A stretch of DNA of 64,000 bases. Source: Auricularia sp. M13. Its lineage: Eukaryota > Basidiomycota > Agaricomycetes > Auriculariales > Auriculariaceae. The DNA is taken from NCBI GenBank assembly GCA_037042915.1, contig CM073193.1:9238001-9302000 (forward strand), in the 5' to 3' direction. Shown here piece after piece: positions 1 through 64,000 of this stretch. The position numbers were made by a program, and so were the translations under genes. The notes beneath the pieces were generated by a model that worked only from the letters and a program-made list of their open reading frames with translations, had not been told where the DNA came from and made no database searches. Every line of letters begins with the position of its first letter. The first letter of the stretch is position 1.

Positions 1-1116
1 ATTGTTTAGCCATCGAGCCCACAAGTAAGTAAATCCAATACCGATACGCCGCCCAGACATATGTGTGATGCAGCTCTTCGTCTCGTACGAGCGTGGCCGA
101 TTGACAAAGTGCGGGAGATGAGGAGCGTTCATTTTGTGGATAGACAAACAATTCTGTCGGTATCTCTCAGAGAGGGTGTATGGTAAGTCGGCCATCATGA
201 TGAATTCATCCCGCCCGACGCATCTACAGCGTCATGTTGGACGTTACGGAGCCCAACCGCCCCCTTTGGCGCCGAAAACTCCCACACCGAGTGTAAGCTT
301 TGAGACTGACATTCAAAGAGATGGGTAACCATGATTCTAGGGGAGAGAGTGCCTTATCCCCAGACAATCGCTTCTTGGCTACTACCGACCTCGCTGGGTC
401 AGTCGAGATATATGAGATCACACCGACCGGCCTACGTCGCTTCCGAACATTTCCTTCGCCGGTGGATATGAGCTGCAATTATCCTCTACAGGTCTGCTTT
501 GCCGAAGGTCAATCAATCATTGTGTCTGGAAGTGGTGCGGGCGAGGTCCGCCTGTGGGATATGCAGCGGGGGAGAAAGACTGTCCTGCTGCATGGACGAC
601 GTAAGGACATTCTTTGCGTCGCAGTGCTCGATAACTGACGAGGTCGCAGCACGTTCAAAGGCTGCCGAAGACGACTTCCAGCTGACCCAAGCTGTTGCGG
701 TACGACGAGCACTAGACCTTAATGATTTATTGCTGAAGTAAACGTCATAGGCACATTCAACGCCAGTTTTCCATCTTCTGGCCAGCGCCTGTTCAGATAA
801 CGCCAGGCATACCATTAAGATCTGGAGGCGCCCGAATAAGGTAGAATCGAACGCAATAGAGCGTCAGGCCGCTGACAGCGTGTCAAAGTCGTCCACAGAC
901 ACAACGATAACTTGGGCCGGCGATCTCGAGCCGATGGTGGTTGACAATCCGGTGTACTTCCTTGGTGCCTTTATTGCATCATCGGTAATTTGGGCCACCG
1001 TTTACATGCTATATCCTGGCGTCTTTGAGGTCATAGGAGAGCGACTTGCGCGGGCAATGTTGTGGTGCAAAGGATTATTCGCGAGAAATGGGCTACCCGA
1101 TGTAATCATACTCTAG
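1..1116 (+). CDS. WD40-repeat protein, 3' part, with C-terminal membrane segment
   Basis: The 5' end is cut by the window edge or unresolved. Exons with agreeing phases: up to 182, 230-292, 341-600, 650-699, 751-1116; the introns are 47-51 nt with GTAAGT, GTAAGC, GTAAGG and GTACGA donors. The spliced frame reads as consecutive WD40 blades: blade endings VEIYEI, VRLWDM and IKIWRR are visible, and the last precedes a Ser/Thr linker. A hydrophobic stretch (YFLGAFIASSVIWATVYMLY) followed by a short basic tail ends the protein, so it may be anchored in a membrane, which is unusual for a WD40 protein. WD40 propellers are scaffolds for protein-protein contacts; the partner is unknown. Family assignment is secure, function is not. 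Confidence 0.8.
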
Positions 1117-2856
1117 TAGGAAAACACTAGCAATTCGTCGAGAGCCGTTGTTGTCAGTCCGGCCTAGCCCGAAGTCCGAATGCCGTGTTGTCCGCCTCAA
1201 TATCCGCAATACAGTACCGTTCGATTGTCGGGCCATGCCTAGCATCATCCGCCCGCCATCCGCCCGGTCACAGTCGAGTACGACCATGCGGCGCCCGTGC
1301 CACGCAGTGCTTAGCATTGTCGGCGCCGTCCAGGCCTCGCCGCTGGCGCCGACTGCGCGTTCCACGACTGTCCGGGGTACGTGAGTTTTTTCGAGCTCTG
1401 CGTTGTCTGCCGACGCCTGACACAGCGAACAGGCCTTGAGCGTCGTAGGTCATAATCGCCTGGTCCGGCCTCGCCGCTTCTAAACCCGCCCGGTAGGTGA
1501 ACGTTTTCTGGCTCTGCGATATCCGCCGACGCCTGATATAGCGAACCGGCCTGAGCGTCATCGGTCCTCATCGCCGCCCCGGTCTCGCCCCGGACGTTGA
1601 CCGCGCGGCCACGATGGCCGGGGCACGCAAAATATTCGTCCAGCTCTACATTATCAGCCCGCCTGGCACACCGAGAACAATATCGTCGTTGCCTATGTCG
1701 CGCAGCCCAGCCTTCCCGTCCCAATATAACTACACGTCTGCGCCTGACTCAGCGACGTCCTGGTACGCGAATTCTTCCCAACCCTGCATTTTCCGTTGAT
1801 GCCTGATGCTGGACAGGACTTCAGCGCCATCATCTCGTTTACTCCTCGCCGCCGACGCCAATTGACAATTTCATGGCCCCCGGGTATGTGTATCTTTTAT
1901 AGCTCTGCGTCCACCGACGCCCGACGCAGCGGCTTGAGCGTCCGGTCCTGATCTCCAGCCACAGCTTCACCGTTGATCACGCTCTACACCACCCAGATAC
2001 GCACAACTAGTTAGCTCTGCGGGGCGTGGACCAGGACTCCAGCGCCATCATCTCGCTTGCTCCTCGCCACCGACGCCGACTATCTATCAGGGTACGTGTA
2101 TCCATTATTGCTCTGTACGCCAACGCCCGACGCAGCGGTTTGAGCGTCCGGTCCTGATCTCCAGCCACAGCTTCTTTCTACTGAGCCACCCGGATACGCG
2201 CAACTACCTAGCTCTGCGGGGCATGGACCAGGACTTCAGCGCCATCATCTCGTTTACTCCTCGCCACCGACGCCGACCACCAATCTCATATCCTACCGGG
2301 TACGTGCATCCCTTATAGCTCTGCGTTATCCGCCGACGCCTGCCGCAGCGACCGGGGCTTGAAGACACTCATCGCCAGCCACAGCCTCGCCGCCTCATGC
2401 AGCAGGTCACCCTACAGCCCCTGCAGCGGCGGCCAGCGGTCACGTCCTCGGCGATGCTGCCATCGACGCGAGACTTCCATTTCCGTGCTGCTTCATCGCC
2501 GCTTCGTTCCTCCACCGATCCACCGGTCACCGGCCACGATGCGGCATCTGAGCGTCGCGCACCATTCTAGCACTCGTTCTGCCTGCCATTATTCTATCCG
2601 CCAACGACTTCCTGCTTTGCTCACGTCATCCTGACTTTTTCTTGCCGCCATCTATGGGCATCGTCCCTCTATGGCCCTCGTCGAGTTACCTATATCCTGC
2701 AATCGCTTTTCGAAACTGTGGTGTCTCACCCCCGTGCGGCCTTGTTTTCTGCCTGACGACTCTACATTTTATCTACCCTGTTGTACATTCATTCGACATG
2801 CGCTCAATTGACAACGAAGTTTTCTCTGCATTGTCAATCCGTGTCTTCCGCGCTCA
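1117..2856. repeat. Intergenic block with composite tandem repeat (about 1180-2400)
   Basis: No credible gene. From about 1180 to 2400 two related repeat types of roughly 100-110 bp alternate. One begins GGGTAYGTGTATC, runs through AGCTCTGCGT and the core CCGACGCCCGACGCAGCGG, then TTGAGCGTCCGGTCC. The other carries AGCTCTGCGGGGC, CAGCGCCATCATCTCGTTTA and CTCGCCACCGACGCCGAC. The clearest copies are at about 1880-2090 and 2090-2300. Copies left of 1750 are more diverged. Open frames here arise from the repeat. From 2400 to 2856 I see nothing recognisable. Confidence 0.6.
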
Positions 2857-3793
2857 CTACGCCAAACCCTGCCTGGCTGCGACTCGATACGCCCGTGACG
2901 TGTTATGCAGGTACATACGGAGAAAGTCTCTAATATGCCAATTCCCGATGTAGCTTTGGCTCGATTTCATTCGCCTATTAGCCTACTTGCGCTTAACTAC
3001 CAGCTACTGCAGATAGAAAAATCATGCCTCGCAGCAGACGTGCTCCACACGGGTCGGATCTTGCTTTCCAAATGCATATCTCAAATCGAGGTGGTCGCGC
3101 GCGAGCCCGTGCACCATAAGCTACGAAATGAATGATCGCCTAGTACCCATATCCACCGTACCTGCACATCTTTATAATACTCCTCGTCCCACTGCAGGGC
3201 CTCGATTAAGGAGTAACCACCGCGCTTTATTCTCGCAACTTGGCCCCGCGGCTTTGATATTGCCTTCTGGCCCTTCACAGTATCGGTTCCCGACGGCTGC
3301 GTTTGATTTGATGACCCCATATGGATAGGATTAAACCGAACAGAATGACGCGGACGAATCGGCGGCCCCCTTGAGCTGAGGCACGAGCGATGCGGGACGC
3401 CAGAGTGGATCGGACGTTCTGGAAGACTGGACGAGTCTTGCGGGTTTCCAAGAGATAGTCTATTGTCACTACATATGTTCTCAGTGTATGGATGAAGCAG
3501 GCTTTCAGAATCAAGTGCATTAACTCGTTTCCTGCGTTGTTTTCGTAATCGCCCACATCGGCTGTCAAGGGGAAGCATCGGCGGCTTGTCAAGATATTCG
3601 GATTCGTTCCTAGTTCGTCATCGTCTGGCGGGGATGGCGACCTTTCAGAGGAGAAACAAATTCTCCCACTATGCGACATGTGCTCGAGGAGCCTCCCCAT
3701 TTCTCCCTTTAAGCTTTCTGAGGACTCCGACGGTGATGTGCCATTGTGAGTCAGGGGCGGTTCCGACCCGTCCATTGTGACGCCCGATGCCAT
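2857..3793 (-). CDS. Unassigned basidiomycete protein, minus-strand member of a divergent paralogue pair
   Basis: Start taken at ATG 3793 (an upstream in-frame ATG lies at 3832). The middle of the protein is certain: a Ser/Pro-rich region leads to GQVARIKRGGYSLIEALQWD and then KDVQ at the exon end 3162; a 41-nt intron (3121-3161) follows, and the next exon starts at 3120 with LMVHGLARDHLDLRYAFGKQ. These blocks align with GQVTTVPKGGYLLLEVLNW and HANDYLDLSKTYAKQDP of the gene at 3884-5218. Two points are unresolved: an intron must change frame between about 3540 and 3600, and the frame meets TGA at 3022-3024. A further family block (NWHIRDFLRMYLHN) lies beyond, to a stop at 2857-2859, but no clean splice reaches it, so the 3' end may be decayed. 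Function unknown. Confidence 0.6.
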
Positions 3794-3883
3794 TATGACG
3801 CAATGCTCGCAATTCTTATATATAGCAAGCACATAGTGACATATCTCGTCCGAGTCTTCCGGCAGTTAACAAATACAAGCTAA
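3794..3883. promoter_or_regulatory. Shared 90-bp divergent promoter of the paralogue pair
   Basis: Only 90 bp separate the two opposed ATGs at 3793 and 3884. The segment holds a TATA-like CTTATATATA at 3815-3824. If the minus-strand gene started at 3832 the gap would shrink to 51 bp. Shared regulation is inferred from spacing only. Confidence 0.4.
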
Positions 3884-5218
3884 ATGTCTCACGCGGCACG
3901 GCGCTGCTTCAGTCCTCCTGCACCGGCTCGTCCACCTTGGCAGAGGTGTATCCCAGCCCGCTTAGCGAACAAGAGATCTATCATACAGGAACCTAGTCCT
4001 GCGCGAGTCACCGCTAAGGACTCTAGGTGTAAAACAAGAGAGGATTCAGAATCGGAAGCGCGGAAGCACAGAGCATTGGCAAGCCGATATCTAATTTTAG
4101 CGCATCATCTTCGTTTGGATCTAACCCGACGCCGTAGAATTCGCGGAGTGACTCTCCTGCTTCAGAGTTGTCTCTCTCATCTTCGAGGGACGAAAACAGT
4201 GACCGGGACGATTCTGACGGATCCAGTTATGTGCCCAGCGTATCTGGACGCTTCCGCACACCGCATCTCAGAGAAGATAATCCGTGTTATTTTCAAACCT
4301 CCGAGCGCAGCCACACTCCAGCTCAGAGATCGACGATCGACATGGAGCACCAGGCCCCTCCCAGCGTGCGGCATGCAACATCGAGACCACCGCACGACCT
4401 TACCTTTACTCGAGGGCGCTCCCGTGGGCGAGAATCTGCAGACGGATATGTCTCGTCCAGAGAGCCAAAAGAGCAAGACTCTTGTAGCGACGAGAATGGA
4501 GCACATTCCAAAGCTCCCCCGCGCGCAAGCTCTGCCCCAAGGAACGTGAAATTACAGGCAGCGTTTACTCTCGCTGGCTTGAGTTCGCGTGGCGCGCCGC
4601 CAACACTGGATCTTCCGCGAGGCATTGAGATTGACGACGAAGGTGAGACGGGCGAACCTTGTGAGCCGGAAGATACCATGCAGGGTGAGGATCTCGTGCG
4701 TGACTTGAGTATGTGCTGATGCAACGATTGAATATGTGGTGTGGGCCACAGCCTCAGACGTTGAGGCACCGTGCAGCATCCCAAAGCCACCAGGACAGGT
4801 TACGACGGTGCCCAAGGGTGGCTACCTCCTCCTGGAAGTGCTTAACTGGGAAGTTTCGGTTTACAAAGACTTTCAGGTATCATCGTGGGCTTGCACGGTG
4901 GTGTTGACTAGCTCAGCTCCTACGGCAGAATCAGGTTGCCGCTCATGCTAACGACTACCTTGACTTGTCGAAAACGTACGCTAAACAAGATCCGCACAGT
5001 GTCCAGTTCGTCTGTGATTTGGTGGGCCGCGATGATGTTGATGACCGCAAGTATATGGATTGACATCTCTCACTTGCCAGATGTGTGATCAAAACGACGA
5101 CCTCCGGCGATATGAAAACGGCTGGCCGATCAGAGATTGCTTAAAGATGTTTCTTCAGACTTCGGCGCGTACGCCAGTTCAGAGGAAACGACGTCCCAGG
5201 TCCCGAGGTAGACCCTAG
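3884..5218 (+). CDS. Unassigned basidiomycete protein, plus-strand member of the divergent paralogue pair
   Basis: Exon 1 starts at ATG 3884 (SPPAPARPPWQRCIPARLA is typical of a Pro-rich N-terminus) and ends near 4026. A long Ser/charged exon ends at 4684 (its start is 4138 or 4148). Then come 4752-4876 (GQVTTVPKGGYLLLEVLNW...KDFQ), 4935-about 5036 (HANDYLDLSKTYAKQDP..VQFVCDLV) and 5081-5218 (RRYENGWPIRDCLKMFLQ, basic tail, TAG at 5216). The introns at 4685-4751 and 4877-4934 keep phase. The last intron does not: the good donor GTATAT at 5051 gives the wrong frame, and the frame is kept only from a poor donor GTTGAT at 5037. The same block is also broken in the minus-strand paralogue. No known catalytic motif; function unknown. 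Confidence 0.65.
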
Positions 5219-5516
5219 ATGAGATGAACGGATGGTTCGAGTGCGGGATACGCCTGAAATCTTGTATGTATGTCAGACTCAGTGATTCTACGGGTATGGC
5301 AAAGTTTATACTGATTTTTGGAGCTTTGAGTTGAAAAAAAAAGAGAAGGAAATGTGATTAGATGATTCTATCCGTGTGCCAAGAAAGCAGAAAACTTGCG
5401 GTAATGTGCTGGAGACTGAACAACAGCACAACGATCGTCACAGCAAAAAGAAAGCACAAACAAAACGAAGAAAACCAACGGTAGCAGTATGTGTCTGACG
5501 TTCGGAAAGGAAGAAC
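5219..5516. other. Intergenic, 3' flanks of two convergent genes
   Basis: No open frame worth calling. It carries an A-rich run near 5331-5345 and T-rich sequence on the opposite strand, consistent with 3' untranslated sequence of both neighbours. Confidence 0.4.
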
Positions 5517-6498
5517 TCACATGTTTCTCAAGATGCGCCTGATTACCGGAAGCGCCACGCCTTGCATCACGAGATCGGCACGCTTTGCCCGCTTCAACAG
5601 CCGGCGCTTTCGTTGGGCTCCTTCGGGCGTGCCCTCGATAAAGCTGTCGTGTCTCAGCTCACAGTCACGGAACACCCCCCAGTGGCGGCTGCGGGCGTCG
5701 GAGCGACGGAAGGCTTTGCCGCAACCGCCGTAGCAAGGAAAAGGCCGCTCATCTGTATGTGAGCGCCGGTGACGCTCGCCGTCGTGCTTGCGAATGAATT
5801 CAGCACTGCAGATGTCGCAGAGGTACTGCGGGTCGCCCTGCAGGAAATGAGCCGTCAGGATTTAAACCGATCTACATACGAAAATATATACTCACGGAGC
5901 CGTTGGCACGACCGCCTCGGGCCTTCGAATTGCCTGGGCGCGAGCGACTTTTCGAACCCTCGTTGGATAAGGAGTCACTCGAGAACGGCGAGCAATGCGG
6001 CACATCCGGCAATTCCTCCTGTTTGACCGTAGGCGGGGAGGGAGACGGCGAGGTAGAGCTTTTGCTGCAGCTTGTATCGAAAGGCTCAGAGCAATACTCC
6101 TTACGAGGCGAGGGCACCTCCGAAGAGTAGTATCGGGACGCTGGAGAGAGAGAGCCAGCCCGGAGTACGGTAGTATTTGCCCGCTGCAGCTTCGGCGCGT
6201 CCACGGGCGTCAAGGCCCCTGCGAGCGAGTATGAGACATTGTAGATGGGGACCGAGTTGAATGTAGGCGCCGTGGGTGGTGCAGAGCACGACATCGTGCA
6301 CTCGGGTGGCACCGTAGCGTAGGCAGGCACAACGGCGGGCAAGGGGGTCGCAAATGGTAGTCCATCATACTGCCGACTGAAGAGTACTGGTGGCGTTGAC
6401 GGCGCCCACGCAAATGCGTCGCGCAGGTGACTAGGCTCCGCAGACGTCTGCGGGAGGCTTGTCGTCGCGAACGGCGCAGAGTAATCGTGCCAGGTCAT
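5517..6498 (-). CDS. C2H2 zinc-finger transcription factor
   Basis: Two exons: 6498-5896 and 5837-5517, split by a 58-nt intron with GTGAGT donor, CTGAC branch point and CTGCAG acceptor; phases agree and give 307 aa. Start chosen at the first ATG of the frame (MTWHDYSAPF). Residues 1-200 are Ser/Pro-rich and disordered. Finger 1 is canonical: C208-x2-C211-x12-H224-x3-H228. Finger 2 (C236-x3-C240-x12-H253) follows a TDERPFPC linker like a TGEKP linker, but its fourth ligand is not a normal histidine spacing, so it is degenerate. A basic C-terminus (RKRRLLKRAKR) looks like a nuclear localisation signal. A GTGAGT overlapping the stop could add another exon. Likely a DNA-binding regulator; targets unknown. 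Confidence 0.85.
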
Positions 6499-7581
6499 GG
6501 GGATATGGGTGCAACGTGCCCGCAACCTCGAAACACGAGTGATTTATGTAATACCGAACAGAGGCGGGTGACCATTGCTCCAATGCAGCTCAATGTATAG
6601 CTGATCTTCCTGATTCGGGAGATTTTGATCTAATCGCGGGATTACTTACATCTGCCTCATACGAGGATACTATTTGACACCACTGCTTCCTGCGCCGAGG
6701 CGAACCCTCATTTGACCTGACGTCGACCATAACATTCATTCACGGAGTGGACAAAGCCGGTCAGACCTGTGCTACATAGCGCTGAGTGCGAATGCTGAGG
6801 TCAGTGGCCATGAACGAAACTATTGGTTTGCCTTGCGCGCGTTGGAATCGTGAAATTACATACACAGAGTCTCCCCGACGACAATCACACAGCAGCTACC
6901 GTGGTGAAGATTTCAAAATCGAAGACATACAATGAGCGTAAGAGTACGAAAGGAAGTACTTGGCGCGTCAATGCGCCTTGCGAGCGGATGGAATTGTGTC
7001 ATTGAGCGAAAGGAAAGAACGCTTGAAAATTGATCAAAATTCGTAAGATTCAGGGCTAGTAGAGATATCACCCACGAATTAGACAAATTCAGGCGACCGT
7101 ACAATAGGCCATCGAGCTTTGAGACTTTTCCGCGTCAACGGCAACGGGCACGGAACCAGTGGCGGCGTCCGACGTGACGCCGGGAGCGGGCCAGAGATAG
7201 CTTGTGAGGACGTCCATAAACTATCCCTGAGAGGCACGAAGCCTCGATGGGCGGCGGGACGAAGAAACCGCAGCGGAGAAGAAGTGTTAAAGATTCCACC
7301 GCTTTTATAGCCAATGTAACATTGAGGGTCGGTATAGAATTTATATCGAGCTGCTCATTGACGTGAAATTGATCAAACGGTCTTCACGGCGATTCCGCAT
7401 ATGTCGATGGCCGAAAGGGAGACGGCCAAGGCCGAGCTAGATTGAGTTTCCCCGAGGCGGCTTCGTTCCTTGTCCCACGCCCACTCGGGATAGGTATCAG
7501 ATAGGGTATACTCCGCAGATACCTTCAGCCTCATAAAGGTAACCATATGCAGGCGATGAAGGAAAGAGGGAACAGAAGCAA
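6499..7581. other. Intergenic region upstream of two divergent genes
   Basis: About 1.1 kb between the zinc-finger gene and the RING-like gene, which diverge from it. Only short overlapping frames without domain signals. Probably holds both promoters. Confidence 0.4.
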
Positions 7582-8664
7582 ATGGCCTCTCCACTCGTCG
7601 AAGCCTTCCTATCGCGTAGCGGCCACGCGCACACAAACCCTGCATCCGCAATACCTTCAACTGATGACCGCGCTCGTGTTTCTCGCGCGCAGACAGACTC
7701 ATCCCACCCACACCCTCCTCCGCCAGCTCCGCCGCCTGGCATGTTGGGTCGTCTACGCAGCATCAGGTTGAGCATTCAGAACCTCTTTAGCCCGTCCTTG
7801 GAGCCACCTCCCAATCCATCTGACCAGCCATCGGCCGTGCCATCTCACGAGCCGCCTGCCCAGCCACAGCTAGGAGGCTCTGGGCGCGGTGGCGGCAGGA
7901 ACACCCGCCGTCCGTTCAACTATGAGATGCCCGGTCACTGGCAGTTCGACGAGGAGTCGCAGCGCGATGATGGGCAGTTTGAGCAGTTGCCTCGGCCGCA
8001 GACCGCGCACAATCCACGACGCAACCACACGCCGCTCGCTCAATCACAGGAAAGTGGCTCCGGCCGCCGCGGGCAGCCACCCCAGCCCCGTGCGCCTTTA
8101 CCGGCATACAATCGCAATTTCCTGTTTAAAGAGCCCATGCTACCCGGTTTCACAAGCAACTTTGCGTCACCCGAATGGTCGGAGGAGCACAAGGCAGCTG
8201 AATTCGACCCTGAAATTGGCGAAGAAATAGTAAACAAAGGAAAGCGGAAAGCTAATGAGCCACCGCAGCGCCTGCTCGTATGCGCCAAATGTGTCGACGC
8301 TTTGCTCGCAGACCACAATGTACGCGAGGCGTTCATCTGGGTCCTCCGCTGTGGGCACGTCCTGGACGGTAAATGTCTCACAGCGCTCGCAGAGGATGCC
8401 GAGCTTGCGGCATCCGCGTCATCATCCACCGCCGTCCAACCCCGTTCCCCGCGGCGCAAGCGTGGCACGAAGGCTAGGAGCTACGTGCGCGGGCGCAAAC
8501 AACCGGCGGAGCTCAAGTCAGTTGTAGTCGCCGAGCGCGAGTGGATGTGCCCCGTACCCCACTGTGGCAAGCTGCACTGGAGCCAGCTCGTGTACAAGGA
8601 CGCAAATAGCGCCCCCATATGGTTGCAGAAGGCGGGCTGTGGTGCAATTCGAATGTTCGCCTGA
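7582..8664 (+). CDS. RING-like zinc-binding protein, 360 aa
   Basis: One uninterrupted frame from ATG 7582. Residues 1-200 are Pro/Ser/Gln-rich and disordered. The C-terminal third has paired metal-ligand candidates: C234-x2-C237, C257-G-H259, C265, then a basic Arg/Lys/Ser insert (about 285-310) and C323-x4-C328. The order and the CGH followed by a cysteine resemble RING domains of fungal E3 ubiquitin ligases, but the usual Cys pair after the histidine is missing and the last pair is spaced by four. I call it RING-like; ubiquitin-ligase activity is an inference. A lone KGKRKANEPP segment before the domain may direct it to the nucleus. Confidence 0.8.
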   Translation: MASPLVEAFLSRSGHAHTNPASAIPSTDDRARVSRAQTDSSHPHPPPPAPPPGMLGRLRSIRLSIQNLFSPSLEPPPNPSDQPSAVPSHEPPAQPQLGGSGRGGGRNTRRPFNYEMPGHWQFDEESQRDDGQFEQLPRPQTAHNPRRNHTPLAQSQESGSGRRGQPPQPRAPLPAYNRNFLFKEPMLPGFTSNFASPEWSEEHKAAEFDPEIGEEIVNKGKRKANEPPQRLLVCAKCVDALLADHNVREAFIWVLRCGHVLDGKCLTALAEDAELAASASSSTAVQPRSPRRKRGTKARSYVRGRKQPAELKSVVVAEREWMCPVPHCGKLHWSQLVYKDANSAPIWLQKAGCGAIRMFA

Positions 8665-9339
8665 CCTGGTGCTCCCGGGGTTTCAGCATTTACTCTGTGG
8701 TAAATATGTCATGGATGTGAACCAGAGCGCGTAGTGTGTATTTCAACGGTCTAAGCCGGAATGTAAGGATTGGTCCTGACTGGGTTAACGAGCGGAATCC
8801 GAGGTCGAACAGCATAAAAACTGAGGATAAGTAATCTTCTAAGAGCGTGAATGAGCACCAGCACCGGAGCAAGACGAAGGAAATTTCTACTCCGTGCTTA
8901 TTCGACGGTTTCATCGCGCTCGGGTCTCTCAGTGATGAGAGCAGCACACGGACCAAGAAGGAGAGTCAAGATGTCTTGACACGAAGCGGGGCGGTATTTG
9001 AGTGCACAGCCTAACTCGTTAGTCGCGGCGAAAATGCAAGCAATGGTGTGTTAACCATCCGTGCTCCGCGTGCCTGAAAGCGCGGTCCAGGATTAAAGAA
9101 GAGCATCACGCGGTCGCCTGAATCATCAGCATATCGCAGCGCTCGTCCGTATTGTGAACGTTCGGCTATCGCTGACTGCGTTTGGGCGGAGAGTTCGAGC
9201 GGTGGCACAGGGCGGATGAGCGAGGCAAAGTGTCAGACAGCACCGATCATTGAATACGCTGTGGTATATCGGGTGCGTGGGGCACATCGCGCGGCGTGAG
9301 AGCGGGTGCAGAACAAGCAACAGACTATGAAAATGTTGG
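8665..9339. other. Intergenic, no gene seen
   Basis: Short frames on both strands only; no domain, repeat or RNA signal recognised. Confidence 0.4.
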
Positions 9340-9845
9340 ATGAATTATACGATGCAGACGTACAGTCCTGTTAGGCAGATGAGCGGGCGGACCGAGCAGC
9401 GGGACGGCCGGCGGCGACGGCGGGCAGACGAGCGGGCGCGCGGGAGTCCGGAGGTGTGCCTTCGCGCTCTAATGCCGGCATACGAGCGGCGCGCGCGCGG
9501 GAAGACAGGCAGGCGGGCGCGGGAAGACAGACAAGCTGGACGGCGGGCGCGGGAAGACAGACAAGCTGGAAGACAGACAAGCTGGGGGCGGACGCGGCGG
9601 GTAGGCGAGCGCGCACGGATGATCGCGGGCGTGGAGAGCAGTGGGACGAGACGGCGGCGACGGCGCGCAGACGAGCGGGCGCGCAGACGTCCGGATGTGC
9701 GCCTTTGCGCGTATGTGCACGTGTGCGCGTCAGCGCGTACAGGCGACGGCGATAAGGCCGGCATACGAGCGGGCGCGCGCGCGGGAAGATGGGCAGGCGG
9801 CAGGGCGGGCAAACTGGACGGCGCGCGCGCACCAAGCAGTCGCTC
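9340..9845. repeat. GC-rich minisatellite, left arm of an inverted repeat
   Basis: G+C-rich purine-biased sequence built from GCAGACGAGCGGGCGCGC and GGGAAGACAGACAAGCTGG units; the latter is repeated three times at about 9510-9590. All six frames read Arg/Ala/Pro low-complexity peptides, so none is a gene. The segment around 9640-9790 is matched in reverse complement at about 17560-17700, including CAGACGTCCGGATGTG and GGCCGGCATACGA. Confidence 0.75.
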
Positions 9846-10471
9846 AATTTGGGCCAGTGGTCATGTACCGTGATGTCCCCGGATGCGGCGCCGGCCCCAG
9901 ATACGACTAGATTCTACATTTTCGCGTCTCCTGCTCTAAGGAGCGCTTCCCTCCCCTCCAAATTTTACAGAATGAGATTATGATATGATATTTATATATT
10001 TGTGGCGAAATGGAAGGGAGATGAGCCTTTTCTCGAGGGTAATAGCTGAAAGCTTTATGCCGATGGATCCGGCCGAGCTTGCCCGCTCGATAATTCGACA
10101 CCTGGGAAAGGCCCTCCCTTCCAACCTCGCAGAGCAACTCATTTGTTTCTATTCTATGCCCAGAGATATAATTTGGAGGGGAATATGTACAGAATGAAAG
10201 CCCACCATGTGCCGGGTCGTCGCGCCGGAGGTTGTAACCGCTTCCCGTCCCACCTGAGTGCCAGCCACAGAGTGCTCGAAAAATTCCAAGTAAATTAGAA
10301 CAGTGTATTTGACAGGCACTCTTTTCAATGCACACAAGAAATCAGGGAGAGGCGGAGGGGAAGGTAGAGATATGGCAAGGTTGGTCGGATCTGGGGACAT
10401 CACGGTACCGGTATGCCGGTAGCATTTCACTCGGCGACGGGCGGGTCTTGTCTCGCAACACAACGTGCGGC
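9846..10471. other. Intergenic, no confident gene
   Basis: A 70-codon plus-strand frame at 9985-10197 and a 142-codon minus frame at 9907-10335 overlap; neither has a recognisable motif. The F-box frame is open upstream to 10328 but a better start is at 10472. Confidence 0.35.
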
Positions 10472-12061
10472 ATGTCATTCGACCCGCTAGATCCAAACCG
10501 CTACGCAGGCGGCGCAGAGGCCTCTTCCGTCGTAGCACGCGTCCAGCTCGAGCAGGCCGACGTCGACATTGCAACCAAGCGTAGAGAGTACGCCCGCAAA
10601 TCGCTCGAAGCGGCCGAGCTACGCTTCTCAGAAGCCGAGGTTGCCTACAGGATGTGCAAGGCAGCCAGGGAGCAGGCTATCGAATACGACCGCCAGGCTG
10701 CCCAGCAACTGGAAGTTTCGATTGGCCGACTTGCACTTGCTAAAGCGCCTCTTCATCCAATCAGAAAGGCTCCGCTGGAGGTGCTGGGAATGATCTTCGA
10801 ATGCTGTATCGAGTTGTCTCCTCTATCGGTCTCTGGCGCACTATTGGATAAACGTCCTGATGTTCGCAACCGTCAGTGTCAGCCGTTTCAGCTCGCGGCT
10901 GTCTGTCGCCGTTGGAGGCAAGCATGCCATACGTATGCTCCTATGTGGCGTACACTCGACCTTAGACTGGACGACATTGTCTTTGACGACGTGCAGCTAT
11001 GGTTGCGCTACATCACTACCGTCATCACCCTCTCTGCCGCTGTTCCTATGCACCTTCGCGTTTTCCGCGCGCGTCCTTTCGTTGAGGTGGTCGACGCGGA
11101 ACTTGTCAAGCTGTTGTTGCCTATGATGCACCGATGTTTTCACCTTGTGTTTTGCGCGATGACCGTCCAGGACCCAGCGGACCCCTTATCCTTGCTGCTG
11201 GGTTGTGCGACACCGCTTTTGTGCAGGCTTTACATCCGAGTCGATCACACCACGCAGAACCAAGTCCACGTTTTACCCGACGCGCCGAGTCTCCGCGTCA
11301 TAGACGCCAACTATCCGTTCACCAACATCACCACGACGTTCCCCGGTGCCAAAATTGTGTCATTAGCTGCATCCGTGACGACAACCGACTTGCGCCGCGA
11401 TGACCTTGCCTGTGTCCAAGCTGCTTGCCCCAACCTTGACGATCTCACTCTGGTTTATCCTACCATAGCACAAGCCGTGCGGTTTACCCCGTTCCAGCTC
11501 AGGCTGTCCATTCTCCGCATCAAGTATTCGAAGCCTGCTGCGAATGGGGACTTGCTCGCGCTTGCTAACCAATTCTCGCTCCCCCACATTCGGTCCCTGA
11601 GACTGTTTGGTGACCCCGAGGGGAGCTCTGCCCGAGTCATCTTCCTGGCGACCGTGTCTGCGCAGTGGAAGACACTGAGCAAGCTGACGATTAGCACGAT
11701 ATCCCATTCGGATATTCATGCATTCTGCAATGCACTCGTCGATGCGAAGAACCTAGGAGAATTGGTTCTTAGAAAGATCCATTTTGGGCGATCCAGCCTT
11801 CATCGGTTCTGCGAAGCGCTCGGGCGACCCACGACTGTAGGGGGTACCTGGGGATGTCCCCTGCTCAAGCATCTCGATCTTTTCAATTGCAGCATCTCAG
11901 CGGGTTGCGTGAAGGAAGATATTTTCGAGCTGGTGGAGCGTAGGCTGCGGGCAGCGGGCAGGAACGATGACAAACAGCGTCCGGCGCGGCTGAGCAAGTT
12001 GTATCTTCCCCAAGGAGTCGACGATGATTTTAGTGCTCGCATTAGCCAATTGTTTTCTTGA
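10472..12061 (+). CDS. F-box protein with N-terminal coiled coil, 529 aa
   Basis: Single exon. The frame is open from 10328; I take ATG 10472 (MSFDPLDPNRYAGG) because the upstream residues look non-coding. Residues about 20-85 form a charged Ala/Glu/Arg heptad-like coiled coil; then comes an F-box core, PIRKAPLEVLGMIFECC, with LAAVCRRWRQAC and MWRTLDL after it. This coiled coil plus F-box plus diverged leucine-rich C-terminus is the standard layout of the large F-box family in Agaricomycetes. F-box proteins recruit substrates to Skp1-Cullin ligases. The leucine-rich part (for example LPHIRSLRLFGD, LKHLDLFNCSI) likely binds the substrate, which cannot be predicted. Confidence 0.85.
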   Translation: MSFDPLDPNRYAGGAEASSVVARVQLEQADVDIATKRREYARKSLEAAELRFSEAEVAYRMCKAAREQAIEYDRQAAQQLEVSIGRLALAKAPLHPIRKAPLEVLGMIFECCIELSPLSVSGALLDKRPDVRNRQCQPFQLAAVCRRWRQACHTYAPMWRTLDLRLDDIVFDDVQLWLRYITTVITLSAAVPMHLRVFRARPFVEVVDAELVKLLLPMMHRCFHLVFCAMTVQDPADPLSLLLGCATPLLCRLYIRVDHTTQNQVHVLPDAPSLRVIDANYPFTNITTTFPGAKIVSLAASVTTTDLRRDDLACVQAACPNLDDLTLVYPTIAQAVRFTPFQLRLSILRIKYSKPAANGDLLALANQFSLPHIRSLRLFGDPEGSSARVIFLATVSAQWKTLSKLTISTISHSDIHAFCNALVDAKNLGELVLRKIHFGRSSLHRFCEALGRPTTVGGTWGCPLLKHLDLFNCSISAGCVKEDIFELVERRLRAAGRNDDKQRPARLSKLYLPQGVDDDFSARISQLFS

Positions 12062-12987
12062 ATTGTATTCAGACGGTGCAGTATGCCCGAATCCACAGTT
12101 TGTATTAGACTATGATTCTTCCTCGCTTCTGTCAAAATCAAATGCAATCAACTTGGAGGATAAGCATCATTGTCATGATGGATTCATCTCAGTTGTTACT
12201 TAATTCAGTGGATTACCCCACCACAGATTACGCACATACTTAATATGAACGCTAGCAGGGTGCGCCCACCCAACGACCCCCGCACGGTGCCGGGACTGTG
12301 GCGGGGATTATATGACATCTCTATTTGGTGCGAGACGCGCGCGGAGGTGTCGCGCTCTGGCTTTACGTCCTACCCACCATGCGGGCGCAGACGTGCGCGG
12401 CGGGCCGACCATGATTACTACAACGTCGACCGCACGCTTGCTCAAGCGAAGCTGCGCGCGATACGGATGCACAGAGCTGTGGGATGGAAGTGTTGCAGCA
12501 TATCAGCCCGAACTGCGCGCTGGGACGACTGCACGAAACCTGTTTCGTGTAGGCCGTACTCGTGTGACGGAAAAGGCGTTTTGACGCCTTGGAAGCACGG
12601 CGACGCGCAGTGCGGGCTGATGTGAGGCCATACAGCCGGCCGACAGACGACGGCCCACTGGCAGATACCGTGACGTCGCCCGGGACGGGACTCGGATTCG
12701 TCTAAGTCCGCCTCTTGGCAGATCCGGCTTTCGCCGAAATCTTACCAGCCACCACCAACGGCGTCGAATGCCAATCCACGTACACGACAACCTGTGGCCT
12801 GCTCTGCGACGTCACCCTAGACGCTAGGTGTGCGGGCATCTGCAGCGCAGGCAACATGTTCAAATACTCGCACGCGCAGAGGTCGGGCAAGAGCGCGCTC
12901 GCAGGCCGGTCATTTCGACATGCAGCTAGATTGTGAGTTTTCTTCTTCCTTGGACATCATACACCCCTGTCTCGCACGAAGAATGTC
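12062..12987. other. Intergenic flank of the tandem array
   Basis: No confident gene. The segment about 12715-12945 has a long open frame that resembles the part of the array unit with GCCACCA..AAATCTTCCCAG, so it may be a diverged ancestor of that part of the repeat. Confidence 0.3.
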
Positions 12988-14800
12988 ACTCGCGGTCGAG
13001 CGAAGCGCGGCGCCCACGCCGGACGTTGGCGATCGGGTATACGCGCCAGCTTGATAGCGAGCGCTGGACTATCTCTGCGCATGACGGCAGATGTCATGGC
13101 TGCACGCTGCTGTGCTTGACGAGGGGCCCACGCCAGACGTTGGCGATCGGGTGTACCAACGAGCTCTGCAGCCAGCCGCGCGTCGCTTCAGGCCCCGTCC
13201 TCGCCCCGGCCTCTACGATTTATTGGCTTCAAAGCTGACCACCTTCGCAGTGCCAAAATCTTCCCAGTGCCTCCCGCCACCAAGTTCGGCTCAGACGGAG
13301 ATTGTGAGTATATCATATTGCCATTTCTTTTGCGCGCGAGGGCTGGGGGAACCGTGAGAGGCCCGCTTGCTGCAGAGCGAACCGCGGGGCCCACGCCGGA
13401 CGTCGGCGATCGGGTGTACGCGCCAGCTTTGCGGCGAGTTGGCATCTTCAATCGTCAGGCGGCGGCGGCTAGATATGCGGGGCTTGCTCTCGAGCGAAGC
13501 GCGGCGCCCACGCCGGACGTTGGCGATCGGGTATACGTGCCAGCAGCTTGATAGCGAGCGCTGGACTATCTCTGCGCATGACGGCAGATGTCATGGCTGC
13601 ACGCTGCTGTGCTTGACGAGGGGCCCACGCCGGACGTCGGCGATCGGGTGTACCAACGAGCTCTGCAGCCAGCCGCGCGTCGCTTCAGGCCCCGTCCTCG
13701 CCCCGGCCTCTACGATTTATTGGCTTCAAAGCTGACCACCTTCGCAGTGCCAAAATCTTCCCAGTGCCTCCCGCCACCAAGTTCGGCTCAGACGGAGATT
13801 GTGAGTATATAATATTGCCATTTCTTTTGCCCGCGAGGGCTGGGGGAACCGTGAGAGGCCCGCTTGCTACAGAGCGAACCGCGGGGCCCACGCCGGACGT
13901 CGGCGATCGGGTGTACCAACGAGCTCTGCAGCCAGCCGCGCGTCGCTTCAGGCCCCGTCCTCGCCCCGGCCTCTACGATTTATTGGCTTCAAAGCTGACC
14001 ACCTTCGCAGTGCCAAAATCTTCCCAGTGCCTCCCGCCACCAAGTTCGGCTCAGACGGAGATTGTGAGTATATAATATTGCCATTTCTTTTGCGCGCGAG
14101 GGCTGGGGGAACCGTGAGAGGCCCGCTTGCTGCAGAGCGAACCGCGGGGCCCACGCCGGACGTCGGCGATCGGGTGTACGCGCCAGCTTTGCGGCGAGTT
14201 GGCATCTTCAATCGTCAGGCGGCGGCGGCTAGGATATGCGGGGCTTGCTCTCGAGCGAAGCGCGGCGCCCACGCCGGACGTTGGCGATCGGGTATACGTG
14301 CCAGCAGCTTGATAGCGAGCGCTGGACTATCTCTGCGCATGACGGCAGATGTCATGGCTGCACGCTGCTGTGCTTGACGAGGGGCCCACGCCGGACGTCG
14401 GCGATCGGGTGTACCAACGAGCTCTGCAGCCAGCCGCGCGTCGCTTCAGGCCCCGTCCTCGCCCCGGCCTCTACGATTTATTGGCTTCAAAGCTGACCAC
14501 CTTCGCAGTGCCAAAATCTTCCCAGTGCCTCCCGCCACCAAGTTCGGCTCAGACGGAGATTGTGAGTATATAATATTGCCATTTCTTTTGCGCGCGAGGG
14601 CTGGGGGAACCGTGAGAGGCCCGCTTGCTGCAGAGCGAACCGCGGGGCCCACGCCGGACGTCGGCGATCGGGTGTACGCGCCAGCTTTGCGGCGAGTTGG
14701 CATCTTCAATCGTCAGGCGGCGGCGGCTAGATATGCGGGGCTTGCTCTCGAGCGAAGCGCGGCGCCCACACGAGACGTTGGTGATAGGGCGGACGGCTCA
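12988..14800. repeat. Higher-order tandem repeat array, 498-bp unit
   Basis: The anchor AGAGCGAACCGCGGGG occurs at 13374, 13871, 14134 and 14632, giving spacings of 497, 263 and 498 bp; partial units extend the array on both sides. Each full unit contains three copies of a roughly 32-bp motif whose core is CACGCCGGACGTYGGCGATC. The 263-bp unit lacks 235 bp, which equals the distance between motif 1 and motif 3, so it arose by recombination between them. Long frames here (peptides with PTPDVGDRVY) follow from the repeat. A GTGAGT and a CTTCGCAG flank an exon-like stretch in every unit, so the array could derive from part of a gene. Confidence 0.85.
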
Positions 14801-15625
14801 GCTGTGCAGCAAGTCGAGCGTAGCAACTAGCGCTGCAATTTGCGCGCTCGAGCCCTCCAAAATGCCCCTATGCACAGCGTGCTCATTATCTATGCAGTGT
14901 TCAAGTCTTATCGGCCGCCACACCGCCCAGCTCAACTCAGACGGCAACCGTGAAGACGGCGGCGTCGGCTCTCTCCTTGGCGCACCTCTTCGGCACGCTC
15001 AAGCACCTGCACCTGCTGGAGGTACGTGCATGCTGGCCGAGATCTGGAGACAGCCAAGAAGGGCGAGCCCTCTGACGGCTGCGGACTGGCACCAGTGGCA
15101 AGCATTGATTTGTGCATTTTGCCACATCGCATGTACGTGGTCGCGCGCCGTTCTGCCCGCAATGCCTGACGCAAGAGAAAGGTCTGGGGTGCATATACCC
15201 AGACCTATTCGGATTACTCCTTGCGAGAGCCGCCAGTTCCGATGCTGGAGCCGAATGTTGTCCCGTGGTCCGAGTAAAAACATGTCGCGATATCATCTTG
15301 CGCGTCTCATTGTATGTATCGTCTGCTTGCATCGGAATTATGTCTTTCAGTTACAATATGGTTGGTGGGTATCGACTTCATTCAAATTTCCCCGATGCGA
15401 CCTGCATCGTCGTTGACAGTATTGCATTGATTCTGGCGCGTATTTATGTACTCTGGCCCACAGTACAGCTGATCATGGTTTACAGTGCGGTCGAAGCTTT
15501 TTTCATCAAGAAAGCGCCAATCTATTAGACCGGGAGTACAAGATAAAGCTGACTGCCGGAAAGAGCTGCGCAACGAGCATTTGATCAAGAAACATCTCGG
15601 TTGAAAACCAGAGGGTGAGTAAGCT
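14801..15625. other. Intergenic, possible gene remnant
   Basis: A frame at about 14930-15025 reads LAHLFGTLKHLHLLE before a GTACGT donor, reminiscent of a leucine-rich F-box tail, and 15300-15520 has a hydrophobic plus-strand frame. Neither connects to a complete gene. Confidence 0.25.
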
Positions 15626-16977
15626 TTAGGCCGTGGTCGGTTGAGTGGGGTCTGACTTCAAGCAAGCGTACGCGAAGGCAACAGAGAAGAGGTACGCGAG
15701 GGTGCCCGCGGTGCCAGAGACAGTCTTGACCGCAGACTCGAGGTTGGGGCATTTAACGATGAGGCACGACGCAGTCACGAGGATGACAGGGAATAGGGCA
15801 AATGACAGCACGGTCGCAAGGCAAAACGGTGGGAAGGTGAATTGACCATCGTCGACCGCCTGCCGGAAGACCGCAAACACAGTGCCTATTGCCTACAATC
15901 ACGATGTGAGTGAAATAACACGCGCACGAGCACGCGCAACGCACCTCAAGGTGCCCAAGGCCAGAAGGCAGTGTCACAATGCGATGCCTGTCTGTATGGT
16001 GGACGGCGCTCTGGACGGCGTCACCAACGGTGAGTAAGATCACAATGACAAGAATACTGACTGACATGAGAATTGCCGACAGCAGGCAAAGCGGCGACTT
16101 GATGGCAGTGGATACGATTATCCTCGCCTGTTGCGAGATCGTCGTTGACTCCTTCGAGCGTTCCCAGCGGCGCCGGTTGGCCACTGTCGCCATCGCCATC
16201 GGCCGCGCTCTCTTCGTCCATGGGCAGAGCGACGAAGTTCAGGGCAAGCCCGGCGTTCACACCATGGATACGGTACTGCGCGGGAGCGCGGTCTGCGCGG
16301 TGCTGCGAATTAACGGGGAACTGCTGCGCTGCGCTTGCAGCTAAAGGCGGGTCGTCGCGCTGAGCGTCGGGCGCGTGAAGCGGCGCCGCTGGAGCCTGGT
16401 CTCCACCCTCGAAGTTAGCCGGTGACGATTCGGCGGCGCGCGCTCCATCCTGAGCGACGGGGCGGCTCTGCGGCGCGATGGGTGACGGCGGCGCCATGTG
16501 GACGCTGTGCATGTCTTCGCGTAGAACGTCGGCGGGCGCGCCTACCGCCCCGTCAAAGCCTTGCGTGCCGAGACCATCGAGCCGGCCGACTGCTTGCTGC
16601 GCGTGGGCGTCCTCATCGAGCCCGCCGTTGAGCAGCCACGCGACGTCCGCACAGCGTGGATTTTGGGGCGCAGGCAGAGGCGGATGAGGGTCGCGCAGAG
16701 CGTCGTCCGGCGCGCCTACGCCAGCGTCGAACCCCTGCGCTCCGAACCCATCGAGCAGGCCGACTGCTTGCTGCGCATCGGCCGTCTCATGAAGCCCTGC
16801 TTTGAGCCGCCGCGCGACGTCAGCACGGCGCGAAAATTCGGTCGCGCGCAGAGTCCAGCTGTGCGCCGCTGCGCCCAGTTCCCCATAGACATGCTGTTGC
16901 GTGTGATCGACCGACGACGCGACGTGCGCGTCGTCAGCGCATGTCTTGTTGCTCGTTGTGTCGTTGCTGCTGGACAT
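15626..16977 (-). CDS. Putative membrane protein with two internal 48-residue repeats
   Basis: The 3' half is firm: an exon ending at 15945 and an exon 15892-15626 join in phase across a 52-nt intron (GTGCGT..GTAG). They encode two or three hydrophobic segments, LCLLSAILMSVSILVIVILL and LATVLSFALFPVILVTASCL among them, and a short polar tail. Read alone this part could start at ATG 16199 (173 aa). Upstream, in another frame from ATG 16977 (MSSSNDTTSNKTC), lies a polar region with two imperfect copies of a block holding ADVA..L..GL and AQQAVG.LDG.G.QGFD. A frame-changing intron between about 16280 and 16180 would join them; I could not fix it. Function unknown. Confidence 0.5.
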
Positions 16978-18343
16978 GGGGAGAGCAGCCGGCCGACGCG
17001 CTGTCATGCTTGACAGCGGCCGTTTGCCCGCTCGACTGCCCGCAGCCCGCTCGTCTTCCCGCCGCTCCCTCGTCTGCCCACCGCGCCCGCCGTCCCGCTT
17101 GTTTAGCTTCCCGACGCCGCCCGCCTTCGCGTCGCCCTGCACGCGACGCCCGCGCGCCCGCGCGCCTGCTCGTCTGCCTGCCCGCCACCCCCGCCGTCCC
17201 ATCCCGCCCGCCTGCTGCCCCTGCCCACTCTTCTGCCGGCCGCTCGTCTATCTACCCGTAATCGTATGCCCGCCGCGCCCGCCGTCCGCCTTTTCGTCTT
17301 CCCGCCGCCCGCCTGCCCATCTTCCCGCGTACTCCCGCTCGTTTGCCAGCCTTCTTGCCGTCGCACAGACGACGCACGTAGGCGCAGACGCTCAGAGGCG
17401 TACATCCGGATGCCCTCGCGCCCGTTCGTCCGCCCGCCGCTCGTCTGCCTGCAGTTGCGCGCGCGCGCTCGTCTACCGCGGCGCCGACCCGCGGTGCGTC
17501 TGCACGCCGCGTCCGCCGGCCCTTATGTCTGTCCTCTCGCCATCCCGCTTGTTGTTTTCTCGCCGCCCGCCTGCCCTACTTCCCATGCGCGCGTTCGTAT
17601 GCCGGCCTTCTCGCCGCCGCCCGCGCGTGTAAACGCGCAAAGACTCACATCCGGACGTCTGCGCGCCCGCTCGTCTGCGCGCCGTCTTGTCCCGCTGCTC
17701 TCCCCGCCCGCACGCCCGCAGTCGTCTGCGCGCGCTCGTCTACCCGCCGCGCGCGCGGGCTCGCTCTCGTCTACCCGCCGCGCGCGCGGGCTCGCTCTCG
17801 ACAGCGGCAGGTGCGCCCGCCTGCTGCTGAACTGCTTTTGTTGCTGAAGCAGGTGAGCTTGATGATTTGACGCGCATGCAGAATGTACTGACCTTTTCCC
17901 GCGATCCATAGGTAGCGGCACTCGCAGGCGCGAGTCTGCTGTTCACCGCGAGCGCGTCACGCGGCTCTCGGCGCAGACTCGATTTCGTGCTAATGGTGAG
18001 GTCGAAATTGTCTGCCGTTTTACGGCTTCCGACCGCTGACCGACTCCAGCCCCACCCTGCCGACGACTACGCCCTGACTCCTCTCCGCCGCCGTCTCCGT
18101 CACGCAAGACGTCGTCGCGACCGTCGATCGGTGAGTCTTTCATTTTCCTACGTAGGGCAGTCTCAGCGAGCGTGACGTGCGCGTAGCTCGAGTCCGCCGC
18201 GCTGGACGAGCAGCCGCGCGAAGTGCGATGGCCGGTGCCGGTGAGCGGTCTGCGCAATGAATCCAGAGATGATCAACGGTGGAGGAAGTGTCAAGGATGA
18301 CTACCTTGATTAAAATATGAGCATTACGAAGGAGCTGCATCAG
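16978..18343. repeat. GC-rich minisatellite, right arm of the inverted repeat
   Basis: From about 17040 to 17800 the sequence is the pyrimidine-rich complement of the 9.34-9.84 kb minisatellite (CCCGCTCGTCTGC and CATCCGGACGTCTGCG motifs). A 31-bp unit with CGTCTACCCGCCG and GGGCTCGCTC is repeated exactly twice near 17735-17800. Frames are Arg/Pro/Ala low complexity. 17800-18343 holds nothing recognisable. Confidence 0.7.
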
Positions 18344-18676
18344 TTAAGTACACTGTATCAATGTGTATTCTAGTCGATCGAAATAATCCAAGTCTCGTTC
18401 ATCGTCCGTTAGTGCCAGATTCTGCGAGTCTACGTCGCTGGCGTCGGATAGCTCGTTGTCGTCCTCTTCGGGCTCGTCCAAGTCCATGGCATCATCATCG
18501 CAGTTCAGAATGGCGTCACGCGCAACGGCCGGTGGACGGTGGTGAGCCGCAAAGCCGGTGGCCAGTGGTCTGTGCCGCCGTGCTGGGAGTGTAATAACGA
18601 GACCGATAATAGAGTGGTGAGCAGCAGAACACGAGTACAAGACGGAGAAGCGTTGCTTGTCGGCCTGTGAGTCCAC
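18344..18676 (-). CDS. Possible gene fragment, acidic C-terminus
   Basis: The last 57 codons (stop at 18344) read like real protein: DDDAMDLDEPEEDDNELSD, then SQNLALTDDERDLDYFDR. No start, splice partner or domain was found upstream, so it may be a terminal exon or a relic. Confidence 0.25.
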   Translation of the reverse strand: MDSQADKQRFSVLYSCSAAHHSIIGLVITLPARRHRPLATGFAAHHRPPAVARDAILNCDDDAMDLDEPEEDDNELSDASDVDSQNLALTDDERDLDYFDRLEYTLIQCT

Positions 18677-19769
18677 CCACGAAGACGGTGACGGTGACGG
18701 TGGCGGTAAGGTGCCGGCGCCTGTGCCGACGCCGGTGCCAGTGGCCTGTGCCGGTTGAACGACATTTCGGTTTTCGAGGAGGGAAAGAGCCGGAAATTTG
18801 CCGGCGCGGGAACACGGAGATTACTCCGATTAGAACTAAATAGACTTTTGCAGTGCACGCAGCGTTGGGCATTGTCCGACGCGGACTACTCCAAATTTTC
18901 CGAATCGCAGAAGCTTGAATGTTGCGCCAGATATTCGGATCCGGGCAACCCCAAATGGTCCGGCGTTGCGAGGAGTTCAAATTTTCCGAACCGGAGAAGT
19001 TTGCTTTCTTCCGCATCCGGCAAACTCGGCGTCTTCGGCCATGTAACATTTGCACTGTTGACCCGGTCGGCAATTCCTTTATTGTGGCTTCGACTAAACT
19101 CGATATTTCGGGTGTGTCGCAAGAGTCTAAGCATTCGGTAACGGGAAATGCAGTTTGGTCAACCCATTGCAATATCGGGCCAGCTGCAAGACGGACTACT
19201 TGGTGTTTTCCGACGCTCGCAGATGCTGGAAATGTGCGGACATGTTAAACTAACCTTTTCCGTCTACGCTAATAGTTGGCCTTGTCCTGGCCCCGCAAAA
19301 ATCTCAGACCAAATTTTCCTGACCAGGCAAACTCCGGCCTGCTCCGACGCTTCGGAAAATTCTCGATTCCTAGCAGTGAGTGTGCGTTTCAACGACCAAT
19401 GGTGTGCACGTACGGCCTGAGGAAGAGACGCCCAAGCTTTGCTTGTGCCTTATTGTGAGACTAGCCTAGCCCACGGGGAGTTCGCAAAGGATAACGTTGA
19501 CATCGATCAGAGTATAGTAAGGCTTCCGACGTGGCATGGTTGGCATTTCCGTTGTCACGAAACCGAGAAAGGAAGTCATTGTCTCGTTGAGAAGCAGCGT
19601 CGGACGTGCATTGCGCACTCAACTCTCACGGCCGACACAATGGTCATGTGCGCGGCGGGCGTGGCCGGGCGCCGGAGAAAACCCAAAGCGGAGTTTGGGT
19701 CGCGATAGCCACCCTTGCTTGTCCCCGAACCGTCACCACGCACCACGTCCTCGACCTCGACCTCGACCC
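18677..19769. other. Intergenic, degenerate TTTTCCG-rich sequence
   Basis: From about 18880 to 19400 the motif TTTTCCG recurs with varied flanks. TTTTCCGAATCGCA followed by AAG is found here at about 18896 and again near 44838. No gene seen. Confidence 0.35.
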
Positions 19770-20643
19770 ATGTCCTTTGCCTCGACGCTGATGCCCTCGA
19801 CGCTCGTCTTTCCAAGCATGTTTGCCGTCCCCCTGGACTCACCGACACCGACACCGACGGTCGACGAGCGCGTCGCGGAGGTGATCAAGCACGCCGAGCA
19901 CCTGCTCGCCGCGGGCGAGCTCTTCGTCAAGACCAACCCGCCCTGCGGCCACGGCCCGCGCCAGCCGACGCCGTACGACGCGTGGATCAACGACGTGCTC
20001 GAGACGTCCGCGCTCGCCATCGTCGCCCACTTTGACGCCGAGCCGCGCCTCAGGCTGCGCGTTGCGTTCTGCGACGAGGTGCGTTCTGCCTGGTGACCGG
20101 TGACCGCGGATGGATGGATGGGCGGCTGACGTTGCCGCGCTTTGTGCTCTGTAGGTCCTGGGCTACTTCTACAACGTCGCGCACAAGGCCAGGCGCCGCC
20201 AGCAAGAGCTGCAGCGCAAGGCGTCGCGCGACCCGCGCAAGCGGCTGCCCATGCACAATAACAACAACACCACGACGCCGACGACGACGACGGACGGCGG
20301 CGTCGCGCGCACCACGCGCCGTGCCCCGCCGGCCGCCGCTCACCCTTATCAACGCCCGGTCCGCGCATCCCGCCAGCCCGAGGTCCTGCCCGCGCCCGCG
20401 CCCGTGGTTGAGCCCTCGGCCATCGACGACCTCTGCGCGCTGCTCGGCTCGGCGTCGCTCGGCACAAGCACCTCCGCGGAGGACCCTGCTCCTGCCCCGG
20501 CCCCGCGGCCTGAGAACAGCTCCCGCGAGCACGAGGCGTACCTGCCCATGCACGCGGGCCCCGGGCCCATGCGCTCCAGGCCGTCGCGCGCCGCCTCCAA
20601 CCCGCTCGACCGCGCCGGCCGCAAGACCCGCCTGGCGCTGTGA
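19770..20643 (+). CDS. Unassigned two-exon protein, 265 aa
   Basis: Exons 19770-20078 and 20155-20643; the 76-nt intron has GTGCGT donor, GCTGACG branch point and TGTAG acceptor, and phases agree. Start is the ATG giving MSFASTLMPSTLVFPS. Residues about 30-110 look folded and helical (RVAEVIKHAEHLLAAGELFV, AWINDVLETSALAIVAHFD) and continue through VLGYFYNVAHKARRRQQELQ after the intron. The rest is disordered: Asn/Thr run, Pro/Ala-rich, and a Lys/Arg-rich end. I do not recognise the family. The downstream sequence is a GC-rich repeat, so the gene sits next to unstable DNA. Confidence 0.75.
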
Positions 20644-22206
20644 AGGTATTTTCGGATACTCGGAACCTCGCTTTCCTCGGTACGTGCGCTGCGCCGTTCG
20701 TCGTTTATCGAGCCGGATCGCTGACGACGCTGTAGCTCTATACGACGCTGTACTGTATCGTCCAACTGCTCTGTTGTCTGATGTCTGCTCTCTGGTCTCT
20801 GGTTTCCGTCTGCTCTGTCTTCTTTAGGTTTCGTGTCCTGCTCTCCCGTCTGTTTTTGTCGCTCTGCTCTTTCGTACACCCCTGCTTTGCCCCCGCTGCT
20901 ATTTCTTCTCGCCCTCGTCATCGATGTCCCGCCCTCGTCCCCGCTCGCGCCATTCCCCCGCCCGTTCTGCCGACCCCTGTCACTGTCCCAACCCCGCGCC
21001 CGCGCCGTCTGCCGGTACGTCCGTCCACGTCGCCGGGTCGACCCAGTGCTCACTCCCGCGCTTTGCCTTGCCAGGCTCGTACATCATCGATAGGCGACCC
21101 GCGCTCGGGCTGCGCAGCACAGCCCCAACGCGCGCCATGACATCCACGCTCCCGACGTTCGCCGCCATCCGCGCCCCCGACGTGCGCCGCCACCCGCATC
21201 CTCGACGTGTGCCATGCCACCCGCGTCCTCGACGTTCGCCATGACATCCACGCTCTCGACGTGTGCCGCCACCCGCATCCTCGACGTGCGCCGCCATCCA
21301 CGCTCTCGACGTGCGCCGCCATCCGCGTCCTCGACGTGCGCCATGCCATCCGCTGCGCCGTCCAGGCCCCGCGCGTGTGGTTCACACCGCCGACTTGCAC
21401 GCGGGGCAGACGCGGACTCGGAGGAGGCTGTGGGTGCCCGGGTGCATGCAGCCGCGGCGCGGAGCGTCCAGCTGCACGCGCACGCCGACCGCGCTGGCTG
21501 CATGTCGACCGCGCTGGCACGTCGGCCGCGGAGAGCGTCCAGCTGCACGTCGACCGCGCTGGGCGTCAAGGCGCACGTCGACCGCGCTCAGGGTCAAGGC
21601 GCACATGGGCCGGGGAGAGCGTCCAGCACGTCGACGGCGCCCCACATAGACGGGCACCGCGGCTTCACTGCGCCCGAGCGATAGGGCTCACGCGTCAACT
21701 TGAAAATGGGTCGGGTTGTCTTGATTTTTGGGTATTAGATGATAGTATTTACATGTCTTGGTTTTGCCCGTTTTGTCCCAGTTGTGTTACTGTGCCTCTG
21801 CGTCTTGTCCGTCTGTCTGCCTGTAGTTTCGCATTTTTGTCTTTTCTGCGCTGCGTTAAGTTTTGATTGATTGTCGTCTGCTGCATAATGTTATCGTGAT
21901 CGTCTGGCCCGCGCTCTCCAACTTCCCGCACAGTTCGCGTTCAAGAATTCAAGCCCCAACCACGACTCCAGCGCAAGCGATAACATCAAGGAAGGGCTAG
22001 AATCTAGGTTCCGAGCCATCCACCACGCACCGGCATCATTCAACCCCTACAGCTGCACCACGCTCGGCAGTCGGAGCCGCGGCTTCAATATTTAACGGCG
22101 GGACGAGCGGCGGAGCTCGAACTCGCGTTTTTTCTTCCGCCTCCGCTTCCGCGCTACCCCCAACAACCCCTTTTGCCCGACCCCTCCTTGCGCGACGCCC
22201 AACGCG
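20644..22206. repeat. Intergenic with 25-27 bp minisatellite (about 21145-21360) and a second short repeat
   Basis: About eight units of 25-27 bp start CGACGTGCGCC or CGACGTTCGCC and end CCGCRTCCT or CCACGCTCT. Between about 21480 and 21640 CACGTCGACCGCGCT recurs. Open frames reflect the repeats. 21650-22206 holds nothing recognisable and is probably the promoter region of the homeobox gene. Confidence 0.65.
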
Positions 22207-24372
22207 ATGCAGCCCGCGCGCTCTACCTCTGATGCTCCAGCGGCGACGACCTCTGATACCGCGCTGACGACCTCCGATGCCGGTGCTGGCGCACCGGCTA
22301 CGACGAAAAGGACGCGAAGACGGGTGGGCCCGGGGCAGTTGCGCGCGCTGGAGGATGCGTATGATGATGTGCGTCCTCTTCGTCTTCTTACCCTGCTGCT
22401 GTTGCTGTTATTGTTACTGATGACGAGGATGTACGGTGTAGAATCCGTACCCGGACGAAGCGACGCGCGAGGAGCTCGCTGCGCGGGTGCAGATGTACGT
22501 CTTCCGCGTGCGATGGGATGGGATGGATGGTGCTGATGTGCGTTGTGGGGGTGGATAGGGACGTCAAGGCCGTCAGCGTGTGGTTCCAGAATAAACGGTG
22601 CGTCCTGGTGCACGGTGTCGGTGTTCGGTGACGCTGACTGGTTCTTGTGATTTTTCTTCCTCATCGCCCGCACCTTCATTCTTGCATTCTGTATTCTGTA
22701 TTCTTGGCTGCGCGATTTCGTCGGCGTGTTGTGTGTGTGTTCGGCGTGCCTGCACGTGCTCCGCTCGACGCGCTTCGGACTTTGGAACCGCGTTACTTCT
22801 GGCTTCTGACTTCGTCGCCATCGCGCCCCTGGATCGCCACCGTGCCCCCGCCATCTATCTGCACCGCAATCATCATCCTGCTGATTCTGAACTGTCCTTC
22901 CCGTCGCTTCTGCTGGGCTGGCTGCTCTGCTCGTCGCCACCTCATGCACGCGCTCCTCCTCCTCTTTGCTCGACCACTTCTGCGTGCTTGCCCACTATTT
23001 TTCTCGCGTCCTTCGTCCCCACCACAGGCAAGCCGACAGAAAACAACAACTGCACGCGGCGACGACGGCCGCGAACGCGGGGCTCGCGCCGCCGCCTGTG
23101 GCCGTCGCGCACCCCGGCCGGCGGCGGCCCCGGGCGTCCAAGTCGAAGAGCAAGAGTAAGAGCAAGAGTAAGAGTGGGTCGCCGGTCGGTGCGGCTGATG
23201 GTGCGAATGGCGGGGTGGATGGCGGGGCGGATGGTGCTGGAGGCGAGGCGGACGACTCGACTGCCGATGCGAACGGGGCGGCTAATGGCGCTGCACCCAA
23301 CGAGAACGGCCGTGCACGTGAGGAAGGTCAAGGTGTGCCGGACAACGATGAGGATGGGGAAGAGGAGATGGAGGAGATGGACGACGAAGGAGACGCGACG
23401 GAGACCGAACGCGAACGCGAACCCAAACGCGAACCTAAACCCCACCGCCCGTCCCCCGCTGCGAACCCCAAAAGCAAGCTCCCAGCGCCAACCCCTGCCC
23501 CTGCCGCTTCCACGTCCGCCGTCGCCCTCTCGCGCGCCGCCACCTCCGCCTCCGTCCATCCTCAGCATCCCCTACCGAAACCGCTCGCGCGCGCGGCCTC
23601 GCTGCCCGACCTCCCGCAGGGCCCGACGGGCGTCGTGTACCACGTGTACCCCATGCCGCCCGGCGGGTACTACGCGCCGCCGTACGGTATGGGGATGGGG
23701 ATGGGGATGTATGGATACGGTATGGGCATGGGCATGGGCATGGGGATGCCGTACTACGGCATGGGCATCGCGATGGCGGACGAACAGCGCGCGCAGTTCG
23801 ACCCCGCGCGTGCGCTCGCACGCACCAACTCCCTGTCCTCGTCCTCGCTGGCGCTGTCGCGCACGCCGTCGCTCGCCTCGGTCTCGACGTCGCCCGCGAG
23901 CAACGCGCCCGGCACGCCGCCGACTTCCAACCTTCCGGCGCAGCGCAAACGCCCGCGCGCGCTGTACGACCTCCTCTCGTCCTCGCCGTCCAAAGCGTCC
24001 GGCGACGATGGCGACGAGGACTTTGCTGGCGGCGAGGGATCGGTGCGACGTGGAGGGGCGGATGCTGAGGATGGAGAGGGGCGGGCAGGCCAGCGCCGGC
24101 GCACGCTCGAGTGGGCGTGCGCGCGCGAGCGCGCGGACGCGCGGGATGCGCTGCGGCGGGGGGTGCGGTCGCATGCGGAGATGGACGTCGACGCGGAGAT
24201 GACTCTGGGTCGGGAGGGAGACTCGGCGGCGAAGTCGAAGCTGAATCGGGCCGCTGACTCGAAGCTGGGCCGGGACGTCGACGCCGAGGCGAAGAAGCGC
24301 GAGCGGACGCTGGAGGAGGACGAGACGGCCATGGCGGCCATGTGGCTCGTCGGGCTGCGCGGCGGGAGCTAG
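22207..24372 (+). CDS. Homeodomain transcription factor, 532 aa
   Basis: Exons 22207-22368, 22442-22494, 22559-22597 and 23028-24372; all phases agree. The spliced homeodomain spans about residues 34-93: KRTRRRVGPGQLRALEDAYD, NPYPDEATREELAARVQ, then KAVSVWFQNKR and QADRKQQ; the WFQNKR core of helix 3 is intact. Three introns cut the domain, and the third, right after WFQNKR, is 430 nt, far longer than its neighbours. After the domain come a (Lys-Ser)n basic run, an acidic Glu/Asp stretch, a Gly-Met repeat (about 23690-23770), Ser-rich segments and a helix-prone C-terminus (TLEWACARERADAR). Basidiomycete homeodomain regulators outside the mating locus often control development; that role is an inference. 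The gene is not a mating-type HD pair: no partner is adjacent. Confidence 0.9.
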
Positions 24373-25027
24373 CCTTCCTGCGGTGTTTATGCTGTATGTG
24401 CGCTTTTGTGCTGGCTTTTGCTTGTGGCTTTTGGCTTTTGGTTCGTGTGTGGCTAATCGATTGTATATGAAATGAATGAATGAATGATTAGTTCCGACTC
24501 AGCAAGAATGGATGCCGCCGGGATGCGGGAGGAATCGAAGCAGAGTGCCAGGACCATTCCTCTACTGTGGGTCTTTTTCAGAAACCGATCCCAGCAGGAG
24601 ATCGAGGATACTGCACACAGACACCTCTTGTGGGCATTTTCTGAATGCAGTACGCACGAAGCCGCAGTGGACATTGAACGGATGCTGTCATTGGGAGAGC
24701 AATCGAGAATCGGCTCTGTCGCCTCCACTCTTTTCCTTCATCTTTCAACATTGCTCGCCGGGGAAAGGGCGCCCGGACCCTGCGCCCATTCGAGCGGACT
24801 TGCCGCACTTCCCCTGCCGCAAGTGGACACCGAGTTCTCACGGTCACTATCTCACGTGAATCAATGCTCCTTTCGTGCGCATTCATGATGTTGGACTCCA
24901 GAACGCTCTACGCCCAGCGCCTAACTGCCGCTCAGTAGCAATCGTACCATTGCGCAACGGTGAGTATTACTACAAATGCCCAATGTGCGGCAAGCGCATG
25001 CCGTCCCTCCTCGCGCCTCACATTACA
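24373..25027. other. Intergenic between homeobox gene and dehydrogenase
   Basis: Overlapping frames at 24484-24888 lack any domain. Probably the 3' region of the homeobox gene and the promoter of the dehydrogenase. Confidence 0.35.
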
Positions 25028-26244
25028 ATGTCTGGATCGCAGTCCAATGTCGGGAAAGCGGCAACGCCGACAGCTCTGCTCGAAGGCCTCGCGGCCTCGA
25101 AGCTGTTTGACCTTCAGGGACTCGTCGCGGTGGTCACTGGCGGCGCAAGTGTTCGTACGACCTCCGTATTTCCGTCCTAGATCCCGAGCTGACGCATAAT
25201 GGCTAGGGAATCGGCCTGATGATAACGACGAGCCTCTTGGCGAATGGTGCTACAGTCCATATTGTCGATCTCGACAGCAAGCAGCTTGACTTCGTCCTGA
25301 ACGCGTACAGCGAACCTGCCGGAGGGCGGCTTTCGGGCACCAGGGCGACGTTAGTCAGAAGGTTCGAACCTCCGCTCTGCTCTCTGGTTGGTGCTGATTC
25401 ATATCAAAATGCAGGCCGAGGCAAAGAGAATCACCGACCAAGTAGCAAAGCATACGTCTTATGTGACTGTCTTGTTCAACAATGCAGGGATTGTGAGTGC
25501 ACCATGTCTGGCTTGAGCAGTATAAACTGAGATACTTACCGACCCAACCCAGGGTGGCCAAGCGATCCCAGTGCCGTATGCCTCTACCGATCCTGAAGAT
25601 TATGTGAAAATCTTCGATCAATACGACGAGGCGTCCTTTGCCAAAGTCTTTTCCGTCAACGTCTGGGCGCCGTTCTTCTTCGCGACGGCATTCCTGCCGC
25701 TCATCTGTGCTGCGAAAGGGGGACGCTTCCCTCCCCAAATCATCAACACATGCTCGGTCATGTCTTATGCCAAGGTTCGCATATTTCCTATTCTCTCGCT
25801 TTTGGCTGACGGTTATCAGGACATATCAGCTGCATGGGGTCTGCTAGCCTACACACTCTCGAAGGGCACCATCGAGCACCTCACGAAGATTCTCGCTCAC
25901 TCTCTGACCAATCTCGGCATTCGAGTGAACGGCTTCGCGCCCGGCACTTTCCAAACTGCCCAGTGAGTATCATCAGCCTTTTAGGTCAACCAGCGCGTCT
26001 GATTGCTCTGTGCAGGACCTCTACCACCAAACGTAATCATTTGGGATTCTCGGACCCGCCGCCTACCCAATTTGTAGGCGAAGAAGAAGTCAACTACCCG
26101 GGGCTCAAGATCCCCGTTCGCCAGTTCGGAAAGCATGAGGATATCGGCGCCCTGGCGATCATGCTCGTCACGAACCAGTACATGACCGGGGACATTGTGT
26201 GTATCGATGGAGGGATGCTGCTGAGGATGCCTGGATCATACTGA
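25028..26244 (+). CDS. Short-chain dehydrogenase/reductase (SDR), apparent frameshift in exon 2
   Basis: Exons 25028-25150, 25207-25361, 25415-25492, 25553-25774, 25820-25962 and 26016-26244. Classical SDR signatures appear in order: cofactor motif TGGASGIG across the first intron, NNAG (VLFNNAGI), the active-site pair YTLSK, and PG followed by a typical C-terminal EDIGALAIMLVTNQYMTGDI and DGG. Enzymes of this fold oxidise or reduce alcohols and ketones with NAD(P)H; the substrate cannot be read off. Near 25335-25340 the frame changes: GGRLSG is followed one base out of frame by GDVSQK, the block that normally follows the second strand-helix unit. No intron repairs it. It is either a 1-base loss in the run TTCGGGC or an assembly error, so the copy may be inactive. 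Three donors are GTTCG-type. Confidence 0.85.
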
Positions 26245-29200
26245 GAGGCGTTGCGCGCAATCTATTTCTCGCTATGTATTCCCTGCACTCCAATGACACG
26301 ACGATATCAGTCCGGCGTGCCGCAAAGTCAGCACGAATGATGTCAGCCTCAGGAGCCAGCAGCCCGACGCTCTTCCTTGCGGACGCCGGGTACAATATGC
26401 GCGTGGGAGTGCCCATCGGGAAAACTCGCCACAACGTACGCTACTACGCCGGGAAAAGTACCAGGTCGGCATAGCGAGGAGACACAATGGGAGAACACCC
26501 GGACGTCTCGGATGGCGCTCGTCCAGGCCAGCGCTGCCAGAGCTACACGCTGCGGAGAACCGACGCGCTCCTGCTTCACCCGAGAAGTCCGGGTGGAATC
26601 GCACGTGGTAGCCATGTGGCCGGGCGCCGACGAACCGTGAGAGAGCCCCTGTGACCCGTTGTCGCGAGACGGGCGTCAGCCACAGGCTTGCCAAGGCTGT
26701 TCGACTAAGTAGGCTATTGTGCGGGACTAACACGAGCAGCCTGAAGGCGCGATATGCGCACAGCGAGTGCAGTCCGGGTGGTGGTATCCCCGCGTCTCTC
26801 GCGCCGGAAATGAAGGAGCTGATCAGGTTGAAAGCGGCATGGGCGACTGAATAGAATGGCGACCTCGGGGAGCTACGTACTGGACAGCTCGACAGGCGAC
26901 CAGGTTGGGCAGTGAGCGAAATGACACAAGCCCGGACAACTGCGAAAACAGGAATAGAAGCACCTGCTAGCGCTCCTACAGTCGTTTGCCGGCGTGCAAA
27001 GGACGATCCCGGCAGGTGCATCTAGATTCAGATCGGCAGATCCGGCTTGCAACCCATTTCCAACAGCTCGTGTCGAGGGCAAATCCATGTCCACGTGCTC
27101 CTCGCGTGGAGAAATACCTGCGAACGACGTCCAAGATAGGAGCACAAAGGAGTGCCTGCCGTTAGCAGCAGTGTAGGCGCAGCGATGTCAATTGCTCACG
27201 TAGCCGTGATCACCGAGGAGCGGTTGCACTCACACAATGACCGGAAGAGTATCAGGTGAGACATATGCGACCAAATTCAATGGTATGCGATATCCTGGCC
27301 TCGTCGGGGTTGGTCGAGAGGTGAGCAAGGTAAGGAGTGGGTGTTCCAACATACAAAGCGTTTCATCTCTCTTGCAGTAGGCCTACAATGAATAAAGCGG
27401 GTTTTCTGAAGATGACCGGCCTATTCAATCCTGAAACACGCCAGTCAACCACTGCGATCGCCCGGTGAATGGAGAAACCTCACTCGCCCGCGACCGTCTC
27501 CAAGGTCACACGTGGAAAAGGATCTGGCACGATTTGCGTCAGACATGGATTCTTTACTTTTTCTGAGGTGAAATTTGCGAGATAGCAGGCATTTGAAGCG
27601 CGTCAGATTGGCAGGCCGCCTCCATAGAATGCTGCGCAGAGAGCGCAGGAGGCGGTTGAGACTCCGCGAGCGGCTCGCCTATAAAAACCAGTCAGCGTCG
27701 AGTAGGTCGAATAAACCAGCACACATCCCATTCAAGGACGGGCACCCACCGCATCTGCTCAACGTCGCGTAACAGCATCGGCGGGCCCTGATCATCTGGC
27801 GTCACGTCGTTGCGGTACCGCGACCAAAATGACGCAGACCACGCACGCCACAGGTGCGCAACTCCTCTCGCAGACCTCACGCACTGCATACCCTGACCTA
27901 TCTGCGCAGCACAGTTGTCAGCAAGGGGGAGGAGATGTAAGCCGAGCCGAGCGTACTGCCGTTTTCCACCGGCACTGTCTCGCCATAATCCGCACCCAAG
28001 ACCGAGCTATTTAATCAGCGTGAATGCAGCCACCTCACACACACACTACGCACCCAGATTCCGCCATCCCATGCACGCCACCTTGTCGCCTTGGGTAGCG
28101 CTACCGGGTCGTGTCAGTATCGTCCACACTGTGTCGCGCGATCGTCCATCCGGTTGGCAACGTGCACGGTACGCGGTACAGTGTTGGCTGGTGCTCGACC
28201 GATTCGGTACGCGAGCCAGGGCGTTCAAGACAGTGGGTCAATCAGATATGGCTTCCTGTGACGCAGTGCTCCGTAAGCGCCTTATTCCTGTCGCGGTTCA
28301 CGGATCTCACCGTGGCTTTTGCAGGGCGTTCGCGCAGGCATTTGAGGGTGCACAGAGGTTTCCATCGGCGCGTTTTCGCTGTTCAGCGGCTAGCTCAGGA
28401 ATAGACTTTGCGCCTAAGAATGCGAAGCATTCTACGTCACAAACTCCCTCGTCCAAAAACGTGCCTGCATCGATATCATCGATATCGCAAATTAATTCAT
28501 TTAGATAAAGATGCGCATGGATGCGTACGTACGGCGGAATTCATTCATCCCGATGACTCTGTGTTGCTTTGCAGAGATGAATGTCGGGCTGGCTTGGTCG
28601 AGTGCTGCACGTGATTTATATTGAAGCAGGCGCTCACGACCTGTGAGCGTCAGATGTACATGGGGACGCGATTGAAGGCCACGGCACTTACTAAGTGGGG
28701 ATATGCCACCATGAGACTGCGCGGAACACGGAAAGGAATATTCAAGCTGTACTGCCGTGCATGTTGCACGATAATGGGTGCCCGAAGGTTGGGACGACTT
28801 CCGGTTACTGCATTCCCATGGAAATAAGCGAGGAGCGGAAAGTTTTCGGTAGCCCAGGTGCGATGAACCTCCATCGGGCATGCGAAGTCGCAGGTGACGT
28901 TGCAAGACGCGGACACACCTCGCGAATCCGCAGCCGGTGCTGAGGCGCTTGTCGTGCAATGGTGTTCATGCGGACTCCCTTTGAATGTCAGTACGCGTAA
29001 CAGACAGCTGTAAGTCACTTACCACACTGACAAGCACCGAAGCAAAAGCAGAACCACTAGTTCGAGAGTCAATGCCACAAGTTGTAGCCATAATTTGAAG
29101 ACGTACGGCCTGAAAGAAGTTCATTGTCCTGTTTCAGCGTAGAAATATCTGAAGGCCGTCTTTTACGCCTTGTCTTCGTCGCTGCCGGCCGCGAGCAAGT

Positions 29201-30869
29201 GTCGGAGTCAAATTCGGACATTTTCCTCCTCCTGCTCTTCCCGAACTGCAAGTCACAATGGTTTTCAACACTCACGAACGACGCCTAGCTCTAGCTTGCT
29301 ATTGCTCTTACCGGCTCGTGAAGCGTATCCAATGTCAAAAAGCAGACGGCGCATCGACCGGCAATCGACCACGCTTTTTTGCCTTATGTCAGCGTGGTTG
29401 AGCGCCCCAGCGTGGTGGGCGATAAAATATAAAGCGACGCGTTGTCTCGCGGCCAGTCGCAATACCTGAAGATATGCTACGCGTCGTAGGTGCTCCGAAT
29501 AGTGTTCGGTCCCGTGCTAACGATGAGCAGCAGCCGGTGTCCCGCGAACCATTCCGAGGCATGCCGAGTCGTATGCCCGGAGGGTGGACGGACGCCGGTG
29601 TACACCGGGATCCAACGGTGATCAGTACCTGACGATGCTGATCCACCGCGTGGCGCTGCACTTCGCCGGACGCAGCCCAGGTTGGCTCAATAAAACAGAT
29701 TTGCGGACTTGCAGAGACAATTTGGGCCCTTTACATGGACAGATATTTTATCCTAGTGGTTGTCGGCCCGTGATGAGCAAATAAAACCATACAATACGTG
29801 TTCTCTGTTACACTCGTCGCCAACTTGCTGCCGCCCGCCGGCTTGCCGCCGCCCGCTAGCTTGCCACCACGCGCGCCAGCCGCCAGCTTCGTGCCCATGC
29901 CCACCCAGTGCGCGCCAGGCTACTGTACCTTGTCCGACGAGTGCTGTGCCGTAGCCACGCATCACGCATTTTTGCGTCTTTCGGTCTGCCTCCTCGAATG
30001 CCATCTTTTCTCCTGGAACTACATGCTCTGCCGTCTCGCTGTGCCAGTTCCAATTTTGACCCGCTTGGCCGCCATGTTTTGATCAGATACTCAGACTCGG
30101 CCTTGTTCCTGTGTTCTGAACGCGTTGTGAATGCGCGAACATTCCTGTGCCCGAGGGCCATGTGACCTCCAGCAGCATTTAGTCTCCTCTGTGTCTGCTT
30201 TACGAGCCTCCAGCTTATACGAGTCTGCAGTCCGTTGGCCGCGCGCGGTATTGCCAACATATGCACACACAATGAACTTGCACTGGTATTCCGATGCGAC
30301 GCGCACCACTCGGTCATCGCGCTGGATTCCCAGCGACTTCGTGGCACTGGTTCGGCGGCTTTCCACGGAGCGTCTGGTGTACATCTCGTGGATCTATGGT
30401 GTGGGTGTGTCAGATGGGTGTCAGATGCACACTGACGTCTCGTGAATGTCCAGCTGCTGTCTGACGGGTATACACTGGACATACGCCTTCAATTTAGCGT
30501 ACATTCAATGCTCATGCACCGGAGTCCTGTGAGCATACGGCGGTTCGACCGAGATTTTACAGTTCGATTTCAGCGGATCGCGGTGTACGTACATGCGATG
30601 TGTACGGTATGTTTAATGTGTGCACAGTGGACCTCGGCCAGACTCTCACAAACGTTCAGTATGGGTTCACTGTTTGTCCAGCGTGTGTACAGCCAACTGG
30701 CAGTGGAGTCTCACGTACCGTTGGTGGTTTCTCGGTGTAAGTTCAAACCACATCTGGTGCACGTCCAGAGGACTGCTGCTGGTTTTCAGTGCTCATCTCG
30801 AAGACAAGCAGGCATAATTTAAGTGAGATCAATTAGATTCAGAAGCGATCAGCAAAACTCTCAACTACT
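26245..30869. other. Long gene-poor stretch, no confident gene
   Basis: About 4.6 kb with only overlapping short or low-information frames (for example minus 26272-27021, plus 27915-28508, minus 28501-29018). I found no conserved motif, no convincing exon chain and no transposon ends. It may hold decayed mobile-element sequence, since it borders the CxC5/CxC6 gene. Confidence 0.4.
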
Positions 30870-33097
30870 TTACAGGTTTTCGTCGTCGGACAGGCTACTG
30901 CTGACCGAGGCTCTACGCCGAGGCGGCTCATTTGCACGCCGTTTCCTGGCCGCCTCGGCAAGGCGTTTCTTTGTGATCTCTGCATAGAGCATAAAGAGCA
31001 CATGCATGACAAAATCATGCGAGGTTGCGGTCATCTGCTCCAGCAAACCTTTGTAGCGGTCAAGCCACGAATTGAACTGTTCGGCTGTCTCCAAGTTGAA
31101 GGCGCGAACTCGGTGTGTGTTACCATCTGCATCTGTCTGCTCCAAGACCAAATCGGGTTGAGAACCGTCTATCGGTGCAGGGTTGCACCAGACGCGACAG
31201 ATGTCGTCGTCTGAAACGTGGTTGATGTAATGCCAGGCATCGACAATAAAGCGTGTCACCTGCAGCCATCCATCGTCAAAATGCGACGTGACGATGTGCC
31301 TCAATAGCTGACAAGCGTTGTCATATGCGACAAATGTTGGCCGCAGTCGGTTTTCTGGCCAGAGCCAGACAATGAAACTGTACACCTGCGATAGGCTTTC
31401 CGAGCCATACAACTTCGTCCATCCCACTGGATATCCGCATGCCCACTGTGCTGTTTGGATACCATGGACCGATCTCGGTCGAATGGTGTGAGGGACATCG
31501 TTGCCTGCCAATCCGTCGATGGGAGGGAGTTGGACACGCGCCTGCACAACACCTCCGCCTTGTTCGTGGTCCCGAACTTGCTGGCGTATGACACGTCGTA
31601 CACCTTGATATGACAGCCTTCCAAAACGCTGGACGTAGGCCGTGTACCAATTGTGATGGGCCTCGTATTCGCACACCAGACTGCCAGGGGATACGGGATT
31701 ATTGCAGGCTGCAATTGCGCAAACGTCGGCAAGGTGAATATGGTTCTTGCAGAATCGACCATTCTTGTAATTCAGAAGTGACCCCCGGCAGTCGGGAACA
31801 GCACATATCTGGGGATCGGTCAGAATGCCAATCTCACCGTCAGAAGAGAGTGCTGTTTTAGCCTACCCAGTGCTGAATGACTTTCCCGTCAATCACCACC
31901 ATATTCACCATTGTATCGGAATCGTCATCAGAATCCTCAGCGGCAGCTGGAAATGCATGCGATATCTCTGGATCCTGTGGATTCTGTTCGGGCTGCAGTG
32001 GTAAACATATCAGTTTTGGTGGAGGAACTTCAGACGATGGGACTTCGCACCATCACGCGCCTCTGCTCCCGCTCTGTAACTCCAAGAACCTGCCGGTGAT
32101 CTGGAGGTTCTGCGCCATCGTTGGTGCGCGCATATCTCTTCCTGTGCGTGCATTCGGCACAGCGATGCGAGAGTGCATCTGGTGCAAGGCCTTGCCCGCT
32201 CCCAAGGACACCGACGATGCAACTCATCAGCTCATCGGTGTCAGGGTCTAGCGGGCACCGGAATTCATCGATCTTGTTGTGTGCAATGAGTAGTCGTCGC
32301 CCGAAGTGTTCAGTGAACATGCGCTTTGCCTGGCGCTCGTTGAGGATTGTTCCTTTGACCGATGGTGCACTGTCGCGCATGAACTTGGAGAAGCTCGACC
32401 ACCCGCAGTACATATTGGTGAATGCAGATGATTGGACTCTCATCAGGTCGCGATGAGCCCAGAGCTTATCAGGCTTTGAGATCCGAATGAACTGAGGGTC
32501 GGACTGGAGGCGCAGCATGCGAGTTTGTGGATCATTGGGCTGGCGAAGAGAAAGACGGTCTGGGTAGTAGATTGTCATGCAGTCCTTACAGTGCGCTGAG
32601 AGCAGCACTGCGCTTCGGCGTTCGAATGTCGGCAGTACAACTTGAACGCGCTGAGGCTCTTCATGCCGGTACAACACATGTGGAGCATTGTCGTCATCGT
32701 CTGGGCAGATAATGCAGGTTCTGTGATTGGTGAGAAGCAAGTAAGACGGCATTGTGAGGAGTGGAATTGCATTGTCGCCCGCAAGGTCCAGGAGATCTGA
32801 TACCTGCTGGAGATCTGTGGAGAGCGCTGAAAGTGCACCGCGGTGGACCTCCCGTGTGCTATGGTCTGCATTAGGCAGAGTTTTCCGACGGAAGAGACCT
32901 GAAAAGGCCAGGTAGATAGCTTCAAGCCAGGCTGTCCGTCCTGGCTGTCTGCGCCTGCGATGCTGCATAGTGTGCAACTCGAGCAGAGGCACTAGCAAGG
33001 CAACTGTTCCCAGTGCGAGCAGTGCATTTCTAGCAGAGTAAGTCCCGGGGAAAAAGAGGTTGAGAATGTCAACAAGCTGCGCGACAGTAGTTGGCAT
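30870..33097 (-). CDS. CxC5/CxC6 cysteine-cluster protein of KDZ transposon type, 703 aa
   Basis: Exons 33097-32051, 31992-31867 and 31808-30870 join in phase (58- and 58-nt introns). The N-terminal half has a helical segment, then cysteine clusters: TCIICPDDDD, HCKDCMTIYY, RCPLDPD and HRCAECTHRKR. The third exon starts with ICAVPDCRG, FCKNH, CAIAACNNP and LVCEYEAHHNWY, the CxC6-type cluster. The C-terminal part resembles the RNase-H-like domain of this group: FVAYDNACQLLRH, RFIVDAWHYINH, WCNPAP and ETAEQFNSW. These proteins are known from basidiomycete KDZ elements; DNA binding by the clusters is expected, while catalysis is uncertain. The frame is intact. I found no terminal inverted repeats or target duplication, so the limits of any element are unknown. 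Confidence 0.85.
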
Positions 33098-33884
33098 GGC
33101 TATTCGAAGGCTGTCAGCAGATGCGTTGTGCAGAGGCAGAAACAGAACCTTGAGTCAGGTAGTCTCTCAGATATTGAGGGAAACTAAGTGTGTAGAGATC
33201 TATTTTGCAGGAGTTCTCCTTAAATGTGTGCACTTCCCAGCGAGGAGATCAGTTCGGACTGCAATCTCCCGAGAGTCCGAGACGGACCAAATCTAGACAA
33301 ATGAAACATAATGAAACACCTGCATGGTTTCAGACAGTCTCAGAACTCATAGAGACCATTGCGCCATGTAATGTGTTTTGGGGGGCCACACAGTGCGCCC
33401 ATGTGCGGAGGTCAGTTCGGCAAACACCGGTCCATGTCTGTCGCCCTAATAATTTTACCCAGAGAAGGGGACAACTCCACAAGGTACCAAAAGCTGACAT
33501 TATCCTTAGATAAAATGTATGGTTTGTATAAAAATATAATGAAGAGTCAGCAAAGCTTCAGGGCTGAAGGCCAGGGTTTTGATGTTTAGCGGCTGTGCCC
33601 GACAGCAGCCGCGGAACACCGATTGGGTTGCGTACACAGTTACAGAGACCTCTGAGCAACAGAAACACTTGGGGTGTATTTAGATAGCCTTACTCGACCT
33701 GTAAAAACTCATTTGCTCCCCAGTTGCATATTGCATTTGGTGCAGATTCTGTGCCTTTCGTAGAAGCAAGTCCGACTAGGCCAAGGTTCATTGGTGCATA
33801 TGGGCATAAATCATATTCAGACATAGATGGCATATAAAACATAGAGAGAGGACGCATAGATGGAGAAATGGCAGTACAAACCAG
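33098..33884. other. Intergenic between CxC5/CxC6 gene and SAP-like gene
   Basis: No gene seen. A-rich segments at about 33490-33560. Searched by eye for an end of the KDZ element without success. Confidence 0.35.
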
Positions 33885-36204
33885 TTAATCGTCCAGCGTC
33901 TCCGAAGTGAGTCGCTGATGAGCTTTGCGTGAGCCCCGGCGAGGCTGGACATCTTGGGAGGCATCGGAATCGTCCTCATCGCCCGCAATCTCATCGTCCT
34001 CGTCAACCTGCATGTAGCGCGAGCTAGAGCTGGCTTTCCGCGAGAAGCGATCTTCGCGTGGATCCTCCCTGCGAGAACGACGTTCTTCCTGAGGGGATGC
34101 GGAGCGGCCGCGTTTGAAGCGCGAGGATGACGCCTGTGTGATTTATCCCATGAGTTAATAATACTCAAACATCTCGATGAGAAGTAACGTACCTGCGAAG
34201 GTGCATGAGACCGCCTCACCGGGTCGCGCTCATGCTCGCGCTCCCGTTCGCGCTTGCGCTGCTGCTCGCGCTTGCGCTGGCGGTTTCGCTCCTCCCGCTC
34301 CCGCTCTTGTTTTTCCTCCAGTTTTTCCTTCTTCCAAGTATCGACCTGCTTACGCTTCATTCTCATAAATATGTCGGCGTACTCATCAGGATCTTCACGG
34401 AATGCCTGCAATTCTTCGTGAGCTTCCGCGTCGAAATTGTCCTTGAAGAGTGCCCAATCGCCGATGCCCTGAGTCCGGCCGATATGAAATAACTTGAAGA
34501 ACCCGGCCAGAGTGAACGAGCAGCCGGCATAACGCTCCTCTGTTGCCAGTCAGAGCAGGACAAGTCGGGAAGTACGGGCGCACCTGATTCGGGGACTTTC
34601 CAGCCCTCGCGGTCAGAGATACGCCAGCCATTGTCCTCCAAAGCCGCAGTCACTGCATCGTACAAGCGCACACGAACAGCCGCATGACCAAGAGTATCTC
34701 CTGGAAGCCGCTTGGATGGCATCGCAATGTTGAACTCTGTGAGCCGGTTCCGAAGCCAGACAATGAAGGCTTCATCCTTGTCGACGTTTCCAGCGGCAGT
34801 GGCTGCAGGAGCGGGACCAGCGCTGGTAGTAGGCTGGGCACTGGAGGACGCAGGTGCGCCTGGCATCGAAGCAGGCTGAGACGCAGTCACAATCAGAGTC
34901 TCGCACTGCACGCTGTTTGGCAACTCACGGCGTGCGTAGGATGTGTGACGGGCGCAGGTCCAGAGTCATCTGGAAATACCCAGAGATCTAGCTTGTAGCG
35001 GCCACCTTCATTAACGAGCGCCTGTGTATCTGCTGCCTGCATGCTGAATTTGGCGTAGTCGCCGCTCTTGATTTTGTCCAGTGATCCGAGGTACTTGAGC
35101 TGGTTGCTGTTACGCCCGCGCGACTTCAGAACACCTCGGGTATCTACAGAGTATTAGTACACGTAACACAAATGAAGATTGACGTACTCTTGAGAGGTGT
35201 ATGCGCGTCGAGGACCTTTGGGACCATCTCGGTAAGCCGCGCGCTCTTTGTCGTCCAGGGATCGTCAACGAGCCCGAATGGAATATCCTCCACACTATTG
35301 TCGAGTTGAATCTGGACTTCCTCGACCGGCGCGTTAGGATAATGAAGATGCACGGAAACTAAGACAGACTAAGCGCAGAACACGGAGAGCAATTTAGACA
35401 TACCGTCACGGGTATTGGGCGATGGCAGCGGCGGAGGAGATGGCACTGAGGCGAAGAACCCGAGTCCAAAGTCCATCGAGTTCCGCGGAGATCCTGGAGG
35501 CAGCAGCGCGCCAGGGCCTGCTAATGCGTGACGCTCACGGTGCTGCACAACGGTAAGGTTGGAAGCCGAGCCACGAGCTGCAGGAGCGAGCTTCCGTGAG
35601 GCCGCAGCCACTGTCGGGCTTGGCTGCTCGGAGTCGCTGTCCTCGGTTCCCAAGTCCTGCATGTTGTCTGCGGACAAAGAACCACATGAACTTGTGGTAT
35701 TGTGAAGCACAAACGAAATTATAGGCACGTACCGGCGTTGCTGGCCTCGTCGGCCTCGTCGCTACTACCATAGGGAAGCTGGTCCAATATTCCGCGGGGA
35801 ACCCGTTGACCCGGAGGATCAAGAGAGACTTTGGCCAAAGTAAGCTTCATTAGTGCACTAGTAGTGGAGGTTAGTGCTGGAAGCGTTGCACAGACTGAGA
35901 CTCACGGAGTAGGGTTACTAGTGACCGTCTTGTCGTTGTCTTGCTGCTTGTCGGCGCTGGTTTTGCGAGGCTCCGCGGCGCCGCCCTCCTGATAAATATA
36001 AAAGTGCGAGAAGCGTGGATCCTTGATGAAGCGAGCCTCGTTTTTCGCAAGGCCTGCCTTGCAGTAGTTGTATAGCTCGGGCTTCGTGGCCTTGTTCTTG
36101 GCTGGCTCAAGTTCAAGCAAGCCACAGAGCGTCGACAGCTCGTTCTTCTTGAGACTCTCGAGCGGGCGGCCGTCGAAAACAGGCATGGTCGTTGAGGTAG
36201 ACAT
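33885..36204 (-). CDS. SAP-like nuclear protein, 8 exons, 653 aa
   Basis: Exons 36204-35906, 35857-35733, 35667-35404, 35358-35188, 35143-34929, 34875-34584, 34539-34193 and 34133-33885. All seven introns are 44-65 nt and every phase agrees. The N-terminus (DGRPLESLKKNELSTLCGLL, then KNKATKPELYNYC) looks like a SAP motif, a helix-turn-helix that binds nucleic acid. The middle has an acidic/Ser-rich linker and a folded, beta-rich region (VHLHYPNAPVEEVQIQLDN, KYLGSLDKIKSGDYAKFSM, RYKLDLWVFPDD). Then a helical part (EAFIVWLRNRLTEF, AVRVRLYDAVTAALEDNGW, FKLFHIGRTQGIGDWALFKD) precedes a long Glu/Arg/Lys coiled coil and an RS-like acidic tail. It looks like a conserved housekeeping chromatin or RNA-processing factor; I cannot name it. 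Confidence 0.85.
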
Positions 36205-36535
36205 TTTCTAGCGGAGAGAGAAAGTTGGTCCCGCTAGCTTGAGGGGAGAGGGGGCGGACGAGCATGTGGGTAGGAATTGCCACAAGAAGCTGTTCCTGAC
36301 GATGACACTACAAATAAATTGTTCCAAGATGAGTGATGTACAGCTTATAGTTACAAGCAGCAGTATACCACAGCAATAGGTACTCAACTTTTCTTAGATT
36401 CGGAGCGGCCGCCCCTCGTCGCTGGATCACGCTGGCATCCGATGGACCGCTGATGGGCACTGGTGATGACCAAGCAGACTTGGCAACGCGTCATCGGCGT
36501 TCACCGATCAGCGGGGCTCCGGGCTTTCTACTGGC

Positions 36536-37830
36536 ATGCCAGACCTTGTAGACGTAGACCCTCAAACTGGGCATATATCGCGCGCAACACCCTTCATCAA
36601 GCGCCTGGCCGTGGAAGCATCTGAGAGCCTGATGGCAAACGGCATCCTAGACTCCTTGCGGGCTACAGAAAAGGTTCGCACTCGTAGGCTCCGCAGATTG
36701 ATTCTCATGCTCCGCACTTTACAGATGATGGATCAGGTCAAGCCCGGCGAGCCGTGGGCTGTTGAGGTGCTCACGATGCGGGCCAACGCACAGGTCGTTC
36801 TTCATCGGGTCGTCCCCGCTTGTTTCGATTATTTGCTGGCGCGGCGGTGCATCCGGAATGGCCGTTACATTCGCAAACATACCAGCATCAACCTCGCGAA
36901 GCTGGATCTCATGATTAAATTCCTTCAATACGTACTCTGTATGTTCTCAACGACGTGGTGAACTGCATTGACCTAGAGAACAGCGACTCCTGAGAAGCCA
37001 TATGCGACTGCGCGGTCCTTCGACATGCAGGCGAATCCCAAAACATGGTACGAGATGTTATCCTGCTCTTCATTCTCGGGGTGAACCGGCACTGACAATG
37101 ATGCGCAGCGATGAAGACATTCTCTTGATTATGGCTCAGGGGCAAGGACAGGGAGAACATCCCCCCAAAGAACTGCGCGGCTTGTTGTATGAACGGCTAT
37201 TATCCCGGAATTGGACCAAGCCGCGGGGCGACATGCTCCTAATCCCAGACGATGACTCCGCCCAACCTTGCGTTGTAAACGCGTTAGGTCCTGGCGCACT
37301 GAAGCGCGTTCTCGGGAGTTCGACCGTGGTTCGGGAACTTCTGTATTCTGAAGAAATACTCGCACAGCGGAGGGGAGAGGCAGGAGGATTTCCAGAAGGG
37401 TGTGTGGAACCTTCAACCCGTCTCGGCGTTCATTCATCAGATTTACAGTCGCACGTACTCTGTCTGGGAGTGCGTTTATCGCGAGGTATGTCGCTGAAGA
37501 CTACTCTCCTGCTATTCGCTTCTGAGACGCCTGCAGGATGCCAAGACGCAGCGACCTAATCATAGAGCAAGGCAGTTGCTCCAGAACAAGTTCTTATCGG
37601 GACCAGTTCTTGTCCAGGTCGTCACTCTGCTGAAGAATTCTCCAAAGAACCCCTCATTTGTGCTTCGGCGTGCTGCGCCTCCTCTGGCGGAAGTGAAAGG
37701 TCAAGCATGGTATAACAACCGTCAAGAGTGGCTTGTTATGAACGAAGCAGCTATCTTCGACACTGTCCCGGAATATGTGCGCTTGGTCGACGCTTCGAGG
37801 GAATATGGCGGGCTATGGGCGCGTTGGTAG
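36536..37830 (+). CDS. Unassigned 5-exon protein, about 360 aa
   Basis: Exons 36536-36938, 36984-37047, 37109-37328, 37384-37485 and 37537-37830, all in phase; introns are 45-61 nt. The fourth exon is reached from a GTTCGG donor at 37329, matching the GTTCG donors of the dehydrogenase gene. Without this splice the frame would look shifted. The start ATG 36536 is a minimum: coding may begin upstream. The first exon is helical and basic (RTRRLRRLILMLRTLQMMDQ), later ones include ELRGLLYERLLSRNW, DFQKGVWNLQPVSAFIHQIY and a Trp-ending C-terminus (YGGLWARW). No known domain or signal peptide. It diverges from the SAP-like gene across about 330 bp. Confidence 0.7.
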
Positions 37831-38003
37831 TCAGTGTCACGATTCCTCACGCATGTAAAGTGAAAACGTTTCCGAGCATTTCGAGCGTGTACGGAACGTA
37901 TATAGTGGCCTCTACTGTTTATTAAACCCCCGTGCTACATGAAGCACACCGCAGAACCGGCCTCTAGCAGAACTATGCGCGAATGGGCCTGGTGAAGGTA
38001 CTG

Positions 38004-39195
38004 TCAAGAGATCCACGTCGCCCACCGCGTGTTGCCTTTCAGAGCGGCTGCCATCTCCCTCGCCACGATGCGATCGGCCTGCTCAGACGGGTGCAGTTCG
38101 TCGAACCACAAGTAGCTGTCCCTCTCCGGTCCGGGAACCGGCGGAGGACACGCGCCACCGACGGGGCCGCCGTTCAGCTCGAACACGCAGGCGTTGATAG
38201 AGCCCGTGACGTTCGGCGCAACGGTGCCGTTCAGGTAGAGTGCGGGGTGGTTGTACATGTCCGTGAAGAGCGCATGCGAGTCAAACAATGCTATTCAATC
38301 GGGTCAGTTTGGCGCTGCCGCATTTGTATAGGATAGTGGGGAGGAGCGCACCTATCCGCGCGCCGGGAAGCGTCGGAGCCAGGGCGCGCAGCATCGCCGC
38401 GCTGAGCGCGTTGCCCGCTGTGGTGAGCTCCCGCATCGTGACGGACCATTCTGTCGAGTTCCGCGCGAGGTTCCAATACTTATTGAGATGTCCCTGTGGC
38501 GAGTAGAGATTGACCAGCTCCAGTGGAATCATCTGAGAGGAGGGGAATTAGCGCGCCGCCGTTGACGGATCACGTGGTGTAACCGACATTTTGGAAGATG
38601 AAGTTGCGCGCTCCGCCGAGGTACATCGTTTTAACCCAGTTCACGGCACACGTTGTGGTGTCCACGACGGTCCTCCCGGGCGCGTCGCCGGTGAGAAGCG
38701 CCGAGACGCCCACTTAGTCATCGATGAGCACGGCGAGAAACAGCGGGGACCTCCTGATCCAGTCAGGACACACCGTCATTGGTTCCAATCCAGAGCGTGT
38801 AAACCGCCTCGCCTTGTGGGATGAATAGCCGCGCCAAGTCGCTATTGAACGCGGGCACCTGCGCTTCCATGACGGAAGGCGACGGGCGAAACGTGATCAA
38901 GTTGCTGCAAGTGGCGCCTGCTTGTGCAAACGGGTGCAGCGAAAGATTTGCACGTCCCGCGAGGTAGACGGGCCATGCTTGCCCGCCCAGCGCGGCGGCC
39001 ACTAGAACGTCGGTATAGGAGTCTCCGCTGCGTGAGAGTGAGCGCCGCTGTTGTATACGACCGGGAAACAAAGACTACGGACAACGTCACGAGGTGCTTA
39101 AAGTGTGGCAGCGGGTTGAGAGGGCTTGGGAAGAGCGCCGCACGCGCGGCGATGGACCAGGACCATGCGGCGACGAGAGCGAGCGAAGTGCGCAT
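38004..39195 (-). CDS. Secreted GDSL/SGNH esterase of CE16 type, 319 aa
   Basis: Exons 39195-39083, 39027-38774, 38712-38588, 38532-38352 and 38290-38004, all in phase with 55-61 nt introns. An N-terminal hydrophobic stretch (RTSLALVAAWSWSIAARAAL) is a signal peptide. SGNH blocks are complete after splicing: FGDSYTDV with the nucleophile Ser made across intron 1, the oxyanion block WIGTNDVG across intron 2, and the catalytic pair in DELHPSEQADRI. The layout and the block FIFQNMIPLELVNLYSP are typical of fungal carbohydrate esterase family 16, which removes acetyl groups from hemicellulose-derived oligosaccharides outside the cell. Intron 3 has a weak GTCGGT donor. Family is secure; substrate is inferred. 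Confidence 0.88.
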
Positions 39196-40662
39196 GGCAG
39201 CCAATTTTGACGCGGAGGAGTGGGACAAGCAGCCTGAGACGGACCGACTGCGCAGATTTATAGCATATCGACAGCCCGAGCTCCTTACGCCGGTGGGAGG
39301 CGAAACCCCGCCTGCCAGGTGCGCCGCCGGGAGGAATCTGCTGCTACAATGAGATGGAAGCCGCCAAAAACAGAACAGTCGCGCTACCCTGACGTCGGGC
39401 AGTACAGATATCTGGAAAGCTCCAGATAGGCGGGAGGTGTTGCGGTGCCCAATGTCGCTCCTTCGTATGGCGCCTGATGCGCACAAGAGTTAGCCTAGGC
39501 GCGCGCGACAAAGGGTCTCGGAGATGTCCATGTGAGACTCTGAGCCCCCACACCCACTTTGCGCCGATTAAAAGGCGAGAATATTGTTGTTGAGGCGAGG
39601 GTAGAAGAGCATGATGCCGGGGTGCCGGGGTGTACGCCAACATCCCGAGCCTGCACGAGCACGGTAAGCGCTGCGCGGTATGCCGATCCCATTAGGCCTG
39701 TGAGGCGGACGAGCAGTGGAATGCGTACTGAGGTCAGGTGCACAGTTCAGTACAGTCCCAAGCAGGGACCGTCTGGCGCCATTCAGCTGTGCGGCACAGT
39801 CTGAGCATGCCCGCTAAATGAAGCGGGAAAACCAAGCCGCATTACCAGCTTATTTCGCCGGCAGAAGCGCCTACACGGTGAATTGAGCCTCGGCCTGAGA
39901 AAATTGCTTCGATGTTCGAGGCTTTGTGATCACTGCACGGTTTATAAGGGAGAAGGGAGAAGAAGAACGCTGACCCTGGCAAACTCCGCATTTCTTCCCC
40001 GCCTCCTCCCTGCTCCACACGACGGCGAGACGGTGTGGGTGTAGGAACAACTTGAGCCCTGTGGTATGCATGGGACACATTGTCGGCAGCTTTACGGGCC
40101 GAGCTACGGCGGCCGAGCGCTGGCGCCCACGCTGCCAGACTCCATGAGCGGTGTGAACCCCGGAAGTGCCCGCGAGACCAAGCCTCAACGGGACACGCAG
40201 AAATGATCCAGCACGCGTGATCTTTTACTCCGACTACGTCGAGCAGCGGCAGCAGCAGGCGACAGAGCGCGTCGGTTGAACTCGCGCCGACCTTCGAATA
40301 GGGTAGGCGACCTCGGCCAGGGATGGCTTTTTCGCGCGCGAGGTTAACTGCGAGGGTGAGCCTGCGCCGGCGCCGGCGGGAACAGTGCACGCCGTCTAAC
40401 CTTGACCATTGTTATTTTCCCTGCACGCTCGCTCTCCCGCACTTGAAGCGCTGCCGACCATCAAGCTCGCCGCAGGCCCACAACCGGTGGCCCGTGATTG
40501 TTGCGCAATGCAATGGATAGGTGAGTGCACCGTCATCGATTGCGTTGCAAGACCAGGAGGCAGCGTAAAGATAGAGTACACGGCGGATGTCCGATGCTTC
40601 GTCTTGTCCATGTCCACGTCCTCATTCCGAGACCGTCCGTCAGATTATTCCTTCGTGCCCAA
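39196..40662. other. Intergenic, no confident gene
   Basis: About 1.5 kb with short overlapping frames on both strands and no motif. Probably the promoter of the esterase plus unannotated sequence. Confidence 0.35.
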
Positions 40663-41518
40663 TCACTCCCAGATCGAGAGAGCAGACAGTATGGCAAGCA
40701 GTAAGACCGTTGCAGTAGGCACGATGCGCAGGTTCGCAGCGTTGTTTGGCGGTGTCGTGCTCGGGCTGGACGATGGCGGCGGGATGGCGCTGCCGCCCGG
40801 CGACTGACTTCCACTCGGAAGCGAGCCGCCGTGGGCAGTTGACTGACTTCCACTCGGTGGTGATCCGCTAGCTCCGGGAAGCGTCGTCGACGGCGGTGGT
40901 GGGTTTGTGGTGCATGCCGTCGGCGGCGGCGTCGAGCCGGACGGCGGCTCACTCGTGCTCGACGGCGGCGGTGCCGAAGTCAGTATTGCCCCATCAACAC
41001 TGCTCCCACAAGTTAGAACAACGTCAGAAGGTCCCGCCCCCCGCGGAAAAAAAGGACGTACTCTACCAGCGCAATGGCAATCGCGCGGTTGTCCTCCAAG
41101 GCCTCGACGCGAAGTACGTGTTTTGCGCTCGCGTCCAAGCCGGTCCACTGCACGAGCTGCGTGCACTCGTCGCCGCCAGTGTCTTTGGAGGTCACGTTCT
41201 GCGTGTCGTCGAGCGAGAAGCTTGCGACCCCGCCTCCGCCTGTGACCGTAACAGAAGTACCTGAAAGGGAAAATCGTCAGCGTGCGCGAGCCAACGAGAT
41301 CACTTAGCAATGTCATATATACCTTGAAAAGTGAGTTGCGCAACGCCAGGTTGAACCAGATAGAGCCCTTCGCCCTGCACAACCGAAAGACAGTCGTCGA
41401 TGGGCGCGAGCTTGCGCTCGCCGGTGACGAGCCCCCACGCGGGCGACGAACCAGGTACGGTATCGGCCAGCGCGACGCCAAGGACGAGCGATGCGAGCAG
41501 AGCGTTAAGCGGCATCAT
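40663..41518 (-). CDS. Secreted, GPI-anchored-type Ser/Pro-rich protein, 243 aa
   Basis: Exons 41518-41323, 41260-41062 and 40999-40663; phases agree (donors GTATAT and GTACGT). The N-terminus MMPLNALLASLVLGVALA is a signal peptide. The first two exons make a small beta-type domain (PGVAQLTFQ, SVTVTGGGGVASFSL, ECTQLVQWTGL, LRVEALEDNRAIAIALV). The third exon is a Ser/Pro/Thr/Gly-rich stalk ending in a hydrophobic tail (RIVPTATVLLLAILSALS), the pattern of a GPI attachment signal. Such proteins sit at the fungal cell surface or wall. The domain is not one I can name. Confidence 0.8.
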
Positions 41519-42188
41519 GTGAAGGTCGAAGTGAAAAGACGAGAACGTGCGCACGTCACATGCTCCGTCGTGGGGCTCGACAGTCAAGTGACAGCTGTGT
41601 CCGCTGCTTCCAGAAGCCACGCCGTAAATAGTTGTATGTATAGCAACGTTGAACGAAAGAGTAGACGGTTCGTGTAGCGTTTGACTGAAGACTGAAGACT
41701 GCTAGCCCAGAAGACAACATCCAGTGCCATGATTGATTTTTGTGCAATTTTGATGACGCCACTCGAGCTCGGGAACCTTCTGGAAAAGCGCGGCTGCGCC
41801 AGTCAACGAAACTATTATCCCGGATATCAGCTGCTTTGACGGTAAGATGGGGCCAATCTGAATGGGAGATGGAGGTTTGGAAGAAAGCCGGGAGTGGCGG
41901 AGTTGAATCGTGCCTTTCTGAATCACTACAGGCAGGTATCAACTTACACTCATGTACCAGTAGTCTCTGGTCGTTGTCTACGTCGTCCGATTAGTGGATT
42001 TGATGGGCAGGGCTTGCTTCTGGCTCGGAATCTGCTCTTGTGTTCTCGCAACCTCGAGATAGTCAATCTGATACTCGACTAGGCGCTGGCGCCACGGGAT
42101 TTGAGGACACCTGGTATACAGACACTGCGACATACATACAGTACATAGACACTACAGTAAGCACTCGTGACCATCGATATTGCATGCC
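41519..42188. other. Intergenic, no gene seen
   Basis: Only short frames. Contains the promoter of the GPI-type protein and the 3' flank of the first DUF6533 gene. Confidence 0.35.
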
Positions 42189-43946
42189 TCACGCCGTAGC
42201 TGTAGCCGTCTCAGCCGGTGAAGCCCCAAACCATTCAGCCTGAGTCGCGTGCGTCGACCTTCCTACCACCGTCGTCTCCTGCTGCTTCCACTTGACGAAC
42301 GACAGCCCGGCGCCGACTGACATCGATAGCGTGTCCGATCCACCGGCGGTGGGCGCGCGCGACGCCGACTGTAGATGCATGATGATCTTGCAGGAGAGGA
42401 TCGCATTGAACGAGCGTTGCGTCCTGCCCGTGCCAGTGTCCGTGAGGTCAGTGAAGACTTCCGACTCGGATGTGCTGGAAGTTACGACGAGACTTACACG
42501 GATAAGAGTACCACAAACTCCTTCTAGGGTGCCGTACGTCGACGAATCAGCGTGTGAAAAGCGGAGAAGACCAGAAGATCGTACCGGTGCGAGGAAGATG
42601 GTCACGAGGTTCCCCAGGGCAAGCGCTGGCGCGCGGCGTCAAGGAACAATTGCTCTTTCAATGGTACGTAAAAGGGCGTACCAAAGAGGAAGACGAAGTA
42701 AAGGATGCCTGTCAATGCAAATATCGCAATCAGGAATTATATTCAATAGACTTCTAGGTCTGAGCTTACCGTCGCGGTATAGCGAGGTGATCAGGTTCGA
42801 CCGTCCAAACCGGACTGCCAGTGTCAGTGGGATATTAGGTCCAAATTGCAAAGTGGGGTGCGTACAGTGCTGAATCCCAGGTATCAGGGTCAGGACGACG
42901 ATCACTGTGCGACGGGATGGGGGGACGATGAGAGCTCCGCTCAACCGGGAATATTCTATGAATGCGGGCAGCTCACCGAGATCGAACGCAGTGTGCAGGC
43001 TCCAAAAGACTCCGAGCCTGTTGGTAGAGGACGAGATCACGCAGCCCTTGAGCACCGGTAAGATGTCCGAAGCCCTAACAACTACAATCATAGCGTTAAG
43101 GAGCAATTATGGGCATGGATGAGTATCAGAGCAGGGCGCACAGACGGTGTGATCGATGTAGTACACGACGTTGACGGCGTTGGCGGCAATTATCGCCAGA
43201 AGTAAAAGCGATAACGAGATGAATATTGGCCGGCTCCCGCCCCATAAGGCCCATGTTCGCAGGATGAGAATGGCTGAATCGTCACGGATTATAATCTAGC
43301 GAATGTAAAATTATACAGATGAGGAAATTGCTCACCGCTCGTCACGACGAAGGAAAGCATCGTAGACCCTATTATTATCGCAAGTATCAGCACAAGGAGC
43401 AAGCGCACGCCGGTTCAAACGTACACGATCCGTAGGCGAGAATGTCATGGCAGAACTGCGGGCTGAGATTGACGAACTCGACTGTGCACCAAGTCCGTTA
43501 TCCAGCTGACTGTGATTCACACTCCGAATGATAATGGCTTGGGCTTACTATAGACAGTGAAAAACAGCTCCGGCCACGTTATGTACCGCGCCGTCAGGAA
43601 CAAAATCTTCCCGGCGTTCCAATTGTTCGGCCAGATAAACTCCACCTCGTCCGCGAATGTTATCAGGTGATCATACACCTGCGTAGGAAGAATTTGATGA
43701 GCTTAGGAAGCGATATTAAAGGCGTGCATACGAATACACAAGTAGCAGCGACTAAGGGGTCATCTGAATTTCACGCAATGGCGGGCGGACCATTAACGGT
43801 GCGCACCATGCATAAACTGCGCATGCCAGTTGCGTGAGAAACACCCTCAAATTAAATTGATAGTAGAGGGCAGCACGCACATACACGACATGCGCGCGCT
43901 CGAGCGACTGGATCAAGGACTGCAGCGCGCGCACCGAGTCGGTCAT
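42189..43946 (-). CDS. DUF6533 multi-pass membrane protein, copy A, 312 aa
   Basis: Thirteen exons in phase: 43946-43885, 43816-43807, 43678-43549, 43481-43425, 43368-43336, 43273-43142, 43081-42977, 42904-42866, 42814-42770, 42718-42692, 42625-42585, 42520-42498 and 42423-42189. Exon 2 is a 10-nt microexon. Exon 3 is the DUF6533 signature: VYDHLITFADEVEFIWP, NWNAGKILFLTARYITWPEL. Later exons encode further membrane helices (AILILRTWALWGG, PIFISLSLLLLAIIAANAVN, VIVVLTLIPG-type block, RSNLITSLYRDG, LYFVFLF) and a cytoplasmic tail with AILSCKIIMHLQSAS. The family is widespread in Agaricomycetes, looks like a seven-helix protein and has no established function. Intron positions are the same as in copies B and C. 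Confidence 0.9.
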
Positions 43947-46208
43947 GGCGGGCGAAGGGCGGGATTGGGAAGGCCTCCACGCTTGCTTTGAGCTCGAAGC
44001 TCGTCTTATACTGTACATCGCGGGATCAATGACTTTGCTGAGCTGTCGAAGCATTGCGGCGCGGGCCCGGGGAATTAGAAGATGAGCTGATGTGGACGTG
44101 CGAGCCGCTTGGTGGCGCTGCCGCTGCTAGTTACAGGACAGTGACTGGCACCCGAAGGCCACTCGTGCGAATAAGCCAACGCCCCGTCGCACGTTGTTGC
44201 ACTGGTGCTGGTAAGGAAACAGATATCAGGTGACCTTGGGAATCCATGGCTGATAAGTGTGCGAAGTCTGTCCAGAGCGGGTCCGATTCATGCCAGGATC
44301 ACGCGCATGTGCTGTCGAAGCGTCCGGAACACGTCGCAAAGAACATATGGGGGTAATTCAGGCTGCGGCTGGGCAACGTCGAGCAGCTGCGTTTAGAACA
44401 TGTGTCTGGCCTTAGAGCGCAAGGCCTGTTTGCAAGGAAGCCCGCAGTAGCAGCCGTGCAAACGCTCGCATCGCACGCAAGTCACCGCCATTGGTAACTG
44501 GGGCCGCTTCTACAGACGCAGTTCCTGATCGAGAGAGTTGGAGTTCCTATTGGAGCGCAGAATTGGGTTTGGTCCCGCCACGGCGTCGTCGGCGCACAAT
44601 ACAGCACTGAACGGTCTGAAGATGAGGTGAAGGTTTGAGAAAGCCAGAAACGTCGGAGATCAAATTTCGACTCACTCCACCTGTAAATTTACAAAATCCC
44701 TCTGAAATTTCCAGCATCGATTCTGAATCTTCCCAACCCACACTTTATTTGGGCGGACTGACGGATTTCCGATTTCCCCGTCGGATTTTCCGGCCTACAA
44801 AGTCTCCGACATCATCATCACCGGCAAAAGGTCGACTTTTCCGAATCGCAAAAGTATCGTTGGCACTAACTGGAACGACTATCTGCCAATAGAAGATGCA
44901 AAGGAGACTACGCTATCACGGAACTTAAGAAGATAAAGTTTTCCCTTGAGTAAACTTATTTTTCTGATGATTTAGGGGAAGTTTGATATTTCATGGCGCC
45001 CGGCAAGTGACTGGATTTTCCAACGAAATTTTCCCAGTATGGAAAAGTTGTCCTTTCCCATCCGCCGGAGTGGAAAGTTCTTCCCAGGATGCTCTTTGTC
45101 GACATGCCGTCAAGACTAGAATTGAAACAGTGAATATGACAGGCGAGGCCATTAAATTGACGGTGGAGTCAGGATATTCTACTCTAATTTCAACCTTTTG
45201 ACCAGTGGGCCGCGCTTGCATTCGGCAGAGACCTGCGCCAGAGTGTTGAATGTTCTCGGAGGCCGAGAATCTGCAGAGAGTTCCTCCTGGAGATCAACGC
45301 TGACAGAATGTTTGAATTACCATATACTTCAATGGGGTGGCTGGCAACACTTACTAGAGCATAAGTCCCATAGGCCGTTCCGGCACCACCCGCTACCTTC
45401 ATAGACCCAATGTTTTCTGTCTATGAGAAGGTATGGACACAGTTGCAAGGTGAGTAGAATTTCCCTCATCAATAACCACTCTCTTGATGGACAAGTAATA
45501 GCTCATGCTGGACTCATGACAGCCAGTTTGGCACCTCACCCGCACACCAGACAATGCCAGCAGCTGTACCTAGTCTCTGTGATATTAGCGAGCACATTGT
45601 TCTCATTACCTTGGCATGAGACTTAATGACAGCTATGAACTCTGCAAGCAGCTGCAGCATGTGGCCACTAAGGTTAAGAACTGAACATATGTGCGCCCAA
45701 ATCGTTTGCTTAGTCCAATGCTTAATGCATGAGATTCGCTGCACATTGAACACAACACGTCTGCCACCCACATGTAATTATAAGCATTCTGGTACCGGGT
45801 GGAGGAAATTGAATGGGCGCACTCACGCGCGGCGCTGTGCGCCGCGCCGTTCGTGCGCCTAAATATGACTGAGGCGCTCATGCGAGGCGCTTCGCGCCTC
45901 GCCATTCGCGCCACGAACACTCTTACTAGGTTCACAAGTTACTATACCATTACCTACACAGGAACGTGAGCTCAAGAGTTGGCGGCGTGAGGAGCTGTGG
46001 CTAGAGCTGCATCAACCTCGGAACAACGGGCCCGCGGATGGGCACCTCATTGGGAAACGTCCGCGGAAGATTACCCTATTTATCGACCTGGGCATCAATC
46101 GAGAGATCTTGAGCCAAAACGCGTTGTATTGCAGATTTGGTCATCACACGCCAAAGACCCACTACAAGGTAGCGGGAATTTTGTAAGCACCCGGCAAGTG
46201 AGATTCGT
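43947..46208. other. Intergenic with TTTTCCG-rich stretch and paired hairpins
   Basis: No gene seen in 2.3 kb. About 44640-45080 is rich in TTTTCCG-like words shared with 18.9-19.4 kb. Two adjacent GC-rich hairpins lie at 45816-45912 (listed separately). Confidence 0.4.
45816..45912. repeat. Two adjacent related GC hairpins
   Basis: Hairpin 1 (45816-45859) has arms GGCGCACTCACGCGCGGCGC and the near-complement, with loop TGT. Hairpin 2 (45873-45912) has arms GGCGCTCATGCGAGGCGC and the near-complement, with loop TTC. The two are similar in sequence and lie 13 bp apart, which suggests a duplicated palindrome. Confidence 0.7.
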
Positions 46209-48407
46209 TTATACCCGCAACCCGGTCGTCCCGGCCAGTGCGTACGTTTCTTCGGCTGTTCTGGCTGTGTCAGCCACTCGACGCAGGTTCAGCAGGATTC
46301 TGCACGAGAGGGTCGCGTGTATTGCACGCTGCATACTGCAGAATCAAATGATGAGTGACTCGTGGACACGCCTAGGAAGATAGACATTAAAGTTGAACGC
46401 ACACTGCCAGGAGAATGATATACGATTCCCACTGGCGGCACGAGGCTCACATGAATCTTCAGATTCCGGCAATGACTGTGGGGAAGCGCACCGAGGTTGA
46501 GTAAACGATGGTCAGGTTGGCCAGAGATACCGCTGGTGGCAGCGTCAGGATCTGCATGTCTGAAAGCCGACATCGTGGCCTACCGAACATGAAGATAAAG
46601 AAGATGACGCCTGATGGATTGTCAGCGTTCGTATTTCATGGCGCGGGGCAGAGGTTTACCGTCCCGGTACAGCGCCGTCCTGAAGTTCGATGAACCATGT
46701 TTGACTAGGGCAGCAGCTCAGCTCTTTGCGTCAGAAATATCTTATGAGAAACTGCACTTACAGTGCTGCACTCCCTTTATCAGGGTCAGCATGACAATCA
46801 CTGTTTGTCCGTGGGTCAGCGATAGTGTTAAAGCACCCTTGTGCAGGACGCGTCGACGTTGGACAACTAACCGAGCTCAAATGCTGTCCAGCTCAGCCAG
46901 GCTATTCCAACCCTCCGCGAAGTTGAGCTGAGAAAGCATGCCGGAATAGCCGTGCTGACTGTGGGAGGTGTCCTAACTGCGACATACATATGAGATGCAT
47001 CGACGAAGGCCGCTTCGTTGAATATCAACAACGCACAGACGGATTCACGAGTATAGAGCACCATATGGTACATCAAGGTCGCCGTGAGGACGAGGAGTAT
47101 GGTACAGAGCGAGAGGAATATCGATCGCCTGCCATCCCAGATGGCCCATGTGCGGACGATAAGGACCACTGTGGTGAACGGTTACACATCATTCACATGT
47201 CCCTGGGCCAGAGGAATTGAGGCGCGCTGCGCACCTTCTGAGACCGTGGTGGTCACCACGACAGACCCTGTGCAATGCGAGAAAATGAGTCAGTTGAGGC
47301 GCCCGCGCTATGCTGTACAGTGTGCAGCCTCCGGAGCCGGAGGGCCAGACACTTGTCACTGACAGATTATATAAGCAAAAATGTTGTGGCAGGTGGCGGG
47401 CTCGGTTTCGTAGAACTCCACTGCACAATCAGCGTCAGCGTCAGCTCAAAAGTGAGATTGAAGCTGTGCGGCGTGCCAGATGCCCACGCACTGTAAATGA
47501 TGACGAGAAATTCAGGCCACGCCAGATATCGCATGAGGAGGAAGAGCACTTTTCCCGCGCCCCACGGCGCTGGCCAGATGAGCGACGCCTCAGCGGAGAG
47601 CGTCATGGCGTAGTCGTAGATCTGCATTTATTCAAAGGCGCCGCAAGTCAACTTGCTTGCTTGACGTCGGAGAGACGATTGGTGCGGCGCACGAATAGCG
47701 ATACAGCGGATACTGAGGAGGCCCGCGACGTGTGTTCAGCTGAATCTTCCGCGGCTGTATCTCAATCAGCACTGAGCATACCATGGAGATACTGCAGTAG
47801 CCCAGGACATGAGCAAGCGCAGGCTAGGGTGCTGTTGAAAACTGTTTGTTAATAACGTTGTTATTAACAAAGTGTTATTAACATGTTAATAACAGAGGAC
47901 CCCAGGAGGGCCTTGTTAAAAACAGATTTGAACACATCAATTGCTGAGGCCCTGGCACATTGCAGGGACATAAATCTACTTTTGTATGAGCCTGAGTGCC
48001 TCAACATGAACTCAAGCTTGTGTTTTGTAATCTCAGAAGGTATGGAGACCTAGGCCAACGCTCTCAGCTGTGAGTGTATGATGACTAAGCACTGCTCTGA
48101 GGCTTGGCCAAGGCTCCCAAAACCATCAACATGAGGTGTGAACACCACAACAGCTTGTGGCATCTCCTTCGTGCAGTAATAGTTGACAAGAACACTTACA
48201 AAGGGTCATAATTGGGTCATTACTGACTTTCTGAGCTTCCTTTGTTATATTATGTAAGTTTGTTATTAACAGTGTTTTTAACACTGTGTTAATAACAGGT
48301 TTTGTTAAAAACATGTTAAAAACTCCCGGGGAGTTTTTAACAGCACCCTAGCGCAGGCTGTAGATGTTGCAGGGAAGAAGAAGTACGCACGTGGACGTTC
48401 CTGCCAT
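46209..48407 (-). CDS. DUF6533 multi-pass membrane protein, copy B, 263 aa, with transposon in intron 1
   Basis: Exons in phase: 48407-48391, 47791-47782, 47621-47492, 47420-47364, 47267-47235, 47168-47037, 46976-46872, 46800-46762, 46704-46660, 46610-46584, 46532-46492, 46431-46403 and 46335-46209. Exon 1 is tentative (MAGTS) but its GTGCGT donor and phase 2 match the other copies; exon 2 is the same 10-nt microexon type. Exon 3 reads IYDYAMTLSAEASLIWP, WGAGKVLFLLMRYLAWPEF. Later helices include LIVRTWAIWDGRR and SIFLSLCTILLVLTATLMYH. The C-terminal tail (QRAIHATLSCRILLNLR) is shorter than in A and C. Intron 1 is 599 nt because of a 526-bp hAT-like element; without it, it would be 65 nt. The coding frame is otherwise intact. 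Confidence 0.85.
47825..48350. mobile_element. hAT-like miniature inverted-repeat element (MITE), 526 bp
   Basis: Terminal inverted repeats TAGGGTGCTGTTGAAAAC and, at the right end, the complement of TAGGGTGCTGTTAAAAAC. An exact 8-bp direct repeat GCGCAGGC flanks it at 47817-47824 and 48351-48358, the target-site duplication length of hAT elements. The interior has repeated TGTTATTAACA/TGTTAATAACA words near both ends and a palindrome AAAACTCCCGGGGAGTTTT near 48322-48342. No transposase frame is present, so it is non-autonomous. It lies in intron 1 of DUF6533 copy B. Confidence 0.88.
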
Positions 48408-49945
48408 GTTCCACCTGCCTAACAAGAGCTGCCAGCCTTGAAGCCTGAGACGGCATGTCGAATTCCATGACTGGCATGCGGTCAAGGGGTATCCGGGATC
48501 AAAATCAACGGCACCGGGTCGGTAACCGCTGCAATGCCAGCGACCAGGAGACATATATACTATATCCGCGGATATACCTCCGAATCCGCGGATTTGCCTC
48601 CGCTTTGTTCCGCTTCCGAGGTACATCATCACCGAGATCATCTTACCAGTGACAGAAGTCAGCCAGTGTTGCAACACACCTGGCACTGCATATATCTGCA
48701 TAGCTACATGAGAATACTCAAGTATCATGTCAGAAAAGTATCGTCTGCAACTCTGAAGAGATAGATCCGCCTCAGAGCTTCCATATGCACCTGGCCGGCC
48801 TCCGGCTCCGCCGGAGCCCGAGGTCGGCAACCTCTCTAGCGCAAGCTCGGAGGAGACATACATACTAACGTGATGTACCGGATTTTGCCGATGACCACCC
48901 CTTGCATGCGGTAGCAGCATCGCGTTATATAGGCTACATAGCAGAATGCCAACATGATACAGCCTCGATGGCAGATGCATTTAGGACGAAAACTAAAGCC
49001 TAGCGACATAGTTTGGGAGGCGATGGAAGCGTGCTTCTTCCGGATTGTTAGTGGGGTGGAGCAGACAGTTGCGTTCACCGCGAATCCTATTGCAGGCGAT
49101 TCAGTCACCCGCAACCTGCTTCCGCCGGCTCCCATGGAGAGTGTTTAAGATGCACAGTAGGCGTCAGCGCGACAGAGTCGGTCCCGCGACTACAGAAGAT
49201 CATTTTCGCACGGAATCGAGCACTGGCAAGTGTTCCACGTAGGAGCGAGGGGCACAGCGCACATATTTAGTCTCCTTCGCAGACTTTATGTTCGAAAGAT
49301 AATCGTTCGAAGTGAAGCACATATGTAGATAGAGCAAGACTGCCACGGCGATACCCAACGCGGAGCATCATGGTGTGAGCGCTGTCCCCATCCAGATTCC
49401 AGATTGCACCCAGGAACACACATAGAGGGACCAACCCCGTCGTGCAGTTGCAGCCCGAGCACATCCGAGGCATCCGAGTCGGGACCGAACTTCGCGAAGA
49501 ACCAAACCAAGGCGCACGCTGTCGTCGGCCAGTTCTGCGCGTCACAACAGGGAAACAGACCCCCATCTGTCCAGGCGGCAGAGGGCATCGCAGTGATACA
49601 TAGTGGCGCCAGCGCGTGATGTCTACCGTAGAGCTTTGAACGCCAAGCACCGGCAAATTCGAACGCACGACGACAGCACGCAGCCATCGTAGCCTTGAGA
49701 AGAGCCTGCAGAAATCCCAGCGCAGAGCTCCTTCAGTCCAGCCATCAGCGAGAACGAAACGTAAAAATAAAGACGATGCGTGGCGGAGTCCAGATCTAGT
49801 CCGACGAGTCGAACTCCCACCTCGCGGCGGAGAGTTGGGAAAATATTGCTGTACAGCTAATGACGTACACCCAATGCGCATTACAACTCCATTCTATGCA
49901 TGAATTACCTTCCACTCCCCACCGACACCGACACCGACACAGGCA
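48408..49945. other. Intergenic, no confident gene
   Basis: Long minus-strand frames (48348-48980, 49267-49881) exist but show no family motif or splice chain. A short GC palindrome near 48798-48818 (GGCCTCCGGCTCCGCCGGAG) is present. Confidence 0.35.
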
Positions 49946-52582
49946 TCAAATCTCCACAACACCCCCATTCGCCGCGACCGTGGCGGGCACAGCAGCAGAT
50001 GCCTTCTCGTTCTCCGAGTCGGTCTGGTCCGAGTCCAACCGCACCTCGCCCAGCTTCTCCTCCAAACCCGTCTCAGCCGCCCCATTCACCTCCGCCTGCC
50101 CGGTCTCCGCCTTCCCATTCACCTCCGTCTCCACCTTCCCATTCTCCCCCACACTCACCCCCACGCCCACGCCCGCAAACCCGCCAGGCACCACCAATCG
50201 CGCAACCCTTACGCGTCTCTCCTTCCCGCCGACACTGCCCACGCCGACCGCCTCGCCGCTCGCGTAGTCCCACACGATCGGCCCGACGGGCACCGTCTCC
50301 TGCCCGTCGTCGTGTTTGCCCGCGCCCTGGGGATCCCATTCGAGTAAAGACGCCAGATGTGCGTCGAGCCGCGGCATGTCCCCGAAGTTGAAGTGCAGCG
50401 TGCCGCCGTACTGTGTTGGGATGTTTGATGGGTCGATGTACTGCGGGTGGTGAGCGCGGGGAAGGCGCATGGGCGAGGAACATATGTAACGAAATGAAGC
50501 AGGTGACTCGGAGCGCGCAGGGAGGAGGAACGGCGGGAGGGCGCAATGGCAAGCTGGGAAGGATGCCTCGAAGGATATATGCAACGGCGAGGGAGGGCAG
50601 CGCGCGGTATGACGCGTCGAGGACGCAACGGGCGCGCAGACAGAATGAGCACGACGCCTGCTCACACGGCGCGCCCTTTTGTCCTCGCCCATCAACACGC
50701 GCACCGTACTCCCCGTCCAGCACCTCGTCCTCCCCGTCCAGCTCCTCCCGGTCCTCCCATCCCCGCGCGTGCGCTCCGGCAAGAGCACGGGGCGCCCTGT
50801 TCAGCACGGACTACGAGCACGCAGAATATGCGCGGACTACCAGCACGTAGAATATGCGCACTAGAGCGCGCAGCGTGCATCCGAGCGCGCCGCGTCCAGC
50901 GCACATCGTGAGAGGCCAAGCCCGCAGCGTGCGCACGAGAGCACGCAGCGTGCACACGGAAGCGCGGACTGTGGAGCATGGAGCCCGGAGAAAGAAAGCG
51001 GGGAGCAGTGAACAAAGCGAGGCAGCGGAACTGCGAGCCGCTCGTGCGCGATAGACATGAGGATACGTAGAAAGTGCGAGTAGAAGGGCAGATGGCAGAT
51101 GCTCTGGGTACGCCGGCCGTGCACACGCGCACGGGAGAGGGGCGCGCAATATAGCGCGACAGAGCCAAGTGTGCGCGCGCAGCGTGACCGGAAGATAGGC
51201 AGATGCCAGACATGCACCGTCGCGCTCCCGCTCACGACGGCACGCCCGCTTGATTCCGTCGGACGCCACCTCGCGCAGCGTGCTCCCCGTCCACCCCGCG
51301 CGCCGTGCTCCCCGCCCAGCAACGCGCAGCCCCCGCCAGGCATCCGGACCGTGAAAAATGAATTCGGAGCGTTCGAACCGTGGAAATTGTATGTGCGTGC
51401 AGACCAAGTGTGCAGAGTCCAGGTTACGAGGAAGAGCAGAAACACGCACCTTTGACAAAGTGGCGAACACCTCGGCCGGGTCGGACGGGAGGATGAAGAT
51501 CTTGCTCGTCGTGATCGGGTCGAACCATTTCTTGATCCAGCCCCAGACGGTCGGGAAGAACGACGGCGCGCCGATGATCTGCGGGGCGAGGCGCGCGACG
51601 GTGTCAGAGCAAGTGGGAGGGCGACCGAGCAGCGCGGGCGAGCGACAGTATCGATGCAGCAAACGGGCAGGCGCAAGATGGGAGGGCAGCAAGGAAGAAG
51701 TGAGTGTCAGCGCAACACATTGAAGGCGACAGACAAGACGCACGAAGATGCGGTCGAGCGTCTCTGGATAATGGGCCGTCGCGAGCTGGCTCGCGTCCTG
51801 CATGTGGCTGCGCAGGTTCCAGAACTGCCGCAGGCCGACGCCGGAGATGTCCACGATGTTGTTGCTCTGCGCCCCGCCAGCATCAGCGCAACCCACATGC
51901 GTGGCAGACGACGGACCTGGGTGATGGGCGTCTCGAGGTGCGGCCTGTCGCGCGCGGCGGTGCACAGCGGCATCACGAAGCGCGTCAAGTTCTCGTACAG
52001 CGCAAACAGGCGCAGCATCCGCGCGGGCGTCGGCGGCGGGTGCTTCGCTGTGGCATGGTGGTGGTTGAAGCCCGAGTGCGTATTATGGCTGAAGCTGGAC
52101 CCCTTGGCGTCGGGTTCGAACTCGAGGTCGGCGACGGAGGTGCGCTGGGACGAGCGCACATACGCCGACATCGTCTTGCTGTCGAGCGCGGCGACGCGGA
52201 AGACGTAGAGCGGGATGCCGCGGCGGTCGCGCCGGCCGGTCCACTGCGGGTACAGCCGCCGCGTCTCGTCGTAGTCGGCCACCTCGATCCGCGCGTACAG
52301 CGCGTCCAAGCGGTTCTGCGCGCGCCAGGCCGCGGTGTCGCTGAATTGCGCCACGGCGTCCGCCACGACGAACCGCCGCGCGCGCAGGAAGCGCAGCAGC
52401 GTCCCGTCGTCGTGCGACGGCGCCGGCGTCGACGTGTACAGTTGCTTTTCCGACAGCGCCGTCTTGAACGACGCCAGCGCGGCTGACTGCGCGCTGTCCA
52501 GGTGCCCGACGTATCCGCTCAGCGGGTCGGCCTCGGCGGTGGAGGACGAGCCCGCCTTTGGTTGAGGCGGCGCGGACGACAT
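49946..52582 (-). CDS. SEC14-like CRAL-TRIO lipid-transfer protein, 470 aa
   Basis: Exons 52582-51917, 51866-51744, 51578-51450 and 50440-49946; all phases agree. The N-terminal CRAL-TRIO-N region has DDGTLLRFLRARRFVVADAV. The lipid-binding lobe follows: PQWTGRRDRRGIPLYVFRV, NNIVDISGVGLRQFWNLRSH, then AHYPETLDRIF, APSFFPTVWGWIKKWFDP and TSKIFILPSD; YIDPSNIPTQYGG closes the fold. The C-terminus is long, Gly/Val and Glu-rich, with repeated NGKAETG-type units. SEC14 proteins exchange phosphatidylinositol and other lipids between membranes and support phosphoinositide signalling. Intron 3 is 1009 nt, against 50 and 165 nt for the others, and is filled with GCGC-rich repeated words (ACGCTGCGTGCTCTC). 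Part of this intron and the last exon are copied at about 60 kb. Confidence 0.9.
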
Positions 52583-53194
52583 GGCGGTAGAGTGCAAGGT
52601 GCAAGTTGACGGGTCGGAGTCCGCGCGGCCTGACCGAAACGGCGAGTCAGCAATGTGGCTGACCGTCACAAGCGCCCGTTGACCATCCCCGGGACGCGTC
52701 ATCCCGGCCCGCATCCCGCACCCCCTATCTCCTGCGCTAGCCTACTTTTGCGCTCGACGACGCATGGTGCAGCGGAAACTGGCAAGGCGAGCATCGCGAG
52801 TGACCTCCTCGGCGGCCGAGACGTCGCAGGACACTACGCCGGTCGGAGTCGGCGCGACTTGTTCTGCGGCGCCGGACTCGGAGATCATACCGCAAACGCC
52901 GCAAGAGACCACCACTGGCATTTCCTCCTCGCGCGATGGCGCCGAAAACGCGTATGTACATAAGCGGGCTAGTACAACGATCTATGACCATAGTAAATGC
53001 AGTTTCGGGAGAAAGTCGCAAATAGCAAATACAGTAACTTATATGCCTGATGCTCTTGCCCGTGATACACTGACAACCATGTCTGGCATCGACACTCGTC
53101 CGTGAATATCGTCCATACACACCTCCCCCCTCAGCGACGTCGTACAATCGTGATATGCAGCTACGTATACTGACACACACAACCCGCATCGCAG
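52583..53194. other. Intergenic, SEC14 promoter and DUF6533 copy C 3' flank
   Basis: No gene seen; only short frames without motifs. Confidence 0.4.
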
Positions 53195-55067
53195 TCACGA
53201 CGCCCCATTCCACGCACTGCCAGACGCCCGCTGCTTTCCCAATGCCGACTCCACAACATACCCCGGGCCGCCGGCGGATTCCACGCCAGTGGGATACCTC
53301 CAAGCAACGCTCGACTGCTGGTGGTGCATCGGGATGCCCGTCGACGCGTCGCACTCCCCGGACAACGACAGCGCGGTGCGGCCCAGCGACGCCGACTGCA
53401 GATGCATGATGATCTTGCACGACAGCATCGCGGTGAACGCGCGTTGCATCCTACCGCGCCAGTCAGTCGGGTCCTCCGTGCACGGTGCACGTACGTTCCG
53501 AATAGCGCGACGTATTCGTCCTGTGCGGAGTCAGCCATTCAGCGGGTGGGAAAGAGTGGGGGTGGGGGGAATTACTTACCGGCGCGGTGTAGATGAACAT
53601 GAGGTTCGCCAGGGAGAGTGCTGCCGTAGGTTTACAGCGCGGATTGCAGTGTTAGTGTGAGAATGGGTCGCCGTGACGCGTCGGACGTGGCTTACAGAAG
53701 AGGTAGATGAAGTAGAGTATGCCTGAGAAACCATTCACGTTAGAGAAAATAAAATAAAATAAATATAAAGAGGCGCACCGTCCCGGTACAGCGAGCGTAT
53801 GAGGTTCGAAGAATGTCCCGCGCGGACTGCCATCCAGGGCCCAGCCAATCAGAAAAAAAGAAAAAAAAAAAAAAGCGATTGAATCTCAGCACGCAGCGCG
53901 CTTGGGACGCACAATGCCGAATTCCGGGAATCAACGTGAGGACGACGATCACTGCCGGGCCAGGAGATGAGCAAAGTAAAGTAACGTCTCTCCGAAGCAA
54001 TGTATAGTGAATAGAGTCTCACGCAGCTCGAACGAGGTGACCAGGATCCAGGGGACGGCGAGGCGGTCTGTCGTGGACGAGATGACGCAGCCGCGGAGCA
54101 CGGGGATCGCGTCGGACGCCGGGATCACTGCATCGTCGTGAATTGATCATGAACAAGGCGCTCAGAGTCAGACTCGCCGCAGGTCCGACGTACGGACGGT
54201 GTGGTTGATGTAGTACGCAATGTTGACGGCGTCGGCGGCCGTCACGGCGGCGAGTAACAGTACGAGCGAGATGAGGATACGCCGGCTTGCGCCCCATAGT
54301 GCCCATGTACGCAGCACAAGGATCACTAAATGAAGCCCATGGTGAGTGTCCCTCGCATCCTTGAAGTTTTGAGGGAACCGAGTCGCACGCACTCTCCGTG
54401 ACGACGATGGCAACCGTTGTAGACCCTATAATACGTTCGCGTCAGGCTACCGACTCCGACTCCGTGAGTGGGATCCAGAGATCCCACTGGCAACGCACTT
54501 ACATGTTATGTATGTAAAGACGCCACGGCACAACTTCGGACCGACATCGAAGAGCTCGACTGGGCAATGGCAATGAATGGTCAGTCCGCACTGGCAGACG
54601 AACAGAGTCATGATTCGGAAGGTGGCTGACTGACTGTAGAGCGTGAGCAGGAGCTCGGGCCACACGGTGTACCGCATAAGCAAGAACAGCACCTTCCCGG
54701 CGTGCCAGCCGGTCGGCCACACGATCGCCACCTCGTCCGCGAACGACGTCAGGTAGTCGTAGATCTGATAGTGATACGGCACGCTGAGGAGGACGGATGG
54801 AGACCCCGCTGAACTTTTGGACCTACGTATACACTGGCAGCTGACACTAGTTCAATTGGAGGGTTCAGTCGACTTGTGATGAGCATCTTGCGGACTGCCA
54901 GGCGCACCATGCATAAACTAGCAGCAGCGCCGGTCGCGACGTGAGAATTGAACACAATCCATAAGTAAGTAGCGGAGCCTAGGAGAACGAATGAATGCGG
55001 GAATCGGACGCACATACACCACATGCGCGCGCTCGAGCGACTGCAACACGGCCTGCAGGTCGGTCAT
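53195..55067 (-). CDS. DUF6533 multi-pass membrane protein, copy C, 317 aa
   Basis: Thirteen exons, all in phase: 55067-55018, 54917-54908, 54764-54635, 54559-54503, 54425-54393, 54325-54194, 54127-54023, 53951-53913, 53826-53779, 53722-53696, 53620-53580, 53520-53495 and 53450-53195. The start MTDLQAVLQSLERAHV matches copy A (IQSLERAHV). Exon 2 is the 10-nt microexon TTTATGCATG. Exon 3 reads IYDYLTSFADEVAIVWP, WHAGKVLFLLMRYTVWPEL. Later helices: MILVLRTWALWGA, RILISLVLLLAAVTAADAVN, PWILVTSFEL, LIVVLTLIPG, ILYFIYLF. The tail holds AMLSCKIIMHLQSASLGRT and a long Gly/Ser-rich end. Intron 8 contains a T-run of about 15. Function of the family is not established. Confidence 0.92.
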
Positions 55068-56112
55068 CAGTGAGTGCCGCCAAGGGGGGAGGAGCTGGGA
55101 CTCGGATTGCTCTGACCATCATGCCTACTTATGGCCGGCAGGATTAATGCCATCTGCCGCTGCGCAGTCTGAGTGTGGGGGAAGACGTCGGACGGGTGTC
55201 AAGCATCCCATTTTCGGCATTTTCGGGACATCCCGTTGCGAAGCAGCGCGGGGCCGGGCGATATGATGATTGGCAGACGGGTTCAGCATGCCTGCATCGG
55301 ATACTTACTTAATTGGTGGATGAGGATAGGGCTGTGCTCCTTGATGGGATACTGTAAGTAATCTCGACTCGGAGGGCGAGCGAATGGGGTCCATTGCGGT
55401 GGAACACTTGACGGTGAAGAAGAGGAGAGGTCACGGCTAGCTACTGATGAGTACCGCCAGAGCAGCGACGATGTATGGGCTCATGCAGTGCACACGTGTC
55501 GCGAATGTGCCACCGTGACAGTCCTCGAGATTTGCCCGAACTTGACAGTAGGTATCGAGCAGAGACCGGAACAAAGCACAAGGAATCCGGCCAAGCACTG
55601 CAGCGCAATGCCTAGCGTCCGAAACCAGTCTTTTTTTTCGCCCTGCGCTGTGTGTTGACCCTCCCCGGGCGTAAAAAGAAGGGGAAAGCCGCCCGGACGT
55701 GTCAAGCAGATCTTGTTGATGACAGACGTTATAACGGATGGCCTATAGGTGCAGGATATGCGTCACGTCGCGTTTTAGAGATGCCGAGATGGTTGCTGAG
55801 TCGCCGCGCAAGGTCAGGAGCATGGGAAGACTCCAGAAGATCAAGTTGCAACTTCCGACTCCGACAACCGAACCTTGTCTTTCTCCCCGCTCGACCTCGA
55901 AACGATGAAAACAGACACTACTTATGACCTCATGCGACCCCGGCTCGTCTGCGATACCGCTGGAGTCCTAGTTTTGAAACACTCTGAGTTGCTCTGCCTA
56001 CAACCAAAATCGTCACATTATTTCACATGGGATGCTACATACTTGTTTCCAATGGGTATCTGCTAAGACTGACCCTCGCACTACCTACTCATACTGTCTT
56101 CAACGCGGCCCC
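55068..56112. other. Intergenic, no gene seen
   Basis: About 1 kb of short frames only. Includes the promoter of DUF6533 copy C and the 3' flank of hydrolase 1. Confidence 0.4.
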
Positions 56113-57132
56113 TCATGCCGCCTCCGTCGATGGTGTCCACGGCTTGAACAACCTGTTGACCCAGGCGCGCCGCGCCGCCACACACGCTATCGACAACGGC
56201 GCAGCTGGCGCGATAAACTCGAAGCCGTGGTACCCGCCGGGCCAGACGTGCAGCTCCGCCTGGATGCCGTGCGCCCACAGCTTCTGGGCGTACGCGACGT
56301 CGTCGTCGCGGAATATGTCCGCAGAGCCGACGTCGATGAACGCGGGCGGCAGCCCGCTGAGGTCCGTCGCGCGCCCGGGCGCGGCGTAGATGCTGACGTC
56401 CGCGCCGCCGACCCGCGCGCCGAGGAGCGCCGTCCAGCCCACGACGTTGCTCTGCCGGTTCCACAGCCCGCCGGACAGCACCTGGCCGCTCGCCGCGCTC
56501 TGCATGCGGTCGTCGAGCATCGGGTAGATGAGCAGCTGCCCCAGGAGCGCCGGCCCGCCGCGGTCGCGCGCGAGCAGCGCGACGCCGGCGGCGAGGCCGC
56601 CGCCCGCGGACGGGCCGGTGATCAGGATCCGCGCGGGGTCGATCCCGAGCGCGCCGGCGTGCGCGGCGAGCCAGACCAGCGCGCAGTAGCAATCCTCCAC
56701 GGGCGCGGGGTCCGGGTGCTCCGGCGCGAGCCGGTACTCGACGCTCGCGACGACGCCGCCGACGTCCGCCGCCCACTCGAGCGCGGTCGCCGCGCCGACG
56801 AAGCGGTCGCCCAGCATCATCCCGCCGCCGTGGATGAAGTATATGCACGGCCGTCCCTGCGCCTCGGTGCGCTCGGCCGTGGGCGTGAAGATCGAGAGCA
56901 CGATCTCCCCGCCGTCCGCGCGCGGTACCGCGACCTCGTGGTGGCCGTACGGCGCCGCCACCTCCGCGAGCACTGATTCTGCGGTGATCTGGATGCCCAT
57001 GAAGCCTGCCTGCCGGAGAGCCGGCACCATGTCCACTGTGATGAAGTCCGGCAGGGGCACTTTGGCGAGCGCGGCCTCCAGCTCGGGGTCGAATGGCATG
57101 GGCACAACGGGCACGGTCGCGGTGGTCGACAT
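56113..57132 (-). CDS. HSL-type alpha/beta hydrolase (fold 3), copy 1, 339 aa
   Basis: Single exon, start MSTTATVPVVPMPFDPELE. The oxyanion motif HGGG is in IYFIHGGGMMLGDRF; the nucleophile elbow GPSAGGG carries the serine; the acid is in DVGSADIFRDDD and the histidine in GGYHGFE. VASVEYRLAPEHPDP is the usual HSL block. No signal peptide, so it is probably intracellular. Fungal members hydrolyse short- to medium-chain esters; the substrate is open. The usual GDSAGG is GPSAGG here. The gene has a close paralogue on the other strand at 61548-62594, also intronless. Confidence 0.93.
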   Translation of the reverse strand: MSTTATVPVVPMPFDPELEAALAKVPLPDFITVDMVPALRQAGFMGIQITAESVLAEVAAPYGHHEVAVPRADGGEIVLSIFTPTAERTEAQGRPCIYFIHGGGMMLGDRFVGAATALEWAADVGGVVASVEYRLAPEHPDPAPVEDCYCALVWLAAHAGALGIDPARILITGPSAGGGLAAGVALLARDRGGPALLGQLLIYPMLDDRMQSAASGQVLSGGLWNRQSNVVGWTALLGARVGGADVSIYAAPGRATDLSGLPPAFIDVGSADIFRDDDVAYAQKLWAHGIQAELHVWPGGYHGFEFIAPAAPLSIACVAARRAWVNRLFKPWTPSTEAA

Positions 57133-57841
57133 CGTACTGTATGGGCGAGAAATGCTCGATGAACCTAGCGCGCATTCCGCAGCACTTATAAGCCGTCAGA
57201 GCCACCGTTCGGCATGCAGAATCTGAAAATCAGGGTGAATCATCAGGCACTGGATCGTGGGTTGATCTCATTTTGAGCTGGTTTTTCCAAGACTATTCTG
57301 ATGTCTTCAGTGCCTTCGCGGAGAATCAAAACTATCGAGTGAGGCCCGCACGACAGTCTCCAGCCGTTGCGCGGGGAGTCCGACGAGTCATACCTAGTCC
57401 GCGAAATACAAAATTGTTATCGCGAGTCCGCTGATCGCGGTGATCCCTGTGGCGTCAGATGATGCATCACGAGAACGGTAGGCACGACTAAAACATGGAC
57501 CATACAGCACTTACAACTTACTAGCCTGAGAACACCGCATGTATATCTGGAACTGGCCACCGTCAGCGTCTGCCATCCATCTAACTCCTCGGAGCGCTTC
57601 TGTCACGCCAGAGACCCTCCTCCTGGCCACTATGTATAAATGCTCGCTGGGACGCCTTCGTCGAGGAACACAGAACGTAACAACTGTTTCATGACGAGAC
57701 CGTGACCGACCCGCGTTCTTTAATTCTACTCTACATAAATCTCTCTTGCCATACAGTAAGGCAATACAAGTGGCATCGTACACTCACGCTCAGAGTCATC
57801 GCTCCCCACCCCACCTCACCCCAACTCAAGCCAACACCCCC
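57133..57841. promoter_or_regulatory. Hydrolase 1 promoter with TATA-like box, and intergenic
   Basis: CTTATAAG at 57185-57192 lies about 53 bp upstream of the hydrolase 1 ATG. It is followed in the gene's direction by TGCTGCGGAATGC, the same arrangement as upstream of hydrolase 2. The rest, up to the F-box-like gene, holds nothing recognisable. Confidence 0.5.
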
Positions 57842-59382
57842 TCAGCGTCCCCGCATAGACGCATTGAGCGCCTGCAGCGCATCCTCCACATATGTCGTAT
57901 CGTACTCCGCATGCCGCTCCCTCTCCCGCTCGCCGCCGCACATCGCGCCATAGGGCACCGCGAAGGGGTCCACCGGCGCCCCTGGGGGGAACGGGCTCGG
58001 CACATCCGACGCACCCTTACCCGCACCATTGGATGCACCATTAGTCGCACCGTCTGGCGCACCGCCAGGCGCACCCTTCGTCGCCCCCTTCGTCGAAAAT
58101 GCCGGCCTCCACGCCTTGGCCTGGACGTCCCACCACCGCTCCGAGCAGCTGTACCTCACGGCCATCAACGACGAGGGCGCGGAGCGGAGGATGCGCGGGA
58201 TGTGCGTGGACGCGGCGATGGCGAGCTCGGCGCGCTCGGACTGGATGTCGCCGTCGTCGTAGGCGATGCGCGCGCGCAGGAGGAGCGTGCGCGTCGAGGG
58301 GAGCAGGGGGAGGATGGACTCGGCTGCGGTCGTTAGCATCTGCGGGACGGTAGGAGTTAGCTAAGTTCAATTGAGCAGACGCGTTGGGATAGGTGGCGTG
58401 TAGGAAAGCGAATGAATGGGAAGGGGGAGGGGAGGGCACAGCGACGTACGGGCAGGTAGAACGGGTGATTCGGCTCCTTGAGCGCGACCTCGACGTGCGT
58501 GATACGCGGCAGCGCAAATCCGGCCGGGAAGAATCCGCGCGCGACAGCAGCGACGCGCTGCGCGAGCCGGGTATCGAGTACGAGCGCGCGCACGGCGCCG
58601 TCGGGCAGCCGCTCGAGGTTCTCGAGCAGCGACTTGGCGTAGCCGTTCTTCAGGCCCTCGCCGCGCGCCCCCGCGTCCTCCTCGGCGAACAGCGTGCACC
58701 CGCGCGCCAGCCGCTTGCCCTGCGCGGGCTTCTCGTAGGTGTTCGCGAGCAGGTGCGCGGCGAGCCACGCGGAGCCCTGGAAGTACTCGAGCTCGGCGCC
58801 CGCACCGGGGCCGAGCGCGCTGAGCGCGCTGTAGAACGACGTGCGCTGGGGCGAGAGCGCGACGTCGCTCTGCGCGCTGGAGCTGTTCAGGCGCAGGTGG
58901 GTGAGCTGCGCGAGGTGCGTCTCGAGGAACGCGTCGCGGTGCGGTTTGCCGGTGGCGACGACGAGCGACATGCCGAGCCGGCGCAGCGCGGGGAGCGCGA
59001 CGCCGTCCAGCGCGCCCGGCGGCAGCGCCAGGTCGTCGCGCAGGACGAGCGTGTGCAGCCGCTGCGCGCTGGCGAGCGCGCGCGCCAGCACGTCGCCGAG
59101 TGTTTTCGCGCTTTTGGACGGGTAGAGCACGTCGAGCCGCTCGACCAGCCGCGCGGGGCGCTCGTAGCGCGCGACGGCGTCAAGGGCCCGGGTCGCCGTC
59201 GCGGGCGACATCGCGCGGCCGAGGACGAGGGTGCGGTACAGCCGCTGGTTGCCGCAGGACGCGAACGCGTGCGTCAGGCGCACTAGGCGCGCCAGATCGC
59301 AGCGGGTGCAGTGCTCGAATGCGTAGTCGAGGATTATGTAGACTAGGTCGTAGTTGCGGAAGACCGTCGTCGCTGCGGCCAT
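57842..59382 (-). CDS. F-box-like / leucine-rich protein, 476 aa
   Basis: Exons 59382-58450 and 58339-57842, in phase across a 110-nt intron (GTACGT..CGCAG). The start MAAATTVFRNYDLVYIILDY leads to CDLARLVRLTHAFASCGNQR and LYRTLVLGRAM, the shape of a diverged F-box without a strict consensus. Leucine-rich segments follow (LHTLVLRDDLALPPGALDG, LTHLRLNSSSAQ, ITHVEVALKEPNHPF). The second exon ends with a low-complexity Gly/Ala/Pro region. Such proteins probably act as substrate adaptors of SCF ubiquitin ligases. A 298-codon frame on the other strand at 58393-59286 is a GC-driven shadow. Confidence 0.75.
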
Positions 59383-59984
59383 TGGAGCAGCGAGCAGAGC
59401 TGAGCAGAGGAACGTTCGGGCGGCGCCAGATGCACAATCTAAGCTTTATAGCCTCCGGCGCGCGCGCGCACAACAACGCCCATTGTATTTGACCCGAACA
59501 AGAGTGCACAATAGCAGCGCATTGAAGCGTTCTTTCGCGTTCGAAGCCGGGATACGAGGACAAGAGGACAAGGGCCGGAACCAAACGGACGCCGATAAGT
59601 CCGCTCGAGAGGTTCATTCAGAACTGCATCCTGGAGGATAAGCAAATAATATTCCACAATAGAACGGAGACGGGTGGTCTCAGAGTGTGATTCAAAAATT
59701 TATTCCTCAGAATCCTCGGTTCATCTCCGCCAATTCCGGCTTTCTTCCAAACCTCCATCTCCTCCGCAGACTGGCAGCATATTACCATCGACGCAGCACA
59801 AACAACATGCAGGATATTAGTGTCTCTTTATTGGCGATGGGCGATGCTGCACATTGCTCCAAGATCCACTCTCGAGTTGCGCTCGAATCATGGCTCTAGA
59901 GCAGTTGCACCCGCAGTTTTTACCAACTGCAGTGCCTTGCGTGCGAAGCTTGCAGCTGCGAGGGTTTTTACGGGCACTGGGACC
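59383..59984. other. Intergenic, no gene seen
   Basis: Promoter side of the F-box-like gene; short frames only. Confidence 0.4.
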
Positions 59985-60632
59985 GCGCATGTCTGCCTAG
60001 GCCTGTCTCCGAGTCCTGCTCATTCTGCGCGCGCGCACTTGTCTCCGTCGCGCCATATCGCGCGCCGTTATCCCGCCCCTGCCCTTTTGCCGCGTTTCCC
60101 TGCCTGTCTTGCACCGGCTCGCATCCGCTTGCGTATCGCCTGCTCTGCCTTCCACGCTTCACAGTCTGTGCTCTCGTGCGCACGCTGCGCGCTCGGATCT
60201 GAACGCTGCGTGCCCCTAGTGCGCGTACTGGGCGACTTGTGCTCTTGCTGACGCGCGAGCGGGACTGGGAGGACGATACTGCTGGTGGCCGCGTGCGCGT
60301 TGAGGAGGTGCTAGACGGGGAGGACGGTGCGCGTGTTGATGGGCGCGGACAAAAGCGTGCGCCGTGTGAGCAGCGTCTCGTGCTCATCCTGCTCGCCCGC
60401 TTGCCCTCCCCCACCCGGAGAAGGCTGCAGAGGAGAAGATGGGAATGGGAAGGCTCAAACTGTGGTGAACGGAATAACCGCGGAGACGGGGCTGGAGGAG
60501 AAGATGCAGTCGGTGCGGTTGGACCAGAACGAGAAGGCACCTGCTGTGCGTGAGGTGGCGGCGAAGAGGGGTGTTCCGAAGATTCAACGCCTCCGAGTCG
60601 TGGGTCCGTGGGGAGCAGAAGGTAATGCATAG
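59985..60632 (+). pseudogene. Decayed partial copy of the SEC14 gene (intron 3 and 3' exon)
   Basis: The plus strand here matches the minus strand of the SEC14 gene. About 60020-60240 corresponds to the inner part of intron 3 (CGCGCACTTGTCTCCGTCGC against the related CGCGCACACTTGGCTCTGTC), about 60240-60400 to its end (GGTGCGCGTGTTGATGGGCG shared), and 60430-60600 to the last exon (VNGITAETGLEEK against VNGAAETGLEEK). The exon start with IDPSNIPTQYGG and the whole N-terminal gene are missing, so it cannot make a SEC14 protein. Orientation is opposite to the parent, about 10 kb away. Confidence 0.7.
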
Positions 60633-61547
60633 AGTTGTAAATCACAATGAGTTTACATCATTAGCTAACTTGAAGCTGTATAGTACAGGTTTCGTGACGA
60701 TATCTTCCCGTTCAAATACCGTGGGACGCAGAAACAAATTCAAGAGGGGTCATATATCCGGAACGGGAGGATAATGGCCTCCTTCTGCGCGCGCCTCTTT
60801 GAGAAGCGCGGTCAGCGGAGTGAAGTCGTCGGGCCCTAGTACGTCTGCGACGAACTCTTTGAGCCCGATGAGCTCCATCAGCCGACGAGCGCACGCTGTC
60901 GCCCAGAAGCTGGTCGTTGGCATAGTCGCGAAGGTCATTGTCGTGGTGCGGAGTCGCAGTGAATTCATGCGAGTGATCACTGATCGCGCGTGCAGCCGCA
61001 CTGGCACATTTTCCTCGAAATCTTCCTTCAATTACTGGGCGAAAAATGCAAATCTTGCTGTACCTAAATGCAGAAGATGCTATCTTACTGTCCCTGGCAC
61101 ACGGTCTCCTGCTGGAGACGGATGAGGCAGCGCTTGGAGGGTGCCTAGGCGGACGCCGGATGGTGGCTGGCCGGCCGCCGGAATGTGGCCCATGAAGAAT
61201 CTGGATACGATCAGTGTTAATCAATCGGCACTCGCACTGCGGAATCCTGACTTGACGTACAGGCTAGCATAAGAAGACCATACATATAGGCGTCTTTAAT
61301 ACGTTTTGTGGTAAAATTTTATGTACGGGACTAGCTATCTCATAAATTTCCAGCATTTGCGCCAGGAACCCGGGACTCAAAGACCGCGAGATCTGACAGG
61401 AAACTGCTGTTGCGATTCCGCTAGCTGTCAGAGCAATGAGTTCTAGATTTGACCTGCCGGCGGCCGGTTGCTCAAATGCTTATAAGGGTGCTGCGGAATG
61501 CACTCGAGCTCCCTTTCTCGCCATCGCGCATTTCTTTACAACTCGCG
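60633..61547. promoter_or_regulatory. Region upstream of hydrolase 2, with TATA-like box and a possible exon
   Basis: CTTATAAG at 61479-61486 lies about 62 bp upstream of the hydrolase 2 ATG, followed by GTGCTGCGGAATGC as in hydrolase 1. On the minus strand 60968-60750 a 72-codon frame (LMELIGLKEFVADVLGPDD) looks protein-like but has no partner exons; I do not call it a gene. Confidence 0.45.
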
Positions 61548-62594
61548 ATGTCGACCACCGTGGACGTACCTGTCGCGTCAATGCCGGTCGACCCCGAACT
61601 AGCGGCCGCGCTCGCCAAAGTGCCGCTGCCGGACCTCATCACAGTGGACATGGTACCGGCCATCCGGCAGGCTGGCTTCATGGGCATCCAGCTCACCGCT
61701 GAGTCCGTCCTCGCCGAGGTGCCTGCGCCGTACGGCCACCATGAGACCACGATAGCGCGCCCGGACGGCGGCGAGATCATTCTCTCGATCTTCACGCCCA
61801 AAGCCGTGAGCAGCGAGCCGCGGCCGTGCATATACCTCACCCACGGCGGCGGCATGGTGCTGGGCAACCGCTTCGTCGGCGCGGCTGATGCGCTGGGGTG
61901 GGCCGCCGACGTCGGCGGCGTCGTCGCGAGCGTCGAGTACCGTCTCGCGCCGGAGCACCCGGACCCTGTGCCGGTGGAGGACTGTTATGCAGGGCTCGCC
62001 TGGCTCTCCGCGCACGCCGCGGAACTCGGCATCGACCCCGACAAGGTATTGATTGCAGGCCCGTCCGCGGGCGGCGGCCTGGCCGCCGGCGTCGCGCTGC
62101 TTGCGCGCGACAGAGGCGGGCCGGCGCTGTGTGGGCAGCTACTCCTCTGCCCGATGCTGGACGACCGGTTCGAGACGGTCTCGAGCAAGCAGGTGCCGCC
62201 GAGTAGCCTTTGGGGCCGCCAGAGCAACATGACTGGCTGGACCGCGCTGCTTGGCGCGCGCGTCGGCGGCGCCGAAGTCAGCATCTATGCCGCGCCGGGG
62301 CGCGCGACGGACCTCAGCGGGCTGCCGCCCACCTTCATCGACGTCGGGTCCGCCGACATATTCCGCGATGACGATGTCGCGTATGCCCAGAAGCTATGGG
62401 CGCACGGCGTTCCGGCGGAATTGCACGTCTGGCCTGGCGGGTACCACGGATTCGAGTCTATCGCGCCAGTTGCGTCGTTATCGATAGCGTGCGTGGCTGC
62501 CCGGCGCGCCTGGATCAAGAGGTTGTTCAAGCCGTGGACGCCATCAGCGATAGCATCGCGGGCGACAGTCGGTTGCGCGAGCGGTCCCTCGTAG
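61548..62594 (+). CDS. HSL-type alpha/beta hydrolase (fold 3), copy 2, 348 aa
   Basis: Single exon. The frame is open from 61449, but ATG 61548 (MSTTVDVPVASMPVDPELA) matches the paralogue's start and lies downstream of the TATA-like box. Catalytic motifs are intact: HGGG in IYLTHGGGMVLGNRF, nucleophile elbow GPSAGGG, acid in DVGSADIFRDDD, histidine in GGYHGFE. Most of the length is nearly the same as copy 1. The C-terminus differs: after RLFKPWTPS it runs on for 14 residues (ending CASGPS) where copy 1 stops after 3 (EAA). Likely an intracellular esterase with the same or a recently diverged substrate. Confidence 0.92.
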   Translation: MSTTVDVPVASMPVDPELAAALAKVPLPDLITVDMVPAIRQAGFMGIQLTAESVLAEVPAPYGHHETTIARPDGGEIILSIFTPKAVSSEPRPCIYLTHGGGMVLGNRFVGAADALGWAADVGGVVASVEYRLAPEHPDPVPVEDCYAGLAWLSAHAAELGIDPDKVLIAGPSAGGGLAAGVALLARDRGGPALCGQLLLCPMLDDRFETVSSKQVPPSSLWGRQSNMTGWTALLGARVGGAEVSIYAAPGRATDLSGLPPTFIDVGSADIFRDDDVAYAQKLWAHGVPAELHVWPGGYHGFESIAPVASLSIACVAARRAWIKRLFKPWTPSAIASRATVGCASGPS

Positions 62595-64000
62595 CCTCGA
62601 ACTGGCCCTCTAGCATCGCATGCGCCATAATGAGATCGTGTTGCTTGTGCGCATGCTTTTTCAGAGATATCAGGAGTGACCTAAAACTAGAGAAAAAATG
62701 TGTCTATGCGAGAATCAGGCGCAAGAGCTTCAGATATCCACTGGCATGAATGGGTTCGAGCACAGAATGAAGCCGGAACCATAGCACCATTTTCCAAAGT
62801 CTCGAGGCCGAGTGAGGAAGCGGACAAAGGTCATTTGTTTTGAAGTCGGAAGCCGCAAAACCCTCTGGGTTCGCTGCACGCGCAGGTGGAGGAAAGGCAA
62901 AAGGGCGGAACGGAGTTCGAAATTCAAACGCCTCTTGAGCCTGTACTTTTCTTTCTGCGCCGATTGTTCTGAGAACAACGAGACGACTGGCCATATTCCT
63001 ATGCATTTTCTGGCTAGCTTGGTCCTTGCCTGCCGGCGACAATCCGACGGAGTCTATTGAATCCACGTGTGCTACGGAAAAATATGTAGTACTGTGTGAA
63101 TGTTCCTGTCACCGCACCCGGCACAGGATCCGCTCTGCTTGGTCCAGATCTACAGGGCCGCAGCGCATTTTCCTCCGTATACAATCGCCCGACTGTATGA
63201 ATAAAGCTTCGACTGCAACTGGGCTGTCAGAGCTCAGTTCTATCAAGTACGCCTGCTGCTTACTGCCGTTCACGTTACTTACAATCAAACTTACAATCTA
63301 ATACAACCAAAGGGATGCTCTTCTTGGCTCCAGGGTACAGCTTAGGCACCGGCTCCGATCTGCGCTCTTCCGTGTTCCTCTACCTCCGCTCCACACAGCG
63401 CGCTCCCAAGGCTCTTTCGCGCAACCGAGGTATTGCGAGCGACATCAGTCTACATGCCCGCTGGCATGCTTCTCAGCCGTATTCTTGCACACGGCATTCC
63501 CAAGGAGGCATTCAACGGAAGCACTTTGCGTGTCAATTGGCATCGGCTCAGGCACACCAGCCCTCTATCGATACCTCCTGCATTCCCATCAGTTTCACCT
63601 GCTTCTGCTTTATCATTCTTACTGCGCTCACATCAGTGTCAGTGCCAGTGTGTGCGCGAGAACTACTTGATGGGGTTCTGTGTCTATTCTGACTGCCAAC
63701 TCGTCCCGCAGGCACTGCCAGCTAATCCGAGCGCCTGCGGGACACTGCACGGCCTCAGCAGCGTGATCTTTAAAAGGTTCGCGGGCATGAAGCCGAGGGC
63801 CTGCTCTGCTCCCACTCCAATTCGCTGGCCTTTGTAGATGGATCCCGCAGCTGCTGCCCTTGCTGCCTTGAAACCCGTCTTTGGGGCGCTACACCGCGGG
63901 CAAGTGGTGCATGTGCGTCTAGTGCTCGCCCTCCCTCGGCTTTGTGCTGACTCTCGCCTCTGCGTACGTAGTATACGCATGGTAAGATCGTACTTTCCCG
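62595..64000. other. No confident gene; possible 5' exon at 63838
   Basis: Short frames only. At 63838-63914 a frame MDPAAAALAALKPVFGALHR..VVH precedes GTGCGT, and 63971-63980 (TATACGCATG before GTAAGA) resembles the 10-nt microexon of the DUF6533 genes. The phases do not fit that model as they stand and the window ends, so this is only a hint of another DUF6533 gene running off the edge. Confidence 0.3.

Follow-up and report, generated by a model that had tools for sequence, protein, structure and literature searches.

The terminal inverted repeats (TIRs) of hAT transposons begin with YARNG, and Hermes, a member of this superfamily, generates target duplications (TSDs) of 8 bp. Elements of the hAT type with short, transposase-less partners are already known in mushrooms: in Marasmius oreades a 3396-bp transposase element, MarorhAT-10, is accompanied by the 597-631-bp partners MarorhAT-4, -11 and -12 (PMC9674265). 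In Hermes, which comes from Musca domestica, BED fingers bind subterminal repeats, the phasing of which matters (PMC10368747), and in Pseudocercospora fijiensis a hAT element of ~9.5 kb with histone H3-like sequences has a 20-bp TIR and an 8-bp TSD (PMC6710886).

Here we analyse a 64,000-nucleotide stretch of the Auricularia sp. M13 genome (C1:9238001-9302000; hereafter the window), against a genome search covering 52.1 Mb in 14 contigs. Intron 1 of a DUF6533 gene in this window carries a 526-bp insertion that we classify, with a probability of roughly 0.93, as a non-autonomous hAT-type MITE. The classification rests on matching ends, an 8-bp TSD, many dispersed copies whose TSDs differ, and a relative that has these ends and encodes a transposase. 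The element is a further member of the group of short partners known from mushrooms. It resembles the MarorhAT system in organisation, in that both are basidiomycete hAT elements with a DUF659 transposase and transposase-less partners that share TIRs; in contrast, insertions and excisions of MarorhAT were observed and its dimerisation region was found, whereas here mobility is read from the genome and that domain was not detected in the transposase fragments searched (PMC9674265). With Hermes the present system shares the 8-bp TSD and subterminal repeats near both ends; Hermes has an N-terminal zinc finger, and the transposases described here have zinc-finger-like residues in their N-terminal part. 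The Hermes repeats, however, are short AAG(T/C) motifs, with no more than two palindromic pairs in the left end, and are mostly unaligned between the ends (PMC10368747); unlike these, the repeats described here are 9-bp words with self-complementary arms, set in the same steps of 12 and 14 bp at both ends. The Pseudocercospora family is likewise fungal with an 8-bp TSD; it shows DUF659, and no dimerisation domain was identified in it; the available portion of PMC6710886, however, makes no mention of a ladder of such words. A full-text literature search with the TIR letters returned no fungal-transposon paper by title.

Results

The initial annotation had described a 526-bp element with inverted ends inside an exact 8-bp duplication, and both the coordinates and the TSD were reproduced. 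The features are as follows.

47825..48350, forward strand: 526-bp element, very probably a non-autonomous hAT-type MITE (family A), with at least 20 full-length copies in the genome, 19 of them with a perfect 8-bp TSD
47817..47824: left TSD, GCGCAGGC, exact 8-bp duplication
48351..48358: right TSD, GCGCAGGC, exact 8-bp duplication
47825..47843, forward strand: left TIR, TAGGGTGCTGTTGAAAACT
48332..48350, reverse strand: right TIR, TAGGGTGCTGTTAAAAACT

The two TIRs are identical at 18 of 19 positions. When TAGGGTGCTGTTNAAAACT was sought with up to three mismatches the whole window yielded two matches, which are the TIRs themselves (0.02 expected from shuffling), and all 13 strand-wise matches to TGTTAWWAACA in the window, with 0.01 expected by shuffling, lie within the element. 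The longest frame contained entirely in the 526 bp is 73 aa from stop to stop. The element is thus a MITE in the usual sense, being short and non-coding, with inverted ends and at least 20 similar full copies.

Those copies, which the initial annotation had suggested seeking, emerged from a genome search that gives lower bounds: at least 105 matching pieces, including at least 20 end-to-end copies of 71-100% identity, the window copy counted. Both ends are retained in all 20 full copies listed, and TAGGG stands at both ends of each, fitting YARNG. The 8-bp TSDs are perfect and mutually different in 19 of the 20, the TSD of the remaining copy (L010) having two mismatches. Five further copies are interrupted by later inserts (0.14-6.2 kb), and each of the five has a perfect TSD. 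Four family A ends without a partner were seen in the fetched stretches (two in L032, one each in L033 and L045). By alignment, the window copy shares 97.7-99.0% identity with a close group (L002-L007 and L013), and 93.9-96.2%, 83.9-86.6% or 73.0-73.6% with the remaining copies.

Several split copies and lone ends have features of their own. One family A MITE contains a 6158-bp insert (L034:904-7061; C1:9360903-9367060) with ends CAAGGGTCCCTCG, apparently flanked on both sides by GTCATTAC and bearing three frames of more than 400 aa. Pieces of two of these three frames gave no Pfam match over the cut-off; the insert is possibly another DNA transposon. Another family A MITE harbours a 201-bp insert (L044:398-598) with inverted ends CAGCTATGTTCATAA. 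At L032 (C6:53000-62500) there is a near-identical tandem repetition with a unit of ~3545 bp and a lone family A end in each unit.

The near-identity of the two ends had been taken as a sign of recent insertion, a reading that did not survive comparison with the other copies. The single mismatch sets a G at one end against an A at the other, always the same way round, in 20 of 20 full copies and in the 4350-bp relative described below. It is therefore ancestral and provides no clock for this insertion, and dating by the TIR mismatch was dropped. A case for recency would rest instead on a comparison with seven close copies, the window copy being one of them: the window copy departs from their majority by 5 substitutions in 526. 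Three of these are adjacent, at 47857-47859 (element positions 33-35), where they turn a 17-bp quasi-palindrome into the exact reverse complement of the majority. They look like one small flip, as from a hairpin or a template switch, which leaves two point changes.

At C2:4460470-4464819 lies a 4350-bp element that has the ends of the MITE and a perfect TSD, CGGTAGGC, at both sides. A 418-aa frame within it matches DUF659 (hAT-type) over the curated cut-off (E 4.8e-10). The initial annotation had suggested looking for an autonomous hAT with the same ends; a related element of this kind was found, but its interior is unlike that of the MITE. Similarity between the two is limited to ~100 bp per end, at 86-87%, and none was found between the MITE interior and the 4350-bp element. 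The view that the MITE is a direct internal-deletion product of the larger element was therefore rejected, since the ends alone match. As it shares just ~100 bp per end with the MITE, the 4350-bp element is better regarded as a cousin and a possible source of transposase than as a demonstrated direct parent. No other complete family A transposase element bearing such ends was found. A further copy of the transposase, on C8, shows 84% identity across part of the frame, and no family A ends were seen around it in the stretch examined.

The same pairing of MITEs with transposase elements recurs in a sister family (family B), marked by ends TAGGATGCTGT. Nine fetched family B MITEs were measured, at 475-497 bp (about 494 bp), a count to which the genome list would add further family B ends (at L040 a single end was seen); eight of the nine have perfect 8-bp TSDs and that of L041 is offset. 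A 1082-bp family B relative (L084) also has a perfect duplication. Family B also has three transposase elements, each 4295 bp long (L066, L067 and L068, on contigs C1 and C10). Their identity across the 3969 bp compared suggests very recent movement; the TSD is perfect in two of them and the third is without a duplication.

A related element with an RNase-H-type hAT transposase is present in both families, the family B protein matching DUF659 with an E of 2.5e-12, again over the cut-off. The family A and family B transposases are 57% identical across the aligned part. Residues C119, C124, H139, H140 and C144 are invariant among three transposases and have a zinc-finger-like arrangement; YDGGT and SDST are further conserved segments. 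Downstream, in another frame, PNSM(P/A)EERTMSA(M/L)T is conserved in families A and B; we take YDGGT, SDST and EERTMSA(M/L)T to be the segments of the hAT catalytic D, D and E. Among the family A and B transposase fragments searched against Pfam there was no match to a BED zinc finger or to the hAT dimerisation domain PF05699, the family B fragment ending before the expected end of the latter. A three-sequence profile of the N-terminal part found no related structure in the PDB, its lone match (E 0.4, a periplasmic sugar-binding protein) being taken as chance.

Words of the form GTTNNNAAC, which the initial annotation had guessed to be transposase-binding sites, form a ladder inside each end of the window copy.

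47848..47923: left ladder of five GTTNNNAAC words, proposed transposase-binding sites, with element starts at 24, 36, 50, 61 and 91
48262..48323: right ladder of five GTTNNNAAC words, proposed transposase-binding sites, with rightmost bases at 81, 69, 55, 39 and 28 from the right end

An extra match at position 10 from each end overlaps the TIR. The steps between words are 12 and 14 at both ends, the next being 11 at the left end and 16 at the right. Within the window copy the two ladders match each other as a direct repeat (44 nt, 82%). In the six of 20 family A MITEs for which positions were printed, and in the 4350-bp element, the words of the left end start at 24, 36, 50, 61 and 90-91, and those of the right end have their rightmost bases 80-81, 68-69, 54-55, 39 and 28 from that end. 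The corresponding positions in family B (four of nine MITEs printed) are 25, 37, 51, 62 and 93 on the left and 81, 69, 55 and 39 on the right; a right-end word at 28 occurs there in the transposase element only. Each element has 9 to 12 words, with self-complementary arms and three variable core bases. In 1000 trials with base-shuffled ends A-, B- and AAA-type words reached a maximum of 1 or 2, whereas the observed counts of the types present were 3 to 8.

The cores differ between the families. In family A, AAT/ATT makes up 8 of the 11 words of the transposase element and 121 of the 237 words of the 20 MITEs; the corresponding counts are 0 of 10 and 0 of 81 in family B, where TAA/TTA accounts for 5 of 10 words in the transposase element and 33 of 81 in the MITEs. 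The core switch is only partial, as a B-type core is found in 7 of 237 family A words and AAA/TTT is common in both families. That families A and B have these words in corresponding positions, with cores that are in part family-specific, is what the comparison of these sequences adds to the systems described previously.

Conservation of alignment columns was counted in six subfamily representatives chosen by eye. Invariant columns numbered 38/38 in the TIRs, 60/60 in the word arms and 29/30 in the cores, compared with 38/65 in the spacers and 148/333 in the interior (Fisher test for arms plus cores, p 2.5e-11 versus spacers and 2.9e-25 versus interior); over all 20 copies the respective counts were 36/38, 53/60, 24/30, 30/65 and 116/333. 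In its interior, one of the two transposase elements has a single GTTNNNAAC word and the other has none. Conservation of the words while the spacers drifted is, judged from these alignments, the pattern expected from selection for mobilisation, and it strengthens the proposal that the words are probably transposase-binding sites.

With respect to target choice, we saw no avoidance of open frames: 10 of the 20 sites fall within one of at least 150 aa, compared with 53% of 640 control positions. A central pyrimidine-purine step occurs in 19 of 25 family A TSDs (background 0.257, p 2e-7; L010 omitted) and in 6 of 11 family B TSDs (p 0.04; the offset L041 and the TSD-less element omitted), a step that was picked post hoc among all seven and is to be read as a lead only. 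Likewise post hoc, 15 of 20 family A sites were seen to have a G six bases left of the TSD.

The host gene lies on the reverse strand and was read as follows; 3' of exon 4 it was inspected by eye only.

48391..48477, reverse strand: exon 1, predicted from the first in-frame ATG and with reference to paralogs, ending in phase 0
47792..48390, reverse strand: intron 1, 599 nt, carrying the element, with a GTGCGT donor and a GCAG acceptor
47782..47791, reverse strand: exon 2, predicted 10-nt microexon, TATCTCCATG
47693..47712, reverse strand: exon 3, predicted, 20 nt
47520..47621, reverse strand: exon 4 (starting at 47621), part encoding the DUF6533 domain (PF20151; an 85-aa piece matched at E 2e-11)

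Exons 1-4 join in frame to ...GRNVHYLHVSAVSLFIYDYAMTLSAEASLIW..., continuing into the DUF6533 domain. Removal of the element and one TSD from intron 1 leaves 65 nt, as had been claimed, and introns 2 and 3 of the gene are 69 and 71 nt. Paralogs at 18 loci, read by eye, bear this layout out, as the DUF6533 exon is often preceded by a first exon, a 10-nt exon and a 20-nt exon. Intron 1 measures 55-96 nt in the six paralogs clear enough for measurement, in one of which (L051) no GT follows the 10-nt stretch. The earlier statement that the splice phases still fit holds with the 10-nt and 20-nt exons together. A reading in which the phase fails, with the 10-nt exon alone, was dropped, as the 20-nt exon evident in the paralogs restores the frame. 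The DUF6533 family has 49 matches in the genome, and two more of its genes lie on the same strand of the window, at 43577-43678 and 54663-54764.

Discussion

It could be argued that the element belongs to another superfamily with 8-bp TSDs, such as Zisupton/KDZ or a P-like group, and merely resembles a hAT. Duplications of this length are indeed not exclusive to hAT elements, that of Zisupton being 8 bp (PMC12730594), and Pfam did not detect the hAT dimerisation domain in the transposase fragments searched. The transposases of both families, however, match DUF659 over the cut-off, a domain placed among hAT transposases (PMC3985635), and the TAGGG ends fit the hAT end pattern, making assignment elsewhere very improbable. 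A more serious alternative concerns the source of transposase within the hAT assignment. The ends of the window copy differ by 12-14% from those of the 4350-bp element over ~100 bp and the interiors are unrelated; the close MITEs are 97.7-99.0% identical to the window copy, yet a single complete family A transposase element was found, the C8 copy having no such ends in the stretch examined. A lost or unseen closer autonomous relative may mobilise the MITE, with the 4350-bp element unable to act on it. That the TIRs are nearly identical in the MITE and the 4350-bp element, with the words at the same positions in both, tells against such a relative, and we regard this alternative as a substantial possibility that falls somewhat short of even odds.

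The function of the words is open to a similar argument. Their self-complementary arms could form hairpins, and the case for binding is drawn from sequence comparison, so that they might owe their conservation to replication, hairpin formation or common descent alone. It should be emphasized, however, that in the same copies the spacers and interior diverged while the arms of the six representatives did not, and that the words are nearly confined to the ends of the two transposase elements; a cause other than binding therefore appears unlikely, and we continue to regard the words as probable transposase-binding sites. More tentatively, and with the balance leaning somewhat against so specific a scheme, they may be operators of 9 bp, about five per end, arranged in a ladder of fixed register and all in the same direction, so that their spacing alone could distinguish left from right. 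The register would have been kept while the core shifted with the transposases (AAT/ATT in family A, TAA/TTA in family B, AAA shared), each MITE following its own family. A search limited to published papers listed none on a fixed-register ladder in hAT elements.

In the mechanism we propose, the GTTNNNAAC words near either end were bound by a transposase encoded by the 4350-bp family A element or by an unseen relative, the N-terminal zinc-finger-like segment of the protein being the probable point of contact. The transposase would then have paired the ends, cut the element out and reinserted it at an 8-bp staggered cut, host repair of which would have generated the duplication. The insertion would have stretched a 65-nt intron to 599 nt, leaving the predicted coding sequence intact. 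The gene probably still splices, perhaps at lower efficiency because a 10-nt exon follows intron 1.

This locus offers a clean fungal case in which a MITE and a transposase element occur in one genome, and do so twice. With the paired families A and B it would become possible to test what subterminal repeats and their phasing contribute to hAT transposition. As the insertion lies upstream of 10-nt and 20-nt exons, it is also a natural test of the influence of intron length on the splicing of tiny exons, the introns measured in this gene family being otherwise shorter than 100 nt.
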